Assembly (NCBI GenBank): GCA_016872595.1
Contig: VGZJ01000011.1
Coordinates: forward strand, 1 to 46,086
DNA: 46,086 nucleotides
Direction: 5' to 3'
DNA from: Planctomycetota bacterium
GTDB lineage: Bacteria > Planctomycetota > Planctomycetia > Gemmatales > Gemmataceae
Shown here: positions 1-46,086 of the stretch, piece by piece
Layout of the letters: the number at the start of each line of letters is the position of its first letter
Numbering within the stretch: position 1 is the first letter of the stretch
Notes under the pieces: model-generated
What the model saw: the letters and a program-made list of their open reading frames with translations, nothing else
The model's database searches: none
What the model was told of the DNA's origin: nothing
Program-made: the position numbers and the translations under genes

Positions 1-171
1 GGGCGGGGGCGGAGGGGGAGGCGGCGGGGGCGGGGGCGGGGGCGGCACAACGGGCACGGCGACCGCGATCACGAGCGCGGCCCCGCACACCGGGCACGCG
101 GCCGTCCGGCTCGTGCGCCCAAGCGCGGTCACGAACAGATGGCCGCACTGCGGGCACTCCAACTCGTGCAT
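1..171 (-). CDS. Zinc-ribbon, proline-rich protein (partial, runs off the left edge)
   Basis: Read on the minus strand from the ATG at 171, this frame stays open to the window edge. It begins MHELECPQCGHLF and has a second CPVCG about 25 residues later, so C-x2-C plus C-x2-C makes a likely small zinc ribbon. A short hydrophobic, valine-rich stretch follows, then an uninterrupted proline run encoded by the G/C-only tract at 1-46. The start lies 18 bases beyond the stop of the next minus-strand gene's neighbour region, so the two are probably co-directional. The C-terminal part is missing and the function cannot be told. The proline run could be a slippage-prone repeat. Confidence 0.6.
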   Translation of the reverse strand, partial: MHELECPQCGHLFVTALGRTSRTAACPVCGAALVIAVAVPVVPPPPPPPPPPPPPPP

Positions 172-189
172 CCTCGCCACGCCGCGCCC

Positions 190-1407
190 CTAGTCCGCGA
201 CCGCGTCAAGGTACTCTTTCGCGGCTGAGCGGACATTGCGCACCGCGCGCCAGTACACCCCCACGAGGAGCAGCCAGCCGAGCATCAGCGCGCCCTGTTC
301 CATCAGCTTCCAGTCGTCCGTGAGCGGCTTCTCGCGGAGGTGATCGACGTACAGGCTCCAACCCAGCGTGGCGACGAACGCGGTCAGCGCGAACACGAAC
401 CCGACCGCGCCCACGGCCCGCGCCGCGCGCGGGCGCTTGAGGGCCATGCCGCACGAGGTCAGGCCCGTCAGGAACCAGAACTCGGCCAGCGGCACGAGTA
501 ACAGGAAGCCGCCCCACGTGTACTTGTACTCGTCTTTCATGAGCAACCGCTCGAAGCCGAACGAGGCCACCAGCGCGCCGAGGCCGACGAGCGTAAACAT
601 GGCGCTGAGTGCGAACAGACCGCGCGCGCCGCTGTTGCGCGGCGCGCCGCCGGCGATCAACCGGCCAAGGGTCAGCGGCACGCAGGCGAGCAGCACCGGG
701 AGGCCGTAGCACGCGAGGTCGAGCAAGTCTTCCTTGCGCAGCGGAACGGCGTTCGGGCTGCCGTCGTTGACGTACCCCTCGATCTTCACCCAGTCCGCGC
801 CGTCGCCCTTCGGCAGCGGCCCGGCCGAGCGTGCATACACGGCCTTGCCAAACCCGATGAAGGCAATCAGCGACACGAACAGGAGCGCGATCTGCACCCA
901 GAAAAGCCCGCGGCGCACCGACTTCCACCCGGCCGCGGCCACCTCCTCCGCGGTCGGCTCGCCGGCTTTCGGCTTCGGCTTGGGCTTGTCGCCCTTCTCG
1001 CCCTTATCGGCCTTCGCGGGTTTGGGACGGTCCTTGCCGCGCCCGCCGACGGGCGCGGAGAACGATTCGAGATCGGACGCCGGCTCTGAGGGAAGGACGG
1101 GGGCTTTGGCCTGCGGTTCGAAGGTCGGCGGCGCGGGCGCGGGGGCTGTTGGGCTCGCACCCCAATCGTCCGGCGTGGCAACAACCGGGGCGGACGGCGT
1201 GGACGGGACCGCGCGCGGTGCCGGCACAGCGGGCGTGCCCGAATCACTCGGCAGGCTCGCGGTCGGTGCGCCGGCGCTGCCCGACTCTTCCGCCGTAGGC
1301 ACCTGCACCGCGGCTTGGCAGTACGGGCACTTCACCTTCTTGCCCGCAGACTCGTCGCGCGCCCGGAACCGCTTCCCGCACGACGGGCACCCCAGCGTGA
1401 TTGGCAT
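190..1407 (-). CDS. Zinc-ribbon multi-pass membrane protein
   Basis: The chosen start, ATG at 1407, gives 405 residues beginning MPITLGCPSCGKRF. The open frame extends further upstream, but starting here puts the zinc ribbon (C7, C10, then CPYC at about 27-30) at the N-terminus, as in the similar protein at 6964-7830. A long region rich in Pro, Ala and Ser follows, then a Lys/Pro-rich stretch. The C-terminal half carries about six hydrophobic segments, beginning near GLFWVQIALLF and ending near the last 30 residues. The layout (cytoplasmic zinc ribbon, linker, membrane bundle) is common in planctomycete proteins of unknown role. No catalytic motif is visible. Confidence 0.8.
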   Translation of the reverse strand: MPITLGCPSCGKRFRARDESAGKKVKCPYCQAAVQVPTAEESGSAGAPTASLPSDSGTPAVPAPRAVPSTPSAPVVATPDDWGASPTAPAPAPPTFEPQAKAPVLPSEPASDLESFSAPVGGRGKDRPKPAKADKGEKGDKPKPKPKAGEPTAEEVAAAGWKSVRRGLFWVQIALLFVSLIAFIGFGKAVYARSAGPLPKGDGADWVKIEGYVNDGSPNAVPLRKEDLLDLACYGLPVLLACVPLTLGRLIAGGAPRNSGARGLFALSAMFTLVGLGALVASFGFERLLMKDEYKYTWGGFLLLVPLAEFWFLTGLTSCGMALKRPRAARAVGAVGFVFALTAFVATLGWSLYVDHLREKPLTDDWKLMEQGALMLGWLLLVGVYWRAVRNVRSAAKEYLDAVAD

Positions 1408-1540
1408 GATGACCACTCCGCGCAGTGAAGGATCGAGCGCGGAACGCCGCGCCGTGCGGGACATGGTAAGGCCGGACGCGGGGCGGAGAAACCCCGTGGT
1501 CGTGAAAAAGCTGGGAAAACCCACTCGGTGGCCCGCCCGA

Positions 1541-1801
1541 TCAGAACCGCGGTTGGGGGCGGTTCCATGCAGGGTCGTAGGGGAGCGAGAACAGTTGCTG
1601 GAGCAACTCGGCCTTGTTGGGGGCGTCGCCCAGCAGCACCTCGACGGCCTGCCGAAGTTTAGCGGCGCGGACGTCGGCGGTGGCGGCCTCGGCCCCCGCT
1701 CCGCGGCCCAGCCGGTCGAACACCGCGGCCACTTCGAGCAACTTCCCGCGCGCCTCAAGGAAGAACTGGTCCAACACGCGCTCGGCCGGCAACGGGGTCA
1801 T
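1541..1801 (-). CDS. Small conserved protein, unknown function
   Basis: The ATG at 1801 gives 86 residues starting MTPLPAERVLDQFFLEAR. The open frame reaches further upstream, but that extension is translated from the inverted repeat at 1832-2070 and is discarded. The protein looks mostly helical and soluble (FFLEARGKLLEVAAVFDRL, then KLRQAVEVLLG) and ends with LPYDPAWNRPQPRF. From memory it resembles a small family seen in planctomycetes and relatives, with no known activity. It is transcribed in the same direction as the zinc-ribbon membrane protein, 133 bases upstream of that start. Confidence 0.7.
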   Translation of the reverse strand: MTPLPAERVLDQFFLEARGKLLEVAAVFDRLGRGAGAEAATADVRAAKLRQAVEVLLGDAPNKAELLQQLFSLPYDPAWNRPQPRF

Positions 1802-1831
1802 GGTCGTCTCTCGCGGAACGGCAGTAAGGCG

Positions 1832-2070
1832 GTTGATCCACAGATTACACAGATGGACACAGATTGAAAGGCAGAAGAGAATGGCCACAAGAAAGCACAA
1901 AACACACAAAAGGGAACCAAAACCGGAGCCCATTCAGAAGACATCAGCACGAGCTACGGCCGGGCCGAAGACAACACAATCTGCTGTCTTCTCTGTGTAT
2001 CTTCTGCGTTCTTGTGGCCATTCTCTTCTGCCTTTCAATCTGTGTCCATCTGTGTAATCTGTGGATCAAC
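1832..2070. repeat. Long inverted repeat, 60-bp perfect arms
   Basis: The left arm 1832-1891 is the exact reverse complement of the right arm 2011-2070 (60 of 60 bases). The 119-base middle shows weaker symmetry just inside the arms. The arms contain the words GATCCACAGATTACACAG and TCTGTGTCCATCTGTG. Base composition is clearly more AT-rich than the surroundings. The element fills the gap between two minus-strand genes and is not coding: its translations (CNLWIN, KHKTHK types) are familiar artefacts of this dispersed repeat in other genomes. It could fold into a large hairpin in RNA or a cruciform in DNA. Confidence 0.9.
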
Positions 2071-2075
2071 CGTGC

Positions 2076-2921
2076 TCACCCTTTCGGGGCGAACTTGGCT
2101 TTCAGTTCCAGCGGCACGAGGTCGTTGAGGCTGCCGCTGCGGAAGCCGTCGAGGTCGAGGGTAACGAATTTGAAGCCGAGCGCGCGGAGGGCGCGGGCGA
2201 GGTCGGTGCGCACGGGTTCGGCCGCGAGCCGTGCGATGTCACCCGCGGGCACTTCGACGCGCGCGAGGTCGCCCTCGTGGTAGCGCACGCGGCACTCGCG
2301 CAAGCCCAGTTCGCGGAGCACGGCCTCGGCGTCTTCGACGCGCTTCGTGCGCTCTGGTGTAACGGGCACGCCGGGGGCCATGCGACTCGACAGGCACGGC
2401 GCGGCCGGCTTGTCCCACGTCGGCAGGTTCCAGTCGCGCGCAAGCGCGCGCACGTCGGCCTTCGTGAACCCGGCTTCCTGAAGCGGATGGCGCACCGCAT
2501 GTTCCGCGGCGGCGATGAGACCCGGCCGGTAGTCGCCCATGTCGTCGAGGTTCGCTCCGCTCGCCATCACGGGCACGCCCAGTTCCGGCAGCAGGCGCTC
2601 GACCGTTGTGTATAGCTCGGTCTTGCAGTGGTAGCAGCGCGCGCCGTCGTTCTTGAGGTACGCGGGGTTGTCGAACTCGCTCGTGGGTACGACGACGTGG
2701 CGGATGCCGATGAGCGCGGCCAGCCGGCGCGCGTCGTCCAGCTCGCGCCGGGCGACGCTGGGGCTGTCGGCGGTGACGGCGACGGCGCGCGGGCCGAGGG
2801 CCAGCGCCGCGGCCTTTGCCACGACGGTGCTGTCGATGCCGCCGCTAAACGCGACCGCGACACCGGGCAGGTCGCCGAGGATCGCCAGCAGTCGCTCGCG
2901 CTTCGCTCTGAGGTCGCTCAT
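2076..2921 (-). CDS. larE: LarE-type ATP-dependent sulfur transferase
   Basis: The product has 281 residues from the ATG at 2921. The N-terminus carries the PP-loop pyrophosphatase motif SGGIDST (26-32). Then come RCYHCK (Cys96, Cys99) and PCLSSR with Cys176. LarE adenylates the carboxyl of pyridinium-3,5-biscarboxylic acid mononucleotide and adds sulfur while making the nickel-pincer cofactor of lactate racemase. In Lactobacillus the sulfur comes from Cys176. LarE proteins with three such cysteines hold a 4Fe-4S cluster, so the cluster type is inferred here. Length and motifs fit full-length LarE. The start overlaps the stop of the membrane protein upstream by ATGA. No larA, larB or larC is in the window. 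Confidence 0.88.
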   Translation of the reverse strand: MSDLRAKRERLLAILGDLPGVAVAFSGGIDSTVVAKAAALALGPRAVAVTADSPSVARRELDDARRLAALIGIRHVVVPTSEFDNPAYLKNDGARCYHCKTELYTTVERLLPELGVPVMASGANLDDMGDYRPGLIAAAEHAVRHPLQEAGFTKADVRALARDWNLPTWDKPAAPCLSSRMAPGVPVTPERTKRVEDAEAVLRELGLRECRVRYHEGDLARVEVPAGDIARLAAEPVRTDLARALRALGFKFVTLDLDGFRSGSLNDLVPLELKAKFAPKG

Positions 2922-3226
2922 GCCGGGCCGCCGTCCTTCTTGCTGAAGTCGAAGTCCGGGTTGTGTTCCCCACTGCCGCGCGCGCTCGGGTCGGGCAGCA
3001 GTGGCGAGCGTACGGGCGTGGCGGCGCGCCGCGCGTGCAGCCACCCCGCGTACCACTTCGCGAGGTTCACCCCGGCTAGGCCCAGCCCCATGCACGCGCC
3101 GAGGAGTAACCTCGTGCGGTCGAATCGCGCCACCGCGTCCGGCGCGAACAGGCGCAGCGCGAGGAGCACCAGCCCCACCGCGAGGAAGAACAGCCCGATC
3201 GTGAGCCGCATGTGCCGAACCGCCAT
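2918..3226 (-). CDS. Small two-helix membrane protein upstream of larE
   Basis: This 102-residue protein has two hydrophobic segments: residues about 6-27 (MRLTIGLFFLAVGLVLLAL) and about 40-62 (RLLLGACMGLGLAGVNLAKW). Its polar tail ends in FDFSKKDGGPA. Its TGA overlaps the larE ATG in the sequence ATGA, so the two are very likely translated in sequence from one message. I do not recognise the family. The coupling may be only positional; a role in the LarE pathway is a guess. Confidence 0.7.
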   Translation of the reverse strand: MAVRHMRLTIGLFFLAVGLVLLALRLFAPDAVARFDRTRLLLGACMGLGLAGVNLAKWYAGWLHARRAATPVRSPLLPDPSARGSGEHNPDFDFSKKDGGPA

Positions 3227-3306
3227 CGCCGCGCCCTCGTGGATGCCTCCATAATACTCGAAGTCGACCGTTGCGAACTATGCGCCGGGCGACAACAATG
3301 CGCCGA

Positions 3307-3453
3307 GAAGAACCTAACCCCCCGGCCCCCTTCCCTGAAGGGAAGGGAGTGGGTTCGTGTTTGAAGAGCCGAACAGCTCCCCCGGCGCGCGGCGAATTTG
3401 GCGCGCGTGCTCCCCTTCCCTTCAGGGAAGGGGGCCGGGGGGTTAGGTTCTTC
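3307..3453. repeat. Inverted repeat with 41-bp perfect arms
   Basis: Arms 3307-3347 and 3413-3453 are exact reverse complements over 41 bases and begin GAAGAACCTAACCCCC on the left. Each arm contains its own small palindrome (TTCCCTGAAGGGAA). The 65-base centre is not symmetric. The translated arms give the PNPPAPFPEGKG artefact often seen where this kind of dispersed repeat is called as coding. It sits between divergent genes, and its right arm ends 17 bases before the ATG of the oxidoreductase at 3471, so it lies in that gene's promoter or leader region. Confidence 0.9.
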
Positions 3454-3470
3454 CGCGAGGAGCAACACTC

Positions 3471-4571
3471 ATGGCGAAGTACCGAGTTGCGGTGATCGGG
3501 CGCACCGGCAAGGGCGCGTACGGGCACGCCCTCGACACCGTTTGGCTCAAGTGCGATAAGGCCGAAATCGTTGCGGTGGCCGACGAGAATGAGACCGGGC
3601 GCGCGGCTGCGGCCAAGCGCCTCGGCGCGAAAAGCGCCTTCGCCGACTACCGCGAGATGCTCAAGAAGGAGAAACCGCAGATCGTGAGCGTCGCGGACCG
3701 TTGGCCGGACTGCCACCGCGACATGGTCGTGGCTTGCGCCGAGCACGGGGCGAGCATCTTCCTCGAAAAGCCCGTCGCGCAGACGCTCCAGCAGGCCGAC
3801 GAGATGGTCGCGGCGTGCGAGAAGCACCACGTGAAGTGCGCCGTCGCGCACCAGACCGCGTACAGCCCGCGCGTGAAGGTCATCAAGGAACTGATCGGCG
3901 CGGGCAAGATTGGCGATGTGCTCGAACTGCGCGGCCACGGCAAAGAGGACCGGCGCGGTGGCGGCGAAGACCTGATGGTTCTCGGTACGCACACCTTCGA
4001 CCTGATGCGGCACCTGCGCGGCGAGGCGAAATGGTGCTTCGCGCGCGTTCAACAGGGCGGGCGCAAGGCCGCGCCGGGCGACGTGCGGCAGGCCGGTGAG
4101 CAGATCGGCCCCATCGTCGGCGACCACATCAGCGCCAGCTACGGCTTCGCCGGCCTGACGGTCGGGCACTTCACCACACACGTCACGAAGGAAGCACCCG
4201 GCTCGCGCTACTGGCTCGAAGTGCGCGGCACGAAGGGCACCATCCACCTCGGGTTCGGCATCCTCCCGGTTGCACTGTTGTGCGAAGACCCGAGCGGAAT
4301 GTTCGGCAAGAGCAAAGCCCCGTGGCAGGAGATTACGAGCGCGGGCCTCGGCAAGCCGGAACCGCTGACCACGAAGGAACTCGACAATGGCAACATCCTG
4401 ATCGTCAACGACTTGATCGAGGCCATCGAGAAAGACCGCGCGCCGCTGGACAGCCTCAGCGACGGGCGCGCGGCACTGGAGATGGTCCTCGCGGTGTACG
4501 AGTCGCACCGGCTGGAGCGCCCGGTCGATATGCCGCTGAAGAACCGCAAGCACCCACTTGCCGCGATGTAG
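3471..4571 (+). CDS. Gfo/Idh/MocA family NAD(P)-dependent oxidoreductase
   Basis: The protein has 366 residues, a normal length for the family. The N-terminal Rossmann domain starts KYRVAVIGRTGKG, a variant of the usual glycine motif, and the family signature EKP is at residues 99-101 (FLEKPVAQ). The C-terminal alpha/beta domain follows, with GTHTFDLMRHL near the expected substrate and catalytic histidine region. A GAGGAG-like ribosome site lies about 9 bases before the ATG. Such enzymes oxidise or reduce sugars, inositols or related compounds; the substrate cannot be told. It has no signal peptide. The inverted repeat lies directly upstream, and the gene converges with the next one. Confidence 0.9.
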   Translation: MAKYRVAVIGRTGKGAYGHALDTVWLKCDKAEIVAVADENETGRAAAAKRLGAKSAFADYREMLKKEKPQIVSVADRWPDCHRDMVVACAEHGASIFLEKPVAQTLQQADEMVAACEKHHVKCAVAHQTAYSPRVKVIKELIGAGKIGDVLELRGHGKEDRRGGGEDLMVLGTHTFDLMRHLRGEAKWCFARVQQGGRKAAPGDVRQAGEQIGPIVGDHISASYGFAGLTVGHFTTHVTKEAPGSRYWLEVRGTKGTIHLGFGILPVALLCEDPSGMFGKSKAPWQEITSAGLGKPEPLTTKELDNGNILIVNDLIEAIEKDRAPLDSLSDGRAALEMVLAVYESHRLERPVDMPLKNRKHPLAAM

Positions 4572-4577
4572 ACGGCG

Positions 4578-5198
4578 CTACTCGCGCCCCAGTACGGCGT
4601 CGATGACCCAGCACCCGCGGACGTGCTCTCCCGGTTCACGGCAGTGCATGAGAATGTCATCGTTAGTGCAGCCGGCGTCTTGAAGTGCGTCGGCCAGAAT
4701 CGGCATTGCGCCGAAGTCGTTGTCGGCGTACATGGTGCGCGCCAGCGCGACCGCGGTATCGGTTCGCCACGCCGGGTCGAACATGTTGCCGCGCATCGTG
4801 TCCGACTTACGCTTGCGGCGCATCGCGAACGGGTTCCCGAACACTTCGCGCAGCAGGCGAACGGCGAACTTTACCGCTGGGGCGCTGTTCGTGTGCCAGT
4901 TACCGGGCGCGCGCACGGTAGCTCGGAACGCCTGCCGCGCGTTGGCGTTGAACCCGACGAAGTTGGATAACGTGTCGGCACCGTTCGGGCGCGTGCCGCA
5001 CTCGGCCCAGAGGCCCACGAGTTCGGCCCGCGCCCGTAGGCGCTGCTTTTCGGCACTACCTCGGAGTCGGAACGACTGCCAGTGCCAGAACGCGGCGACG
5101 TACAGACGCAACACGCGGGGCGAACCGCGCGTGCGCGCCGTCACCGCCGCGCCCATTTCGGCCGGGTCCTTGGACGCCAGCCACTCCGCTTCCGTCAT
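4578..5198 (-). CDS. Gemmata-type paralogous family protein, copy 1
   Basis: This 206-residue protein begins MTEAEWLASKDPAEM and ends with FDPAWRTDTAVALAR, ILADALQDAGC and HVRGCWVIDAVLGRE. The same blocks occur in the protein at 10555-11220, so the two are paralogues; the middle regions differ strongly. From memory, Gemmata genomes carry many such proteins with an 'AEWL' start, a variable helical centre and this conserved end. The function is unknown. No signal peptide, membrane segment or catalytic signature is evident. Stops of this gene and the oxidoreductase converge within 7 bases, and its ATG lies 5 bases after the end of the superoxide dismutase gene. Confidence 0.85.
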   Translation of the reverse strand: MTEAEWLASKDPAEMGAAVTARTRGSPRVLRLYVAAFWHWQSFRLRGSAEKQRLRARAELVGLWAECGTRPNGADTLSNFVGFNANARQAFRATVRAPGNWHTNSAPAVKFAVRLLREVFGNPFAMRRKRKSDTMRGNMFDPAWRTDTAVALARTMYADNDFGAMPILADALQDAGCTNDDILMHCREPGEHVRGCWVIDAVLGRE

Positions 5199-5203
5199 CG
5201 CCG

Positions 5204-5827
<624 letters not shown>

Positions 5828-6003
5828 GGCGAGGCTCCTCGGTATGGAGTGAAACGGGGCAATTCAACTTCAGCCAGTGTATGGACGCGCCGCGCTGTCG
5901 CGCGCAACCGCGCAGCGGAACGGGAACGGCGTCGCATTGGCGAACCCGATGCGCCGATTTCGCCTTGAGGCTCGCGCCGGTCGCGATACGATTGTAGGAT
6001 TGG

Positions 6004-6088
6004 GGAAGGGTGGCAGAGTGGTCGATTGCACCGGTCTTGAAAACCGGCGACACGAAAGTGTCCGAGGGTTCGAATCCCTCCCCTTCCG
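6004..6088 (+). tRNA. tRNA-Ser (anticodon UGA)
   Basis: The acceptor stem GGAAGGG (6004-6010) pairs with CCCTTCC (6081-6087), with G as discriminator. The anticodon arm CCGGT-CTTGAAA-ACCGG gives anticodon TGA. A long variable arm (GACACGAAAGTGTC) is typical of serine tRNA. The T arm is GAGGG-TTCGAAT-CCCTC. The 3' CCA is not encoded. The gene is alone and points toward the truncated end of the kinase pseudogene. Confidence 0.96.
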
Positions 6089-6149
6089 CTACTCGTCTCC
6101 AGCCCCAACCGCGAATCGCACGATACGCGAGTGGGTGGGGCATGCACGA

Positions 6150-6171
6150 CCGCGACCGTAGACGGTCGCGG
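6150..6171 (+). terminator. Hairpin downstream of tRNA-Ser
   Basis: CCGCGACCG (6150-6158) and CGGTCGCGG (6163-6171) form a perfect 9-bp stem with a TAGA loop, 61 bases after the tRNA. No T-run follows, so its role as a terminator for the tRNA transcript is only plausible. Confidence 0.35.
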
Positions 6172-6237
6172 CCGGACGAACGGGGTCAGGACGCTAACTG
6201 GCCTACACCTTTACGGCGTCCGCTGGTGGGCGACCAC

Positions 6238-6842
6238 CTACTCCATAACGAAAAACGGCTGGCCCGCGGCGGTCACCCCGCCGTCGAAGATGCGGGCGAT
6301 GTTCGGGTGGTCCATCAGCGCGAGCGCCTGCCGCTCGGCGTCGAACCGGGCCAGCACCGACTTCGAGTCCATCCCCGGGTTGATGAGCTTCAGTGCGACT
6401 TGCCGCTTGACCGGCTCGCTCTGAGTGGCGAGGTAGAGGGACCCCATTCCCCCTTCGCCGATCAGTCGCGCGAGCGCGTAGCGCCCCGCGATCACCGTGC
6501 CCAGATCGGTGGGCAGGGCGTGCGGCGCGGCGCGTGGGTCGTCGAACGTGCCCGTGGTCCCGTCGGGCCGGTCGTCGCCGGTCACGGCCCCGGCGCGGCG
6601 GGCGCGCCCGGGGCGTACGCGCCGGTGGCGTCGGTCGGGAGGGGCACGACGAGTGCGCTCGTGGTGTCGGGATCGACAAACCCGGCCGTAGCGGAGTGTG
6701 CGCCGAGGAGCGCCTCGACGCTCGCCCGGTGCGCGGCATTGCAGCCGCAGGCACGGTCGAGGTAGGCGGCGCGCGCCGCCGTGTCGCTCAGGGCGAGTGC
6801 CTCGGCGAGAATGGCCATCACGCGCGGATCGGGTTCGGGCAT
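6238..6842 (-). pseudogene. Frameshifted, truncated Ser/Thr protein kinase
   Basis: The ATG at 6842 opens an 86-residue frame ([16 protein letters not shown] ... VEALLGAH) that matches the usual N-terminal part of planctomycete Pkn-type kinases. It stops at 6582. The next frame, overlapping it by GTGA at 6585, continues with the kinase: [19 protein letters not shown] (glycine loop), VALKLI (ATP-binding lysine) and [13 protein letters not shown], then stops at 6238 right after PFFVME. Everything from the hinge onward (HRD, DFG, APE) is missing. Family members carry both parts in one polypeptide, so a frameshift plus a 3' deletion is the simplest reading. Just before 6842, GGATCACC/GGTGATCC (6844-6851, 6862-6869) would form a hairpin including the ribosome site. 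Confidence 0.8.
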
Positions 6843-6963
6843 GGGATCACCTCACGGAACGGGTGATCCTATTGCGATGTTGGAACCGAGACTGGCTCAA
6901 AAGTCCCAAGAAAACTTGCCGTCGGGCGCTGGTGCGCCGCGCGGTCGCCCGTCTGGCCGCGCG

Positions 6964-7830
6964 TCAATTGTTCACCCGGAAGGTGTTGAACAGCCGGCGG
7001 GCTAACCCTTTGTGGTCCATGTCTTTCCCCTCGGCCCCGAACACGTACACCCGCGGGCGTGGCCCGTCGGCCACCAGTACCATCCACATTACGGCCTTGC
7101 CGCGCGGTGTCGTCATGAGCAGTTCGACGCCCCAAGCGTTGTCCACGCGGATCATTACCTCGGTCGCGTCGGTCACACCCAATCGCTTCTTCTCGCGGTC
7201 GCGCTCGGACTGAAGGATGCCGGCGGAATAGACGCGGTCGGTGTCGGCCTTCAGCTTCGGCAGCGCCGCCGGTTCGAGGTCGCAGTACGACACCCACGCG
7301 GAGGTTTTCGAGTACCAGCCGGTCGTGGTGAACCGCTTACCGCCGCCCACCGAACCTGCGGGGTTGCCCGGCACGTCTTCCGCGCCGGGGTTACCGGGTA
7401 GTAAGATGCAGAACGAGCCGTCTGGCGCGGTGAACTCGACCCAGCGCTTCTCGGAAAGATGGCCGGAGCCGTAATGCCGGTAGGCGAGTGTGGCCCCGGC
7501 GCACACCGCGACGACGGCGCACCCGATCAGAATCGTGACCCAACCGGGGAACCGCGCGGCCGCGACGAGCGCCGCGCTGCGCGGCGGCGGGGGCGGGTCC
7601 GGTTCGTCGTAGAGCGACAGCGCGTCCTGACGTTGGGCCGCGGGCTTCGGTTGGACCGCCGGTGCCGGGTTCGGCGCGGGCGTGGGCGCGGGTGCGCTCG
7701 ACACCGGGGCCGACATCGGCAGCGCCGTCACCACCTCGTTGCACCACGGGCACGGCGCGCGCTGACCGAGCGCCGCGTCCGGCACTTGGAACGGCTTCCC
7801 GCAGTTCGTGCAGCCGACCGGAACGAACAT
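6964..7830 (-). CDS. Zinc-ribbon, single-pass anchored protein
   Basis: The ATG at 7830 gives 288 residues beginning MFVPVGCTNCGKPF. The longer open frame upstream would bury this zinc ribbon (C7, C10, then CPWC) and is rejected. The order is zinc ribbon, Pro/Ala linker, one membrane segment (GWVTILIGCAVVAVCAGATLAY, near residues 95-117), then an extracytoplasmic domain starting EFTAPDGSFCILLPGNP and ending RVYVFGAEGKDM ... LFNTFRVN. The C-terminal domain resembles the secreted protein encoded divergently at 7937, both in the LPG-x-P block and in the terminal RVY/RLY ... F-x-x-F block. The function is unknown. Confidence 0.82.
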   Translation of the reverse strand: MFVPVGCTNCGKPFQVPDAALGQRAPCPWCNEVVTALPMSAPVSSAPAPTPAPNPAPAVQPKPAAQRQDALSLYDEPDPPPPPRSAALVAAARFPGWVTILIGCAVVAVCAGATLAYRHYGSGHLSEKRWVEFTAPDGSFCILLPGNPGAEDVPGNPAGSVGGGKRFTTTGWYSKTSAWVSYCDLEPAALPKLKADTDRVYSAGILQSERDREKKRLGVTDATEVMIRVDNAWGVELLMTTPRGKAVMWMVLVADGPRPRVYVFGAEGKDMDHKGLARRLFNTFRVNN

Positions 7831-7936
7831 GACGCCCCCGCGGTGCGGAAATGTGTACGCTCCGTTATAGCCGCCCGCTTGCCGCGCGCGCGGCCGCGCC
7901 GCACAATCGTTACACCCACTGACCCCGAGGCCCACG

Positions 7937-8467
7937 ATGACCCGCTTCGGCCCCGTGTTGCTCGCCGCGCTCGTCCCGCTCGCGCTCGTCGCGCAAGAGA
8001 AGAAGGACGAACTCAAACTCGCGCCGTTCGCGTCGAAGGCCGGGAAGTTCACGGTCGCTCTGCCGGGAACACCCGTCGAGAAGACCGCGACCGCGAAGGC
8101 CAAGTCCGGCGATATCCCGGTGAACACGTTCGCCGTCGATCTCAAGGACCGTGCGTTTATCGTCACCTACACCGACTTCGCTGCGGGCAGCATCGACGCG
8201 GACGCAAACAAGTTCCTCTCCGGAGTGATCGAGCGGAACGCTGGGCACTTGAAGGGGAAGCTCGCGGGTGACGAGAAGGCGGCGCTCGGCAAGGGCAAGC
8301 ACCCGGCGCGCGACATCCGAATCGAGTACGGGAACAAGCAGACCTACCGCGCGCGGGTCGCGCTCGTCGGCACGCGGCTCTATCAGGTGGTCGCCATCGG
8401 TCCGGACGAGTTTACCAAGAGCAAGACCGCGGACGACTTTTTCAAGTCGTTCGCCATCGACGAGTGA
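7937..8467 (+). CDS. Secreted protein similar to its divergent neighbour
   Basis: The 176-residue product has a clear signal peptide (MTRFGPVLLAALVPLALVAQ, cut probably near residue 19-20). The mature part has GKFTVALPGTPVEK, AFIVTYTDF and, at the end, RLYQVVAIGPDEF ... DDFFKSFAIDE. These blocks line up with the outer domain of the anchored zinc-ribbon protein at 6964-7830. The two genes diverge from a 106-base gap and may share control. No enzyme motif is visible. It is likely periplasmic or at the cell surface. Confidence 0.85.
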   Translation: MTRFGPVLLAALVPLALVAQEKKDELKLAPFASKAGKFTVALPGTPVEKTATAKAKSGDIPVNTFAVDLKDRAFIVTYTDFAAGSIDADANKFLSGVIERNAGHLKGKLAGDEKAALGKGKHPARDIRIEYGNKQTYRARVALVGTRLYQVVAIGPDEFTKSKTADDFFKSFAIDE

Positions 8468-8487
8468 CGCGCGCCGCGCGTGGCCCT

Positions 8488-8835
8488 TTAAATCGCCTCG
8501 GGGCCGCGCTCGCCGGTTCGGATGCGGATGCAGTCCTCCAGCGGCAGGATGAAGATCTTGCCGTCCCCGATGCGGCCCTCCGGCCCGGTGCGCGCCGCGG
8601 CCATGATCGCGTTCACGGTCGGCTCCACGAAGTCCTCGTTCACCGCGATCTGCAACTGCACCTTGCGCAGCATGTTTACGGTCAACTCGTGGCCGCGGTA
8701 CACTTCCGTGTGGCCCTTCTGCCGGCCGAAACCGAGCACGTCCACGATGGTGAGGCGGAACACTTCCACTTTGTTCAGCGCCTCCTTCACCGCGTCGAGC
8801 TTGGACGGTTGAATAATGGCGAGGATCAGTTTCAT
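8488..8835 (-). CDS. glnB: PII nitrogen-regulatory protein (GlnB/GlnK family)
   Basis: The ATG at 8835 gives 115 residues; the frame runs further upstream without support. It starts MKLILAIIQPSKLDAVKEAL, has the T-loop GFGRQKGHTEVYRGHE (35-50), then IGDGKIF and the C-terminal signature CIRIRTGE. PII trimers sense ATP/ADP and 2-oxoglutarate and control ammonium transport and glutamine synthesis. The residue at the enterobacterial uridylylation site (Tyr51) is leucine here, so that modification is not expected, although Tyr46 is kept. No amtB or glnA is adjacent. GlnB and GlnK cannot be told apart from this alone. The gene converges with the secreted protein to its left. Confidence 0.93.
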   Translation of the reverse strand: MKLILAIIQPSKLDAVKEALNKVEVFRLTIVDVLGFGRQKGHTEVYRGHELTVNMLRKVQLQIAVNEDFVEPTVNAIMAAARTGPEGRIGDGKIFILPLEDCIRIRTGERGPEAI

Positions 8836-8950
8836 TGTGTCAGGTTCCGGCGGCGCGCGGGCGGTCCCGTCAGCGTAGTCGCGCGGCGTGGCGATACAAG
8901 CGGCACGCGGGGCGTGTCCACGTTCCGAACCCCTTGCTAACTTGAACCGG

Positions 8951-10552
8951 ATGCGCACCGTCGTTCTGCTCGCCCTTTATGCCGCGCTCTGCGCGCTGGG
9001 TACGTACCAGTCCTTCCGCCCGATGTTCGATTCCGATTTCGCCGCGGCCCAGTCCGAACGCGGCGACGGGATGCTGAACCACTACATCCTCGAAAACTCG
9101 TGGCTCAGCCTCACGGACCCGTCGTACCGCGGCACGTTCATTACGGGGCCGTACTGCTACCCCGAGCGCGGCACGATGTACTACTCCGAGACCCTGTGGG
9201 GTTCGGCCCCGGTGTACTGGGCCCTGCGCGTCGCGCTACCGTACGACCTCGCGTACTCGTGGTGGCAGATCGTCCTGTCCGCGATCAACTTCGTCGCGTT
9301 CGTGGTGGTCGCGCGCTGGTTCCGGCTCGCGCACGTCCTCGTGATGGGGGGCGCGTACTTCTGGGCGTACTCGGTCGCCGCTATCGCGCAACTCCCGCAC
9401 CAGCAGATGATCTGCAAGTTCTGGATGCTGTTCGCGGTGTGGTACTCCTGCGCGCTCGTTGCCGAACCGACCCTACGCGCGCTGAACCGGGCCGCGGCGA
9501 GCGTTTTCCTTCAGTGCCTCACCGGGTTTTACCTCGGCTGGTTCTTGGTGGTCGCGCTCGTTGTGTTCGTGCCCTCACTCATCGTGCTGACCCCGGGCGC
9601 GGGGCGCGCGCTTCTCGCTTTCGTGCGCGCGCGATTCGGCGCGATCGTACGGAGCGTACTGGTGTGGGGCGCGCTAATGGCGGCGCTGTTCGCGCCGTAC
9701 TCGATTGTGAATCGCGGGGCGACGCGCACCTTCGGCGACTGTTCGCTGCCGCGTCTCACACACTGGCTGGCCGGGATTCCGGGGTCGAAGTGGGAACAGA
9801 CGCTTTTGCCGTACTGTGAACCGTCGCTGTACCTGAGCCAGTTGTTCTCGGGGTTCGCGATCGTCGTGCTGATGCTGGCGGCCGCGGCGCACCTCGTGGT
9901 GGTGCGCCGCGGCCGCGCAGCCCCGTGGCCGGTAGCGATGGCCGCGCTCGTCACCGCGGGCGCGTGGTTCGCCCTCACCATTACCGGCGAACCGTACACG
10001 AAGGATTCGTTGTGGCGCGTGGCCCGGATGTTCCCCGGCGGGCACGCGGTTCGCGTCCTCGGGCGCATCCATATCGTCGTGTACCTGTTCGGGCTACTTG
10101 GCGGCTTGCTCTGGCTGCACGCGCTCGGCGAGCGGATTCGCTATGCGTGGCTGCGCGCGGCCGTGTTCGTGCCGCTGATGGCGGTGTTGGTGTACGAGCA
10201 ACTGGGCACGAAGCCGCAGCACTTCGCCCGCGACGACTTCTACCCGCACGTGGAGCGCACCGCCGCCGACCTGCGCGGGGCCGACGTCGGCTACGTAGTG
10301 CCGTTCTTCGTGGACCAGAAGGGCGTCGTCCACGTCGGCCCCTACGGAACGGTGTTCGCGATGTGGGTGGCGATGCGCGCGAACGTGCCCATCGTGAACG
10401 GCTACAGCGGCACCATGCCGCCGGGGTTCCTCAGCTTCGACGGGTCGTCCGACGACCAGATTCGCACGTGGCTCCGCGGCCGTTACCGCGGCACCGTGCG
10501 CGTCGTCGATTGGACGAAGCCCGGCACCTACCGCGAGATCGTGATCGAGTAG
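8951..10552 (+). CDS. Large multi-pass membrane protein, GT-C-like
   Basis: The ATG at 8951 gives 533 residues and puts a hydrophobic segment (RTVVLLALYAALCALGTY) at the N-terminus. The frame is open further upstream but that part is arginine-rich and unlikely. About ten to twelve hydrophobic segments follow, with a soluble C-terminal domain from about residue 410 (HFARDDFYPHVERTAADL ... YREIVIE). An acidic loop directly after the first helix (FRPMFDSDFAAAQSE) recalls the first loop of GT-C glycosyltransferases, which use lipid-linked sugars. That assignment is tentative. The gene ends two bases before the convergent family protein's stop. Confidence 0.8.
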   Translation: MRTVVLLALYAALCALGTYQSFRPMFDSDFAAAQSERGDGMLNHYILENSWLSLTDPSYRGTFITGPYCYPERGTMYYSETLWGSAPVYWALRVALPYDLAYSWWQIVLSAINFVAFVVVARWFRLAHVLVMGGAYFWAYSVAAIAQLPHQQMICKFWMLFAVWYSCALVAEPTLRALNRAAASVFLQCLTGFYLGWFLVVALVVFVPSLIVLTPGAGRALLAFVRARFGAIVRSVLVWGALMAALFAPYSIVNRGATRTFGDCSLPRLTHWLAGIPGSKWEQTLLPYCEPSLYLSQLFSGFAIVVLMLAAAAHLVVVRRGRAAPWPVAMAALVTAGAWFALTITGEPYTKDSLWRVARMFPGGHAVRVLGRIHIVVYLFGLLGGLLWLHALGERIRYAWLRAAVFVPLMAVLVYEQLGTKPQHFARDDFYPHVERTAADLRGADVGYVVPFFVDQKGVVHVGPYGTVFAMWVAMRANVPIVNGYSGTMPPGFLSFDGSSDDQIRTWLRGRYRGTVRVVDWTKPGTYREIVIE

Positions 10553-10554
10553 GG

Positions 10555-11220
10555 TTATTCCTTGCCCAGAACGAGGTCGAGCGCCCAGCACCCGCGAACG
10601 TGCGTGGCGCTCGTTTCGCGTAGATGGTTGAGCAATTCGTCGCAATCGCACCCGGCGTCTTGTAGCGCGTCCGCGAGGATCGGGGCCGCGCTAAACTCGC
10701 GCGTGTCGTACATCTGCCGCGCGAGGGTGAGCGCCGTGTCTGTGCGCCAAGCGGGATCGAACGCTACCGGGCGGAAGGGGTTCCCGAAGATGTCGCGCAC
10801 CAGACTCGCTTGGCACGCACTCTCGGCCTCTTTCGCATCAAAAAACACTCGCCCGTTTCCGGCTGCCCACCCGAACGCGGCCGCGGCCGACTTCCCGAAG
10901 TCGTAGTCGGATCGATCTAGGTTCTTACGTGCGGCGTTCCACAATTGTGCGCCAAGGCACGACGCCGAGTTACTCGCGGTTTGGAGCACCTCGCCACCGA
11001 TGCGGTGGGCGCGCCCGCGCTCGCGGTCCTTCACGGCCCGATCCGCAAAGCTCTCGATAACGGGCAATATTTCTTCAAGCCGCGCGTCGTTCGCGAGCGC
11101 CCATGCGCGGCGACAGCACGCGCACATGAACAGCCGCAATTTCCGGTCGCTGGCCCTCGTGTGCAGGTGCCTGAACATCGCTTCGGGATCGTCGCACATT
11201 AGCCACTCGGCTTGATTCAT
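10555..11220 (-). CDS. Gemmata-type paralogous family protein, copy 2
   Basis: The ATG at 11220 gives 221 residues starting MNQAEWLMCDDPEAMFRHL. Next is RASDRKLRLFMCACCRRAW, the cysteine-bearing block usual in the family but absent from copy 1. The conserved end reads FGNPFRPVAFDPAWRTDTA, PILADALQDAGC and HVRGCWALDLVLGKE. It is thus closer to the typical family form than the 4578-5198 copy. The function is unknown. It starts 14 bases after the stop of the luciferase-like monooxygenase and could be the last gene of the long minus-strand run. Confidence 0.87.
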   Translation of the reverse strand: MNQAEWLMCDDPEAMFRHLHTRASDRKLRLFMCACCRRAWALANDARLEEILPVIESFADRAVKDRERGRAHRIGGEVLQTASNSASCLGAQLWNAARKNLDRSDYDFGKSAAAAFGWAAGNGRVFFDAKEAESACQASLVRDIFGNPFRPVAFDPAWRTDTALTLARQMYDTREFSAAPILADALQDAGCDCDELLNHLRETSATHVRGCWALDLVLGKE

Positions 11221-11234
11221 AGCGTTGCCTCCTC

Positions 11235-12263
11235 TCAGCGCCCCTTCTGAATCACGCACTCCGCGAAGCGCTCCATCTCCTCGAACTGCGGGCTGCATTG
11301 CAGCAGGAGCAGGTTCGCGCCGGCGGCCTCGAACGCGCGCACGCGGTCCTGCACCTGTTGCGGCGTGCCGACTAGCCCGCTGCGCAGGCCGCGGTTAGAG
11401 ACGCTGTAATCTTCGAGAGAAACCCGCTGTTCGAGTTGCGTTCCGGCCAACCATTGCTGATAGTTGTGGTAGCCGGCCTTCGATTGTTGCACGTCGGTGA
11501 TGCGGGTCAGTTCCGCCTTCGCTTCGGCCTCGGTGTTCCGCACGATGCTGTACCCCGCGACGCCGTAGATCATCGGCGGCAGGCCGAAGCCCTCGCGCCG
11601 CCGGCGCATGTCGGCGATCTTCTCCGCGATCCGCTCCGGCGGGTCGCCGTGCATCACGTAGGCATCGCAGGTGCGCGCGATCAGGTTCTTCGCGGCCTCG
11701 GACTCGCCGCCCGCGTAGATCACCGGCCGCGGCCGGCTCGCCGGCTTCGGCTGAAGCACGTTGTCGTTCACTTTGTAGAACTTGCCCTCGAAGCTGAAGT
11801 GATCCTGCTTCCACACGCCGTCGACCACGGACAGCCACTCCGCGGTGCGGGCGTAGCGGTCGTCGTGCTGCTCGAAGTGGACGCCGTACTTGGTGGCCTC
11901 GTCCTTCCACCAACTCGAAACGACGTTGAGCGACAACCGCCCGCCGCCGCCGATGTGGTCGATGTTCGCGGCCTGCTTCGCCAGAAGCGCCGGGTTGTGG
12001 AACGTCGGCCGCACCGCGACCATCAGTTCCAGCTTTGATGTAACCGCCATGAGCGCCGCCGCGGTGCTCCACGCATCGAGCGACGGAGCCTCTTCGCCCT
12101 TGATGTCATTGAGGTTCAACTCCGCAACCAGCGACAGATCGAACCCAATCTGCTCGCTCCGAATGGCGAGCTTCTTGGAGTACTCCCAAGTGGGAGTCAT
12201 GTTCTCGTCGTCAACATTGCGGAGCCAGCCGCCAAACACCGGCATCCAGTATCCGTATCGCAT
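11235..12263 (-). CDS. LLM-class flavin-dependent monooxygenase (SsuD-like)
   Basis: The protein has 342 residues and begins MRYGYWMPVFGGWLRNV. AELNLNDIKG, the block MVAVRPTFHNPALLAKQAA, the GRLSLNVVSSWWKDEA segment and YAGGESEAAK are typical of bacterial luciferase-like, FMNH2-dependent monooxygenases, closest by eye to the alkanesulfonate monooxygenase group. Such enzymes need a separate flavin reductase, and none is nearby. The substrate is unknown. The gene lies directly after the ATP-grasp gene, separated by 66 bases containing a palindromic repeat that may end or stabilise the transcript. Confidence 0.9.
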   Translation of the reverse strand: MRYGYWMPVFGGWLRNVDDENMTPTWEYSKKLAIRSEQIGFDLSLVAELNLNDIKGEEAPSLDAWSTAAALMAVTSKLELMVAVRPTFHNPALLAKQAANIDHIGGGGRLSLNVVSSWWKDEATKYGVHFEQHDDRYARTAEWLSVVDGVWKQDHFSFEGKFYKVNDNVLQPKPASRPRPVIYAGGESEAAKNLIARTCDAYVMHGDPPERIAEKIADMRRRREGFGLPPMIYGVAGYSIVRNTEAEAKAELTRITDVQQSKAGYHNYQQWLAGTQLEQRVSLEDYSVSNRGLRSGLVGTPQQVQDRVRAFEAAGANLLLLQCSPQFEEMERFAECVIQKGR

Positions 12264-12276
12264 GTTTGTCTTTCTG

Positions 12277-12347
12277 GGTGAGCGGGGGGCGTAAGCCCCC
12301 TGTTCAGTGTGTAGCTCTCGAACAGGGGCTTACGCCACCCGCTCGCC
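12277..12347. repeat. Palindromic element, copy A, overlapping a gene end
   Basis: The left arm 12277-12305 and right arm 12320-12347 are inverted copies (GGTGAGCGGGGGGCG against CCACCCGCTCGCC), with one mismatch pair near the GGG run, one at the outer arm, and a one-base length difference. The loop is 14 bases. A related element lies at 23566-23640. The right arm covers the last codons and the stop of the ATP-grasp gene at 12330. In RNA it would form a strong stem of about 27 bp. Confidence 0.85.
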
Positions 12348-13292
12348 AGCTCTCATCACCAAGTAATCCACCAACCGAGCGAACGGGTCGAACCCGACCA
12401 CGTTCACAGCGTCGGCGACGAAGTTGGACAGCGCGTTGATGTCGTAATAGACGATGCCGCCGTCGCGGTCGTCGATCATGTACTCGATGCCGCCCACGTC
12501 GATGCCCGCGGTCTGCATGATCGTCTCGCACGCAGCGATCGCTTTCGGCGGCGGGGTATAGCCTTGCACCTTCAGCCCGGTCTTCGGCGCGTCGATGGCA
12601 CACGCCCCGCGCACCAGTTCCACGCCGTCGGCGCGCTGGCAGATGTCCGCAGGGCACAGGTTGAACGATTCGCCCGTCGTGTAGACCTTGATCGCGTAAA
12701 GGAACTTGCCGCCGAGCGTTTCGACGCGGGTGATGTGCCCGCCGCGCGCCGGAACGAACTCCTGCACGAGCGCTGTGTGATCGACTCCGAAATCGAAGCC
12801 GTTCGCCGTGGCCGTGGTCGCCAGCGAGTCGCGCGAGGCGTACTTCACGATGCCCGCGCCGCTGCCGCCGATGTTCGCCTTCACGACGACTGGGAACCGC
12901 AGTCCCTCGCTCGCCTCGACTACCTTAGAGGCGTGATTCACGACCCGCGCCCGCGGGTACGGCAGGCCTAGCGCTTCGAGCAGCGTGAGCTGCCGCGCCT
13001 TGGAAATCTCGATGGAGAACCCGTTAAGCCCGTTTACGACGGGCACGCCGAGGCGCTCGAGGTGGGCCATGAACCCGACCGTGAAGAACATCCCCTGCAC
13101 CCCGCCGCGTAGGTACGCCGAAGGGCTCATGCGGTTGAAGACTAGAGAATACGGCGACTCCTTTTCGCGCGGGTCGTAGCAGTGCGCCCGCGGGTCGAGC
13201 CGCACGAACGGGATGTCGCGCCGCTCCAGCTCTGCGAACAGCGGGCGGAACCAGTCGGGGTGCTCGTGGTAAATCGCGAACGGCTTCGGCAT
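12330..13292 (-). CDS. ATP-grasp (RimK-like) ligase
   Basis: This 320-residue protein has the ATP-grasp layout. An N-terminal domain (KPFAIYHEHPDWFRPLFAEL) is followed by the ATP-binding region with FPVVVKANIGGSGAGIV (lysine and glycine-rich loop) and LVQEFVPARGGHITRVE. The metal-binding end is GGIEYMIDDRDGGIVYYDIN with an Asn near ALSNFV. Such enzymes join a carboxylate to an amine or thiol through an acyl phosphate. The substrate is unknown. The last residues (AGERVA) and the stop are supplied by the palindromic element, so the original C-terminus may have been altered. Confidence 0.85.
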   Translation of the reverse strand: MPKPFAIYHEHPDWFRPLFAELERRDIPFVRLDPRAHCYDPREKESPYSLVFNRMSPSAYLRGGVQGMFFTVGFMAHLERLGVPVVNGLNGFSIEISKARQLTLLEALGLPYPRARVVNHASKVVEASEGLRFPVVVKANIGGSGAGIVKYASRDSLATTATANGFDFGVDHTALVQEFVPARGGHITRVETLGGKFLYAIKVYTTGESFNLCPADICQRADGVELVRGACAIDAPKTGLKVQGYTPPPKAIAACETIMQTAGIDVGGIEYMIDDRDGGIVYYDINALSNFVADAVNVVGFDPFARLVDYLVMRAGERVA

Positions 13293-13328
13293 GACGCGCC
13301 CTCAAGGGATGCCGACGATTGTAGCCCG

Positions 13329-14246
13329 TCAAGCCGCTTGCGGCTTCGCGAGCTTGAACCATTCGATTGTGGCTCGCAACCCATCCTGCAGTGACGTGCC
13401 GGCACGGTCCGGTAGCAGGCGCGCGAGTTTCGACACGTCAAGAACCTTCGACCGCGCCCCAACGTACTTCGAGGCGTCGTACTCGATCCGTGCCGGGTCG
13501 TAGTCGATCAGTTCGCAGATGGCGCGCGCGAAGTCGCGGATCGAATGCTCTTCGCCGGAACCGATGTTCACAATGTCGTTATCAACGGCTGCGGCGAGCC
13601 GAACAGCGGCGTTAACGAAGTCGTCAACGTAGACGAGTTCGCGCTTTTGGTGGCCATCGCCCCACAAGGTTGCCGCCGGCCCGCCGACCCGCGCCGCGAG
13701 CAGCTTGCGGATCAGGTCGAAAATGAAGTGCATCTGCCGGCCGTCGGTGTGATAGCCGGGGCCGTACAGCGTCGACGGAACTAGGTACAAGTAGCGCAGC
13801 CCGAACTGTGACGCGAGCGCGCGCAGCCCGACGAGCAACATGCGCTTCGTCATGGCATAGGAGTAGAGGCTGTCAATCGGTGTGCCGCTGAGATACTGCT
13901 CTTCTACGAGAGGCAATTCGGGCGCGTAGGAGCAACTGGTTCCCATCGCTACGAGCTTCGCGTGCGGTTGGTGCCGATGCCACCAGTCGAGAACAGCGGT
14001 ATTGATCTGCTGGTTCCTGATCCACTGCTCGCCGGGGTGCCGCAGGCAGAAGTCGCCCGCCTGCGTCCATGCCGCGAGATGGTAAATCGCATCAAAGCGC
14101 TCGCCGTTGTACTCCACTAGCGGTCGGTGTGCGGTCAGATCGGCGTTGCGCGAACTCAGCACGGTAACAGTGCAGCCGTCCGCGCGCAGCCGGCGCACGA
14201 GGGCCGTGCCGAGGAACCCGGTGCCGCCGGTCACGAGGATGCGCAT
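13329..14246 (-). CDS. NAD-dependent epimerase/reductase, GDP-fucose-synthase-like
   Basis: Starting at the ATG at 14246 it has 305 residues; a GTG one codon earlier is also possible. It shows ILVTGGTGFLG (NAD-binding glycine motif), MGTSCSYAP with the catalytic Ser region, and YSYAMTK with the Tyr-x3-Lys pair. GYHTDGRQMHFIFDLIRK and the GSGEEHSIRDFA end also fit the short-chain extended family. It looks most like GDP-4-keto-6-deoxymannose epimerase/reductases (Fcl). With GDP-heptose genes in the same run, a GDP-heptose derivative is a reasonable substrate guess. Its ATG shares a base with the previous TGA (TGATG). Confidence 0.88.
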   Translation of the reverse strand: MRILVTGGTGFLGTALVRRLRADGCTVTVLSSRNADLTAHRPLVEYNGERFDAIYHLAAWTQAGDFCLRHPGEQWIRNQQINTAVLDWWHRHQPHAKLVAMGTSCSYAPELPLVEEQYLSGTPIDSLYSYAMTKRMLLVGLRALASQFGLRYLYLVPSTLYGPGYHTDGRQMHFIFDLIRKLLAARVGGPAATLWGDGHQKRELVYVDDFVNAAVRLAAAVDNDIVNIGSGEEHSIRDFARAICELIDYDPARIEYDASKYVGARSKVLDVSKLARLLPDRAGTSLQDGLRATIEWFKLAKPQAA

Positions 14247-15457
14247 CACGCGGCCCCCGCGTCAACCGGGAAATAGAACTGCACGCCGCGATCAACTAGA
14301 TGTTGATTGTTGGCAAGAATCTCGTTCTTGAAGTTCCACGCGAGTACGTAGTACACATCCGGCGGCGCGGGTAACTCGTCCTCCATCACGATCGGAATGT
14401 GCATTCCGGGTGATACCAGCCCCCGGCGTAAGCGGTTCTTCTCCACGAGGCACGACACGCGCTCGCGCCCCACGCCGAAGTAGTTGAGCAGGGTGTTGCC
14501 CTTCACGGGCGCACCCATGCCGAACACGCGCTGCCCGCGCCGTGCCCACGAATCGAGGTACGCGACATCACGTTCCTTCACCTCGCGCACGCGCGCCGCG
14601 AAGCGCTGGTAGTGCGCGAGCTCGTTGCAGCCGCTCGCACTTTCCGCCGCGATGTATCCGCGGAGCCGCGCCGACGGTTGGTGCGTGCCGGCGTGCGAGG
14701 CGAACGCGATCATCGAGCCGCCGTGGATTGGTGAGAGGTAGCAATCGTGAATCTCGAGCCCGTGGCGCGCGAGGAGCGCACTCAGGTTGCGGAGGTTGTA
14801 ATACAGCAAGTGTTCGTGATAGATTTGATCGAAGGCGAGGTTCTCGACGATCTTCTTCATGTAGAGAAACTGAACCACGAACGTGCCGCTCGGCGAGAGG
14901 CACTCGCGCACGGCCGCGGTCACGGAGTGTAGTTCCTCCAAGTGGAAAAACACGCCGGCAGCGTTGATTACGTCGAACCGCCGGCCGATCTCGTGTGCAG
15001 ATTGTCCGTTGAAGAACACGTTGAGCGTGGGCACGCCGGCCGCGTTCGCCAGCGCCGCGGTCGTCTTACTCGATTCGACGCCGAGCACGTCAAATCCCAA
15101 CGCCTGAAAGTGCTTGAGTTGGGTTCCGTCGTTCGACCCGATGTCCAGCACACTCTTGCACGCAGAATCGATCCGCGAGTCCACCTCGTGCGCGACCCGT
15201 GCGAAGTGTGCGCTCAGCGACTTGGTCACACCGGATAAATAGGTGTGGTCGCCGAACATCACTTCCTTCTTGACCGTGAAATCGAGTTGCGCGGTCGCAC
15301 ACGCGCGGCAGTACACGAGTCGAAGCGGGTAGCGCGGCTCGGTGCCGGCCTCCTCGGGCTTGAGGAAGTGGTTGCACCACGGTTGCTCGCCCAAGTCGAG
15401 TACCGGCTCCAGATCGGTTTCGTCGCACACGCGGCAGATCATGACGTCCCTGCACAT
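14246..15457 (-). CDS. Sugar C-methyltransferase-like SAM enzyme
   Basis: The ATG at 15457 gives 403 residues and overlaps the previous stop as TGATG; an internal ATG at 15442 is an alternative. The N-terminus has a four-cysteine zinc unit (CRVC ... YCRACA). The SAM domain carries SVLDIGSNDGTQLKHF. The C-terminal third has GAPVKGNTLLNYFGV and VYYVLAWNFKNEILA, typical of the last domain of TylC3/NovU-type enzymes that add a methyl to carbon of nucleotide-linked keto-sugars. It is likely cytoplasmic. An upstream extension to 15865 in the same frame is arginine-rich shadow sequence and is excluded. Confidence 0.88.
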   Translation of the reverse strand: MCRDVMICRVCDETDLEPVLDLGEQPWCNHFLKPEEAGTEPRYPLRLVYCRACATAQLDFTVKKEVMFGDHTYLSGVTKSLSAHFARVAHEVDSRIDSACKSVLDIGSNDGTQLKHFQALGFDVLGVESSKTTAALANAAGVPTLNVFFNGQSAHEIGRRFDVINAAGVFFHLEELHSVTAAVRECLSPSGTFVVQFLYMKKIVENLAFDQIYHEHLLYYNLRNLSALLARHGLEIHDCYLSPIHGGSMIAFASHAGTHQPSARLRGYIAAESASGCNELAHYQRFAARVREVKERDVAYLDSWARRGQRVFGMGAPVKGNTLLNYFGVGRERVSCLVEKNRLRRGLVSPGMHIPIVMEDELPAPPDVYYVLAWNFKNEILANNQHLVDRGVQFYFPVDAGAA

Positions 15458-16419
15458 CACAGGTGTTGGCGGGCCATCCACAACGACGCGCCGCCGTGGC
15501 GCAGTCGCCCGCGCGAGTGCAACCAGTGAACCGGCAGCACCGGCTTCCACTCGGAGGAGTTGAGTAACAGCGTCGCGAGAAGGTATTGCTCGTTGTAGTA
15601 GTGCGCGCTGTACCCGGATTCGTACTCGAACGGTAATTGAATGTCGTGAACGTGAACGTACACGTTTCGCTTGATGAGCGGGAGCAGCGACAGATACAGG
15701 TGCGTGGTGTCGGTGCCGTTGAACGCGATGTGACTCCCGTCCCAGAACAGGATGTCGCCGTCGCGGAGCGCGGCGAACTCGCGCGCGTCTACGTCCTTCA
15801 CGTGCTTGTAGATGATTCGGTCCGCGACCGCGCCGATCTCGGCCCGCGGTTGCGGGTCGACACACACGAGTTCGCAGTTGATGTTGTGATCGCGGATCGC
15901 CATGCGAAAGAACTTTGTCGAGTTGCCGCTGCCGACCTCCAAGATGCGGCGCGGGCGCAGGCGCGCGGCTATCGCGTAAGCGGTGCGGGCGTCGTCGCGC
16001 TCGAACATTCCGTTGCCCCAGTGCGGGTCCACGTCGTTCACGCGCGCCGTCGGCAGTTCGTCGAGCGCGTCACAATACATGTGTGGCACGAGCAGTTTCA
16101 CGTTGCGATCAATGTCGGGCTTATGACGCTCGAACAGTTCCGCGACCGGTTGGTACACGTAGTCCGCCGGGTTCGGGCGAAACACGCCGGGGTAATCGAC
16201 CTTCACCTTGATGAAGAACGAACCGGGCACGCGCGGAATCTCAACCGGCTCGCATTGCGTCGCTTCGCGCGCGAACCGCTCGTCGGATTCCGTATCGGGT
16301 ACGTGTTCGCGCGGGGCCGGTGCGGGCCGGTGAAGCTGCCGCATCACCTTGCGGTAACTGGAGAGGCGCATCACACGCAGGTTCGCGCGGCTCAAACACC
16401 ATAGCACGAAGTTCGTCAC
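15457..16419 (-). CDS. Class I SAM methyltransferase
   Basis: Starting at GTG 16419, which overlaps the previous stop as GTGA, it has 320 residues; an ATG at 16371 is the fallback. The SAM-binding motif is RILEVGSGNSTKFF, followed by ELVCVDPQP and DILFWDGSH. The C-terminal half has RNVYVHVHDIQLPFEY and EQYLLATLLL. This resembles small methyltransferases found in polysaccharide clusters that act on sugar hydroxyls. The real acceptor is unknown. The sequence upstream of 16419 in this frame belongs to the neighbour. Confidence 0.82.
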   Translation of the reverse strand: MTNFVLWCLSRANLRVMRLSSYRKVMRQLHRPAPAPREHVPDTESDERFAREATQCEPVEIPRVPGSFFIKVKVDYPGVFRPNPADYVYQPVAELFERHKPDIDRNVKLLVPHMYCDALDELPTARVNDVDPHWGNGMFERDDARTAYAIAARLRPRRILEVGSGNSTKFFRMAIRDHNINCELVCVDPQPRAEIGAVADRIIYKHVKDVDAREFAALRDGDILFWDGSHIAFNGTDTTHLYLSLLPLIKRNVYVHVHDIQLPFEYESGYSAHYYNEQYLLATLLLNSSEWKPVLPVHWLHSRGRLRHGGASLWMARQHL

Positions 16420-17417
16420 GCGCGCACCTCGCTCGCGCGCCGCAGCGCGATCTGGAACCCCACGCCGTCTTCCGGCTTCCAGTCGTAGCGGCCGTTCCCG
16501 GACCCGCGGAGCCAGTCGTACGGTCCGAACGGGTGATCGGTACACACAAGGAATCCGAGCTCGGCGAAGGTCTCTTCCCACCAGGCCCGCGGCTTCACGG
16601 TGCGGTGCCACGCTACGCCCGTCGTCGGGCTGTAGTCAAGGAACGTGGCGATGGAGAACAGAACCCACCCGCCGGGCGCGAGGTGCCGGTCGATGTTCCC
16701 CATCAGCGGGGCGATCCGGTCTTCGGGGATATGTTCCATCACTTCCCACGCGGTCACGCAATCGAACCGAATCGGCTCGCCCGTCGCTTGATTCGTGAGT
16801 GTATACGGCTTGGTGATGTCGCACGTGAACAGGTGGTTCGGAATCGTGCCCCACTCGCCGAACTGGTAGAGCTTCGGGTAATCACTGCCTTCGAGTCCCA
16901 CTGCGAAGTGGCCGTCGTCGATGAGCGTGCGCACCAGCCCGCCGCCGGCGCAGCCGAGGTCGAGAAGCTTCAATTGAGGTTTGTGGTTGAACAGTTGATA
17001 GAGGCGCTGGTTGAAACGCAGGCAGATGGAATTATCTTGCTTCGCCCCACGCGGGTGGATCGTGTCAACGGAGTCCGCCGCGACGGGGTGGCGCGTTTGG
17101 AGCACGGGTACCGCGAGTTCGCCGGTGAGGATCGCGTTCAGGTACTCCTTCTTGCGCAGGAACCGCAGCAGCGTCTCAAGCTCCTGCACCTTCCACTCGT
17201 CGCCCCCGGCGACCGCGGTGCGGGTCCGCTCGGCCTGTTCAACCACGAGTTTGTGTGTGGCTTCGGCGTGTTCGGTCAGCACCTGTTGGAGCCAGACGGC
17301 GCGGTCGTGGGTGGCGACGCGCGTGAGGTGAGCCTGCCGCGTAATCTGGCGACGGCCGAGCGGGTCGGCGGCGAAGCGGGCGACGGTGCGCAGCCCACGT
17401 GCGATGGTGCCCAACAC
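16416..17417 (-). CDS. SAM-dependent methyltransferase with helical N-terminus
   Basis: The 333-residue product starts with GTG at 17417, with AAGGGGGA about seven bases upstream, which supports that choice. The first 100 residues are mainly helical (HLTRVATHDRAVWLQQVL ... LETLLRFLRKK). The SAM motif LKLLDLGCAGGGLVRTL is near residue 150, followed by DCVTAWEVMEHI and LAPGGWVLFSIA (motifs II and III). Together with its two neighbours it makes three consecutive methyltransferases, suggesting a heavily methylated glycan. The target is not determined. Confidence 0.86.
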   Translation of the reverse strand: MLGTIARGLRTVARFAADPLGRRQITRQAHLTRVATHDRAVWLQQVLTEHAEATHKLVVEQAERTRTAVAGGDEWKVQELETLLRFLRKKEYLNAILTGELAVPVLQTRHPVAADSVDTIHPRGAKQDNSICLRFNQRLYQLFNHKPQLKLLDLGCAGGGLVRTLIDDGHFAVGLEGSDYPKLYQFGEWGTIPNHLFTCDITKPYTLTNQATGEPIRFDCVTAWEVMEHIPEDRIAPLMGNIDRHLAPGGWVLFSIATFLDYSPTTGVAWHRTVKPRAWWEETFAELGFLVCTDHPFGPYDWLRGSGNGRYDWKPEDGVGFQIALRRASEVRA

Positions 17418-17429
17418 GGTTCGTCCCCC

Positions 17430-18725
17430 TTACGCGGCGGAGCGACGGACGCGCTCCGCGGTTTCGGCCAGCAGGTCGTGATAGCGCTCGGCGGTCGCGT
17501 CCCATGTGAACTGCGCGGCCCACGCACGCGCCGCACGCGATCGGGCCGCGCGCTCGTCGGTACTGAGGCCCAGCGCGTGGTTCACGGCGCGCGCGATCGA
17601 CCGAGGCTCGTAAGGGTCGCAGTAGTAGGCGTGCGGTCCGGCCACTTCCGGCAGCGACGACGTGTCGGAACACACCACCGGGACGCCGGCCGACATCGCT
17701 TCGAGAACCGGGATGCCGAACCCTTCCCACAGCGACGGGTACACAAAGCAGTCGCACGCCGCGAGCAGCGCGGGCAGCAAGTCGTCGTCCACATAGCCGG
17801 TGCGCTCGATGCTCACGAACGCGCCGGCCTCGCGCGTGAGGAACGCGAGCGGGTCCGGCGTGCGCGGGCGGCCGATCAGCGCGAGCGTAACGCGCTCGCC
17901 GGGGTGCGCCGCGGCGATGTGCCTCGCGGCCCGCAGCACACCGGCTTGGTTCTTGCGCGGCTCGATGTCGCCGATCATGGCGACGCGCTTGCCGCGCCGC
18001 GGGCGGCGCGGGGTCGCGTCGCGGAAGCGCTCGATGTCGTGGCCGAGCGGGATCACGCGGGTCTTGCCGCGCGCGGCCGGGAAGAACGCTTCGAGGTCGC
18101 CGCGCGTGCTCTCGGAGTCGCACGAGACCGCACCGGCACGGAGCGCCATCAGTCCGGCGGCCCGGAGGTACTCTTCGGGCCGGGCCTCGCGCCCCTCGTC
18201 GATGCGCAGCGGGATCGCGTCGTGGAACACACCGATTGTGCGGCACCCGTAGCTCTCGAGCGGCCACTGCCAGATCGGGTCGTAGCACTCGAACGCGAGT
18301 ACGGCGTCGAGGTCGCGTGGTGAAACGAAGTCCACCGGCGGCTGGGGTTCGGACGGGGGCGGCGCGGGCTTCGCCATCCGTACGGCGGTGCGCGCGAGCC
18401 GGTACGCGAGCTTGCCGGGGCGCTTCAGTCCGACCGCGCCGAGCACGCGCCGGCCGACGCCGACCGCGCGGCGCAACGGCGTTTCGACCGCGGAGCGCTC
18501 CGCACGGCGGAGCGGGTGTTCGCCGAGCCACTCCGCGAGGTCGCGGCACTCGCACACGAGTTCGCCGGCGACGAACGTCGGCTCGCCGAGCGCGAGCGCG
18601 CACAGGCCGGGGCGCGCGGCGAGGCGCTCGGCAACGGCGCGCGCCATCCGGATCACCCCGCGCGGGTGTGTCTCCGTCAGGCAGCCGGTCGGGACGCCGA
18701 CCGTGATTTCGCGCTCGCGGGTCAC
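17430..18725 (-). CDS. Glycosyltransferase family 4
   Basis: Starting at GTG 18725, which overlaps the upstream TGA as GTGA, it has 431 residues. The GT-B fold is visible: VFHDAIPLR, GHDIERFRD, then KRVAMIGDIEPRKNQAGVL, and near the end YPSLWEGFGIPVLEAMSAG with the E-x7-E motif, followed by VVCSDTSSLPEVAG. These bind the nucleotide-sugar donor in retaining GT4 enzymes. It is probably cytoplasmic or peripheral. The open frame extends more than 1 kb upstream as arginine-rich shadow and is excluded. The donor could be GDP-heptose or another sugar. Confidence 0.9.
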   Translation of the reverse strand: MTREREITVGVPTGCLTETHPRGVIRMARAVAERLAARPGLCALALGEPTFVAGELVCECRDLAEWLGEHPLRRAERSAVETPLRRAVGVGRRVLGAVGLKRPGKLAYRLARTAVRMAKPAPPPSEPQPPVDFVSPRDLDAVLAFECYDPIWQWPLESYGCRTIGVFHDAIPLRIDEGREARPEEYLRAAGLMALRAGAVSCDSESTRGDLEAFFPAARGKTRVIPLGHDIERFRDATPRRPRRGKRVAMIGDIEPRKNQAGVLRAARHIAAAHPGERVTLALIGRPRTPDPLAFLTREAGAFVSIERTGYVDDDLLPALLAACDCFVYPSLWEGFGIPVLEAMSAGVPVVCSDTSSLPEVAGPHAYYCDPYEPRSIARAVNHALGLSTDERAARSRAARAWAAQFTWDATAERYHDLLAETAERVRRSAA

Positions 18726-19882
18726 GCGCACACCAGTTCGAGGAACCGTTCGGGGTTGTGGAACTCGCGCCAGCGTGCGGCCCGCGCCGCGCGTCCTTCC
18801 TGCAGCCGCGCGCGATCCGCGATCACGTCGAGCGTGACGCGCGCGAAGTCCTCCGCGTCGCCGGGGGCGAAGGCCGCGCCGCCGCCGTGTTCGTCGAGTT
18901 GGCGCGCCATCCAACTGCCGCGCGGCGCGACGACCAGTTTGCCCGCTCCCATCGCCTCGGCAAACACGCCGGACGTTTGGGCGTGGTAGTTGTCGAGCGT
19001 GTAGGGCAGCACGACGAGGTCGAGCGACGCGAGGAAGCGTTGGTACTCGGCCGCGGTCATTTCGTCCGGGTAGAGTCGTACCGTAGGGTGCCGTAGGCCG
19101 GCGAGCGCGCGGCGCAGGAACACGGCGGTCGGGTCGCTGGCGAAGCTGTGAATGTGGAACTCGACGCCGCGCAAGTCGGCCTCCGCGGCGCGGCGCACGA
19201 GCCGTGGGAGCAGGTGGAATCCCTTGTTTTCGCGGGCCTCGCCCACAGTCCCGACGCGGAACGCGCGCGCCGGCGCGTCCTCCACTTCGCGCAGGTGCGG
19301 GATCGGCGCGAGGTCGAATCGCAGCGCCGGCGCGAGCGCCGCGAACTCGTCGACAAGCACGTCGGAGTCGGCGAGCAACCGCACGCGCTCGCGCGCGGGA
19401 CTGCGCGCGAGGCGGGCGAACGCCTGCCGGTAGAACTCGACCGTTCCATCCGAGGTCGCCGGGTTCGGGAACGCGGTGAAGTGTAGCACGAGCGCCGCGC
19501 GCGGCCATCTGTCCTCGGTACACGATTCGAGCCAGTCGATCACGCCACGAAGCGCCCAGTGGCGCAAGGTGTTGATAAGGAAAACGTCGTCGGCCGTGAC
19601 CGCGAAGCGGCGGCACACGTCGATCAGTTCGCGCGCGAGGTCGCTCTCGTGCAGCCGGCGCGTGCGCTCGGTGGTGCCGTAGCGCGCGTCGCACCAGTGT
19701 GTGAACACGGGAAATACACCGTGCCCAGCGCGCAGCTCCGGCGTCACGGTGCGGTTGCCCAAGTAGATCGGGTCGAAGCCGCGGGCGCGCGCGGCGGGGG
19801 CGAGCGCCGCGAGGTAGTCGAAGCAGTGCCCGGCGTGGCCGATCAGCGACGGGTCGGCGAGGAACAGGCGCGGTTGGGTCAT
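18722..19882 (-). CDS. Glycosyltransferase, GT-B type (tandem copy 1)
   Basis: The ATG at 19882 overlaps the previous stop as ATGA and gives 386 residues. The N-terminus RLFLADPSLIGHAGHCFDY and the C-terminal block YHAQTSGVFAEAMGAGK, followed by GSWMARQLDEHGGGAAF, indicate a GT-B transferase. FRVGTVGEARENKGFHLL marks the start of the second domain. It is a clear paralogue of the next gene upstream, sharing SGVFAEA ... AGK and WMAR. Acceptor and donor are not known. Confidence 0.85.
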   Translation of the reverse strand: MTQPRLFLADPSLIGHAGHCFDYLAALAPAARARGFDPIYLGNRTVTPELRAGHGVFPVFTHWCDARYGTTERTRRLHESDLARELIDVCRRFAVTADDVFLINTLRHWALRGVIDWLESCTEDRWPRAALVLHFTAFPNPATSDGTVEFYRQAFARLARSPARERVRLLADSDVLVDEFAALAPALRFDLAPIPHLREVEDAPARAFRVGTVGEARENKGFHLLPRLVRRAAEADLRGVEFHIHSFASDPTAVFLRRALAGLRHPTVRLYPDEMTAAEYQRFLASLDLVVLPYTLDNYHAQTSGVFAEAMGAGKLVVAPRGSWMARQLDEHGGGAAFAPGDAEDFARVTLDVIADRARLQEGRAARAARWREFHNPERFLELVCA

Positions 19883-21321
19883 CGGGCGACCTCCGCGAAT
19901 TGGAGCCGCGTGGCATCGTGGCATGGCGCTTCGCTCACGAGCTGTGCGACGAGCGCCGCGGGCGAGTGGCGCGCGCGCCAGCCGGCGCGGGCGCGATCGG
20001 CGGTGGCGCGGTAGCGTGCGATGTCTCGGCACACGCGCCCTAGCGCTCTCAGCAGTTCGCTGGCGTCGGTGTAGGTTTCGCCCGCGCCCGGCGGTTGCTC
20101 GCGGGCCATCCACGTTCCTGCAGGCACGACGGTGGGCTTACCGGCCGCGAGCGCTTCCGCGAACACGCCGGAGCTACGCGCGCGGTACGCGCCGACGTCG
20201 TAGGGGCATAGCACAACATCGGCACCGGCCAGCAAGCGGTAGTAATCCTCCGCGGGAATGAAGCCGCTTGCGTGCGGGCGCGCGACCAGTTCCGCCGGGT
20301 GCGCTTCGAGGTCCGCGAGTGCGGCCTGCATCGGCTGGCTCTGTTCTTGGGAGTGCAACGCGCCGGGAATCACGAACTGAACACACCTCTCTGTACTGAG
20401 GGCGCGCACGAGCGGCGGCAGCTTCGTGAAGCCCTTCTCGTCGCGCAGGTCGCCGAGGAACAGGACGCGCACCGGGTCGGAGGGCGGCGGCGCGGGCGGG
20501 ATCAGTTCGGCACGGAACGGGATCGGCAGCACCTCGAAGTTGAACCCGGCGAGCGCGGCGTAGTCGGCCGCGAGTTCGGGCGTGTCGGTGTAGAACCGCA
20601 CGCGCGGCGACGGCGCGAGCGCGCGGCACGCCTCGAAATACGCGCGGTGCGTGCGCGTGTGGAACGCGCGGAACGGGTCCGTTTCGCGTGCTAGCTCTGC
20701 AGGCGTAAGGAGCGCGTGCCGGTATTCGAGGTGGAACGTCGGGCCGTTCGCGCCGGTGCGGGCGGCGAGCGCGAGTGCGGCCAGCGCGTCGCGCCCGTAG
20801 GCAGTTGGGAAGTAGACGTGATCGCCCGGCCCCGCGCCGCACGCACTCAGGAAGTGGTCGAGGTCGGCCGCGAACAGCCGGTAGTGTTCGTACTCGCTGT
20901 GGTCGGGTGGGATCGCGCCGAGCGCTTGGCGCAGTTGTTCGTCGGGGTCGGTAGCCCGCGGTGCGGTCGGCATCGCGGAGCCGCCCTCGGCCCACGGCTT
21001 GGTGGGAAGCCCGCGGCGGGCGCGCGACTTCGCGCGCACCCAATCGAACAGGCGCGCCGGCATGAGCGCGCGTGCGACCTTCGCCAGCCGGGCCTTCGCG
21101 CCGCGCGGCCGCGCGACGACGTGGCCCCAGTGGTCGACGCGGAACACCGGCAGCAGCGGCACGTCGTTGGGCACGCCGTCGCCGGTGCAGTGGGCGTGCG
21201 CGCCCATTGCGACCTCAAGCCCCCGCACGCTTGCCGCGCGCGCGACCGCCACGCCCGTCTCGACGAAGTGCCCGCGGGCCTCCGTCATGCCGTTGTTTAC
21301 GATCAGGAACTTGGCTGCCAT
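19879..21321 (-). CDS. Glycosyltransferase, GT-B type (tandem copy 2)
   Basis: The ATG at 21321 gives 480 residues; a GTG five codons earlier is possible. It begins MAAKFLIVNNGMTEARGHF. The second domain starts at PVRVLFLGDLRDEKGFTKL and contains GFIPAEDYYRLLAGADVVL, then RSSGVFAEALAAGKPTVVP and GTWMAREQ. It shares these blocks with the gene at 18722-19882, so a tandem duplication and divergence is likely. A middle insert between about residues 100 and 150 has no match in the partner. There is no signal peptide. Confidence 0.85.
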   Translation of the reverse strand: MAAKFLIVNNGMTEARGHFVETGVAVARAASVRGLEVAMGAHAHCTGDGVPNDVPLLPVFRVDHWGHVVARPRGAKARLAKVARALMPARLFDWVRAKSRARRGLPTKPWAEGGSAMPTAPRATDPDEQLRQALGAIPPDHSEYEHYRLFAADLDHFLSACGAGPGDHVYFPTAYGRDALAALALAARTGANGPTFHLEYRHALLTPAELARETDPFRAFHTRTHRAYFEACRALAPSPRVRFYTDTPELAADYAALAGFNFEVLPIPFRAELIPPAPPPSDPVRVLFLGDLRDEKGFTKLPPLVRALSTERCVQFVIPGALHSQEQSQPMQAALADLEAHPAELVARPHASGFIPAEDYYRLLAGADVVLCPYDVGAYRARSSGVFAEALAAGKPTVVPAGTWMAREQPPGAGETYTDASELLRALGRVCRDIARYRATADRARAGWRARHSPAALVAQLVSEAPCHDATRLQFAEVAR

Positions 21322-21363
21322 GCCATCGAACTCCACGTGCGAAGCCGCGAGCGGTTTCGGGCG

Positions 21364-22302
21364 CTACGCGTTGCTAAACTTGTTGTTTCGCAGGATGGCG
21401 ATGCCTTTGATCAGTTCACGAATGCCGTCGTTCAGCGACACTTGGGGCCGGAAGCCGGTGGCCTCGATGCGCGCGTTCGAGACGACGTAGTCGCGCTTGT
21501 CCGGGTCTTCGCCCACCGGGGCTTCGACGTACGCGAATCCCGGCAGGTGCCGTTTGATCGCCGCACACAGTTCGAGCTTCGAGAGGTTGGCGTCGCTGAG
21601 CCCGACGTTGTACGCGCGGCCCTGCATCGTCTCGAACTGTTCGAGCGCGTGCAGGAACGCGCGAGCCACGTCGCGCACGTGAACGAAGTTCCGCTTAGCG
21701 TGGCCCTCGAAGACGACGAGCGCGCGATCGGTGACGGCGCGGTACACAAAGTCGTTCACGAGCAGGTCGAGCCGCATCCGCGGGGAGAGGCCGAAGACGG
21801 TGGCGAGGCGGAACGTGACCGCGTTGCCGGCGTCTAGCACGGCGCGCTCGGCTTCTACCTTCGTCCGCCCGTATAAGCTGATGGGCCGCAGTGGGCTGTC
21901 CTCCGTGCAGAACGCTTCCTTCGCGCCGATGCCGTAGCCGCTGTTCGTGTTCGGGAAGATGACGCGCTGCGCGCTCGAGCGCAGCGAGAGCAGCAGCTTG
22001 ATGGCGTCGAAGTTCGTGGTGACGGAGGCGGTCGGGTCGCGGTCGCAGGCCGGCGCGCCGACAACGGCCGCGAGGGGGATGATCACGTCGGCGTCACGCA
22101 GGGCGCGCATCAGCGTGTGTTCTTCGCGGCAGTCGCCGCGCGTGACGCGGAAGTTGGCGTCGAGACAACAGTCGGTCAGGCTCGTTTGGTCGAAGCGGAA
22201 GTTGTCGAGCACGTGGACGGCGTAGCCGGCGCGCAGCAGGTGCGGCACAAGTACGGACCCGATGTACCCGGCCCCGCCGGTGACGAGCACGTTGGTCGGC
22301 AT
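21364..22302 (-). CDS. NAD-dependent sugar epimerase/dehydratase
   Basis: The 312-residue protein belongs to the extended short-chain dehydrogenase family. The glycine motif VTGGAGYIGSVL is at the N-terminus, with IFPNTNSGYG as the catalytic Ser/Thr region and LYGRTKVEAE as Tyr-x3-Lys. FEGHAKRNFVHVRDVARAF and YNVGLSDANLSKLEL are also typical. It resembles nucleotide-sugar 4-epimerases and dehydratases. It lies 18 bases after gmhB, so a heptose nucleotide is a reasonable but unproven substrate. Confidence 0.9.
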   Translation of the reverse strand: MPTNVLVTGGAGYIGSVLVPHLLRAGYAVHVLDNFRFDQTSLTDCCLDANFRVTRGDCREEHTLMRALRDADVIIPLAAVVGAPACDRDPTASVTTNFDAIKLLLSLRSSAQRVIFPNTNSGYGIGAKEAFCTEDSPLRPISLYGRTKVEAERAVLDAGNAVTFRLATVFGLSPRMRLDLLVNDFVYRAVTDRALVVFEGHAKRNFVHVRDVARAFLHALEQFETMQGRAYNVGLSDANLSKLELCAAIKRHLPGFAYVEAPVGEDPDKRDYVVSNARIEATGFRPQVSLNDGIRELIKGIAILRNNKFSNA

Positions 22303-22320
22303 CCTTGCCCCCGATCAGGT

Positions 22321-22842
22321 TCAGGATCGCGCGCGCAGCACGACCGACACCGCTTCCCCCACGTCGGCCACCGCGCCCGGCAGCGTCGCGCCGTGGCCGG
22401 TGCGCACCAGCAGCGTGCGGCATCCCGCGGCGACACCCGCCCCCGCGTCGCACGCCTTGTCGCCGATCATCCACGACCGCGCGAGGTCGATGTCGAAGTC
22501 GCGCGCCGCGGTCAGCAGCATCCCCGGCTTCGGCTTGCGACAGTCGCACGATCCGGTAGTCTCGTGGTGCGGGCAGTAGTAGTACGCATCCACCTTCGCG
22601 CCGAACTCCGCCAACAACCGCGAGAGCCGTTCGTGAACCTCGTCGACGCGCGATTCGGGAAAGTACCCGCGTGCGACGCCGGACTGATTCGTCACCACGA
22701 TCACCAGCGCGCCGGCCGCGTTCAGCGCTCGCACGGCGTCGGCCGCGCCGGGAATAAGCCGCACGCAGTCCGGGTCGGCGAGGTAGTGGGCCTCCTCGAT
22801 CAGCGTGCCGTCGCGGTCGAAGAACACAGCCTCACGCGGCAT
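22321..22842 (-). CDS. gmhB: D,D-heptose 1,7-bisphosphate phosphatase
   Basis: The protein has 173 residues and is a HAD-superfamily enzyme. FFDRDGTLIEE (Asp9 nucleophile, Asp11), VIVVTNQSGVARG and the zinc-binding block YYCPHHETTGSCDCRKPKPG, followed by MIGDKACD, all match GmhB. It removes the 7-phosphate of D-glycero-D-manno-heptose 1,7-bisphosphate. Histidinol-phosphatase-type relatives share the motifs, but the hddA-hddC context settles the choice. Its start overlaps the end of hddC by 11 bases. Confidence 0.92.
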   Translation of the reverse strand: MPREAVFFDRDGTLIEEAHYLADPDCVRLIPGAADAVRALNAAGALVIVVTNQSGVARGYFPESRVDEVHERLSRLLAEFGAKVDAYYYCPHHETTGSCDCRKPKPGMLLTAARDFDIDLARSWMIGDKACDAGAGVAAGCRTLLVRTGHGATLPGAVADVGEAVSVVLRARS

Positions 22843-23548
22843 GGCCCGCTTCCCGGTGTGCGGCGAACGCGCGGAGCGCGTCCGGCGTGCCGATGTCGGT
22901 GAAGGTCGCGGCCTGCACGAACGCGGCCAGCGGCAACCCGGCGCGGACCGCCGCCGGGAAAACGTCGCGTTCCAGAGACACCGCTTCGCCCGCGGGCACG
23001 CGCCCCAACAGGTCGCGCGTAATGACGTAAACGCCGGCGTTCACCCAGTCGCTGGTGGTCGAGCCCTTCTCGCGGAACGCGGTCACGCGCTCCCCTTCGA
23101 GCTGCACCGCGCCGTAACGGGTCGCGTCCGGCACGCGCGCCAAGGTCAGAGTGGCGAGCGCTTGGGCCGCCGAGTGTACGCGCACGAGGCCCGGCAAATC
23201 AACGTCGATGTCCGTGTCGCCGTTTGCGACGAGCGCGGCCGGTGCGAAGAAGCGTTCCGCGCGCTTCAGCGCGCCGCCGGTGCCGAGCAGGGCGGGGCCG
23301 TCGTGCGAGTAGTCGATGCGCGCACCGAGCGCGCGGCCGTCGCCGAATGCGGCTTCGATCTGATCGCCCATGTGGCCGATGCACAGCACGAAGTGCCGCG
23401 CGCCACGGGCGCGAAGTGCGCGCAGTTGCAGTTCGAGGAACGGCACCGCGCCGACCGGGGCGAGCGCCTTCGGGCGGTCGGCGACCGCGGGGCGCAAGCG
23501 CGTGCCCAACCCGCCGCACAGCACGATTACAGGAAGATCGAGCGTCAC
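22832..23548 (-). CDS. hddC: Heptose 1-phosphate guanylyltransferase (HddC-like)
   Basis: Starting at GTG 23548, which overlaps hddA's TGA as GTGA, it has 238 residues. The nucleotidyltransferase motif is VIVLCGGLGTRLRP, followed by RPKALAPV. ALLGTGGALKRA, LVANGDTDIDVDL with metal-binding Asp, and WVNAGVYVI follow. It likely joins GMP from GTP to D-glycero-alpha-D-manno-heptose 1-phosphate. A mannose or glucose 1-phosphate substrate is possible by motif alone; the flanking hddA and gmhB favour heptose. Confidence 0.87.
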   Translation of the reverse strand: MTLDLPVIVLCGGLGTRLRPAVADRPKALAPVGAVPFLELQLRALRARGARHFVLCIGHMGDQIEAAFGDGRALGARIDYSHDGPALLGTGGALKRAERFFAPAALVANGDTDIDVDLPGLVRVHSAAQALATLTLARVPDATRYGAVQLEGERVTAFREKGSTTSDWVNAGVYVITRDLLGRVPAGEAVSLERDVFPAAVRAGLPLAAFVQAATFTDIGTPDALRAFAAHREAGHAA

Positions 23549-24630
23549 GCGACCTCCTGCATCTGTGGCGAGCGGGGGGCGTCGGCCCCATGTTCTCGCT
23601 TCGTGTTCTCCATCATGGGGCTCGCGCCCCCCGCTCGCCATGCGTGGCTGTTGTCGAAGACGACGCGCGAGCCGGGGGCGTCGAGGGGGAGGCGCACTTC
23701 GACGAGGTCCGCGAGGCGCGCGCGGATCGCGGCGTGCGCTTCCGGCGGCGCGAAGAACAGCAGGAAGCCGCCGGCACCCGCGCCGAGGAGCTTCCCGCCG
23801 ACCGCGCCGGTGTCGATACCCGTCTGATACCACTCGTCGATCGTCGGGCTGCTGACGCGACGGTCGAGCGCGCGCTTCAACTGCCACGATTCGTGCAGCA
23901 ATTCACCGAACGGCAGCAGCGAGCCGGGGCCGGTCAGTACGCGGTGGCCGTCGTCCACGAGGGCGCGCATGCGGTTCAGGCGCGGCGCGTTCTGCGCGGC
24001 GCGGCGCGTTTGGGCGCGCGCCAGCGCGTCGGCCCGGCGGCGGATGCCGGTGTAGAAGACGAGGAGGTGCGCTTCCAGTTCGCGCAGTCGCTCTGGGGCG
24101 AGCGCGAGCGGGGTCACGCGGAAGTCGTCGCGCGCGCGGAACTCGATCAGATTGAACCCGCCGACCGCGGCGAAAGTTTGGTCTTGGCAACCGACGCTCT
24201 CGCCGAGCACATCGCGCTCGAACTCGACGGCGCGATAGGCCAGTTCCAGCGGCGAGACCGGGCGCTGCTGGTGCGCGCGGATCGCGCCCAACAGCCCGAC
24301 CGTAAACGCCGACGACGAGCCGAGGCCGGTCATTGCCGGCAGCTCCGCCGTCAACGTGATCTCGGCGTCGCGCGTCAGCCCGGCCCACTTGAGGCACTCA
24401 CGGAACGGCCGGTGTTCGAGGTCGCCCACGTCGCGTACGCACTCGACGTTGCGATAGGCGACGCGCAGGCGGTAGTCGAACAGGCGGCTCGCGAACGGCG
24501 CGACGGTGAAGTAACATGCGGGCGCGACGGCGGAACCGAGCACCGCGCCGCCGTGGTGCTCGAAGTGTTCGGGGTAGTCCGTGCCGCCGCCGAGAAAGCT
24601 CACGCGCAGCGGCGTCTGGGTGATGATCAT
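23545..24630 (-). CDS. hddA: Heptose 7-phosphate kinase, GHMP family (HddA-like)
   Basis: The ATG at 24630 gives 361 residues beginning MIITQTPLRVSFLGGGTDYP, the family's usual opening. The GHMP ATP motif is LPAMTGLGSSSAFTVGLLGA and the C-terminal glycine motif is GGKLLGAGAGGFLLFF. It likely phosphorylates D-glycero-D-manno-heptose 7-phosphate at carbon 1. The last 30 or so residues (from HAWRAGGASPMMEN) are encoded by the palindromic element at 23566-23640 and are unlikely to belong to the native fold. It is the first gene of the minus-strand run and lies 136 bases from a divergent gene. No gmhA isomerase is in the window. Confidence 0.9.
   Translation of the reverse strand: MIITQTPLRVSFLGGGTDYPEHFEHHGGAVLGSAVAPACYFTVAPFASRLFDYRLRVAYRNVECVRDVGDLEHRPFRECLKWAGLTRDAEITLTAELPAMTGLGSSSAFTVGLLGAIRAHQQRPVSPLELAYRAVEFERDVLGESVGCQDQTFAAVGGFNLIEFRARDDFRVTPLALAPERLRELEAHLLVFYTGIRRRADALARAQTRRAAQNAPRLNRMRALVDDGHRVLTGPGSLLPFGELLHESWQLKRALDRRVSSPTIDEWYQTGIDTGAVGGKLLGAGAGGFLLFFAPPEAHAAIRARLADLVEVRLPLDAPGSRVVFDNSHAWRAGGASPMMENTKREHGADAPRSPQMQEVA
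23566..23640. repeat. Palindromic element, copy B, inside the 3' end of hddA
   Basis: Arms 23566-23592 and 23614-23640 are inverted copies with three mismatches in 27 (TGGCGAGCGGGGGGCG against CGCCCCCCGCTCGCCA); the loop is 21 bases. The outer half of the arm matches the element at 12277-12347, so both are one dispersed type. It lies within the hddA reading frame, which stays open through it. Confidence 0.87.
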
Positions 24631-24766
24631 CGGGTGCGTCCGTGCGAAGGGCCACATGGTGCGCGCGCGGCGCACGCCGTGTCAACCCGAAGTGTGGGCC
24701 GTAAAAAGCGCCCCGCAGAGCGTTCTACTCTTGTCGGGCGCGCGACGCGCTCGCGGAGGAACTGCC

Positions 24767-25204
24767 ATGTCGGTCACAACAGTCGCGTACTTCACCCCGA
24801 ACGAGGCGCGGTACGACGCGGCGGCGACGCACGCGGTGCCGCTCGGGGTACTACTAGTCCACGAACCGCGGTTGGTGGGCCTACCCGCGCCGGGCGTATA
24901 CGAGGGCGTGCTGGTCGAGGTCGGGCCGTTCGCCGGGCGCGGGGCCGCGCGGCGTCGCCTGATGAGCGCGATTGCGGCCGCGGGGAAGCGCCAGCCAGTC
25001 GTGGTGATCGACCGCGGGCTGAGTTATGAGGAGGCGGGCGCGCTGCGCGCCGCGGGGGTCACGTACTTCCCGGCGGCGCGCGAGGTGGCGCTGAAGGCGC
25101 TTTTGAAACACCCGCTGGCGAAGCCGCAGGCGCAACCGTGCGCCAACGCGCCGGCGACCGAATGCGGCGGGCCCGGCGTCGACGCGCCCACGCTCGCGGG
25201 GTAG
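24767..25204 (+). CDS. Small protein, receiver-like C-terminal half
   Basis: The ATG at 24767 has GGAGGA 7 bases upstream and gives 145 residues. I do not recognise the family. Alternating strand and helix pattern (YEGVLVEVGPF, RQPVVVIDRG, SYEEAGALRAAGVTYFP, EVALKALL) recalls the second half of a response-regulator receiver, but the phospho-acceptor Asp and conserved Lys are not recognisable. The tail, from about residue 115, is Pro/Ala rich and looks disordered. It is divergent from the heptose run and ends 4 bases from the end of the multidomain kinase, so it may belong functionally to the signalling island. Confidence 0.7.
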   Translation: MSVTTVAYFTPNEARYDAAATHAVPLGVLLVHEPRLVGLPAPGVYEGVLVEVGPFAGRGAARRRLMSAIAAAGKRQPVVVIDRGLSYEEAGALRAAGVTYFPAAREVALKALLKHPLAKPQAQPCANAPATECGGPGVDAPTLAG

Positions 25205-25208
25205 CGGG

Positions 25209-27386
25209 TCACCCCTTGCCGGATTGGAACACCTCGTCGAAGTGGCGCGCGGCGGTGGCGAAACCCTTCATGAGTACCGGGTCGAACTCGCCCGGCGAGT
25301 CGTTGGTGAGCAACCGCACGACCTGTGCATGGGTGAGTGCCGGGCGGTGTGGTCGCTTGGTGCGCAGCGCCTCGTACACGGCGATGATTGCTACGACGCG
25401 CGCGGAGAGCGGAATCTGCGCGCCGCGCAAACAGTCCGGGTAGCCGCAGCCGTCCCAGCGCTCGTGGTGCGCGCGGGCCACTTCGCACGCTAAGTTCAGT
25501 TCGGGCACCGCCACCGGCCACCGCCCCGCGGTGTCGGCCAGCACCTGCGCGCCCATCACCGTGTGCTGCTGGGCAATGGCCTGTTCTTCCGGTTCGAGTG
25601 CGGTCGGCTTCATCAAGATCGAGCTGGGCAAGAGCAGCACACCGGCGTCGTGGAGCGGCGCGGCGCGCACGAGCAGTTCGACGAACTCCGGGTTGCGCAA
25701 GCGGGCGTACTCGCCCTCGTCCGGGGTCGCCGCCGCGAGGGCCCGCACGTAGCGCCCGCAGCGGTCGTGGTACCCGCGCAGGACAAGGCCCAGTTCTTCG
25801 AGGAGCCGTGTAACGCCGAACGCCAGTGGTTCCCCGGGCGCGATCTTCGTGATGGGGGCGGCGCGCGACGGCGCGGGCGCGGCCACCGGCACCGGTGTCG
25901 GGGCCACTCGTCGCCCGAGCAGCCCGCGTGCGCGGGCTTGGAACGCGGGCGGGAGAAACGGCTTTTCCAAGTAGTCGTCGGCCCCGGTCATCAGGTAGCC
26001 GCCGAGCGACTCGGACGGAAGGTCACCGGACACCATTAGGGTGCGCGTGCGCTCGCGCAGCTTCTCGTCGGCGCGGACGCGCGCGAGCAACTCCGGCCCA
26101 CTCATCTCCGGGAGGTTCACGTCGAGTACGAGCAGGTCAAACGGCTGTTTCTCTAACAGCGCCCACGCCGCTTTCCCGTCGCCGGCCTCGGTGCACGTGC
26201 AATCGCGCAGCAGGCTCACCATCAGTCGGCGGAGCCGCGGGTCGTCCTCGACCACGAGCACCCGCGGCACAGCGGGGCGCTCGGCGCTCTCGCGCACAGA
26301 CGCCCAACGCGCGTACCCGGCGAGTGTCGCGGCGACGGCGCGGGCCGACTGGTACCGCCGGTCACGGTCCCGATCCGTGAGTTGCCCCACGAGCGCGCCG
26401 AGTTCGTCCGGCAGCTCCGGGCGTGCCTTGCGTACGTCCAGCGGCGGGGCCGTGAGGCGCGCGGTCAGGTCGCGCAGCACGTTCCCGGTCTCGGGGAACG
26501 GCTCGCGCCCGGTCAGGGCCCAGTACATCGTGGCCCCGAGGCTGAACAGGTCGGCGCGCGCGTCAACCTCGTGCGAGGCCTGTGCTTGCTCAGGGGCCAT
26601 ATATCCGATGGTGCCGAGCAGGAGGCCCGGTTCGGTCATCCGATTCTGCGGGCGCAGGGCCAAGCCGAAGTCGAGGAGCTTCGCCTGCCAGTCCGGGGTG
26701 ATGAGGATGTTGCTCGGCTTGATGTCGCGGTGGACGAGGCCGAACCGATGGGCCTCGGCGAGTGCTTCGGCGATCTGCCGGAACAGGTCGCACACGCGGT
26801 TCGGGGGCAATGGGCCGGTGGCGTTCACCGCGGCGTGTAGGTCGGCCCCGCCGATCAGTTCCATCACGTAGTAGTCGCGCGGTGACGCGCCCGGCGGGGC
26901 GTAGCGCCCGGCGTCGAGGCACGAGACAATGTTCGGGTGCTGGAGCTTCGCAACGGCGCGGGCTTCGCCGTAGAAGCGGTGCAGCAGCCGCGGGTTCGGC
27001 TCGCCGGCGCGGGCCATGACCTTTACCGCGACTTGGCGACGCAAGTGCAGGTGTTCGGCCCGGTATACGGTGCCCATGCCGCCGCGCCCGAGCAGGTCGA
27101 GGAGCCGATAGTGACCGAGAACGAGTTCCCCGGCCCCGCCCTCGCGCACCTTGTCGGCTTGGAACTTCGTCAGCAGGTGACATTGCACGAGGCGGTCGAG
27201 CAGATCGGTGTGCGGGTCGGGTCGGGCTACCGCGTCCTTCAGCTCGCGCGGCAACTCGTCCCACTCCTCCGGCAGCACGACCCATTGCTCAATGAGGCGC
27301 GAAAGACCGCGCGCTTCCCCACCTCCGTCCGAGAGCTCGAAATCGGTTTCGGAGAGCGGATCGTGGGGGGCAAGGACGACAGACAT
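25209..27386 (-). CDS. Ser/Thr kinase - receiver - HD-GYP fusion protein
   Basis: The ATG at 27386 gives 725 residues. Residues 24-90 form the helical segment common before planctomycete kinases. The kinase (about 92-360) keeps GRGGMGTVY, Lys122, HRD (219-221), DFG (239-241) and APE (264-266), so it should be active. The receiver (about 375-490) has Glu380-Asp381-Asp382, the phospho-acceptor Asp422 and Lys475. After a Pro/Ala linker, the HD-GYP part (about 520-720) has His540, His579-Asp580, His608, His640-His641 and GYP (648-650). The usual Lys after HD is Val583, and the usual Asp of the DVYDAL-type motif is Ala669, so c-di-GMP hydrolysis is doubtful. There is no membrane segment. Confidence 0.93.
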   Translation of the reverse strand: MSVVLAPHDPLSETDFELSDGGGEARGLSRLIEQWVVLPEEWDELPRELKDAVARPDPHTDLLDRLVQCHLLTKFQADKVREGGAGELVLGHYRLLDLLGRGGMGTVYRAEHLHLRRQVAVKVMARAGEPNPRLLHRFYGEARAVAKLQHPNIVSCLDAGRYAPPGASPRDYYVMELIGGADLHAAVNATGPLPPNRVCDLFRQIAEALAEAHRFGLVHRDIKPSNILITPDWQAKLLDFGLALRPQNRMTEPGLLLGTIGYMAPEQAQASHEVDARADLFSLGATMYWALTGREPFPETGNVLRDLTARLTAPPLDVRKARPELPDELGALVGQLTDRDRDRRYQSARAVAATLAGYARWASVRESAERPAVPRVLVVEDDPRLRRLMVSLLRDCTCTEAGDGKAAWALLEKQPFDLLVLDVNLPEMSGPELLARVRADEKLRERTRTLMVSGDLPSESLGGYLMTGADDYLEKPFLPPAFQARARGLLGRRVAPTPVPVAAPAPSRAAPITKIAPGEPLAFGVTRLLEELGLVLRGYHDRCGRYVRALAAATPDEGEYARLRNPEFVELLVRAAPLHDAGVLLLPSSILMKPTALEPEEQAIAQQHTVMGAQVLADTAGRWPVAVPELNLACEVARAHHERWDGCGYPDCLRGAQIPLSARVVAIIAVYEALRTKRPHRPALTHAQVVRLLTNDSPGEFDPVLMKGFATAARHFDEVFQSGKG

Positions 27387-27574
27387 GCGACGCTCCGCGC
27401 GGGGCCGTGGTCTGCAACTGTAGTGCGCGGACGGGGACGGGGGGCCGCGGGGCAAAAGAACGACGCCCCTCACGATAAGCAACGGGAGAGGCCGTCATCG
27501 CGCCTGCGAACCGGTGTGAGCTAGAGTTCCGGTGCCGGGCGCACCGGGCGCGCCCACCTCCCGACGTGTGGACA

Positions 27575-29608
27575 ATGGCCGATTGGCTTTACTGGACCGC
27601 GGGTATCGTAGCCGCTGCGCTGGCGGGTGCCGCGTTCGCCCGCGCCGCGACGCGGCGCACCGGGCCACCGCTCGCACCGGTGCCGTCGCCCCCGCCGGCC
27701 CCGGTTGTGAGCGAACCGCCCGCGCCCGAAGTCCCGTACCGCTTGTTGTTCGACATACACCCCGCGCCGCTCTGGGCGTTCGACGAAGCGAGCCTGCGGT
27801 TCCTCGCCACCAACGGCGCGGTTCACGCCCGGTACGGCTACACGAGTGATGAACTGTTAAGCCTGACGGTTCGAGACGTGCTCGCGCGCCCGTGCGCCGA
27901 CGCCCTGATCGGCGGGCTGAATGCGGACGCGCTCTTCCCGGACGACGTTCTGGTATGGGAGCACCGCACGAAGGCCGGGGCGGTGCTACCGCTGGAGGTG
28001 GTGACCGCGCGGTTCGAGTACGGCGGTCGCCCCGCGCGACTCGTAGTCGCCACCGACCTCACCGACCGGCGCCGCGCCGAGACCGCGCTGCGCGCGAGTG
28101 AGGGACGGCTCCGCGACGTGCTCGCCAACATCCCGTGCGGCGTGTTCTGGAAGGACCGGGCCTCGATCTATTTGGAGTGCAACGACCGCGTCGCTCGCGA
28201 CTACGGCCGAGACGTTGCCGGGGAAGTAGTCGGTCGTACCGACGACGACTTCCTGACACCCGACGCGGCCGAGTACGCGCGGGCATGTGACCGGAGCGTG
28301 ATGGAATCCGGCGAGCCGCTGCTGAATACCGACGAGGTGCGCCCCGGTGCGGACGGCAAAGCCTCGCAACTCCTCGTCAGCCGCGTGCCCCTCCGCGACG
28401 GGGCCGGCGCGCTGATCGGCGTCCTCGGCGTGTACCAAGACGTGACCGAGCACAAGCGCCTTGAGGCGCAGTTCCGGCAGGCACAAAAGATGGAGGCCAT
28501 CGGCCGGCTCGCGGGCGGCATCGCCCATGACTTCAACAACCTGCTCACGATCATCACGGGTAACACGCACCTCCTTCAGCACCTGCCGCCGGGCGACCCC
28601 GAACAGCCGCAACTGATCGAAGACATCAACGACGCGGCCACGCGCGCCGCGGCGCTTACCCGCCAGTTGCTCACGTTCAGCCGCAAACAGCCGACGCGCC
28701 CCGAGGTAATCGACCTGAACGAGATCGTGAGCGGCCTCTCGAGCCTGCTCCGGCGGCTCATCGGCGAGCGCGTGACGGTGCGCACGGAACTGGCACCGAA
28801 CCCGGTGCGCGTCCGCGCCGATCGCGGGCAGATCGAACAGGTGGTGATGAACCTCGCGGTGAACGCGAAGGACGCGATGCCCGACGGCGGTACGCTGACC
28901 ATCGGCACCGGCGAGCTGGCTGGCGCGGGCCGGTTCGCGCGCCTCGTCGTGCGCGACACTGGCACCGGTATGACCGCCGAAGTGAAGCGCCACCTGTTCG
29001 AGCCGTTCTTCACCACGAAGGACATCGGGAAGGGCACCGGCCTCGGGCTGGCGACCGTGTACGGGATCGTGCAACAGTCCGGCGGGGCAATCGAGGTCGA
29101 ATCCGAGTTGGCGGTCGGAACCACGTTCGACGTGCGGTTCCCGTGGTGCGACGGCGCGGCGCGCTCGTCGGCGGAAATCTCTGGGCTGGGCCTTTCGGGG
29201 CGCACCGGGTTCTCGTTCCGGCGCACCGTGCTGCTCGTGGAGGACGAGGAGCGGCTCCGAAAGATGGTCCGTTTGACCCTCGAAACGCAGGGTTGCGTAG
29301 TGACCGAGGCGAACGGGGGCGAGGCCGCGCTCGCGCTGCTGACCCCGGAGCGACACTTCGACCTGCTCGTAACCGACCTCGTGATGCCGGGCATCGACGG
29401 GCGCGAGTTGGCGGCGCGGGCGCGAGCCGTGCGCCCGGACTTGCCCATCGTCTTCGTCTCCGGCTACGTGCCCGACCAGCGCCGGCTTGAAGGGCTGGCG
29501 CGGGCCGTGTTCCTGCCGAAGCCGTTCACGCCCGGCGAACTGGTGAAGACGGTCGAGCGGCTGTTCCGCCCGGCGAAGGGCGCGCCCGTCGCGGGGGGCG
29601 TCACATGA
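27575..29608 (+). CDS. PAS-PAS hybrid histidine kinase with receiver
   Basis: The ATG at 27575 gives 677 residues; GTG at 27566 is possible and neither has a strong ribosome site. One membrane segment lies near residues 6-24, then a Pro-rich linker. PAS 1 spans about 55-165 and PAS 2 about 175-290. The phospho-acceptor is His318 (GGIAHDFNNLL). The ATPase part has Asn430, an Asp-x-Gly-x-Gly box near 461, and a glycine box (GKGTGLGL). The C-terminal receiver (about 550-665) has the phospho-acceptor Asp601 and Lys649. A 188-base gap separates it from the divergent kinase fusion. Its stop overlaps the next start as ATGA. Confidence 0.94.
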   Translation: MADWLYWTAGIVAAALAGAAFARAATRRTGPPLAPVPSPPPAPVVSEPPAPEVPYRLLFDIHPAPLWAFDEASLRFLATNGAVHARYGYTSDELLSLTVRDVLARPCADALIGGLNADALFPDDVLVWEHRTKAGAVLPLEVVTARFEYGGRPARLVVATDLTDRRRAETALRASEGRLRDVLANIPCGVFWKDRASIYLECNDRVARDYGRDVAGEVVGRTDDDFLTPDAAEYARACDRSVMESGEPLLNTDEVRPGADGKASQLLVSRVPLRDGAGALIGVLGVYQDVTEHKRLEAQFRQAQKMEAIGRLAGGIAHDFNNLLTIITGNTHLLQHLPPGDPEQPQLIEDINDAATRAAALTRQLLTFSRKQPTRPEVIDLNEIVSGLSSLLRRLIGERVTVRTELAPNPVRVRADRGQIEQVVMNLAVNAKDAMPDGGTLTIGTGELAGAGRFARLVVRDTGTGMTAEVKRHLFEPFFTTKDIGKGTGLGLATVYGIVQQSGGAIEVESELAVGTTFDVRFPWCDGAARSSAEISGLGLSGRTGFSFRRTVLLVEDEERLRKMVRLTLETQGCVVTEANGGEAALALLTPERHFDLLVTDLVMPGIDGRELAARARAVRPDLPIVFVSGYVPDQRRLEGLARAVFLPKPFTPGELVKTVERLFRPAKGAPVAGGVT

Positions 29609-30789
29609 GCGGGCGCGTGCTGTTCGTTTCCGACGACGCGGGTGCGCACCGGGCGTTCCGGGCCGCGTTCGCCCCGGTTCAGCGCGACTGGGAGGTGACC
29701 GCGGCGCGCGGCGGCGCGGACGCGCTCCTGCGCCTCGAGCGCGGCGAGTACGACGCCCTCGTCGCCGAAGCCCAACTCGCCGGCACCGGCTGCGCCGAAG
29801 TGCTGCTCGAAGTGCGCCGCCGGCACCCGCCGACCGCGCGCATCGTACTCGCCGACATCGCGCGGCCGGGCGAACTTGTGCACCTCGTCGCCCTCGCCCA
29901 CCGCGTACTGCCCAGCACTTGCGCGCCGGCCGAGCTGTACGCCGCGGTCCACCGCGGGTTCGCCCTGCGCGCGCTCTTGGGCAATCCGGCGCTCGCCTCG
30001 GTGGTCGGGCGGCTCGCCAGCGTCCCCACGCTCTCCGCGCACTATGCCCGCATCGCCGACGAACTGATGATGCCAGAGTACTCACTCGCCGCGGTGGGCG
30101 AGTTGGTGGCCCAAGACCCCGGCATCGCGGCCCGGTTGCTGCAAATGGCGAACTCCGCGCTCGTCGGACTGCGCAAGCCGGCCACCACTCCCGGCCAAGC
30201 GGTACGCGTGCTCGGTGCGGACCTGACGCGGACGCTCGTCCTCGCGGCCGACCTGTTCTCGCGGTACAACCCGAACTCGCTGCGCCCGTTCTCTATCGAG
30301 ACCCTCTGGGACCATAGCCAGAAGGTGGCCGAACTCGCGGGCCTGATCGCCACGGACCTGAACGCGGGCGAACAGGTCGCGCGCGAGTCCGCGCTCGCGG
30401 GCCTGTTCCACGACATTGGAAAGTTGGCCCTCGCGAGCCAACTGGCAGGGCCGTACAAGGAGGTGATGATGCTGATGCGCGCCGACGGCCTGACCGCCGC
30501 GGCGGCTGAGCGGCGTGTGCTGGGGACGACACACGCCGAAGTCGGGGCGTATCTACTCGGGTTATGGGGTTTGCCGGACGCGCTCGTCGAGGCCGTGGCG
30601 TGGCACCACGAGCCAGGCGCGTGCCCGGGCACCGCAATTTCAGCACTAACCGCGGTACACGCGGCCGACGCACTCTTGCGCGCACCGGATGGCGCGAAGC
30701 CCGACGCCGAGTACCTCGCGCGATTGGGGCTGTCGAGCCGCTGGGAAGAGTGGGGCTTCCTCCGCGACCGCCCGCGCGCAAAGGAGTGA
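29605..30789 (+). CDS. Degenerate receiver - HDOD domain protein
   Basis: The protein has 394 residues. The receiver part (1-125) keeps the acidic pair SDD (9-11) but has Glu55 where the phospho-acceptor Asp is expected (YDALVAEAQLAG), and the conserved Lys is replaced (VLPSTC). It may be locked or sense in another way. The HDOD part (about 130-385) keeps LWDHSQKVAELA, a complete HDIGK (269-273), GTTHAEVGAYLLGLWGLP and WHHEP. HDOD proteins usually act as non-catalytic signalling scaffolds. The 4-base ATGA overlap with the hybrid kinase implies coupled translation and a shared pathway. Confidence 0.92.
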   Translation: MSGRVLFVSDDAGAHRAFRAAFAPVQRDWEVTAARGGADALLRLERGEYDALVAEAQLAGTGCAEVLLEVRRRHPPTARIVLADIARPGELVHLVALAHRVLPSTCAPAELYAAVHRGFALRALLGNPALASVVGRLASVPTLSAHYARIADELMMPEYSLAAVGELVAQDPGIAARLLQMANSALVGLRKPATTPGQAVRVLGADLTRTLVLAADLFSRYNPNSLRPFSIETLWDHSQKVAELAGLIATDLNAGEQVARESALAGLFHDIGKLALASQLAGPYKEVMMLMRADGLTAAAAERRVLGTTHAEVGAYLLGLWGLPDALVEAVAWHHEPGACPGTAISALTAVHAADALLRAPDGAKPDAEYLARLGLSSRWEEWGFLRDRPRAKE

Positions 30790-30806
30790 CGCGCGATGTT
30801 CGTATT

Positions 30807-30824
30807 GACCCGCATCAGCGGGTC
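30807..30824. terminator. Hairpin between convergent genes
   Basis: GACCCGC (30807-30813) and GCGGGTC (30818-30824) form a perfect 7-bp stem with loop ATCA, 17 bases after the HDOD gene and before the convergent flhX end. No T-run follows on either strand, so terminator function is uncertain. Confidence 0.35.
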
Positions 30825-30896
30825 GCGCGGCCGGTGCGCTTCGCCGTCGCTCGTTGAGGTGAGACCTTCGTGAGCGGGTCACAGTGAACAAGGCCC

Positions 30897-31163
30897 TCAG
30901 CGCGGGCGGTTTACCTTGTTCAGGAACGCAAGGATCGCGGCCACGGCGCGGTACACTTCGGGCGGAATCTCCTGATCGAGCTTCAGGCGGCTCAGCACCC
31001 CGACGAGGTTGGCATCGCGGCGCACCGGCACGCCGCCTTTTGCGGCCAGCGCCAGTATCTGTTCGGCGGTGCGCCCCGTGCCCGTCGCAACTACCTTCGG
31101 GGCCGTGTCGCGGGTCGGGTCGTAGCGCAACGCGACGGCGCGCTTCTTCGGCGGGTTGGCCAT
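30897..31163 (-). CDS. flhX: FlhX: FlhB C-terminal-domain homologue
   Basis: The ATG at 31163 gives 88 residues. KRAVALRYDPTRDTAPKVVA, then GGVPVRRDANLVGVLSRL and IPPEVYRAVAAILAFL, match the cytoplasmic C-terminal domain of FlhB, the flagellar export switch. The NPTH autocleavage motif and all membrane helices are missing, as in stand-alone FlhX proteins. Those can partly replace the cleaved FlhB tail. Two bases separate its start from the stop of the FliK-like gene upstream, so the two are one transcription unit. Confidence 0.87.
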   Translation of the reverse strand: MANPPKKRAVALRYDPTRDTAPKVVATGTGRTAEQILALAAKGGVPVRRDANLVGVLSRLKLDQEIPPEVYRAVAAILAFLNKVNRPR

Positions 31164-31165
31164 TG

Positions 31166-32716
31166 TCACACCTTCACATCGAGGACCGACACGGTGGCCG
31201 GGCGACCGGCGGCAAGCGCGCCGGCCTCGCGCCGGTGCCGTGCGGGAAGGTCGCTCGCGGCGCGCACGTCGAGTAGCACTTCGGTGTAGCCCTCGGCTTC
31301 GAGCTCGGCGCGTAGATCGCCTATGTCGGCGCGCACGCGGTCGCGGGATGTCGCGCGGTCGAGGTAGATCGTCGCGCGGAGTTGGTCGGCGGCGAGGCCG
31401 GCCTCGATCCACGTTTCGCCTAGTTCGGTCAGCGGGACGTGCATGAACACGCGGAACCGGCCTGCGCGCTCGGCGTCCGGCTGGTCGGGTCGAGATTGTA
31501 GTTCGAGGGCGAGGCTAAGTGTGCGCCATACGCCGCCATCGGGGAAGGGCACTTGCAGGTAGTACGGCGTGCCGGCGGCCTGCGCGAGCACCTGCCCGGC
31601 CTGCTGCGACTCGATTCCGTGCAGCGCGGCCTCGGCCACAGGCGCGCGGGCCGCGCCGCCGAGCTCGCTCACCGCTTGCAACAGGCGCAGCAAGTCGCCC
31701 TTGAGGTCCGAGCCGACATCGGCGCGCACGGCTTCGGTACTCGCGCGCGAGTGCGGTTCACGCGCCTGTGTCGCGCCGTCCTTTGCCGCGGCTGGTGTCG
31801 GTGCGTCCGGTACTTCAGGCGCGTCGGTGGTCGGCTTCGCTGCGGCCGGTGCGTCGGACGCTTCGGCCGTTTCGACGAGGCGTGCGAGCTTGGCTTCAAA
31901 GTGCCGCCCGCCGTTTTCGACCAACCGTTGCAGTTCGGTCGCGTCGGGCGGGCGCGCTACTCCGGGCACTATGGAATCGAGCGTATAGCGCACGGCGACG
32001 GCCGCGGCGCGCACCGGCGCGGCCGTCTGCGGCTGTGTGAGCGCCGCGAGTTCCGCGCGAAGAGGCGTGACCGTCGAACCGAGGTCCGGGGCCGGTACAC
32101 GTAGGAGCGCCGTAGCGACTTCGGTCGCCAAGCCCGGCGCGTTTGGCGGCGGCGACTTCAGTACGACGCCGGCCGCGCCGCGTTCGACTTGAAGGACGTA
32201 GCGCCCGCCGGACGCGAGCGGCTCCGCGGTCGCGGCGCGCGCGGTGTACTCGGCACCGTCGATGGCGACGAGGACGGGCCCGTCCGGAGCCGGCGCCAGT
32301 ACGTCCACCACGGCGAGGCGCGGGGCCGCGGCCGGCGCGCCGGTCGACTGCGCCGGCGCGGTCGCTGCGCGTTCGGGCGCGCTCGTGCCAGCGACCGGCG
32401 CGCCCTCTGTTGTGGCCGGGGGCATGGCATGCGCAACGCGCACCGTTGCGGCGGTCGGTGGCGGCGCAAGTTGTGCGCTTTGCGGGGCCGGCGCGAATAA
32501 TTCCAGTGTGGGCGCGATCTGCGTTCCCGAGGGTACGCGAACGACGAGTGCCGCACCCGGCCGAAACGTTGGCAGTCCGGCGGGCGGGCGCACCGTCAGT
32601 TCCGTGCCGTTTACGGTGAGCGCGACTTCGCGCAGGCTGACCGACGTTACAGTCGCTTCGAGGAGCGCGCCGATTGGTACGGTCGCGAGATTCCCGCCTA
32701 CGACGGGGCGCGTCAA
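31166..32716 (-). CDS. FliK-like flagellar hook-length protein (putative)
   Basis: The frame begins with TTG at 32716; a stop lies 6 bases before it in frame, so the start is TTG or an internal codon. It encodes 516 residues. The N-terminal half is Ala/Pro/Thr rich, with two barrel-like segments (LLEATVTSVSLREVALTVNG and RYVLQVERGAAGVVLKS), as in FliK-type rulers. The C-terminal 130 residues, from VWRTLSLALELQ, with MHVPLTELGETWIEAGL, look like the compact FliK substrate-switch domain. Sequence identity with classical FliK is low. The following flhX supports a flagellar role. Confidence 0.72.
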   Translation of the reverse strand: MTRPVVGGNLATVPIGALLEATVTSVSLREVALTVNGTELTVRPPAGLPTFRPGAALVVRVPSGTQIAPTLELFAPAPQSAQLAPPPTAATVRVAHAMPPATTEGAPVAGTSAPERAATAPAQSTGAPAAAPRLAVVDVLAPAPDGPVLVAIDGAEYTARAATAEPLASGGRYVLQVERGAAGVVLKSPPPNAPGLATEVATALLRVPAPDLGSTVTPLRAELAALTQPQTAAPVRAAAVAVRYTLDSIVPGVARPPDATELQRLVENGGRHFEAKLARLVETAEASDAPAAAKPTTDAPEVPDAPTPAAAKDGATQAREPHSRASTEAVRADVGSDLKGDLLRLLQAVSELGGAARAPVAEAALHGIESQQAGQVLAQAAGTPYYLQVPFPDGGVWRTLSLALELQSRPDQPDAERAGRFRVFMHVPLTELGETWIEAGLAADQLRATIYLDRATSRDRVRADIGDLRAELEAEGYTEVLLDVRAASDLPARHRREAGALAAGRPATVSVLDVKV

Positions 32717-32878
32717 GTGTTACCGCGCCCGGCGGCCGGGGCGCGTGCCCGTCGCGCATTCGGCACGCCGCGCGGGCGCGCGACCGGCACAGTCGGAAAT
32801 GTCGCGATTCTCGAAAATCCGTGGGCAGGGTGTGCGTACAGGTTCGCAGTCCCTTCCTCTAGACACGAGGTACGACCG

Positions 32879-33532
32879 ATGTGGCGCGTTGCTCTCGCAC
32901 TATTCACCCTGTTCGCGCTGACACTGTTCGCCCCCACCGGCGGCGCGCAGCCGAAGTACAAGAGCAAGCCGAAGGACGACAAGGGCAAGATGACCGACCC
33001 GTTCGAGGGGCCGGTTTCTCTGCTGAGGTCGAAGAACGTGCAGAAGGAGTTGAAACTGACGGCCAAGCAGGTCCAACAGGTCGGCAACCTCGACAAGGTG
33101 GTCGCGGCGGTGATGAAGGACGACAAGGAGAAGTATCTAGCGCGCGTCCCGAACCCGAAAGCGGCGTTCCGCGTCGTGACGAACGAGGAGGTGTACATCG
33201 AGCGTCGGCGCGTCGAACTGCTTCAGGTTCAGACCGTACTTATGCCGGCGCAGTTGAAGCGGCTGACCGAGATTCGGCTCCAACTCCACGGCCCGGCGGT
33301 CGTCGGTGCGGTCGCGGGGTTCGTCGGCGGGCCGACCGATTTCGACCCGACGGTGACGACGGTGCTGGTGCTGACGCCGAAGCAGCAAGAGGACGCCGTC
33401 GCCCTCCGCCGAGCCAACTTCCCCGCGAAAGAGCCAGCGTGGAAGGACGTGCGCGAGAAGTTCGAGGCGCTGCTGACCGACGAGCAGAAGCCGAAATGGA
33501 AGGCGCTCTTGGGCGAACCGTTCGCGCCGTGA
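32879..33532 (+). CDS. Secreted LTxxQ-motif protein
   Basis: The ATG at 32879 gives 217 residues with a signal peptide (MWRVALALFTLFALTLFAPTG, cut near AQ). The mature part has LLRSKNVQKELKLTAKQVQQ, a variant of the LTxxQ repeat in Spy/CpxP-type periplasmic proteins, and a second helical repeat at the end (FEALLTDEQKPKWKALLG). This type occurs often in planctomycetes, with unknown partners. The frame is open further upstream but lacks a signal peptide there. It lies 77 bases before the radical SAM gene on the same strand. Confidence 0.85.
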   Translation: MWRVALALFTLFALTLFAPTGGAQPKYKSKPKDDKGKMTDPFEGPVSLLRSKNVQKELKLTAKQVQQVGNLDKVVAAVMKDDKEKYLARVPNPKAAFRVVTNEEVYIERRRVELLQVQTVLMPAQLKRLTEIRLQLHGPAVVGAVAGFVGGPTDFDPTVTTVLVLTPKQQEDAVALRRANFPAKEPAWKDVREKFEALLTDEQKPKWKALLGEPFAP

Positions 33533-33609
33533 GCGGTTTCGCTCTGCTCCCGCGGGCCGCGCGGCGGTACACTCGAAGGTATCGCCGCGTTCACCCGCCG
33601 GGGCACACC

Positions 33610-34875
33610 GTGACTCTGCTCGCCACGCTCAAGCTCGCCAAGCGCGTGCTGCTCGAAACCGACAAGCGGCTACTCTGGAAGCTCGCGTACAACATGGGGT
33701 TCAAGGGCGCGCTGTCCGTTCACCGGCACAAGCTCCGGCTCAAGCGCGGGCAGGTGTTCCCGCCGTTCCTGTACGTTAGCATCATCAACACCTGCAACCT
33801 GCGGTGTCAAGGCTGCTGGGTCGACGTGAGCATGAAGCAGGAGACCATCAAGCCGGAAGCGTTCCACCAGCTCGTGCGCGAAGCGAAGGCGATGGGGAAC
33901 GTGTTCTTCGGCATCGTCGGCGGCGAGCCGTTCATGCATCCGCACTTGCTCGACATGCTGGCCGAACACCCGGACTGCTACTTCCAGATCTTCACCAACG
34001 GCCACTTCATTACGCCCGAGCGCGCGAAGCGCATGTGGAAGCTCGGCAACATCACGCCGCTCATCTCGGTCGAGGGAACGGAGATCGTGTCGGACGAGCG
34101 GCGCGGGCGCGGCGGCGTTCTGAACAAGACCATGCAGGGGCTTCACAACGTGCTCGATGCCGGCGTGTTCGCGGGCGTCTGCACCAGCCTCGCGCGCACC
34201 AACATCGACGACCTGCTGAAGGAAGAGTGGATCGACCGGCTGATCGGACTCGGCGTTCTGTACACGTGGTTCCACGTGTACCGGCCGATGGGCCCGAACC
34301 CGAACCCGGACCTGTGTTTGACCCCGGAACAAGCCCTGCGCGCGCGGCAGTTCGTCGTGAACATGCGCGCGAAGAAACCCATAGTCATCATCGACGCTTA
34401 CCACGACGGGGAAGGGCGTGCCCTGTGCCCGGCCGCGACCGGCATCAGCCACCACATTAACCCGTGGGGCGACATCGAGCCGTGCCCCATCGTGCAGTTC
34501 TCGAAGGAATCGATCCGCAGCACAACAGACGCGCGCCCACTAAAAGACAAGTTCTTGAAGTCGGCGTTCCTCGCGGACTTCCGCAAGCTCGCGGCCGAGA
34601 CGACGCGCGGCTGCATCGTGCTGGAGCGCCCGGACCTGCTGAAGAAACTGGTGGAGGCGCACGGGGCGAAGGACGCGACCGCGCGCCAGACCGCGCTTGC
34701 GGAACTGGGCGCGATGCAGGTGCGCACGAGCCAGTACAACCCGGTGGCAGAAGTGCCGGAGAAGAACTACTTCTACCGGCTCGCGAAGCGGCTGTTCTTT
34801 AACGACTTCGGCCAGTACGCGGGCCACGAAGCGGCCCACCAACAGCACTCCGCGCCCGCCGTACTCGGGAAGTGA
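33610..34875 (+). CDS. Radical SAM protein with likely auxiliary cluster
   Basis: Starting at GTG 33610 it has 421 residues; the start is uncertain. The N-terminal cluster motif C-x3-C-x2-C is Cys62, Cys66 and Cys69 (NTCNLRCQGCW). FFGIVGGEPFMHPHLLDML fits the GGEP SAM-binding strand. The C-terminal part has ALCPAATGISHHINPWG and IEPCPIVQF, then TTRGCIVL. This resembles a SPASM-like domain that holds an extra iron-sulfur cluster. Peptide or metabolite modification is possible, but no peptide precursor is nearby. There is no membrane segment. Confidence 0.88.
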   Translation: MTLLATLKLAKRVLLETDKRLLWKLAYNMGFKGALSVHRHKLRLKRGQVFPPFLYVSIINTCNLRCQGCWVDVSMKQETIKPEAFHQLVREAKAMGNVFFGIVGGEPFMHPHLLDMLAEHPDCYFQIFTNGHFITPERAKRMWKLGNITPLISVEGTEIVSDERRGRGGVLNKTMQGLHNVLDAGVFAGVCTSLARTNIDDLLKEEWIDRLIGLGVLYTWFHVYRPMGPNPNPDLCLTPEQALRARQFVVNMRAKKPIVIIDAYHDGEGRALCPAATGISHHINPWGDIEPCPIVQFSKESIRSTTDARPLKDKFLKSAFLADFRKLAAETTRGCIVLERPDLLKKLVEAHGAKDATARQTALAELGAMQVRTSQYNPVAEVPEKNYFYRLAKRLFFNDFGQYAGHEAAHQQHSAPAVLGK

Positions 34876-34921
34876 GGGCCGCGGTCGCTTCCTCGCTGTG
34901 CCGCTCCGATGAGCTAGGGAT

Positions 34922-34972
34922 GAAACGAAAGTGGCCGGGCGTGCCACGCAACTGCGGAGCGCACCCGGCCAC
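34922..34972 (-). terminator. Terminator of the PDZ-protein gene
   Basis: GTGGCCGGG (34931-34939) and CCCGGCCAC (34964-34972) pair. Read on the minus strand, the stem is followed by TTTCGTTTC (34930-34922), giving an intrinsic-terminator shape just after the gene ending at 34986. The other strand lacks a T-run. Confidence 0.65.
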
Positions 34973-34985
34973 ATAACACACTCGC

Positions 34986-36359
34986 TCACTTCTCGGACAC
35001 GGCTACGGCCTTGCCCTTCACGCCGATGCTGCCTTCGGTCACTTTGAGCTTCTTCGTCTCGAACTTACCGTCTTCGGGGTTCACGTACATTACCTCGGCC
35101 TCGTCGCCTGCGGCCTTCAGAGCGGCGGTCAGTTCGGCGGGCGTGCTGATCCGCTTCCCGCCCACCGCGACGATCACATCGCCCACTTGGATGCCGGCCC
35201 GCGCCGCGGAGCTCCGGGCGGTCACTTCAGTCAGCTGCACCGCGGTCGGGCCGGTCGGCTCCGGTTCGGGTTGCGGCTTGGCCTCGTCTTCTTGCAGATC
35301 GACCGTGACCGGCTCGACCTTCACTCCGATGGACCCGGCGTCCGGGGTCAGTTCGCGCGTCTCGACCTTGTTGTCGCGCGGGTTGAAGTAGGTCACGACC
35401 ACTTTGCCCTTGGCCGCTGACAGCGCCGCGGTCAGGTCTGCCTCGGTCTTCACGCGTGTCTCCCCGACCATGATCAGGATGTCGCCCAATTCGATCCCGG
35501 CGTTCGCGGCGGCGGCATCGAGTACGCGCTCCTTCACACGCAGGGCGTTTCCTTCGGTCGCGGGCATCGCCTGCGGTTCAGGGTCTGGTTGGGGCTGCGG
35601 TTCCGGTTCCGGCATCGGCTGGGGGTTCACCGGCGGTTGCGGTTGCGGCGGCACTACGGGAGGCTGCGGCTTCACCGGCGGCTGGACCGGCGGGATCACA
35701 ATGATCGGCGGTTGCGGCAGCGGTTGCGGCAGCGGGGGCTGCGGTTTCGGTGGCGTTACGATCCCGTCCACCTGTTGGCCGAGCGGCGGGCCGCTGGGCG
35801 TGGTGTTCTGCGGCTTCACAGGCGGGCGCGGGTAGTCCGGCTCTACGGGCAACGTGCTCCCTTGCGGCGGCCGCAACACGATGAGCGGCGGAATCTTGAT
35901 CGACGGCACGTCGATCTTAGGCGGCTTCGGCAGGTTCACCGAAGGCACATTGATCGACGGGGGCTTCGGCACTTTCACAGAAGGCGGCTTCGGCAGGTTC
36001 ACCGGAGGCACATTGATCGCCGGCGGCTTGGGGAGCGTCACGGTCGGCGGCTTCACGGTCGGAATCTCGACCTTCGGCGGTTTCGGGAGCGTCGGCTTCG
36101 GCACATTGATCTTCGGCGGCAGCGACAGGTCGTTGATCTTCGGGGGCTTCGGCAGGTTCACCGAGGGCACCTCGATCTTGGGCGGCTTCGGCGTCGGTAT
36201 CTCGATCTTGGGCGGCTTCAGTGCGGGGACCGAGGGGAGCGACAGGCCGTTCTTTCCGAAGAGTTGGGCGCTGGCGAAACCCGCGGCCGGGCCGAGCAAC
36301 AGGGCCGCGACGAACAGCACGCGGGCGAGAGTAGCGAAGCCGAAACGACGTGCAGACAT
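34986..36359 (-). CDS. Exported proline-repeat protein with two PDZ domains
   Basis: The ATG at 36359 gives 457 residues with a signal peptide (ARVLFVAALLLGPAAGFASA). Residues about 38-165 are imperfect repeats of the kind LPKPPKIDVPS or NVPSVNLPKPP, with a period near 10-11. A Pro/Gln-rich stretch follows to about 275. Two PDZ-like domains complete it: AAANAGIELGDILIMVGETR and AARAGIQVGDVIVAVGGKR, each ending in a matching block (NPRDNKVETRELT and NPEDGKFETKKLK). It probably sits in the periplasm or envelope, with the repeats as a spacer. No protease triad is visible. Confidence 0.87.
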   Translation of the reverse strand: MSARRFGFATLARVLFVAALLLGPAAGFASAQLFGKNGLSLPSVPALKPPKIEIPTPKPPKIEVPSVNLPKPPKINDLSLPPKINVPKPTLPKPPKVEIPTVKPPTVTLPKPPAINVPPVNLPKPPSVKVPKPPSINVPSVNLPKPPKIDVPSIKIPPLIVLRPPQGSTLPVEPDYPRPPVKPQNTTPSGPPLGQQVDGIVTPPKPQPPLPQPLPQPPIIVIPPVQPPVKPQPPVVPPQPQPPVNPQPMPEPEPQPQPDPEPQAMPATEGNALRVKERVLDAAAANAGIELGDILIMVGETRVKTEADLTAALSAAKGKVVVTYFNPRDNKVETRELTPDAGSIGVKVEPVTVDLQEDEAKPQPEPEPTGPTAVQLTEVTARSSAARAGIQVGDVIVAVGGKRISTPAELTAALKAAGDEAEVMYVNPEDGKFETKKLKVTEGSIGVKGKAVAVSEK

Positions 36360-36470
36360 GGCAGTTCCTCTGATTGGGTGCGACTTGGATCGTGCCTCCA
36401 ATCAGGTGAACGCAGTCCGGTCGGGAGACCGGACACGAGCCGGCAAAAAAATAATCGGCGCGGGAAAACT

Positions 36471-37634
36471 CTATTCCTTCACGCGCAACAGCTCGCCGTC
36501 GCCGGGCGCGAGCGTGAGCTTCAACACCCACTCCGCGTTGGACTTCTCGAGCGCGAGCGGAACCCACTTCGCGGTCTTGCGGTCGAGCCGTTCCAGCCCG
36601 AACTTCTCCTTGAACCGCAGCGCCAGTTCCTTCGGCTTCTCGACGCTGTGGTTCACGGGCAGCAGGTAGCGGGCCTTCTTGTCGTCGGTGAACACGCCCA
36701 CGAGGTGCGACTCGCCCTCCGGTTGGAACCACAGGTCCGCGGGCGCTTTTTCCGCGCCGATGGGGAGCGTCTTATCGGTGTGGTACACGGCCTCGTGCCT
36801 GAGCTTCAGCAGCACCGGGCCGAGCGCTTTGAGTTCGAATGCGACTTCGGACACGGTCTTCGCTTGGTCGCTGAGGCCGAACACCGGCTTGCCGTCTTCC
36901 AGCACCGCGTTACGGTCCTTGTCCATCTTGCACTGCACGAACCACGGGGGCCAGAAGTGGAACGCCTGCACGCCGTAGGCGAGTGGGACGTACATCGATT
37001 GGCGCAGCTTCTCCGGCGGGTTGTTCGAGCCGAGGCACCGCATCTGCGGGATGTCGTGCTTTACGCTCAGGTCGCGAAACATCTTCAGATACAGGTAGTA
37101 GCGCTCCGGGTGGTTCTTGTGCCACCAGTGGTAGTGGTAGTAGTCCAGTACCATCGGCTTGACGACGTCAACGAACTCGGGGAACTGGTTGTACTCGGCG
37201 CGGTTGATGAAGAGCGTGGGGTGGTTCGGGTCGGCGGCCTCGAACGCACGCGCGACCTTCGCGAAGCCGGGGTAGGCGTCGCGCTGCCGGCGATCCGAGA
37301 CGTAGTACCCGAACACCGCGGGATCGTCCTTGAGCTTCGGCGCGGCCTTGAGCAGGTTGTTGTAATCGATGCTGCCGAGCCGTACCTTCAGCCCGGCCTT
37401 GCGGCATACCTCCAACTTGTCGAGTTCGGCCTCGACGCAGTTGAAGCCCTTGCTCGCGGTGTACTTCGCGAGCGCGAGTTGGTGTTCCGGCTCGTTCGGG
37501 AAGTCGGCGTACACGATCACCATAAGTTCCGGGAACCGGTATTTAGGCTTCCCGTCCTTCGGCGGCTCAGCGGCGCGCAGGGTCGGTGCGAGTGTGAGGA
37601 CGAGCGCGCAAAGGAAGAGGCGCGACGGGCGCAT
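36471..37634 (-). CDS. Secreted glycoside-hydrolase-like barrel protein
   Basis: The ATG at 37634 gives 387 residues with a signal peptide (MRPSRLFLCALVLTLAPTLR). The mature part looks like an alpha/beta barrel: PELMVIVYADFPNEPEHQ, GFNCVEAELDKLEVCRKAG, FGYYVSDRRQRDAYPGF, then PMVLDYYHYHWWH and GVQAFHFWPPW. A small beta-rich domain ends the protein. It recalls secreted glycan-active enzymes of planctomycetes, but catalytic acids are not firmly identified. It lies 111 bases before the PDZ gene on the same strand. Confidence 0.78.
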   Translation of the reverse strand: MRPSRLFLCALVLTLAPTLRAAEPPKDGKPKYRFPELMVIVYADFPNEPEHQLALAKYTASKGFNCVEAELDKLEVCRKAGLKVRLGSIDYNNLLKAAPKLKDDPAVFGYYVSDRRQRDAYPGFAKVARAFEAADPNHPTLFINRAEYNQFPEFVDVVKPMVLDYYHYHWWHKNHPERYYLYLKMFRDLSVKHDIPQMRCLGSNNPPEKLRQSMYVPLAYGVQAFHFWPPWFVQCKMDKDRNAVLEDGKPVFGLSDQAKTVSEVAFELKALGPVLLKLRHEAVYHTDKTLPIGAEKAPADLWFQPEGESHLVGVFTDDKKARYLLPVNHSVEKPKELALRFKEKFGLERLDRKTAKWVPLALEKSNAEWVLKLTLAPGDGELLRVKE

Positions 37635-37655
37635 GAGGCTGGCTCCGGTGCGGGG

Positions 37656-37823
37656 TTATTTGGGGAAGACCTTCTTGCCTAGTACGAGCGAGACGACGAG
37701 CAGGATTAGGAAGACGTAAAACAGGATGCGAGCGATCCACGCGGCCTCGGCCGCGATTCCGCCGAACCCGAACACTGCGGCGATGATGGCGACGATCAGG
37801 AATATGACGGCGTATCGGAGCAT
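37656..37823 (-). CDS. DUF1328-type small membrane protein (55 aa)
   Basis: This gene is short but clear on the minus strand: ATG at 37823, stop TAA at 37658-37656. It begins [20 protein letters not shown], then [20 protein letters not shown] and a final GKKVFPK. Two hydrophobic helices joined by a GGIAA turn are the signature of the DUF1328/YtjA family, found widely in bacteria, with suspected stress roles. Length (55) is normal for the family. It starts 62 bases after the stop of dnaB and ends 21 bases before the start of the secreted barrel protein. Confidence 0.9.
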
Positions 37824-37885
37824 GCGTGTGCCTCGTGGTCGTGAGCAACGGACGCATTATCACCGACCGCAGTGCGCGCCGCAAG

Positions 37886-39265
37886 TCAAACGCCCTCGCC
37901 GGGGCCGAGGTCGGCGATGTAGTTTTCGTAGCGGTTGTACTCCTTCATCCACGTCAGGGTGATTTCCCCGGTGGGGCCGTTGCGCTGCTTGGCGATGATG
38001 ATTTCGAGGATGTTGTCGGCCTGCGCGCCGTCGAACTTCCCCGGCCGGTGCAGCATCATACAGGTGTCCGCGTCCTGCTCGATGCTCCCACTTTCGCGCA
38101 GGTCCGAGAGGCGCGGCTTGTGATCTTGGCGGTCTTCGGAGGCGCGGTTCACCTGCGCCAGCGCGATCACCGGAATGTTCAGTTCGCGTGCAAGGAACTT
38201 GAGCCGCCGGCTGATCTGCGCCACCTGCTCTTGTCGCGGGTCGCGGCGGTTCTCCGGCTCGATGAGCTGGAGGTAGTCGATCACCACGAGTTTGAGACCG
38301 CCCTCGCGCTCGTGCTTCTTCTGGAGCCGCCGCGCGCTCGCCCCGATCTGGATCATGGTGCGGCTCGGCGTGTCGTCGATATACAACCGCGCCTGACGCA
38401 AGACGTCGCCGGCGTCCATCAACTTGTCGATGTCGTCCTTGTTCAGGTGCCCCTTGCGCACCTTATGGCTGTCCACGCGCGACTGGCAGCACAGCAACCG
38501 CTCGGCCAGTTCGATGCGCGCCATTTCGAGGCTGAAGAACAGCACGACGGGCGCGTTCCCGTGCGCGACGCCGTCGGTTACGATGTTCCGAACCACATTG
38601 AGCGCGAACGCCGTTTTGCCGATGCCGGGCCTCGCGGCCATGATGACCAGCTCGGAGTTGTGCAAGCCCGCGGTGATGTTGTCGAGATCGACGTAGCCGC
38701 TCGGCAGGCCGCTGATCGCGAGGTTCTCTTTGCCCACGCGCGAGTCGATGCGCGCGTTCGCCTCCATGATCACGTCGCTCAGCGAGATGGTCTCGCCCAC
38801 CATGCTCGATTTGGCGATGTCCATGATCTTGCGCTCGGCCTGCGCCACCAGTTCGTCGGCCGATTGCGTCCGGTCGTAGGCGTCGCGCTGGATCTCGGTG
38901 CTGGCGTGGATCAGCCCGCGGATCATGGCCGCGTCGCGCACGAGCCGCGCGTGGTACTCGGCGTTCGCCCCGGTCGGTACCGCGTCGAACAGTTCGGCGA
39001 GGTAGCTCGCCCCGCCCACGTCTTCGATCTGCTTGTTCCGGCGCAGGCGCTCGTGCAACAGCACGATGTCGAGCGGCTGGGCCTCGTTGCTCAGGTCGCA
39101 CAGCGCCTGATAGATTTTTTGGTGCGCGTCGAAGTAGAAGTTCTCCGTGCGCAGGAGCTGCTGCACGTCCGGGAGCGTGTCCGGGTCGCGCAAAACGCCG
39201 CCGATGACGCCGCGCTCAGCGTCGCGGTTGTGGGGCGGAAGGCGGGTGGCGAGTTCGTCGGACAT
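37886..39265 (-). CDS. dnaB: Replicative DNA helicase DnaB
   Basis: The ATG at 39265 gives 459 residues, the usual length; the upstream in-frame extension overlaps a terminator and is excluded. The N-terminal domain (about 8-110) has RLPPHNRDAERGVIGGVL. The RecA-like domain has Walker A ARPGIGKTA (211-219), VVLFFSLEMARIELAERLL and Walker B LVVIDYLQLI. NIPVIALAQVNRASEDR and LRESGSIEQDAD are further DnaB blocks. It unwinds DNA at the replication fork as a hexamer. No intein or rplI is adjacent. Confidence 0.97.
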   Translation of the reverse strand: MSDELATRLPPHNRDAERGVIGGVLRDPDTLPDVQQLLRTENFYFDAHQKIYQALCDLSNEAQPLDIVLLHERLRRNKQIEDVGGASYLAELFDAVPTGANAEYHARLVRDAAMIRGLIHASTEIQRDAYDRTQSADELVAQAERKIMDIAKSSMVGETISLSDVIMEANARIDSRVGKENLAISGLPSGYVDLDNITAGLHNSELVIMAARPGIGKTAFALNVVRNIVTDGVAHGNAPVVLFFSLEMARIELAERLLCCQSRVDSHKVRKGHLNKDDIDKLMDAGDVLRQARLYIDDTPSRTMIQIGASARRLQKKHEREGGLKLVVIDYLQLIEPENRRDPRQEQVAQISRRLKFLARELNIPVIALAQVNRASEDRQDHKPRLSDLRESGSIEQDADTCMMLHRPGKFDGAQADNILEIIIAKQRNGPTGEITLTWMKEYNRYENYIADLGPGEGV

Positions 39266-39337
39266 GGCTGGCGCTCCGGCGCGGCGCGTGGTAACGTGTA
39301 CACTGCGCCGTGAGCGTGTTTGATAGCGGACTGACGG

Positions 39338-39365
39338 AAAAAAAGGAAGCCCCTTTGGGGGCTCC
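39338..39365 (-). terminator. Intrinsic terminator after the EVE-domain gene
   Basis: AGCCCC (39348-39353) pairs with GGGGCT (39358-39363), extended by GG/CC across a small bulge; loop TTTG. On the minus strand a run of seven T follows (39344-39338). It ends transcripts from the gene whose stop is at 39423, isolating dnaB's own promoter region. Confidence 0.85.
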
Positions 39366-39422
39366 GGGAAGTGCGCGAAGGTAGGGCGTATCGCCGCGCG
39401 AGGAGCGCGAATCACTGGAAAA

Positions 39423-39827
39423 TCACGCGCCCATTTTTTCGACCTTCGCCCAAAGCGCGTCCGGCACGGGCATCACGGACAGGCGCGCCTGCTTCACCAG
39501 TTCCCACGCGGCAAACGCCTTATCCGTTTTGATCGCGGCCAGCGTTACGGGCGTCGCCAGCGGCGCGATTGGCGCGACCGTTACGACCACGCGCTTGCCC
39601 GTCGCGTCGGCCGGGTCGGGCGTGGGGTCAGCAGTTACATACATCAAGCCCACGACAGCCTTTACCGTGCCGGTGGCGTAGAAGAACACGCGGTCGCCCT
39701 TCTTGATTGCGCGCAGGTGCTTCTGCGCTTGCGGGTTCGCGACCCCGCTCCATGTCGTTGAACCATCGCGCACGAGGTCCGCGAAGCTGTACGTTTCGGG
39801 TTCTTCTTTGAACAGCCAGTTCGCCAC
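39423..39827 (-). CDS. EVE-domain protein
   Basis: Starting at GTG 39827 it has 134 residues and matches the EVE family from its first residues: NWLFKEEPETYSFADL, then TTWSGVANPQAQKHLRAIK and GDRVFFYATG. EVE domains belong to the PUA-like fold and are thought to bind modified bases in RNA or DNA. Length is normal. The frame is open more than 300 bases upstream but that part is arginine-rich and not part of the family. A terminator follows its stop. Confidence 0.92.
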   Translation of the reverse strand: MANWLFKEEPETYSFADLVRDGSTTWSGVANPQAQKHLRAIKKGDRVFFYATGTVKAVVGLMYVTADPTPDPADATGKRVVVTVAPIAPLATPVTLAAIKTDKAFAAWELVKQARLSVMPVPDALWAKVEKMGA

Positions 39828-39857
39828 GTTGGTACTCCAAGTGTCGGGGCGCGTACA

Positions 39858-39903
39858 ATGGTGCGGCGTGGTCCCGGCGGTTCGCTCCCGAGTTCCGCAC
39901 CAT
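39858..39903. other. Inverted 9-base words between two minus-strand genes
   Basis: ATGGTGCGG (39858-39866) and CCGCACCAT (39895-39903) are exact inverted copies, 28 bases apart, in the 92-base gap upstream of the EVE gene. They could be a hairpin after the hydrolase gene or a regulatory site. No T-run is present. Confidence 0.35.
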
Positions 39904-39919
39904 GAGCGCCGGGGCCACG

Positions 39920-40762
39920 TCACTTCTCGAACAGCACTTTGCGCGCGCGTTCGGTTTCCGCGCGGTCCCAGCGCGCGAGTTTTTCCCGCGTCAGCTCGGC
40001 AATCACTTTCGCGGTCGGGGCGTGGTCCATTACGTCGAAGTGATTGACTGGGGCGAGGACCGCGGGCGCGCCGGCGCGCTGGAGGTCGTCGGGCCACTGG
40101 CTCCGTGCGGCGACGACGCCGTCCGAGGCGAGCAGCTTCAACCGGCACACGACGCACACGAGTGACACTTCGGTCGCGGCCGGCGGCGCGACCCGGCGCG
40201 CGTCCGGCGCGAGGGAGCGAACGAACGGCGCTTGCAGCTTTCCGTACCCGACGTTGAGCGCGGCGGCCTCAGCACCGGCGAACGGCGCGGCCACCGCGAC
40301 CACCTTCGTCGCGCCCGCGTTCTGCTCCGCGAACAGACGGGCGATCACGCCCCCGGCCGAGTGCCCGACGAGCACGATTTCCTTGTAGCCGGCCTTGCGC
40401 AACCGGGCCACCGCGTCGCGCAGGCCCGGCCCGGTGGCGATGTCGTCCACGCTCGCGGTCTGGGCGTAGCCGAAGGCGAACACGTCGCCCTCGGGCGCGA
40501 GTGCCTTCACGAGCGCGCTCGTCGGCTCCTGCCACGGCCGGCGGGTCGCTACGGTCGCGCGCGCAGGGCGCAGCGGGTGAAGCGTGAGGCCGGGAACGAG
40601 TACGACGGCGCGCCCTTTTGCGCCGGCCGCGGCGCGCCCGCCCCACGCCTGACCGCCGTCGTCCGGCACGACCTGCCACAGTTCCGTGGGTACTTCCGCG
40701 CCCGGCGTGGGGGCGGAAGCGAACAGAACCACGACCACAGTACAACAGAAGCGGGCGCGCAC
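39920..40762 (-). CDS. Exported lipase-like alpha/beta hydrolase
   Basis: Starting at GTG 40762, with GAGGTCCTCC just upstream, it has 280 residues and opens with a signal peptide (RARFCCTVVVVLFASAPTPGA). The alpha/beta-hydrolase nucleophile elbow is VLVGHSAGGVIARLF. RAVVLVPGLTLHP forms the expected first strand and oxyanion region, and NHFDVMDHAPT near the end may carry the catalytic His. A TTG start at 40825 would precede the signal sequence with an arginine-rich stretch and is less likely. The substrate is unknown. Confidence 0.82.
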   Translation of the reverse strand: MRARFCCTVVVVLFASAPTPGAEVPTELWQVVPDDGGQAWGGRAAAGAKGRAVVLVPGLTLHPLRPARATVATRRPWQEPTSALVKALAPEGDVFAFGYAQTASVDDIATGPGLRDAVARLRKAGYKEIVLVGHSAGGVIARLFAEQNAGATKVVAVAAPFAGAEAAALNVGYGKLQAPFVRSLAPDARRVAPPAATEVSLVCVVCRLKLLASDGVVAARSQWPDDLQRAGAPAVLAPVNHFDVMDHAPTAKVIAELTREKLARWDRAETERARKVLFEK

Positions 40763-40882
40763 GGGAGGACCTCGGAGCGGGCGGCACCATCTGTATCGGC
40801 ACCGGCGCACCGCGAGATTCGTCAAGGCGCGCGCCGCGCGCGGCCGATGAAACTGCTTGAACCGTAGCGCAGGAGGCGAGGC

Positions 40883-41428
40883 ATGGGCGTGTTACCGGAT
40901 TGGATGATCGAGCGCGATGTAAAGATCGTGCCGTTCGCCCCGCAGCAGCACCGACCGGGCGTCATTTCGTACGGGGTGACGAGCTACGGGTACGACGTGC
41001 GCGTCGCCCGCAACTTCAAGGTGTTCACGAACGTCTGGGGCAGCACCGTCGATCCGAAGCACTTCGACCCGAAGTCGTTCGTGGACGTGGAAGCCGACTT
41101 CTGCATCATCCCGCCGAACAGTTTCGCCCTCGCGGAAACGGTCGAATACTTCGAGATCCCGCGCGACATCCTGTGCGTCTGTGTCGGTAAAAGTACTTAT
41201 GCGCGTTGCGGGGTGATCGTGAACGTAACCCCATTGGAACCGGAGTGGCGGGGGAAGATCACCATCGAGATCAGCAACACCACCCCGCTGCCGGCCAAGA
41301 TTTACGCCAACGAGGGCATCGCGCAGATCATCTTTCTGAAGGGCGACGCGGTCTGCAAAACCAGCTACGCGGACAAGAAGGGCAAGTACCAAGACCAACC
41401 CGGACTGGTCACTCCCGTCGTTCACTAA
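40883..41428 (+). CDS. dcd: dCTP deaminase
   Basis: The protein has 181 residues, with AGGAGG 9 bases before the ATG. It belongs to the dUTPase/dCTP deaminase superfamily: [39 protein letters not shown], then [18 protein letters not shown] with the catalytic Glu, and [10 protein letters not shown]. It deaminates dCTP to dUTP for dTTP supply. A KST variant replaces the RSS of the E. coli enzyme, as in the shorter family members. Whether it also acts as a dUTPase is unclear. The ribonucleotide reductase gene follows on the same strand. Confidence 0.95.
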
Positions 41429-41450
41429 TGCACGTAGCGAGTCGTTTCCA

Positions 41451-41483
41451 GAAAGGCGTGCGCCATCGCGGCGCGCGCCTTTC
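41451..41483 (+). terminator. Terminator-like hairpin after dcd
   Basis: GAAAGGCGTGCGCC (41451-41464) pairs with GGCGCGCGCCTTTC (41470-41483), 14 bp with one G-T pair, loop ATCGC. GTCATTTCTC follows, moderately T-rich. It lies 22 bases after the dcd stop and separates dcd from nrdJ. Confidence 0.72.
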
Positions 41484-41507
41484 GTCATTTCTCATCGGGA
41501 TCGGGGC

Positions 41508-41537
41508 TTGACACGCGACCGGGTTTGATGATGCAAT
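41508..41537 (+). promoter_or_regulatory. Putative sigma-70-type promoter of nrdJ
   Basis: A perfect TTGACA (41508-41513) and TGCAAT (41532-41537; four of six consensus bases) are 18 bases apart, about 205 bases before the nrdJ start. The rest of the 315-base gap (41538-41743) shows no gene, and I could not recognise a cobalamin riboswitch in it. Confidence 0.45.
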
Positions 41538-41743
41538 CCTGTTCAGATGTGCCGCGCGCGTGACGTTGCGGCCTGTAGCGGTTGTGACGGAGGCGCATCG
41601 TGCGCGGACGCGCACGCCGCCGGTCCGCGATTCTTGCCCGCGACTCGCCCGGCTCGTGTGTCGATCTTGGACAGGCTAAGGCATGATGAAGGTCGGTTCA
41701 CGGACGCCCGACCTCGTTCGACTCATTCTCGACGGACCCCGCC

Positions 41744-44700
41744 ATGCAGATCACCCGCCGATTCACCCGCGAAGGCCAAGACCCGTTCGCGGCCCTCGAC
41801 TTCGCCCCGCGGTCGTCGAGCATCCGCAACCCGAACGGCTCGGTCGTGTTCGAGATGACCGACATCATGGTGCCGGCGAAGTGGTCGCAGGTCGCGGTGG
41901 ACATCCTCGCGCAGAAGTACTTTCGGCGCGCGGGCGTGCCGGCGCGCCTCACGCGGGTCCACGAGGACAACGTGCCGGCGTGGGTGCAAAAGAGCGAGCC
42001 GGAAGCGGCCGACACGCCCACCGGCGGCGAGACCGACTCGCGCGAAGTGTTCCACCGGCTCGCAGGCTGTTGGACCTACTGGGGCTGGAAGGGTGGCTAC
42101 TTCTCCTCGGAAGCCGACGCGCGGGCGTTCTACGACGAAGTGTGCTACATGCTGGCCGCGCAAATGGCGGCCCCAAACTCGCCCCAGTGGTTCAACACCG
42201 GCCTGCACTGGGCCTACGGCATCTCCGGCCCGGCGCAGGGTCACTCGTTCGTGAACCCCCTGTCGCAGCAGCTCGAACTCTCGACCAGCGCCTACGAGCG
42301 CCCTGCCCCGCACGCGTGCTTCATTCAACAGGTCGACGACGACCTCGTGAACGAGGGCGGCATCATGGACCTGTGGGTCCGTGAGGCGCGCATCTTTAAG
42401 TACGGCAGCGGCACCGGGAGCAACTTCTCCGCGCTGCGCGGCGAGGGCGAACCGCTGTCCGGCGGCGGCAAGTCGTCCGGCCTGATGAGCTTCCTCAAAA
42501 TCGGTGATCGGGCCGCCGGGGCGATTAAAAGTGGGGGGACCACGCGCCGCGCCGCCAAGATGGTCGTGCTCGACCTCGACCACCCGGACATCGAAGAGTT
42601 CGTGAACTGGAAGGTGACAGAGGAGCAGAAGGTCGCGGACCTAGTGACCGGCTCGAAACTGCTCAACAAGCACCTGAACGGGATCATGCGCGCTCTGCAC
42701 GGGCACGCGGTCACCGAGGAGCGGTACGACCCGACCAAGAACACCGGGCTGCGCAAGGCGGTACTCGACGCCCGCGCCGCGCTGATCCCCGAGAACTACA
42801 TCGCCCGCGTGCTGCAACTCGCGAAACAGGGGTGGAAGAGCATCGAGATCGAAGAGTACGACACCGACTGGACGAGCAAGGCGTACTACACGGTGTCGGG
42901 CCAGAACAGCAACAACTCGGTGCGCATCCCGAACGAGTTCATGCGCGCGGTCGAAACCGGCGGGCCGTGGCCGCTGTACTGGCGCACGGAACTGGAGAAG
43001 GCGAAGAAGGAATGGCGCGCGCCGAAGGCCAAGAAGACGCTCGCGGCCCGCGACCTGTGGGAGCAGATCAGCTACGCCGCATGGAGCTGCGCCGACCCCG
43101 GCGTTCAGTTCGACACCACCTTCAACGAGTGGCACACCTGTCCGGTCGACGGCCGCATCAACGCCACGAACCCGTGCTCCGAGTACGCCTTCCTCGACGA
43201 TACGGCGTGCAACCTCGCGTCGCTGAACTTGCTCACGTTCTTCGACGCGAAGACCCAGAGGTTCGACATCGAGGCGTACCGGCACGCGGTGCGCGTATGG
43301 ACGTTGATTCTCGAAGTCAGCGTGTACATGGCGCAGTTCCCGTCGAAATCGGTGGCGCAGAAGTCCTACGACTTCCGCACGCTCGGCCTCGGGTACGCGA
43401 ACCTCGGCGCGCTGCTCATGGTGCAGGGCATCTCCTACGACTCCCCGGAGGGCCGGGCGCAGTGCGGGGCGCTGACCGCGCTGATGCACGCCGGGGCGTA
43501 CGCCGCGAGCGCGGAGATGGCCGCGGAGGTCGGGCCGTTCGCGCGCTACGAGGCCAACCGCGCGCACATGTTGCGCGTGATCCGCAACCACCGGCGCGCC
43601 GCGTACAACGCCGCGCCCGCGGAGTACGAGGGGTTGACCGTGTTCCCGGTCGGCATCGATGCCCGTTACTGCCCGCCAGACCTGCTCGCTGCGGCCCGGC
43701 GCGAGTCCGACCGGATGCTCGACCTCGGCGAGCGCCACGGTTACCGCAACGCGCAGGTTACGGTAATCGCTCCGACCGGTACTATCGGCTTAGTAATGGA
43801 TTGCGACACGACCGGGATCGAGCCGGACTTCGCGCTCGTGAAGTTCAAGAAACTCGCCGGCGGCGGGTACTTCAAAATCATCAACCAGAGCGTGCCACCT
43901 GCGCTGGCGAAAATGGGGTACGCGCCGTGGCAGGTCGAGGACATCGTGCGGTACAGCCGCGGGGCCGCGACCCTCAACAACTGCCCCCACATCAACCCGT
44001 CCGTGCTCAAGGCAAGGGGCTTTACCGCAGAGGCTCTCTCGAAGGTCGAGGCCCAACTGCCGGGCACGTTCGAGCTACCGTTCGTGTTCAACACATGGAC
44101 GCTGGGCGAAGACTTCCTCCGCAACGTGCTTAAGGTGCCCGTGGATGCGCTGGAGTCGCCGACGTTCGACCTGCTCGCGCACCTCGGGTTCTCCAAGGCG
44201 CAGGTCGCGGAGGCAAACTCCTACGTGTGCGGTACCATGACTATTGAGGGCGCGCCGCACCTCAAGGCCGAACACCTTGCGGTTTTCGACTGCGCCAACA
44301 AGTGTGGCAAGTCTGGTAAGCGGTTCCTCTCGTGGGAGGCCCACATCCGGATGATGGCCGCGGCCCAGCCGTTCATTAGTGGGGCCATCAGCAAGACGAT
44401 CAACATGCCCTACGACGCGACCGTCGAGGACGTGAAGAAGGCGTACATGCTATCGTGGCAACTGATGACGAAGGCCAACGCGCTGTACCGCGACGGCTCC
44501 AAACTCAGCCAGCCGCTGAACTCGGTCGCGGATTCGCCGGAAGCCGCCGTGCTGTCGATGGTCGTGGCCGAGACGGAGAAGCCCCGCGAGGACCCCAAGC
44601 CGGTCGCGGTGCAGGTCGCCGAGAAGATCACCGAGCGTATTGTTCACCGCTACATCGCCAAGCGTCGCCGCCTGCCCGACCGCCGCGCCGGGTACACCCA

Positions 44701-45472
44701 GAAGGCCCGCATCGGCACACACAAGGTGTACATCCGAACGGGCGAGTACGAGGACGGCACACTCGGCGAAATCTTTATCGACATGCACAAAGAAGGCGCG
44801 GCCTTCCGCAGCATGACGAACTGCTTTGCAATCGCGGTGAGCCTAGGCCTCCAACACGGGGTGCCGCTCGAAGAATACGTCGATGCGTTCCTGTTCACCC
44901 GCTTCGAGCCGAACGGGATCGTGCAGGGCAACCCGTACATCAAGATGTCCACCTCGATTATCGACTACATCTTCCGCGAGTTGGCGATCACGTATCTTGA
45001 CCGAAAGGACCTCGCGCATGTGCTTCCCGAAGACCTGCGCGGCGACGCGATGCACGACGACGAAGACGGGCCGGACTACGACACCGAGGAGGTAGTGAGT
45101 ACGCGCACGGTGGACCCTAAAGCCGCGCCGAAGCCCGGCATCGATCACCCGCGTTCGACGCACGCCACGCCCGGCGCGACTGGTACCAACAAGCCCGGCA
45201 CCGACCCCGTGCAGACGCCCCCACCGTGCGGCGACGCCGGCACGAACGGGAACGGCCACGCGAAGGCAGCGACCAACGGGACTGCGGTCGCGGTGCTGCC
45301 CCCGCGCGGAAGCTATGCCCCCGTAGCCGGTACGCAGGCCGATAAGATCCGCCAAGCGCGGCAGAAGGGCTACGAGGGCGACCCGTGCTCGAACTGCCAA
45401 GCCCTCATGCTAGTGCGCAGCGGCGCGTGCATGCGGTGCGACAACTGCGGCCAGACTAGCGGGTGCGGTTGA
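41744..45472 (+). CDS. nrdJ: B12-dependent ribonucleotide reductase (class II)
   Basis: This protein has 1242 residues and makes deoxyribonucleotides from ribonucleotides using adenosylcobalamin. Active-site residues are visible by comparison with class I R1: Cys192 ([11 protein letters not shown]), Asn476, Cys478 and Glu480 ([10 protein letters not shown]), and Cys489. [17 protein letters not shown] and [19 protein letters not shown] lie in the second half of the barrel. A low-complexity linker (about 1130-1205) leads to a C-terminal cysteine unit (CSNCQALM ... [14 protein letters not shown]), which in this family helps re-reduce the active site. No nrdAB or nrdDG is in the window. Confidence 0.97.
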
Positions 45473-45482
45473 CCAGCGGTCA

Positions 45483-45986
45483 CTACGCGGCGAGGACCAC
45501 GGCCACCACCGCGAGAAGCTTCTGTGCGGTGACAGGCTTTTCAAGGTCACGTTTCGGGGCACCCGCGCGACGGTCGAGTTCGCCGCGCGGGTACCCGGAG
45601 ATGAACAAGCACTTCAGGTTCGGAACGCACGCCCGGAGGCGGTTCGCGAGCTCCGGGCCGCACAGCCGCGTTATTACTACGTCTGAGATCAACAGGGCGA
45701 AGGGTGGGGCACCGGGTGCCCTCGTGCCCCATTCCACCAAGAACCCGTCACCGGCTTTGTGGACCGAATACCCGGCGCGGCGCAAGCTCGCGACCACGTA
45801 TCCGCGGACCTGCGCGTCGTCCTCGACGACAACTACCGAATTGTCTTCTTTCTTTCCACGCACTACGAACGCTCTCAACGCGTCGAGTCCGAAGGAGAAG
45901 TGCCCTTCTTTGTGATCCTCAACAAACATGTCGAACGTGTACTCGCGGGCGGGCACGGGGAGCAGCGAGAGTACCGACTTGCACAT
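45483..45986 (-). CDS. Single-domain response-regulator receiver
   Basis: From the ATG at 45986 the protein has 167 residues; an ATG at 45929 is an alternative. The first 48 residues match nothing I know. The receiver follows: VVVVEDDAQVRGYVVASL (Asp56, Asp57), LLISDVVITRLCGPEL with phospho-acceptor Asp102, LFISGYPRG (Ser130) and LEKPVTAQKLL (Lys150). The SGYPRG-type segment is usual in receivers attached to hybrid histidine kinases. There is no output domain. It converges with nrdJ, 10 bases apart. Confidence 0.85.
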   Translation of the reverse strand: MCKSVLSLLPVPAREYTFDMFVEDHKEGHFSFGLDALRAFVVRGKKEDNSVVVVEDDAQVRGYVVASLRRAGYSVHKAGDGFLVEWGTRAPGAPPFALLISDVVITRLCGPELANRLRACVPNLKCLFISGYPRGELDRRAGAPKRDLEKPVTAQKLLAVVAVVLAA

Positions 45987-46047
45987 TAGAGTCGCTGCAC
46001 AATAGTGGCAGATCGGTTCAAGCCGGCTCGCCCCTTGGCGTTGGATC

Positions 46048-46086
46048 TCATGCGTACATGAGGTTGTGGAGTCCGGCGACGTTCTT
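46048..46086 (-). CDS. Possible C-terminal end of a gene cut by the window edge
   Basis: On the minus strand the last 39 bases read KNVAGLHNLMYA and then a stop. This could be the end of a coding region continuing to the right, but twelve codons are too few to identify it. A small palindrome (CTCATG-CGTA-CATGAG, 46047-46062) covers the stop. Confidence 0.2.
   Translation of the reverse strand, partial: KNVAGLHNLMYA

Follow-up and report, generated by a model that had tools for sequence, protein, structure and literature searches.

A REPIN-like palindrome family within and between the genes of a Gemmataceae genome codes the tail of an HddA-like kinase

Palindromic repeats inside bacterial genes have been described before. 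In the parts of Di Nocera et al. (2013, PMC3733652) drawn on here, REPs of the GTAG/CGTC kinds are reported within genes, often DNA-repair genes including uvrA; their termini supply stop codons, two Xanthomonas recB genes carry different REPs at about the same site, most REPs are nevertheless intergenic, and RPEs are described with a CGTC end tag. The repeat treated here, family a, resembles these intragenic REPs in that its copies are small palindromes, occur singly or as inverted dimers, lie in frame in genes including uvrA and can supply stops. As far as that account goes, it differs from the GTAG/CGTC REPs in having no terminal tag, in its Gemmataceae host and in the placement of 37% of its sampled copies deep inside genes, and the CGTC end tag given there for RPEs is likewise absent from the ends of its units. 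The Rickettsia palindromic elements, in the part of PMC10969869 used, also lie in frame inside many genes of known function; they measure about 150 bp and have another sequence and host, whereas family a consists of 26-bp units and pairs of roughly 70-90 bp.

REPINs, as presented in the sections consulted of Bertels and Rainey (2011, PMC3116915) and of work on TnpA-REP (PMC8266576), share with family a the inverted pairs that form a long hairpin and the occurrence of single units, and a sister family, family b, shares with REPIN/RAYT systems a repeat that brackets a Y1_Tnp gene. In contrast to the REPINs of those sections, family a has no RAYT found adjacent (83 loci), carries no GTAG tag and is not mainly extragenic. 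While REPs and REPINs are characterised as mostly extragenic, 35 of 91 family-a elements lie wholly outside called genes in the genome of the window (G000, a 6.8-Mb draft), and 40 of 72 in the second species compared (G016). Given that no RAYT was found beside it and that GTAG/CGTC is missing, we call family a REPIN-like and do not assign it to the tagged REP super-families. The kind of element is already known from intragenic REPs and Rickettsia RPEs; what is new is family a itself, the hosts in which it occurs and the large extent to which it occupies coding sequence, and no report of in-frame palindromes in Gemmata or its relatives was found in the open-licence literature. For the REP-like repeats of this group, the term "extragenic" is ill suited.

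The window, the whole stretch of 46,086 nucleotides that was analysed, holds two inverted pairs of family a (Table 1). The pair in the kinase gene consists of two 27-nt arms (23566-23592 and 23614-23640) that are 89% complementary and enclose a 21-nt loop; as RNA it folds at -61.7 kcal/mol, against -34.3 +/- 3.2 for shuffled sequences (z -8.65), and none of 200 shuffles was as good. The whole element lies within the open frame of the kinase and codes residues 331-355 of 361 (WRAGGASPMMENTKREHGADAPRSP), after which only QMQEVA precedes the TGA stop. Arms, fold and translation thus bear out the original prediction of a palindrome inside the open frame at the end of hddA; its figure of 25 repeat-coded residues also stands, but these belong to the last 31 residues and not to the last 33. 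The kinase matches Pfam GHMP_kinases_N and _C as well as PDB 3k85 (E 9.6e-33), and its match to the NCBIfam HddA model scores below the model's cut-off. The alignment to this solved HddA stops at the start of the repeat-coded insert. The kinase stop overlaps the GTG start of the HddC-like gene (GTGA), and AGGAGG precedes that start. An intrinsic terminator was considered as the identity of the palindrome and rejected, since the G+C-rich hairpin is followed on the kinase strand by ACAGATGCAGGAGG in place of a T run. An Rfam search of the window returned tRNA only.

Table 1. Features of the window at the two family-a pairs
Feature	Coordinates	Strand	Remarks
Family-a inverted pair (REPIN-like)	23566..23640	.	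Minus-strand reading WRAGGASPMMENTKREHGADAPRSP
HddA-like GHMP sugar kinase gene, 361 aa	23545..24630	-	Own gene caller; TGA stop 23545-23547
HddC-like nucleotidyltransferase gene	22832..23548	-	Sequence; Pfam NTP_transferase on 22862-23548
Second family-a inverted pair	12277..12347	.	Holds TAA stop of ATP-grasp gene
RimK-like ATP-grasp gene, 320 aa, end RAGERVA*	12330..13292	-	Own gene caller; repeat supplies TAA (GERVA*)

Family a is built on the unit GGCGAGCGGGGGGCGTNAGCCCCCTG, which by itself holds a small stem around GTNA. As read from the copies, it occurs as single units and as two inverted units that enclose a variable loop, such pairs making up 22 of the 91 elements in G000 and 17 of the 72 in G016; the units end in GGCGAGC on the outer side and in CTGTTC or CTGAT on the inner side. 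No terminal GTAG or CGTC tag is present in the copies read, CGTC appearing only inside the loop of some units. Across G000, an arm 15-mer with at most one mismatch gives 146 matches against 10 for the reversed control; within the window, with at most three mismatches allowed, there is no enrichment (16 matches, 14.4 expected). Of the 102 genomes of the order, 34 contain the exact 26-mer, as do 18 of the 44 genera, and none contains its reversed control. The spread is patchy, with many copies in G017, G027, G090, G091, G000 and G016 and no exact 26-mer at all in several genomes of the same genus, and the 69 stretches recovered by a scan with a 29-base family-a pattern all bear titles of planctomycete MAGs (Gemmataceae, Singulisphaera or others). 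At 3307-3453 the window has, between divergent genes, an inverted repeat of another kind that is perfect over 41 nt (CCCCCCGGCCCCCTTCCCTGAAGGGAAGGG), and sequence related to it stands in frame in the same genome's UvrA (about residues 1637-1670) and Mfd (about residues 240-265).

Family b of G000, with the unit GCGAGCGGCGCGGCGTAAGCCCGCCGGT, has a head similar to that of family a and the same loop. Its 21-mer with at most two mismatches gives 156 matches against 1 for the control, and two of its inverted pairs, one to either side, bracket a RAYT-like gene of contig C241 that contains Pfam Y1_Tnp. Judged from the listing, palindromes of their own flank many further RAYT-like genes in the genus, and one such gene in G006 is bracketed by units of a third family with the same layout; PF01797 occurs in 16 of the 19 genomes of the genus. 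By analogy with this linkage of family b and with the literature, family a may be mobilised by a RAYT-type (HUH, IS200-like) transposase that would act through single-stranded DNA. No RAYT adjoins family a in 83 RAYT loci, some of them overlapping, at up to four mismatches over 22 bases. One match in that search (L167) lies within a SucA-like gene about 330 nt away and is not adjacent, and those at L173 and L180 are weak. A home-made profile scan for RAYT over 205 sequences, namely the window plus 204 loci that carry family a or were picked for it, gave an apparently adjacent candidate at L326 that is a shadow frame of another gene; the remaining matches lie more than 1 kb from any element, a second L326 shadow frame excepted. 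The RAYT-like gene bracketed by family b (L134:1393-1917) itself runs into repeat sequence, where its final codons and its TAG stop lie (end QASGAG*).

We consider it highly probable that the tail of the kinase gene, and the genome as a whole, carry surviving insertions of a REPIN-like mobile palindrome that leave proteins working. A miniature palindrome of this kind would have landed in the kinase gene's tail, a little ahead of the neighbouring gene's overlapping start, and would have been retained since the frame, the stop/start overlap and the Shine-Dalgarno-like sequence of the next gene stayed intact; it would now code an appended tail of 25 residues that is most likely inert. More generally, family a would insert broadly and protein-breaking copies would be lost, so that the survivors would be those between genes, at gene ends, where some give the stop, or in frame in loops and linkers. 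Because many relatives of the element sit inside or between genes, the new kinase tail looks like a tolerated passenger rather than a purpose-built part. What the sequences show is the family itself, its in-frame coding, its broad placement and the differences between species at shared sites; the neutrality of the tail and the course of events in the kinase gene are what we infer. In favour of the mobile-element reading we count the 146 matches against 10, the units and pairs, the position of family b beside a RAYT, the placement, the extra inserts, the variation between species and the patchy spread, and against it the 83 loci with no RAYT beside family a, the missing GTAG/CGTC tag and the inserts common to several species. 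That family a has moved is suggested by comparison of sequences.

Placement was scored on gene calls from our own codon-usage caller, not a standard program, whose starts are less certain than its stops. For G000 it covers 91 elements in 76 sequences (75 stretches and the window) around listed, mostly exact, matches, and so not all 146; for G016 it covers 60 stretches around listed exact matches, with places on C203, C218 and C227 left out. In both genomes gene interiors are depleted of copies only two- to threefold and gaps are strongly enriched. Deep inside genes lie 34 of 91 elements in G000, in frame and for instance in uvrA and mfd, where 71.7 would be expected at random, and 22 of 72 in G016 (56.7 expected). 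Tandem gaps hold 28 elements in G000 (3.5 expected), 22 of them nearer the upstream stop, and 25 in G016 (2.8); the corresponding numbers are 3 (0.6) and 3 (0.5) for convergent gaps and 4 (1.8) and 12 (1.6) for divergent ones. Starts attract no excess, with 5 elements within 60 nt in G000 (4.2 expected) and 3 nearby in G016 (3.2); in G000, none crosses a start (2.1 expected) and one overlaps two genes (0.6). Such a placement is in keeping with copies that insert broadly and are then lost where they do harm.

It had also been proposed that the elements home in on stop codons or on the 3' ends of genes. The comparison of the sampled palindromes with stops did yield stop-spanning copies in excess of random expectation, 10 against 2.0 in G000, or about fivefold, and 5 against 1.6 in G016, but it also placed many copies between genes or deep inside them. 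Just upstream of stops there is no enrichment (6 against 4.3 within 60 nt in G000, 2 against 3.3 near stops in G016), one third of the copies lie deep inside genes, and the excess in gaps overall equals or exceeds that at stops (35 against 6.0 and 40 against 5.0). Given that the enrichment at stops is no greater than that in gaps, there is no reason to invoke stop targeting, which we regard as extremely improbable; G016 agrees with G000 on this point. The palindrome could instead be maintained for its RNA hairpin, which would lie between co-transcribed genes and adjust mRNA stability or translation of the downstream gene, with the residues coded incidentally. Its very stable fold and the excess in tandem gaps, mostly towards the upstream stop, would suit such a role, but the many copies deep inside genes stand where translating ribosomes would melt hairpins, divergent gaps are enriched too in G016, and the spacer behind the ATP-grasp gene is short and without any comparable palindrome in G005 and G017. 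We therefore find a retained RNA hairpin improbable.

The same ATP-grasp spacer holds the second family-a pair in G000 and another palindrome in G006. In G000 this pair, a copy of the same type as had been predicted, ends the gene with a TAA of its own, and the protein runs 4 residues beyond the stop point of 13 of 17 orthologues, the other four extending in other ways. In both genes the repeat thus supplies a new C-terminus with the frame kept open, as originally claimed, and orthologues without the repeat end differently. The family-a unit has six possible readings: QGA[D/N]APRSP, GGLRPPLA or RGLTPPAR in antisense, ASGGR[K/Q]PP or RAGGVSP in sense, and GERGA* in the one sense frame that reaches TAA. 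With a stop in only one of six frames, an in-frame insertion will usually not interrupt the gene, and terminates it in a single setting. Arms in the stop-bearing frame stand at ORF ends in 13 of 14 cases, against 5 of 86 in the other frames (p 1.6e-11), a descriptive figure from a partly circular test, because the TAA in the element ends the ORF. The completeness of repeat-terminated proteins was judged from the ends of orthologues and Pfam domains: GERGA* follows directly on the catalytic domain of an E2 acyltransferase and on that of a Rieske oxygenase, and six other proteins were not decisive. Where they can be judged, the repeat-terminated proteins look complete.

Within proteins, the repeat-coded peptides are extra relative to solved homologues. 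The FPP-synthase-like protein has about 8 extra residues, UvrA has one insert of about 28 residues and a second further on, and Mfd and a HemW-like protein have one each. In a TrmD-like protein the homologue match extends to residue 215 and the repeat lies within the extra tail; with an MnmE-like protein the GTPase part alone was aligned and the insert falls outside the alignment; and in SucA-, PabB/TrpE- and UvrA-like proteins two Pfam domains that share one reading frame flank the element. Such copies form a natural insertion-mutagenesis record in which loops of essential proteins such as UvrA, Mfd and the FPP-synthase-like enzyme accept 8-30 extra residues, and they make family a a system in which to study how proteins come to tolerate selfish DNA. 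The variable base of GCGTNAG also differs with setting. Between genes it is A in 34 of 47 clear cores in G000 and 42 of 53 in G016, against 0 of 18 and 1 of 13 in the antisense QGA[D/N]APRSP frame (Fisher 4e-8 and 3e-6; loci L056-L130 and L302-L361, leaving out two odd cores in either class of G000), where an A would code Tyr, not a stop.

The same sites vary between related species. At the hddA tail, four orthologues at 69-80% identity end differently: where G000 has the family-a pair, G006 (80% identity) carries an inverted repeat of another kind, read RTEDRRQRPDE..., G005 and G016 have an apparent single family-a arm (GAYAPHSP and GTYAPRSP), and in G011 no palindrome was recognised. Five close orthologues have little in common in their tails beyond the terminal EVA, whose conservation need not concern the kinase because the same DNA forms the Shine-Dalgarno sequence and start overlap of the next gene. 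The loop of the FPP-synthase-like protein holds ASGGRKPP in G000, a family-a pair in G006, a related pair in G008 and, in G005, G016 and G009, sequence of the PPTPSPKKGGG / PPPFLGEGAGG type that by eye resembles the palindrome family at 3307-3453; one UvrA loop likewise carries different palindromes in different species. Other inserts, at the second UvrA site and in PriA, an OdhB-like protein and SucA, are common to more than one species, and so not all are young or quickly lost.

These comparisons bear on the suggestion, made in the original prediction, that the repeat-coded C-terminus of the kinase has been domesticated and has a selected function. Domestication would be compatible with the intact frame and with the finding that, elsewhere, some inserts coded by the repeat occupy one site in more than one species, but the hddA tails share little beyond EVA, one of them derives from a different palindrome, and the alignment to 3k85 ends where the insert starts. 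No positive evidence for domestication emerged, and we judge it very improbable. A broader idea is that several unrelated palindrome families of this genus repeatedly colonise shared sites in orthologous housekeeping proteins, both loops and tails, which would be standing docking sites with turnover of the peptides, the elements being coding-compatible and the variable base of GCGTNAG being set by the reading frame; we offer this tentatively, as possible but doubtful.

Two further observations concern repeats at similar places in different genes. A family-a arm stands at apparently the same place in SucA-like genes of G006 (L167:828-849) and G000 (L105:4270), read with Tyr in the former, as translated by hand, and with Asp in the latter. 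QGADAPRSP occurs at a similar place in large proteins of 989-1032 residues, apparently of one family, in G000 (L061 and L074) and G016 (L322), which would reflect either an ancient insertion that predates a duplication or a site used more than once.

Follow-up and report, generated by a model that had tools for sequence, protein, structure and literature searches.

We show that the kinase–receiver–HD-GYP protein P0001, encoded within a window of 46,086 nucleotides (the whole stretch of DNA that was analysed), belongs to a conserved pseudo-enzyme clade of single origin that lies inside an already known architecture, and that the unusual part of this clade is an inherited loss of the active site paired with the loss of a coupling helix. 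Judging from the residues that have changed, we think it very likely that the HD-GYP domain of P0001 has no meaningful rate of c-di-GMP hydrolysis. For the further proposal, that the domain binds c-di-GMP in a non-hydrolytic, regulatory role and modulates the Hanks kinase to which it is joined, we would put the chances at about even.

Architecture and distribution of the kinase–receiver–HD-GYP proteins

The P0001 gene (25209..27386, minus strand) encodes 725 amino acids followed by a stop codon and comprises, according to its translation, Pfam and the orthologues, an N-terminal region, a Ser/Thr kinase, a receiver, a tether and a degenerate HD-GYP domain. The initial annotation had placed the gene correctly, leaving its strand unstated, and the order of domains returned by the search it proposed is Pkinase, Response_reg, HD_5. 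Since the assembly is in 590 contigs, an assembly or reading-frame error that fused separate genes had to be considered; against this, the same full-length architecture occurs in one open frame in independent genomes, including single-contig ones, and full-length orthologues share 72–82 % identity with P0001 (82 % over the whole length for L017), so that such an artefact is already refuted by the orthologues and its probability is negligible.

The Hanks-type Ser/Thr kinase domain (26337..27110, minus strand; residues 93–350; Pfam Pkinase, E 2.9e-42) has an intact K122, E141, HRD 219–221 (H219-R220-D221) and DFG 239–241 (D239) by direct reading and alignment, and K122, E141, D221 and D239 are found in all or nearly all relatives. 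With its VAIK Lys, αC Glu, HRD Asp and DFG Asp in place, P0001 carries the residues that define a Hanks-type Ser/Thr kinase, and ATP-dependent phosphotransfer is predicted. The receiver domain (25935..26261, minus strand; residues 376–484; Pfam Response_reg, E 1.8e-20) likewise has D381, the phospho-acceptor D422, S453 and K475 intact in the alignment, and so presents the acidic pair, phospho-Asp, Ser/Thr and Lys by which a response-regulator receiver is recognized. Reading and alignment thus bear out the first description of both domains, in which K122, HRD, DFG, D422 and K475 were said to be kept.

The three-domain architecture is not unique to P0001. It is carried, mostly at full length, by 68 of 102 sampled Gemmatales genomes and by 65 of 95 genomes of the family (E <= 1e-90); among 391 sampled other genomes of the phylum it was not found at E <= 1e-70, a threshold that distant versions would escape. 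This survey of planctomycetes, which the initial annotation had suggested, bears on its view of P0001 as an ‘unusual’ signal integrator: that view does not hold for the architecture, which is common in Gemmatales and in which most copies outside the clade keep an intact HD-GYP site, but it does hold for the inherited pair of changes. Organisms with named records of the architecture are Gemmata, Fimbriiglobus and other Gemmataceae; these come from a contig scan by kinase motifs that was flooded with unrelated kinases and gives organism names, not distribution. Among the open-access papers searched, none dealt with a Ser/Thr kinase that carries an HD-GYP domain, and none with Gemmata HD-GYP proteins beyond a 2005 census.

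Three genes of this type are present in the source genome, namely the window gene and copies on contigs 27 and 6. The contig 27 paralogue (54 % identity to P0001) is degenerate. The contig 6 paralogue (L003/L086; ~45 % identity over the full length) has the same kinase–receiver–HD-GYP order but, unlike P0001, possesses a complete HD-GYP site, in which no ligand is missing, and a helical linker of 50 residues without Pro; it is expected to be an active phosphodiesterase.

Residue states and origin of the degenerate HD-GYP domain

The degenerate domain (25212..25814, minus strand; residues 525–725, by alignment to PA4781 and PmGH) belongs to the HD-GYP family by sequence and by fold: Pfam HD_5 covers residues 573–704 (E 5.1e-20), the model of the domain has a pLDDT of 95.3, and its best fold matches are PA4781 of Pseudomonas aeruginosa (4r8z; Z 26.5, rmsd 2.4, 208 residues aligned) and PmGH of Persephonella marina (4mcw/4mdz; PMC4159591; Z 25.4, 193 residues aligned), with c-di-GMP-bound DvhD at Z 20.1 over 190 aligned residues. 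PA4781 is also the closest solved relative in sequence (E 5e-34); its deposited structure is described as a bimetallic HD-GYP protein, and the Lys of HDxxK and the metal Asp, both missing from P0001, are present in it. The arrangement of the domains is not fixed by the full-length model of P0001 (pTM 0.49).

According to the alignment, the domain keeps D580, H608, H640, H641, D645, G648-Y649-P650, R678 and R681, whereas it has lost Glu at V535, His at Y539, Lys at V583 and Asp at A669; compared with PmGH it shows the further changes D183 to G533 and D308 to E672. The initial annotation had pointed to Val583 in place of Lys and Ala669 in place of a metal-ligand Asp, and a gap-free alignment to PA4781 confirms both. 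It was also right that the HD pair (H579 and D580) and GYP are present, but not that the domain ‘keeps its histidines’, given that Tyr539 stands in P0001 where PmGH has its first metal His, H189. A histidine does stand one position off, at 540; its candidacy as a substitute ligand is not supported, His540 not being conserved across the clade. The domain is more thoroughly disabled than was first seen, as Y539 and V535 show; G533 and E672 were missed as well. In particular, the ligand set of an active HD-GYP phosphodiesterase (H...HD...H...HH...D, together with the HDxxK Lys) is interrupted at Y539, A669 and V583, and the E/D-T-G signature of trinuclear members is interrupted by V535 at the position of PmGH E185, where Glu or Asp occurs in 0/47 clade members. 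What the domain does share is the combination seen in a DvhD-like receptor, metal-site loss with the base-contact Arg kept: R678 and R681 are retained, and four ligand positions and Lys583 are changed.

These states were followed through an alignment of 106 sequences, sorted by residue state into 47 degenerate copies (Ala, Ser, Thr or Gly at 669, with H641), 50 canonical copies (Asp at 669, with H579) and 9 partial or unusual ones. In PmGH numbering (as in PMC4159591), all 47 degenerate copies keep D222, H250, H276, H277, D281, G284, Y285, P286 and L310, four of which (D222, H250, H276 and H277) belong to the eight metal ligands of PmGH, while of the other four E185 and D305 are kept in none of them, H189 in 9 and H221 in 18; residues 669 and 641 set the class and their two columns are not independent evidence, as the other columns are. 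K225 (residue 583 of P0001) is likewise absent from every degenerate copy. At the base-contact positions, R314 (R678) is Arg in 45 copies and Lys in 2, K317 (R681) is Arg in 47/47 and Y285 (Y649) is invariant. Near the site, E531 is a newly conserved Glu (98 %), which could in principle act as a substitute metal ligand.

In a tree built from the kinase and receiver, with the HD-GYP columns excluded, all degenerate copies fall on one branch (SH-aLRT 100), with a single change at residue 669 and several changes at other positions. The observation is not due to chance: the L017 orthologue is 82 % identical, and Ala, Ser, Thr or Gly replaces Asp throughout one supported clade. The cutting site was thus lost once, in an ancestor, and the domain was preserved afterwards, which suggests that it turned into a sensor or docking module with a part in kinase control. 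The clade spans six genera, its complete copies show no truncation, and the intact copies have 50 conserved columns, of which 33 remain conserved within it. For the HD-GYP domain, dN/dS is 0.03–0.21 in nine degenerate pairs and 0.015–0.08 in four canonical pairs, and in most pairs it exceeds that of the kinase, which indicates purifying selection on the degenerate domain that is somewhat weaker than on the kinase in most pairs. This excess, together with the disappearance of several active-site residues, might be taken as the mark of a functionless, decaying remnant; considering that all nine values lie well under 1 and that conserved columns and full length have persisted across the genera, we regard decay as very improbable.

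One genome (G006, contig 20) carries two degenerate kinase–receiver–HD-GYP genes in tandem, from different branches of the clade (L062). Altered receivers occur in some degenerate copies (L062, 5942-8155 on the minus strand; L055; L041–L044), examples being D381 changed to P/Q/S/G, K475 to H and D422 to E, and in these copies receiver control may have changed too.

The second inherited change concerns the linker between the receiver and the HD-GYP domain (25815..25934, minus strand; residues 485–524), which is rich in Pro in the clade of P0001, itself included, and differs there in length from copy to copy. The canonical copies compared all have (47/47) a linker of 50 residues with a Pro-free core of 41, whose hydrophobic pattern peaks, of the periods tested, at 3.5; in the degenerate clade the linker has 36–72 residues, 15 % Pro and Pro in every copy, and the AlphaFold2 pLDDT of P0001 falls below 50 at residues 494–513. 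We infer that a rigid coupling helix gave way to a flexible tether in the degenerate clade. A linker change that simply followed from the loss of catalysis is not supported by three proteins outside the clade (L094, L114 and L118; n=3), in which the sites are altered and the 50-residue, Pro-free linker is kept.

Catalysis and the proposed nucleotide binding and kinase control

The loss of hydrolysis put forward in the initial annotation is well supported by sequence, because V583 and A669 are combined with Y539, V535 and E672, a set inherited by the whole clade, and because sister copies also lack the His of HD. The losses at the positions of E185 and H189 would not be decisive alone, since RpfG is an active enzyme although it lacks both (PMC4159591). 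Together with the residual activity that PmGH retains in the E185A and D305A mutants, where activity is strongly reduced (PMC4159591), and with the presence of H579 and D580 in P0001, RpfG lends something to the idea that the domain is still enzymatic, weakly or in another way, and slowly hydrolyses c-di-GMP, pGpG, cGAMP or a further substrate with one or two metal ions. However, K225 and D305 are absent in 47/47 degenerate copies and H221 in 29/47, and of the PmGH mutants H189A, H221A, K225A and D308A, each of which essentially abolishes activity (PMC4159591), H221A and K225A correspond to just such losses; moreover, the HD-GYP phosphodiesterases so far on record are di- or trinuclear. We therefore consider residual or altered catalysis improbable.

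Binding without cutting is suggested by the part of the site that persists. In PmGH, D222 bridges the G–M pair of metals and E185 the M–H pair, H189 is assigned to the H site, and E185 and D305 are taken to influence the M–H pair (PMC4159591); by elimination, and from the D222 bridge, H250, H276 and H277 would be the G-site ligands together with D222. P0001 keeps equivalents of D222, H250, H276, H277, GYP and R314, and the GYP-side metal (D580, H608, H640 and H641) and the guanine-binding pocket are probably kept with them. PmGH differs from P0001 in having a GAF domain and catalytic activity at a trinuclear site, and P0001 from PmGH in lacking E185, H189, K225 and D305 equivalents and in its fusion to a kinase and a receiver. 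The case for binding without cutting draws mainly on a PmGH crystal subunit that contained only the G-site iron and held intact c-di-GMP (PMC4159591), a state resembling that predicted for P0001. A second precedent is DvhD of Desulfovibrio vulgaris (9rbz), a degenerate HD-GYP protein that is a c-di-GMP receptor at 99 nM without hydrolysis, dimerizes in a c-di-GMP-dependent manner and is less stabilized by c-di-GMP in the R650A and Y652A/R653A mutants (PMC13090378). Like P0001, DvhD has Arg at two base-contact positions of the alignment; unlike P0001, it has lost HD (SQ) and HH (MN), binds without metal and is a membrane protein with PAS and dCache domains, whereas in P0001 both HD and HH persist and the fusion partner is a Ser/Thr kinase. 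The predicted c-di-GMP binding by P0001 thus fits both the residues retained and the precedents of PmGH and DvhD.

We suggest that the HD-GYP domain would be a pseudo-phosphodiesterase without cutting activity on c-di-GMP and that, on its flexible tether, it would serve as a c-di-GMP-responsive regulatory module: binding may alter its dimerization or contacts, and in turn the trans-autophosphorylation of the Hanks kinase. Many Hanks kinases are activated by dimerization. The receiver would provide a second input, probably through phosphorylation by the adjoining hybrid histidine kinase.

GYP and HH could also be kept for the fold or for protein contacts alone, and the domain might then be a docking or dimerization module without nucleotide binding, whose GYP face brings in a GGDEF protein or some other partner, or which just dimerizes the kinase. 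GYP, considered important for contact with GGDEF proteins, is present in 47/47 degenerate copies, a flexible tether is suited to recruitment, and the degenerate HD-GYP proteins NosR (altered to HG-GTP; PMC12570481) and ECA3548 are thought to act via partner proteins. NosR of Burkholderia pseudomallei (NF053512) resembles P0001 in combining a receiver with a degenerate HD-GYP domain; it differs in its HG-GTP motif and in having no kinase, while P0001 keeps HD and GYP, loses the Lys and the last Asp, and scores 109 bits against the NF053512 model, under the cut-off of 400. Pure docking, however, does not predict the retention of D580, H608, H640 and H641 or of pocket positions 678 and 681, and we hold it to be rather unlikely beside the regulatory binding of c-di-GMP.

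Genome context and probable c-di-GMP turnover

The kinase gene is divergent from a gene for a hybrid histidine kinase (27566..29608, plus strand; PAS, HisKA, HATPase_c and receiver domains by Pfam), and this pairing is conserved: relatives of the hybrid kinase (54–73 % identity) divergently adjoin six close orthologues of P0001 (L017, L018, L019, L020, L021 and L023). The hybrid histidine kinase would be the best candidate phospho-donor for D422. It is followed by a gene for an HDOD protein with a receiver-like N-terminus (29605-30789, plus strand), the start of which overlaps the end of the hybrid kinase gene. Further along the window, a 516-aa ORF (31166-32716, minus strand) contains a Flg_hook (FliK-like flagellar hook-length control) domain.

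Domain searches of the source genome returned two GGDEF proteins (both GGEEF), six HD_5 matches, three intact HD-GYP domains among its proteins, three weak PilZ matches and no EAL protein. Given two cyclases of the GGEEF type and three HD-GYP domains with an intact site, c-di-GMP is probably both made and degraded in this cell. Two of these proteins carry FHA domains, namely a diguanylate cyclase with an intact GGEEF (L015; G000 contig 3, 11332-11805) and an intact HD-GYP protein that also has a GAF domain (L010; G000 contig 19, 23806-24306). Since FHA domains read phospho-Thr, c-di-GMP turnover in the source organism may receive input from Ser/Thr kinases. A separate degenerate HD-GYP protein (L012; G000 contig 39, 19472-19846) has VMDCGM instead of the usual xHDIGK and keeps HHE and GYP.

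Finally, we tentatively extend the regulatory reading from P0001 to its relatives: it is conceivable, if still somewhat doubtful, that a Gemmataceae clade of kinases is gated by c-di-GMP via a tethered, mono-metal pseudo-HD-GYP domain, one polypeptide thereby linking c-di-GMP, Ser/Thr phosphorylation and two-component phosphotransfer. If this is true, Gemmata-type planctomycetes would sense c-di-GMP by means of a kinase, and, with intact and degenerate paralogues in the same genomes, the passage from an enzyme to a putative receptor, with its tie to the loss of the coupling helix, would be directly testable.
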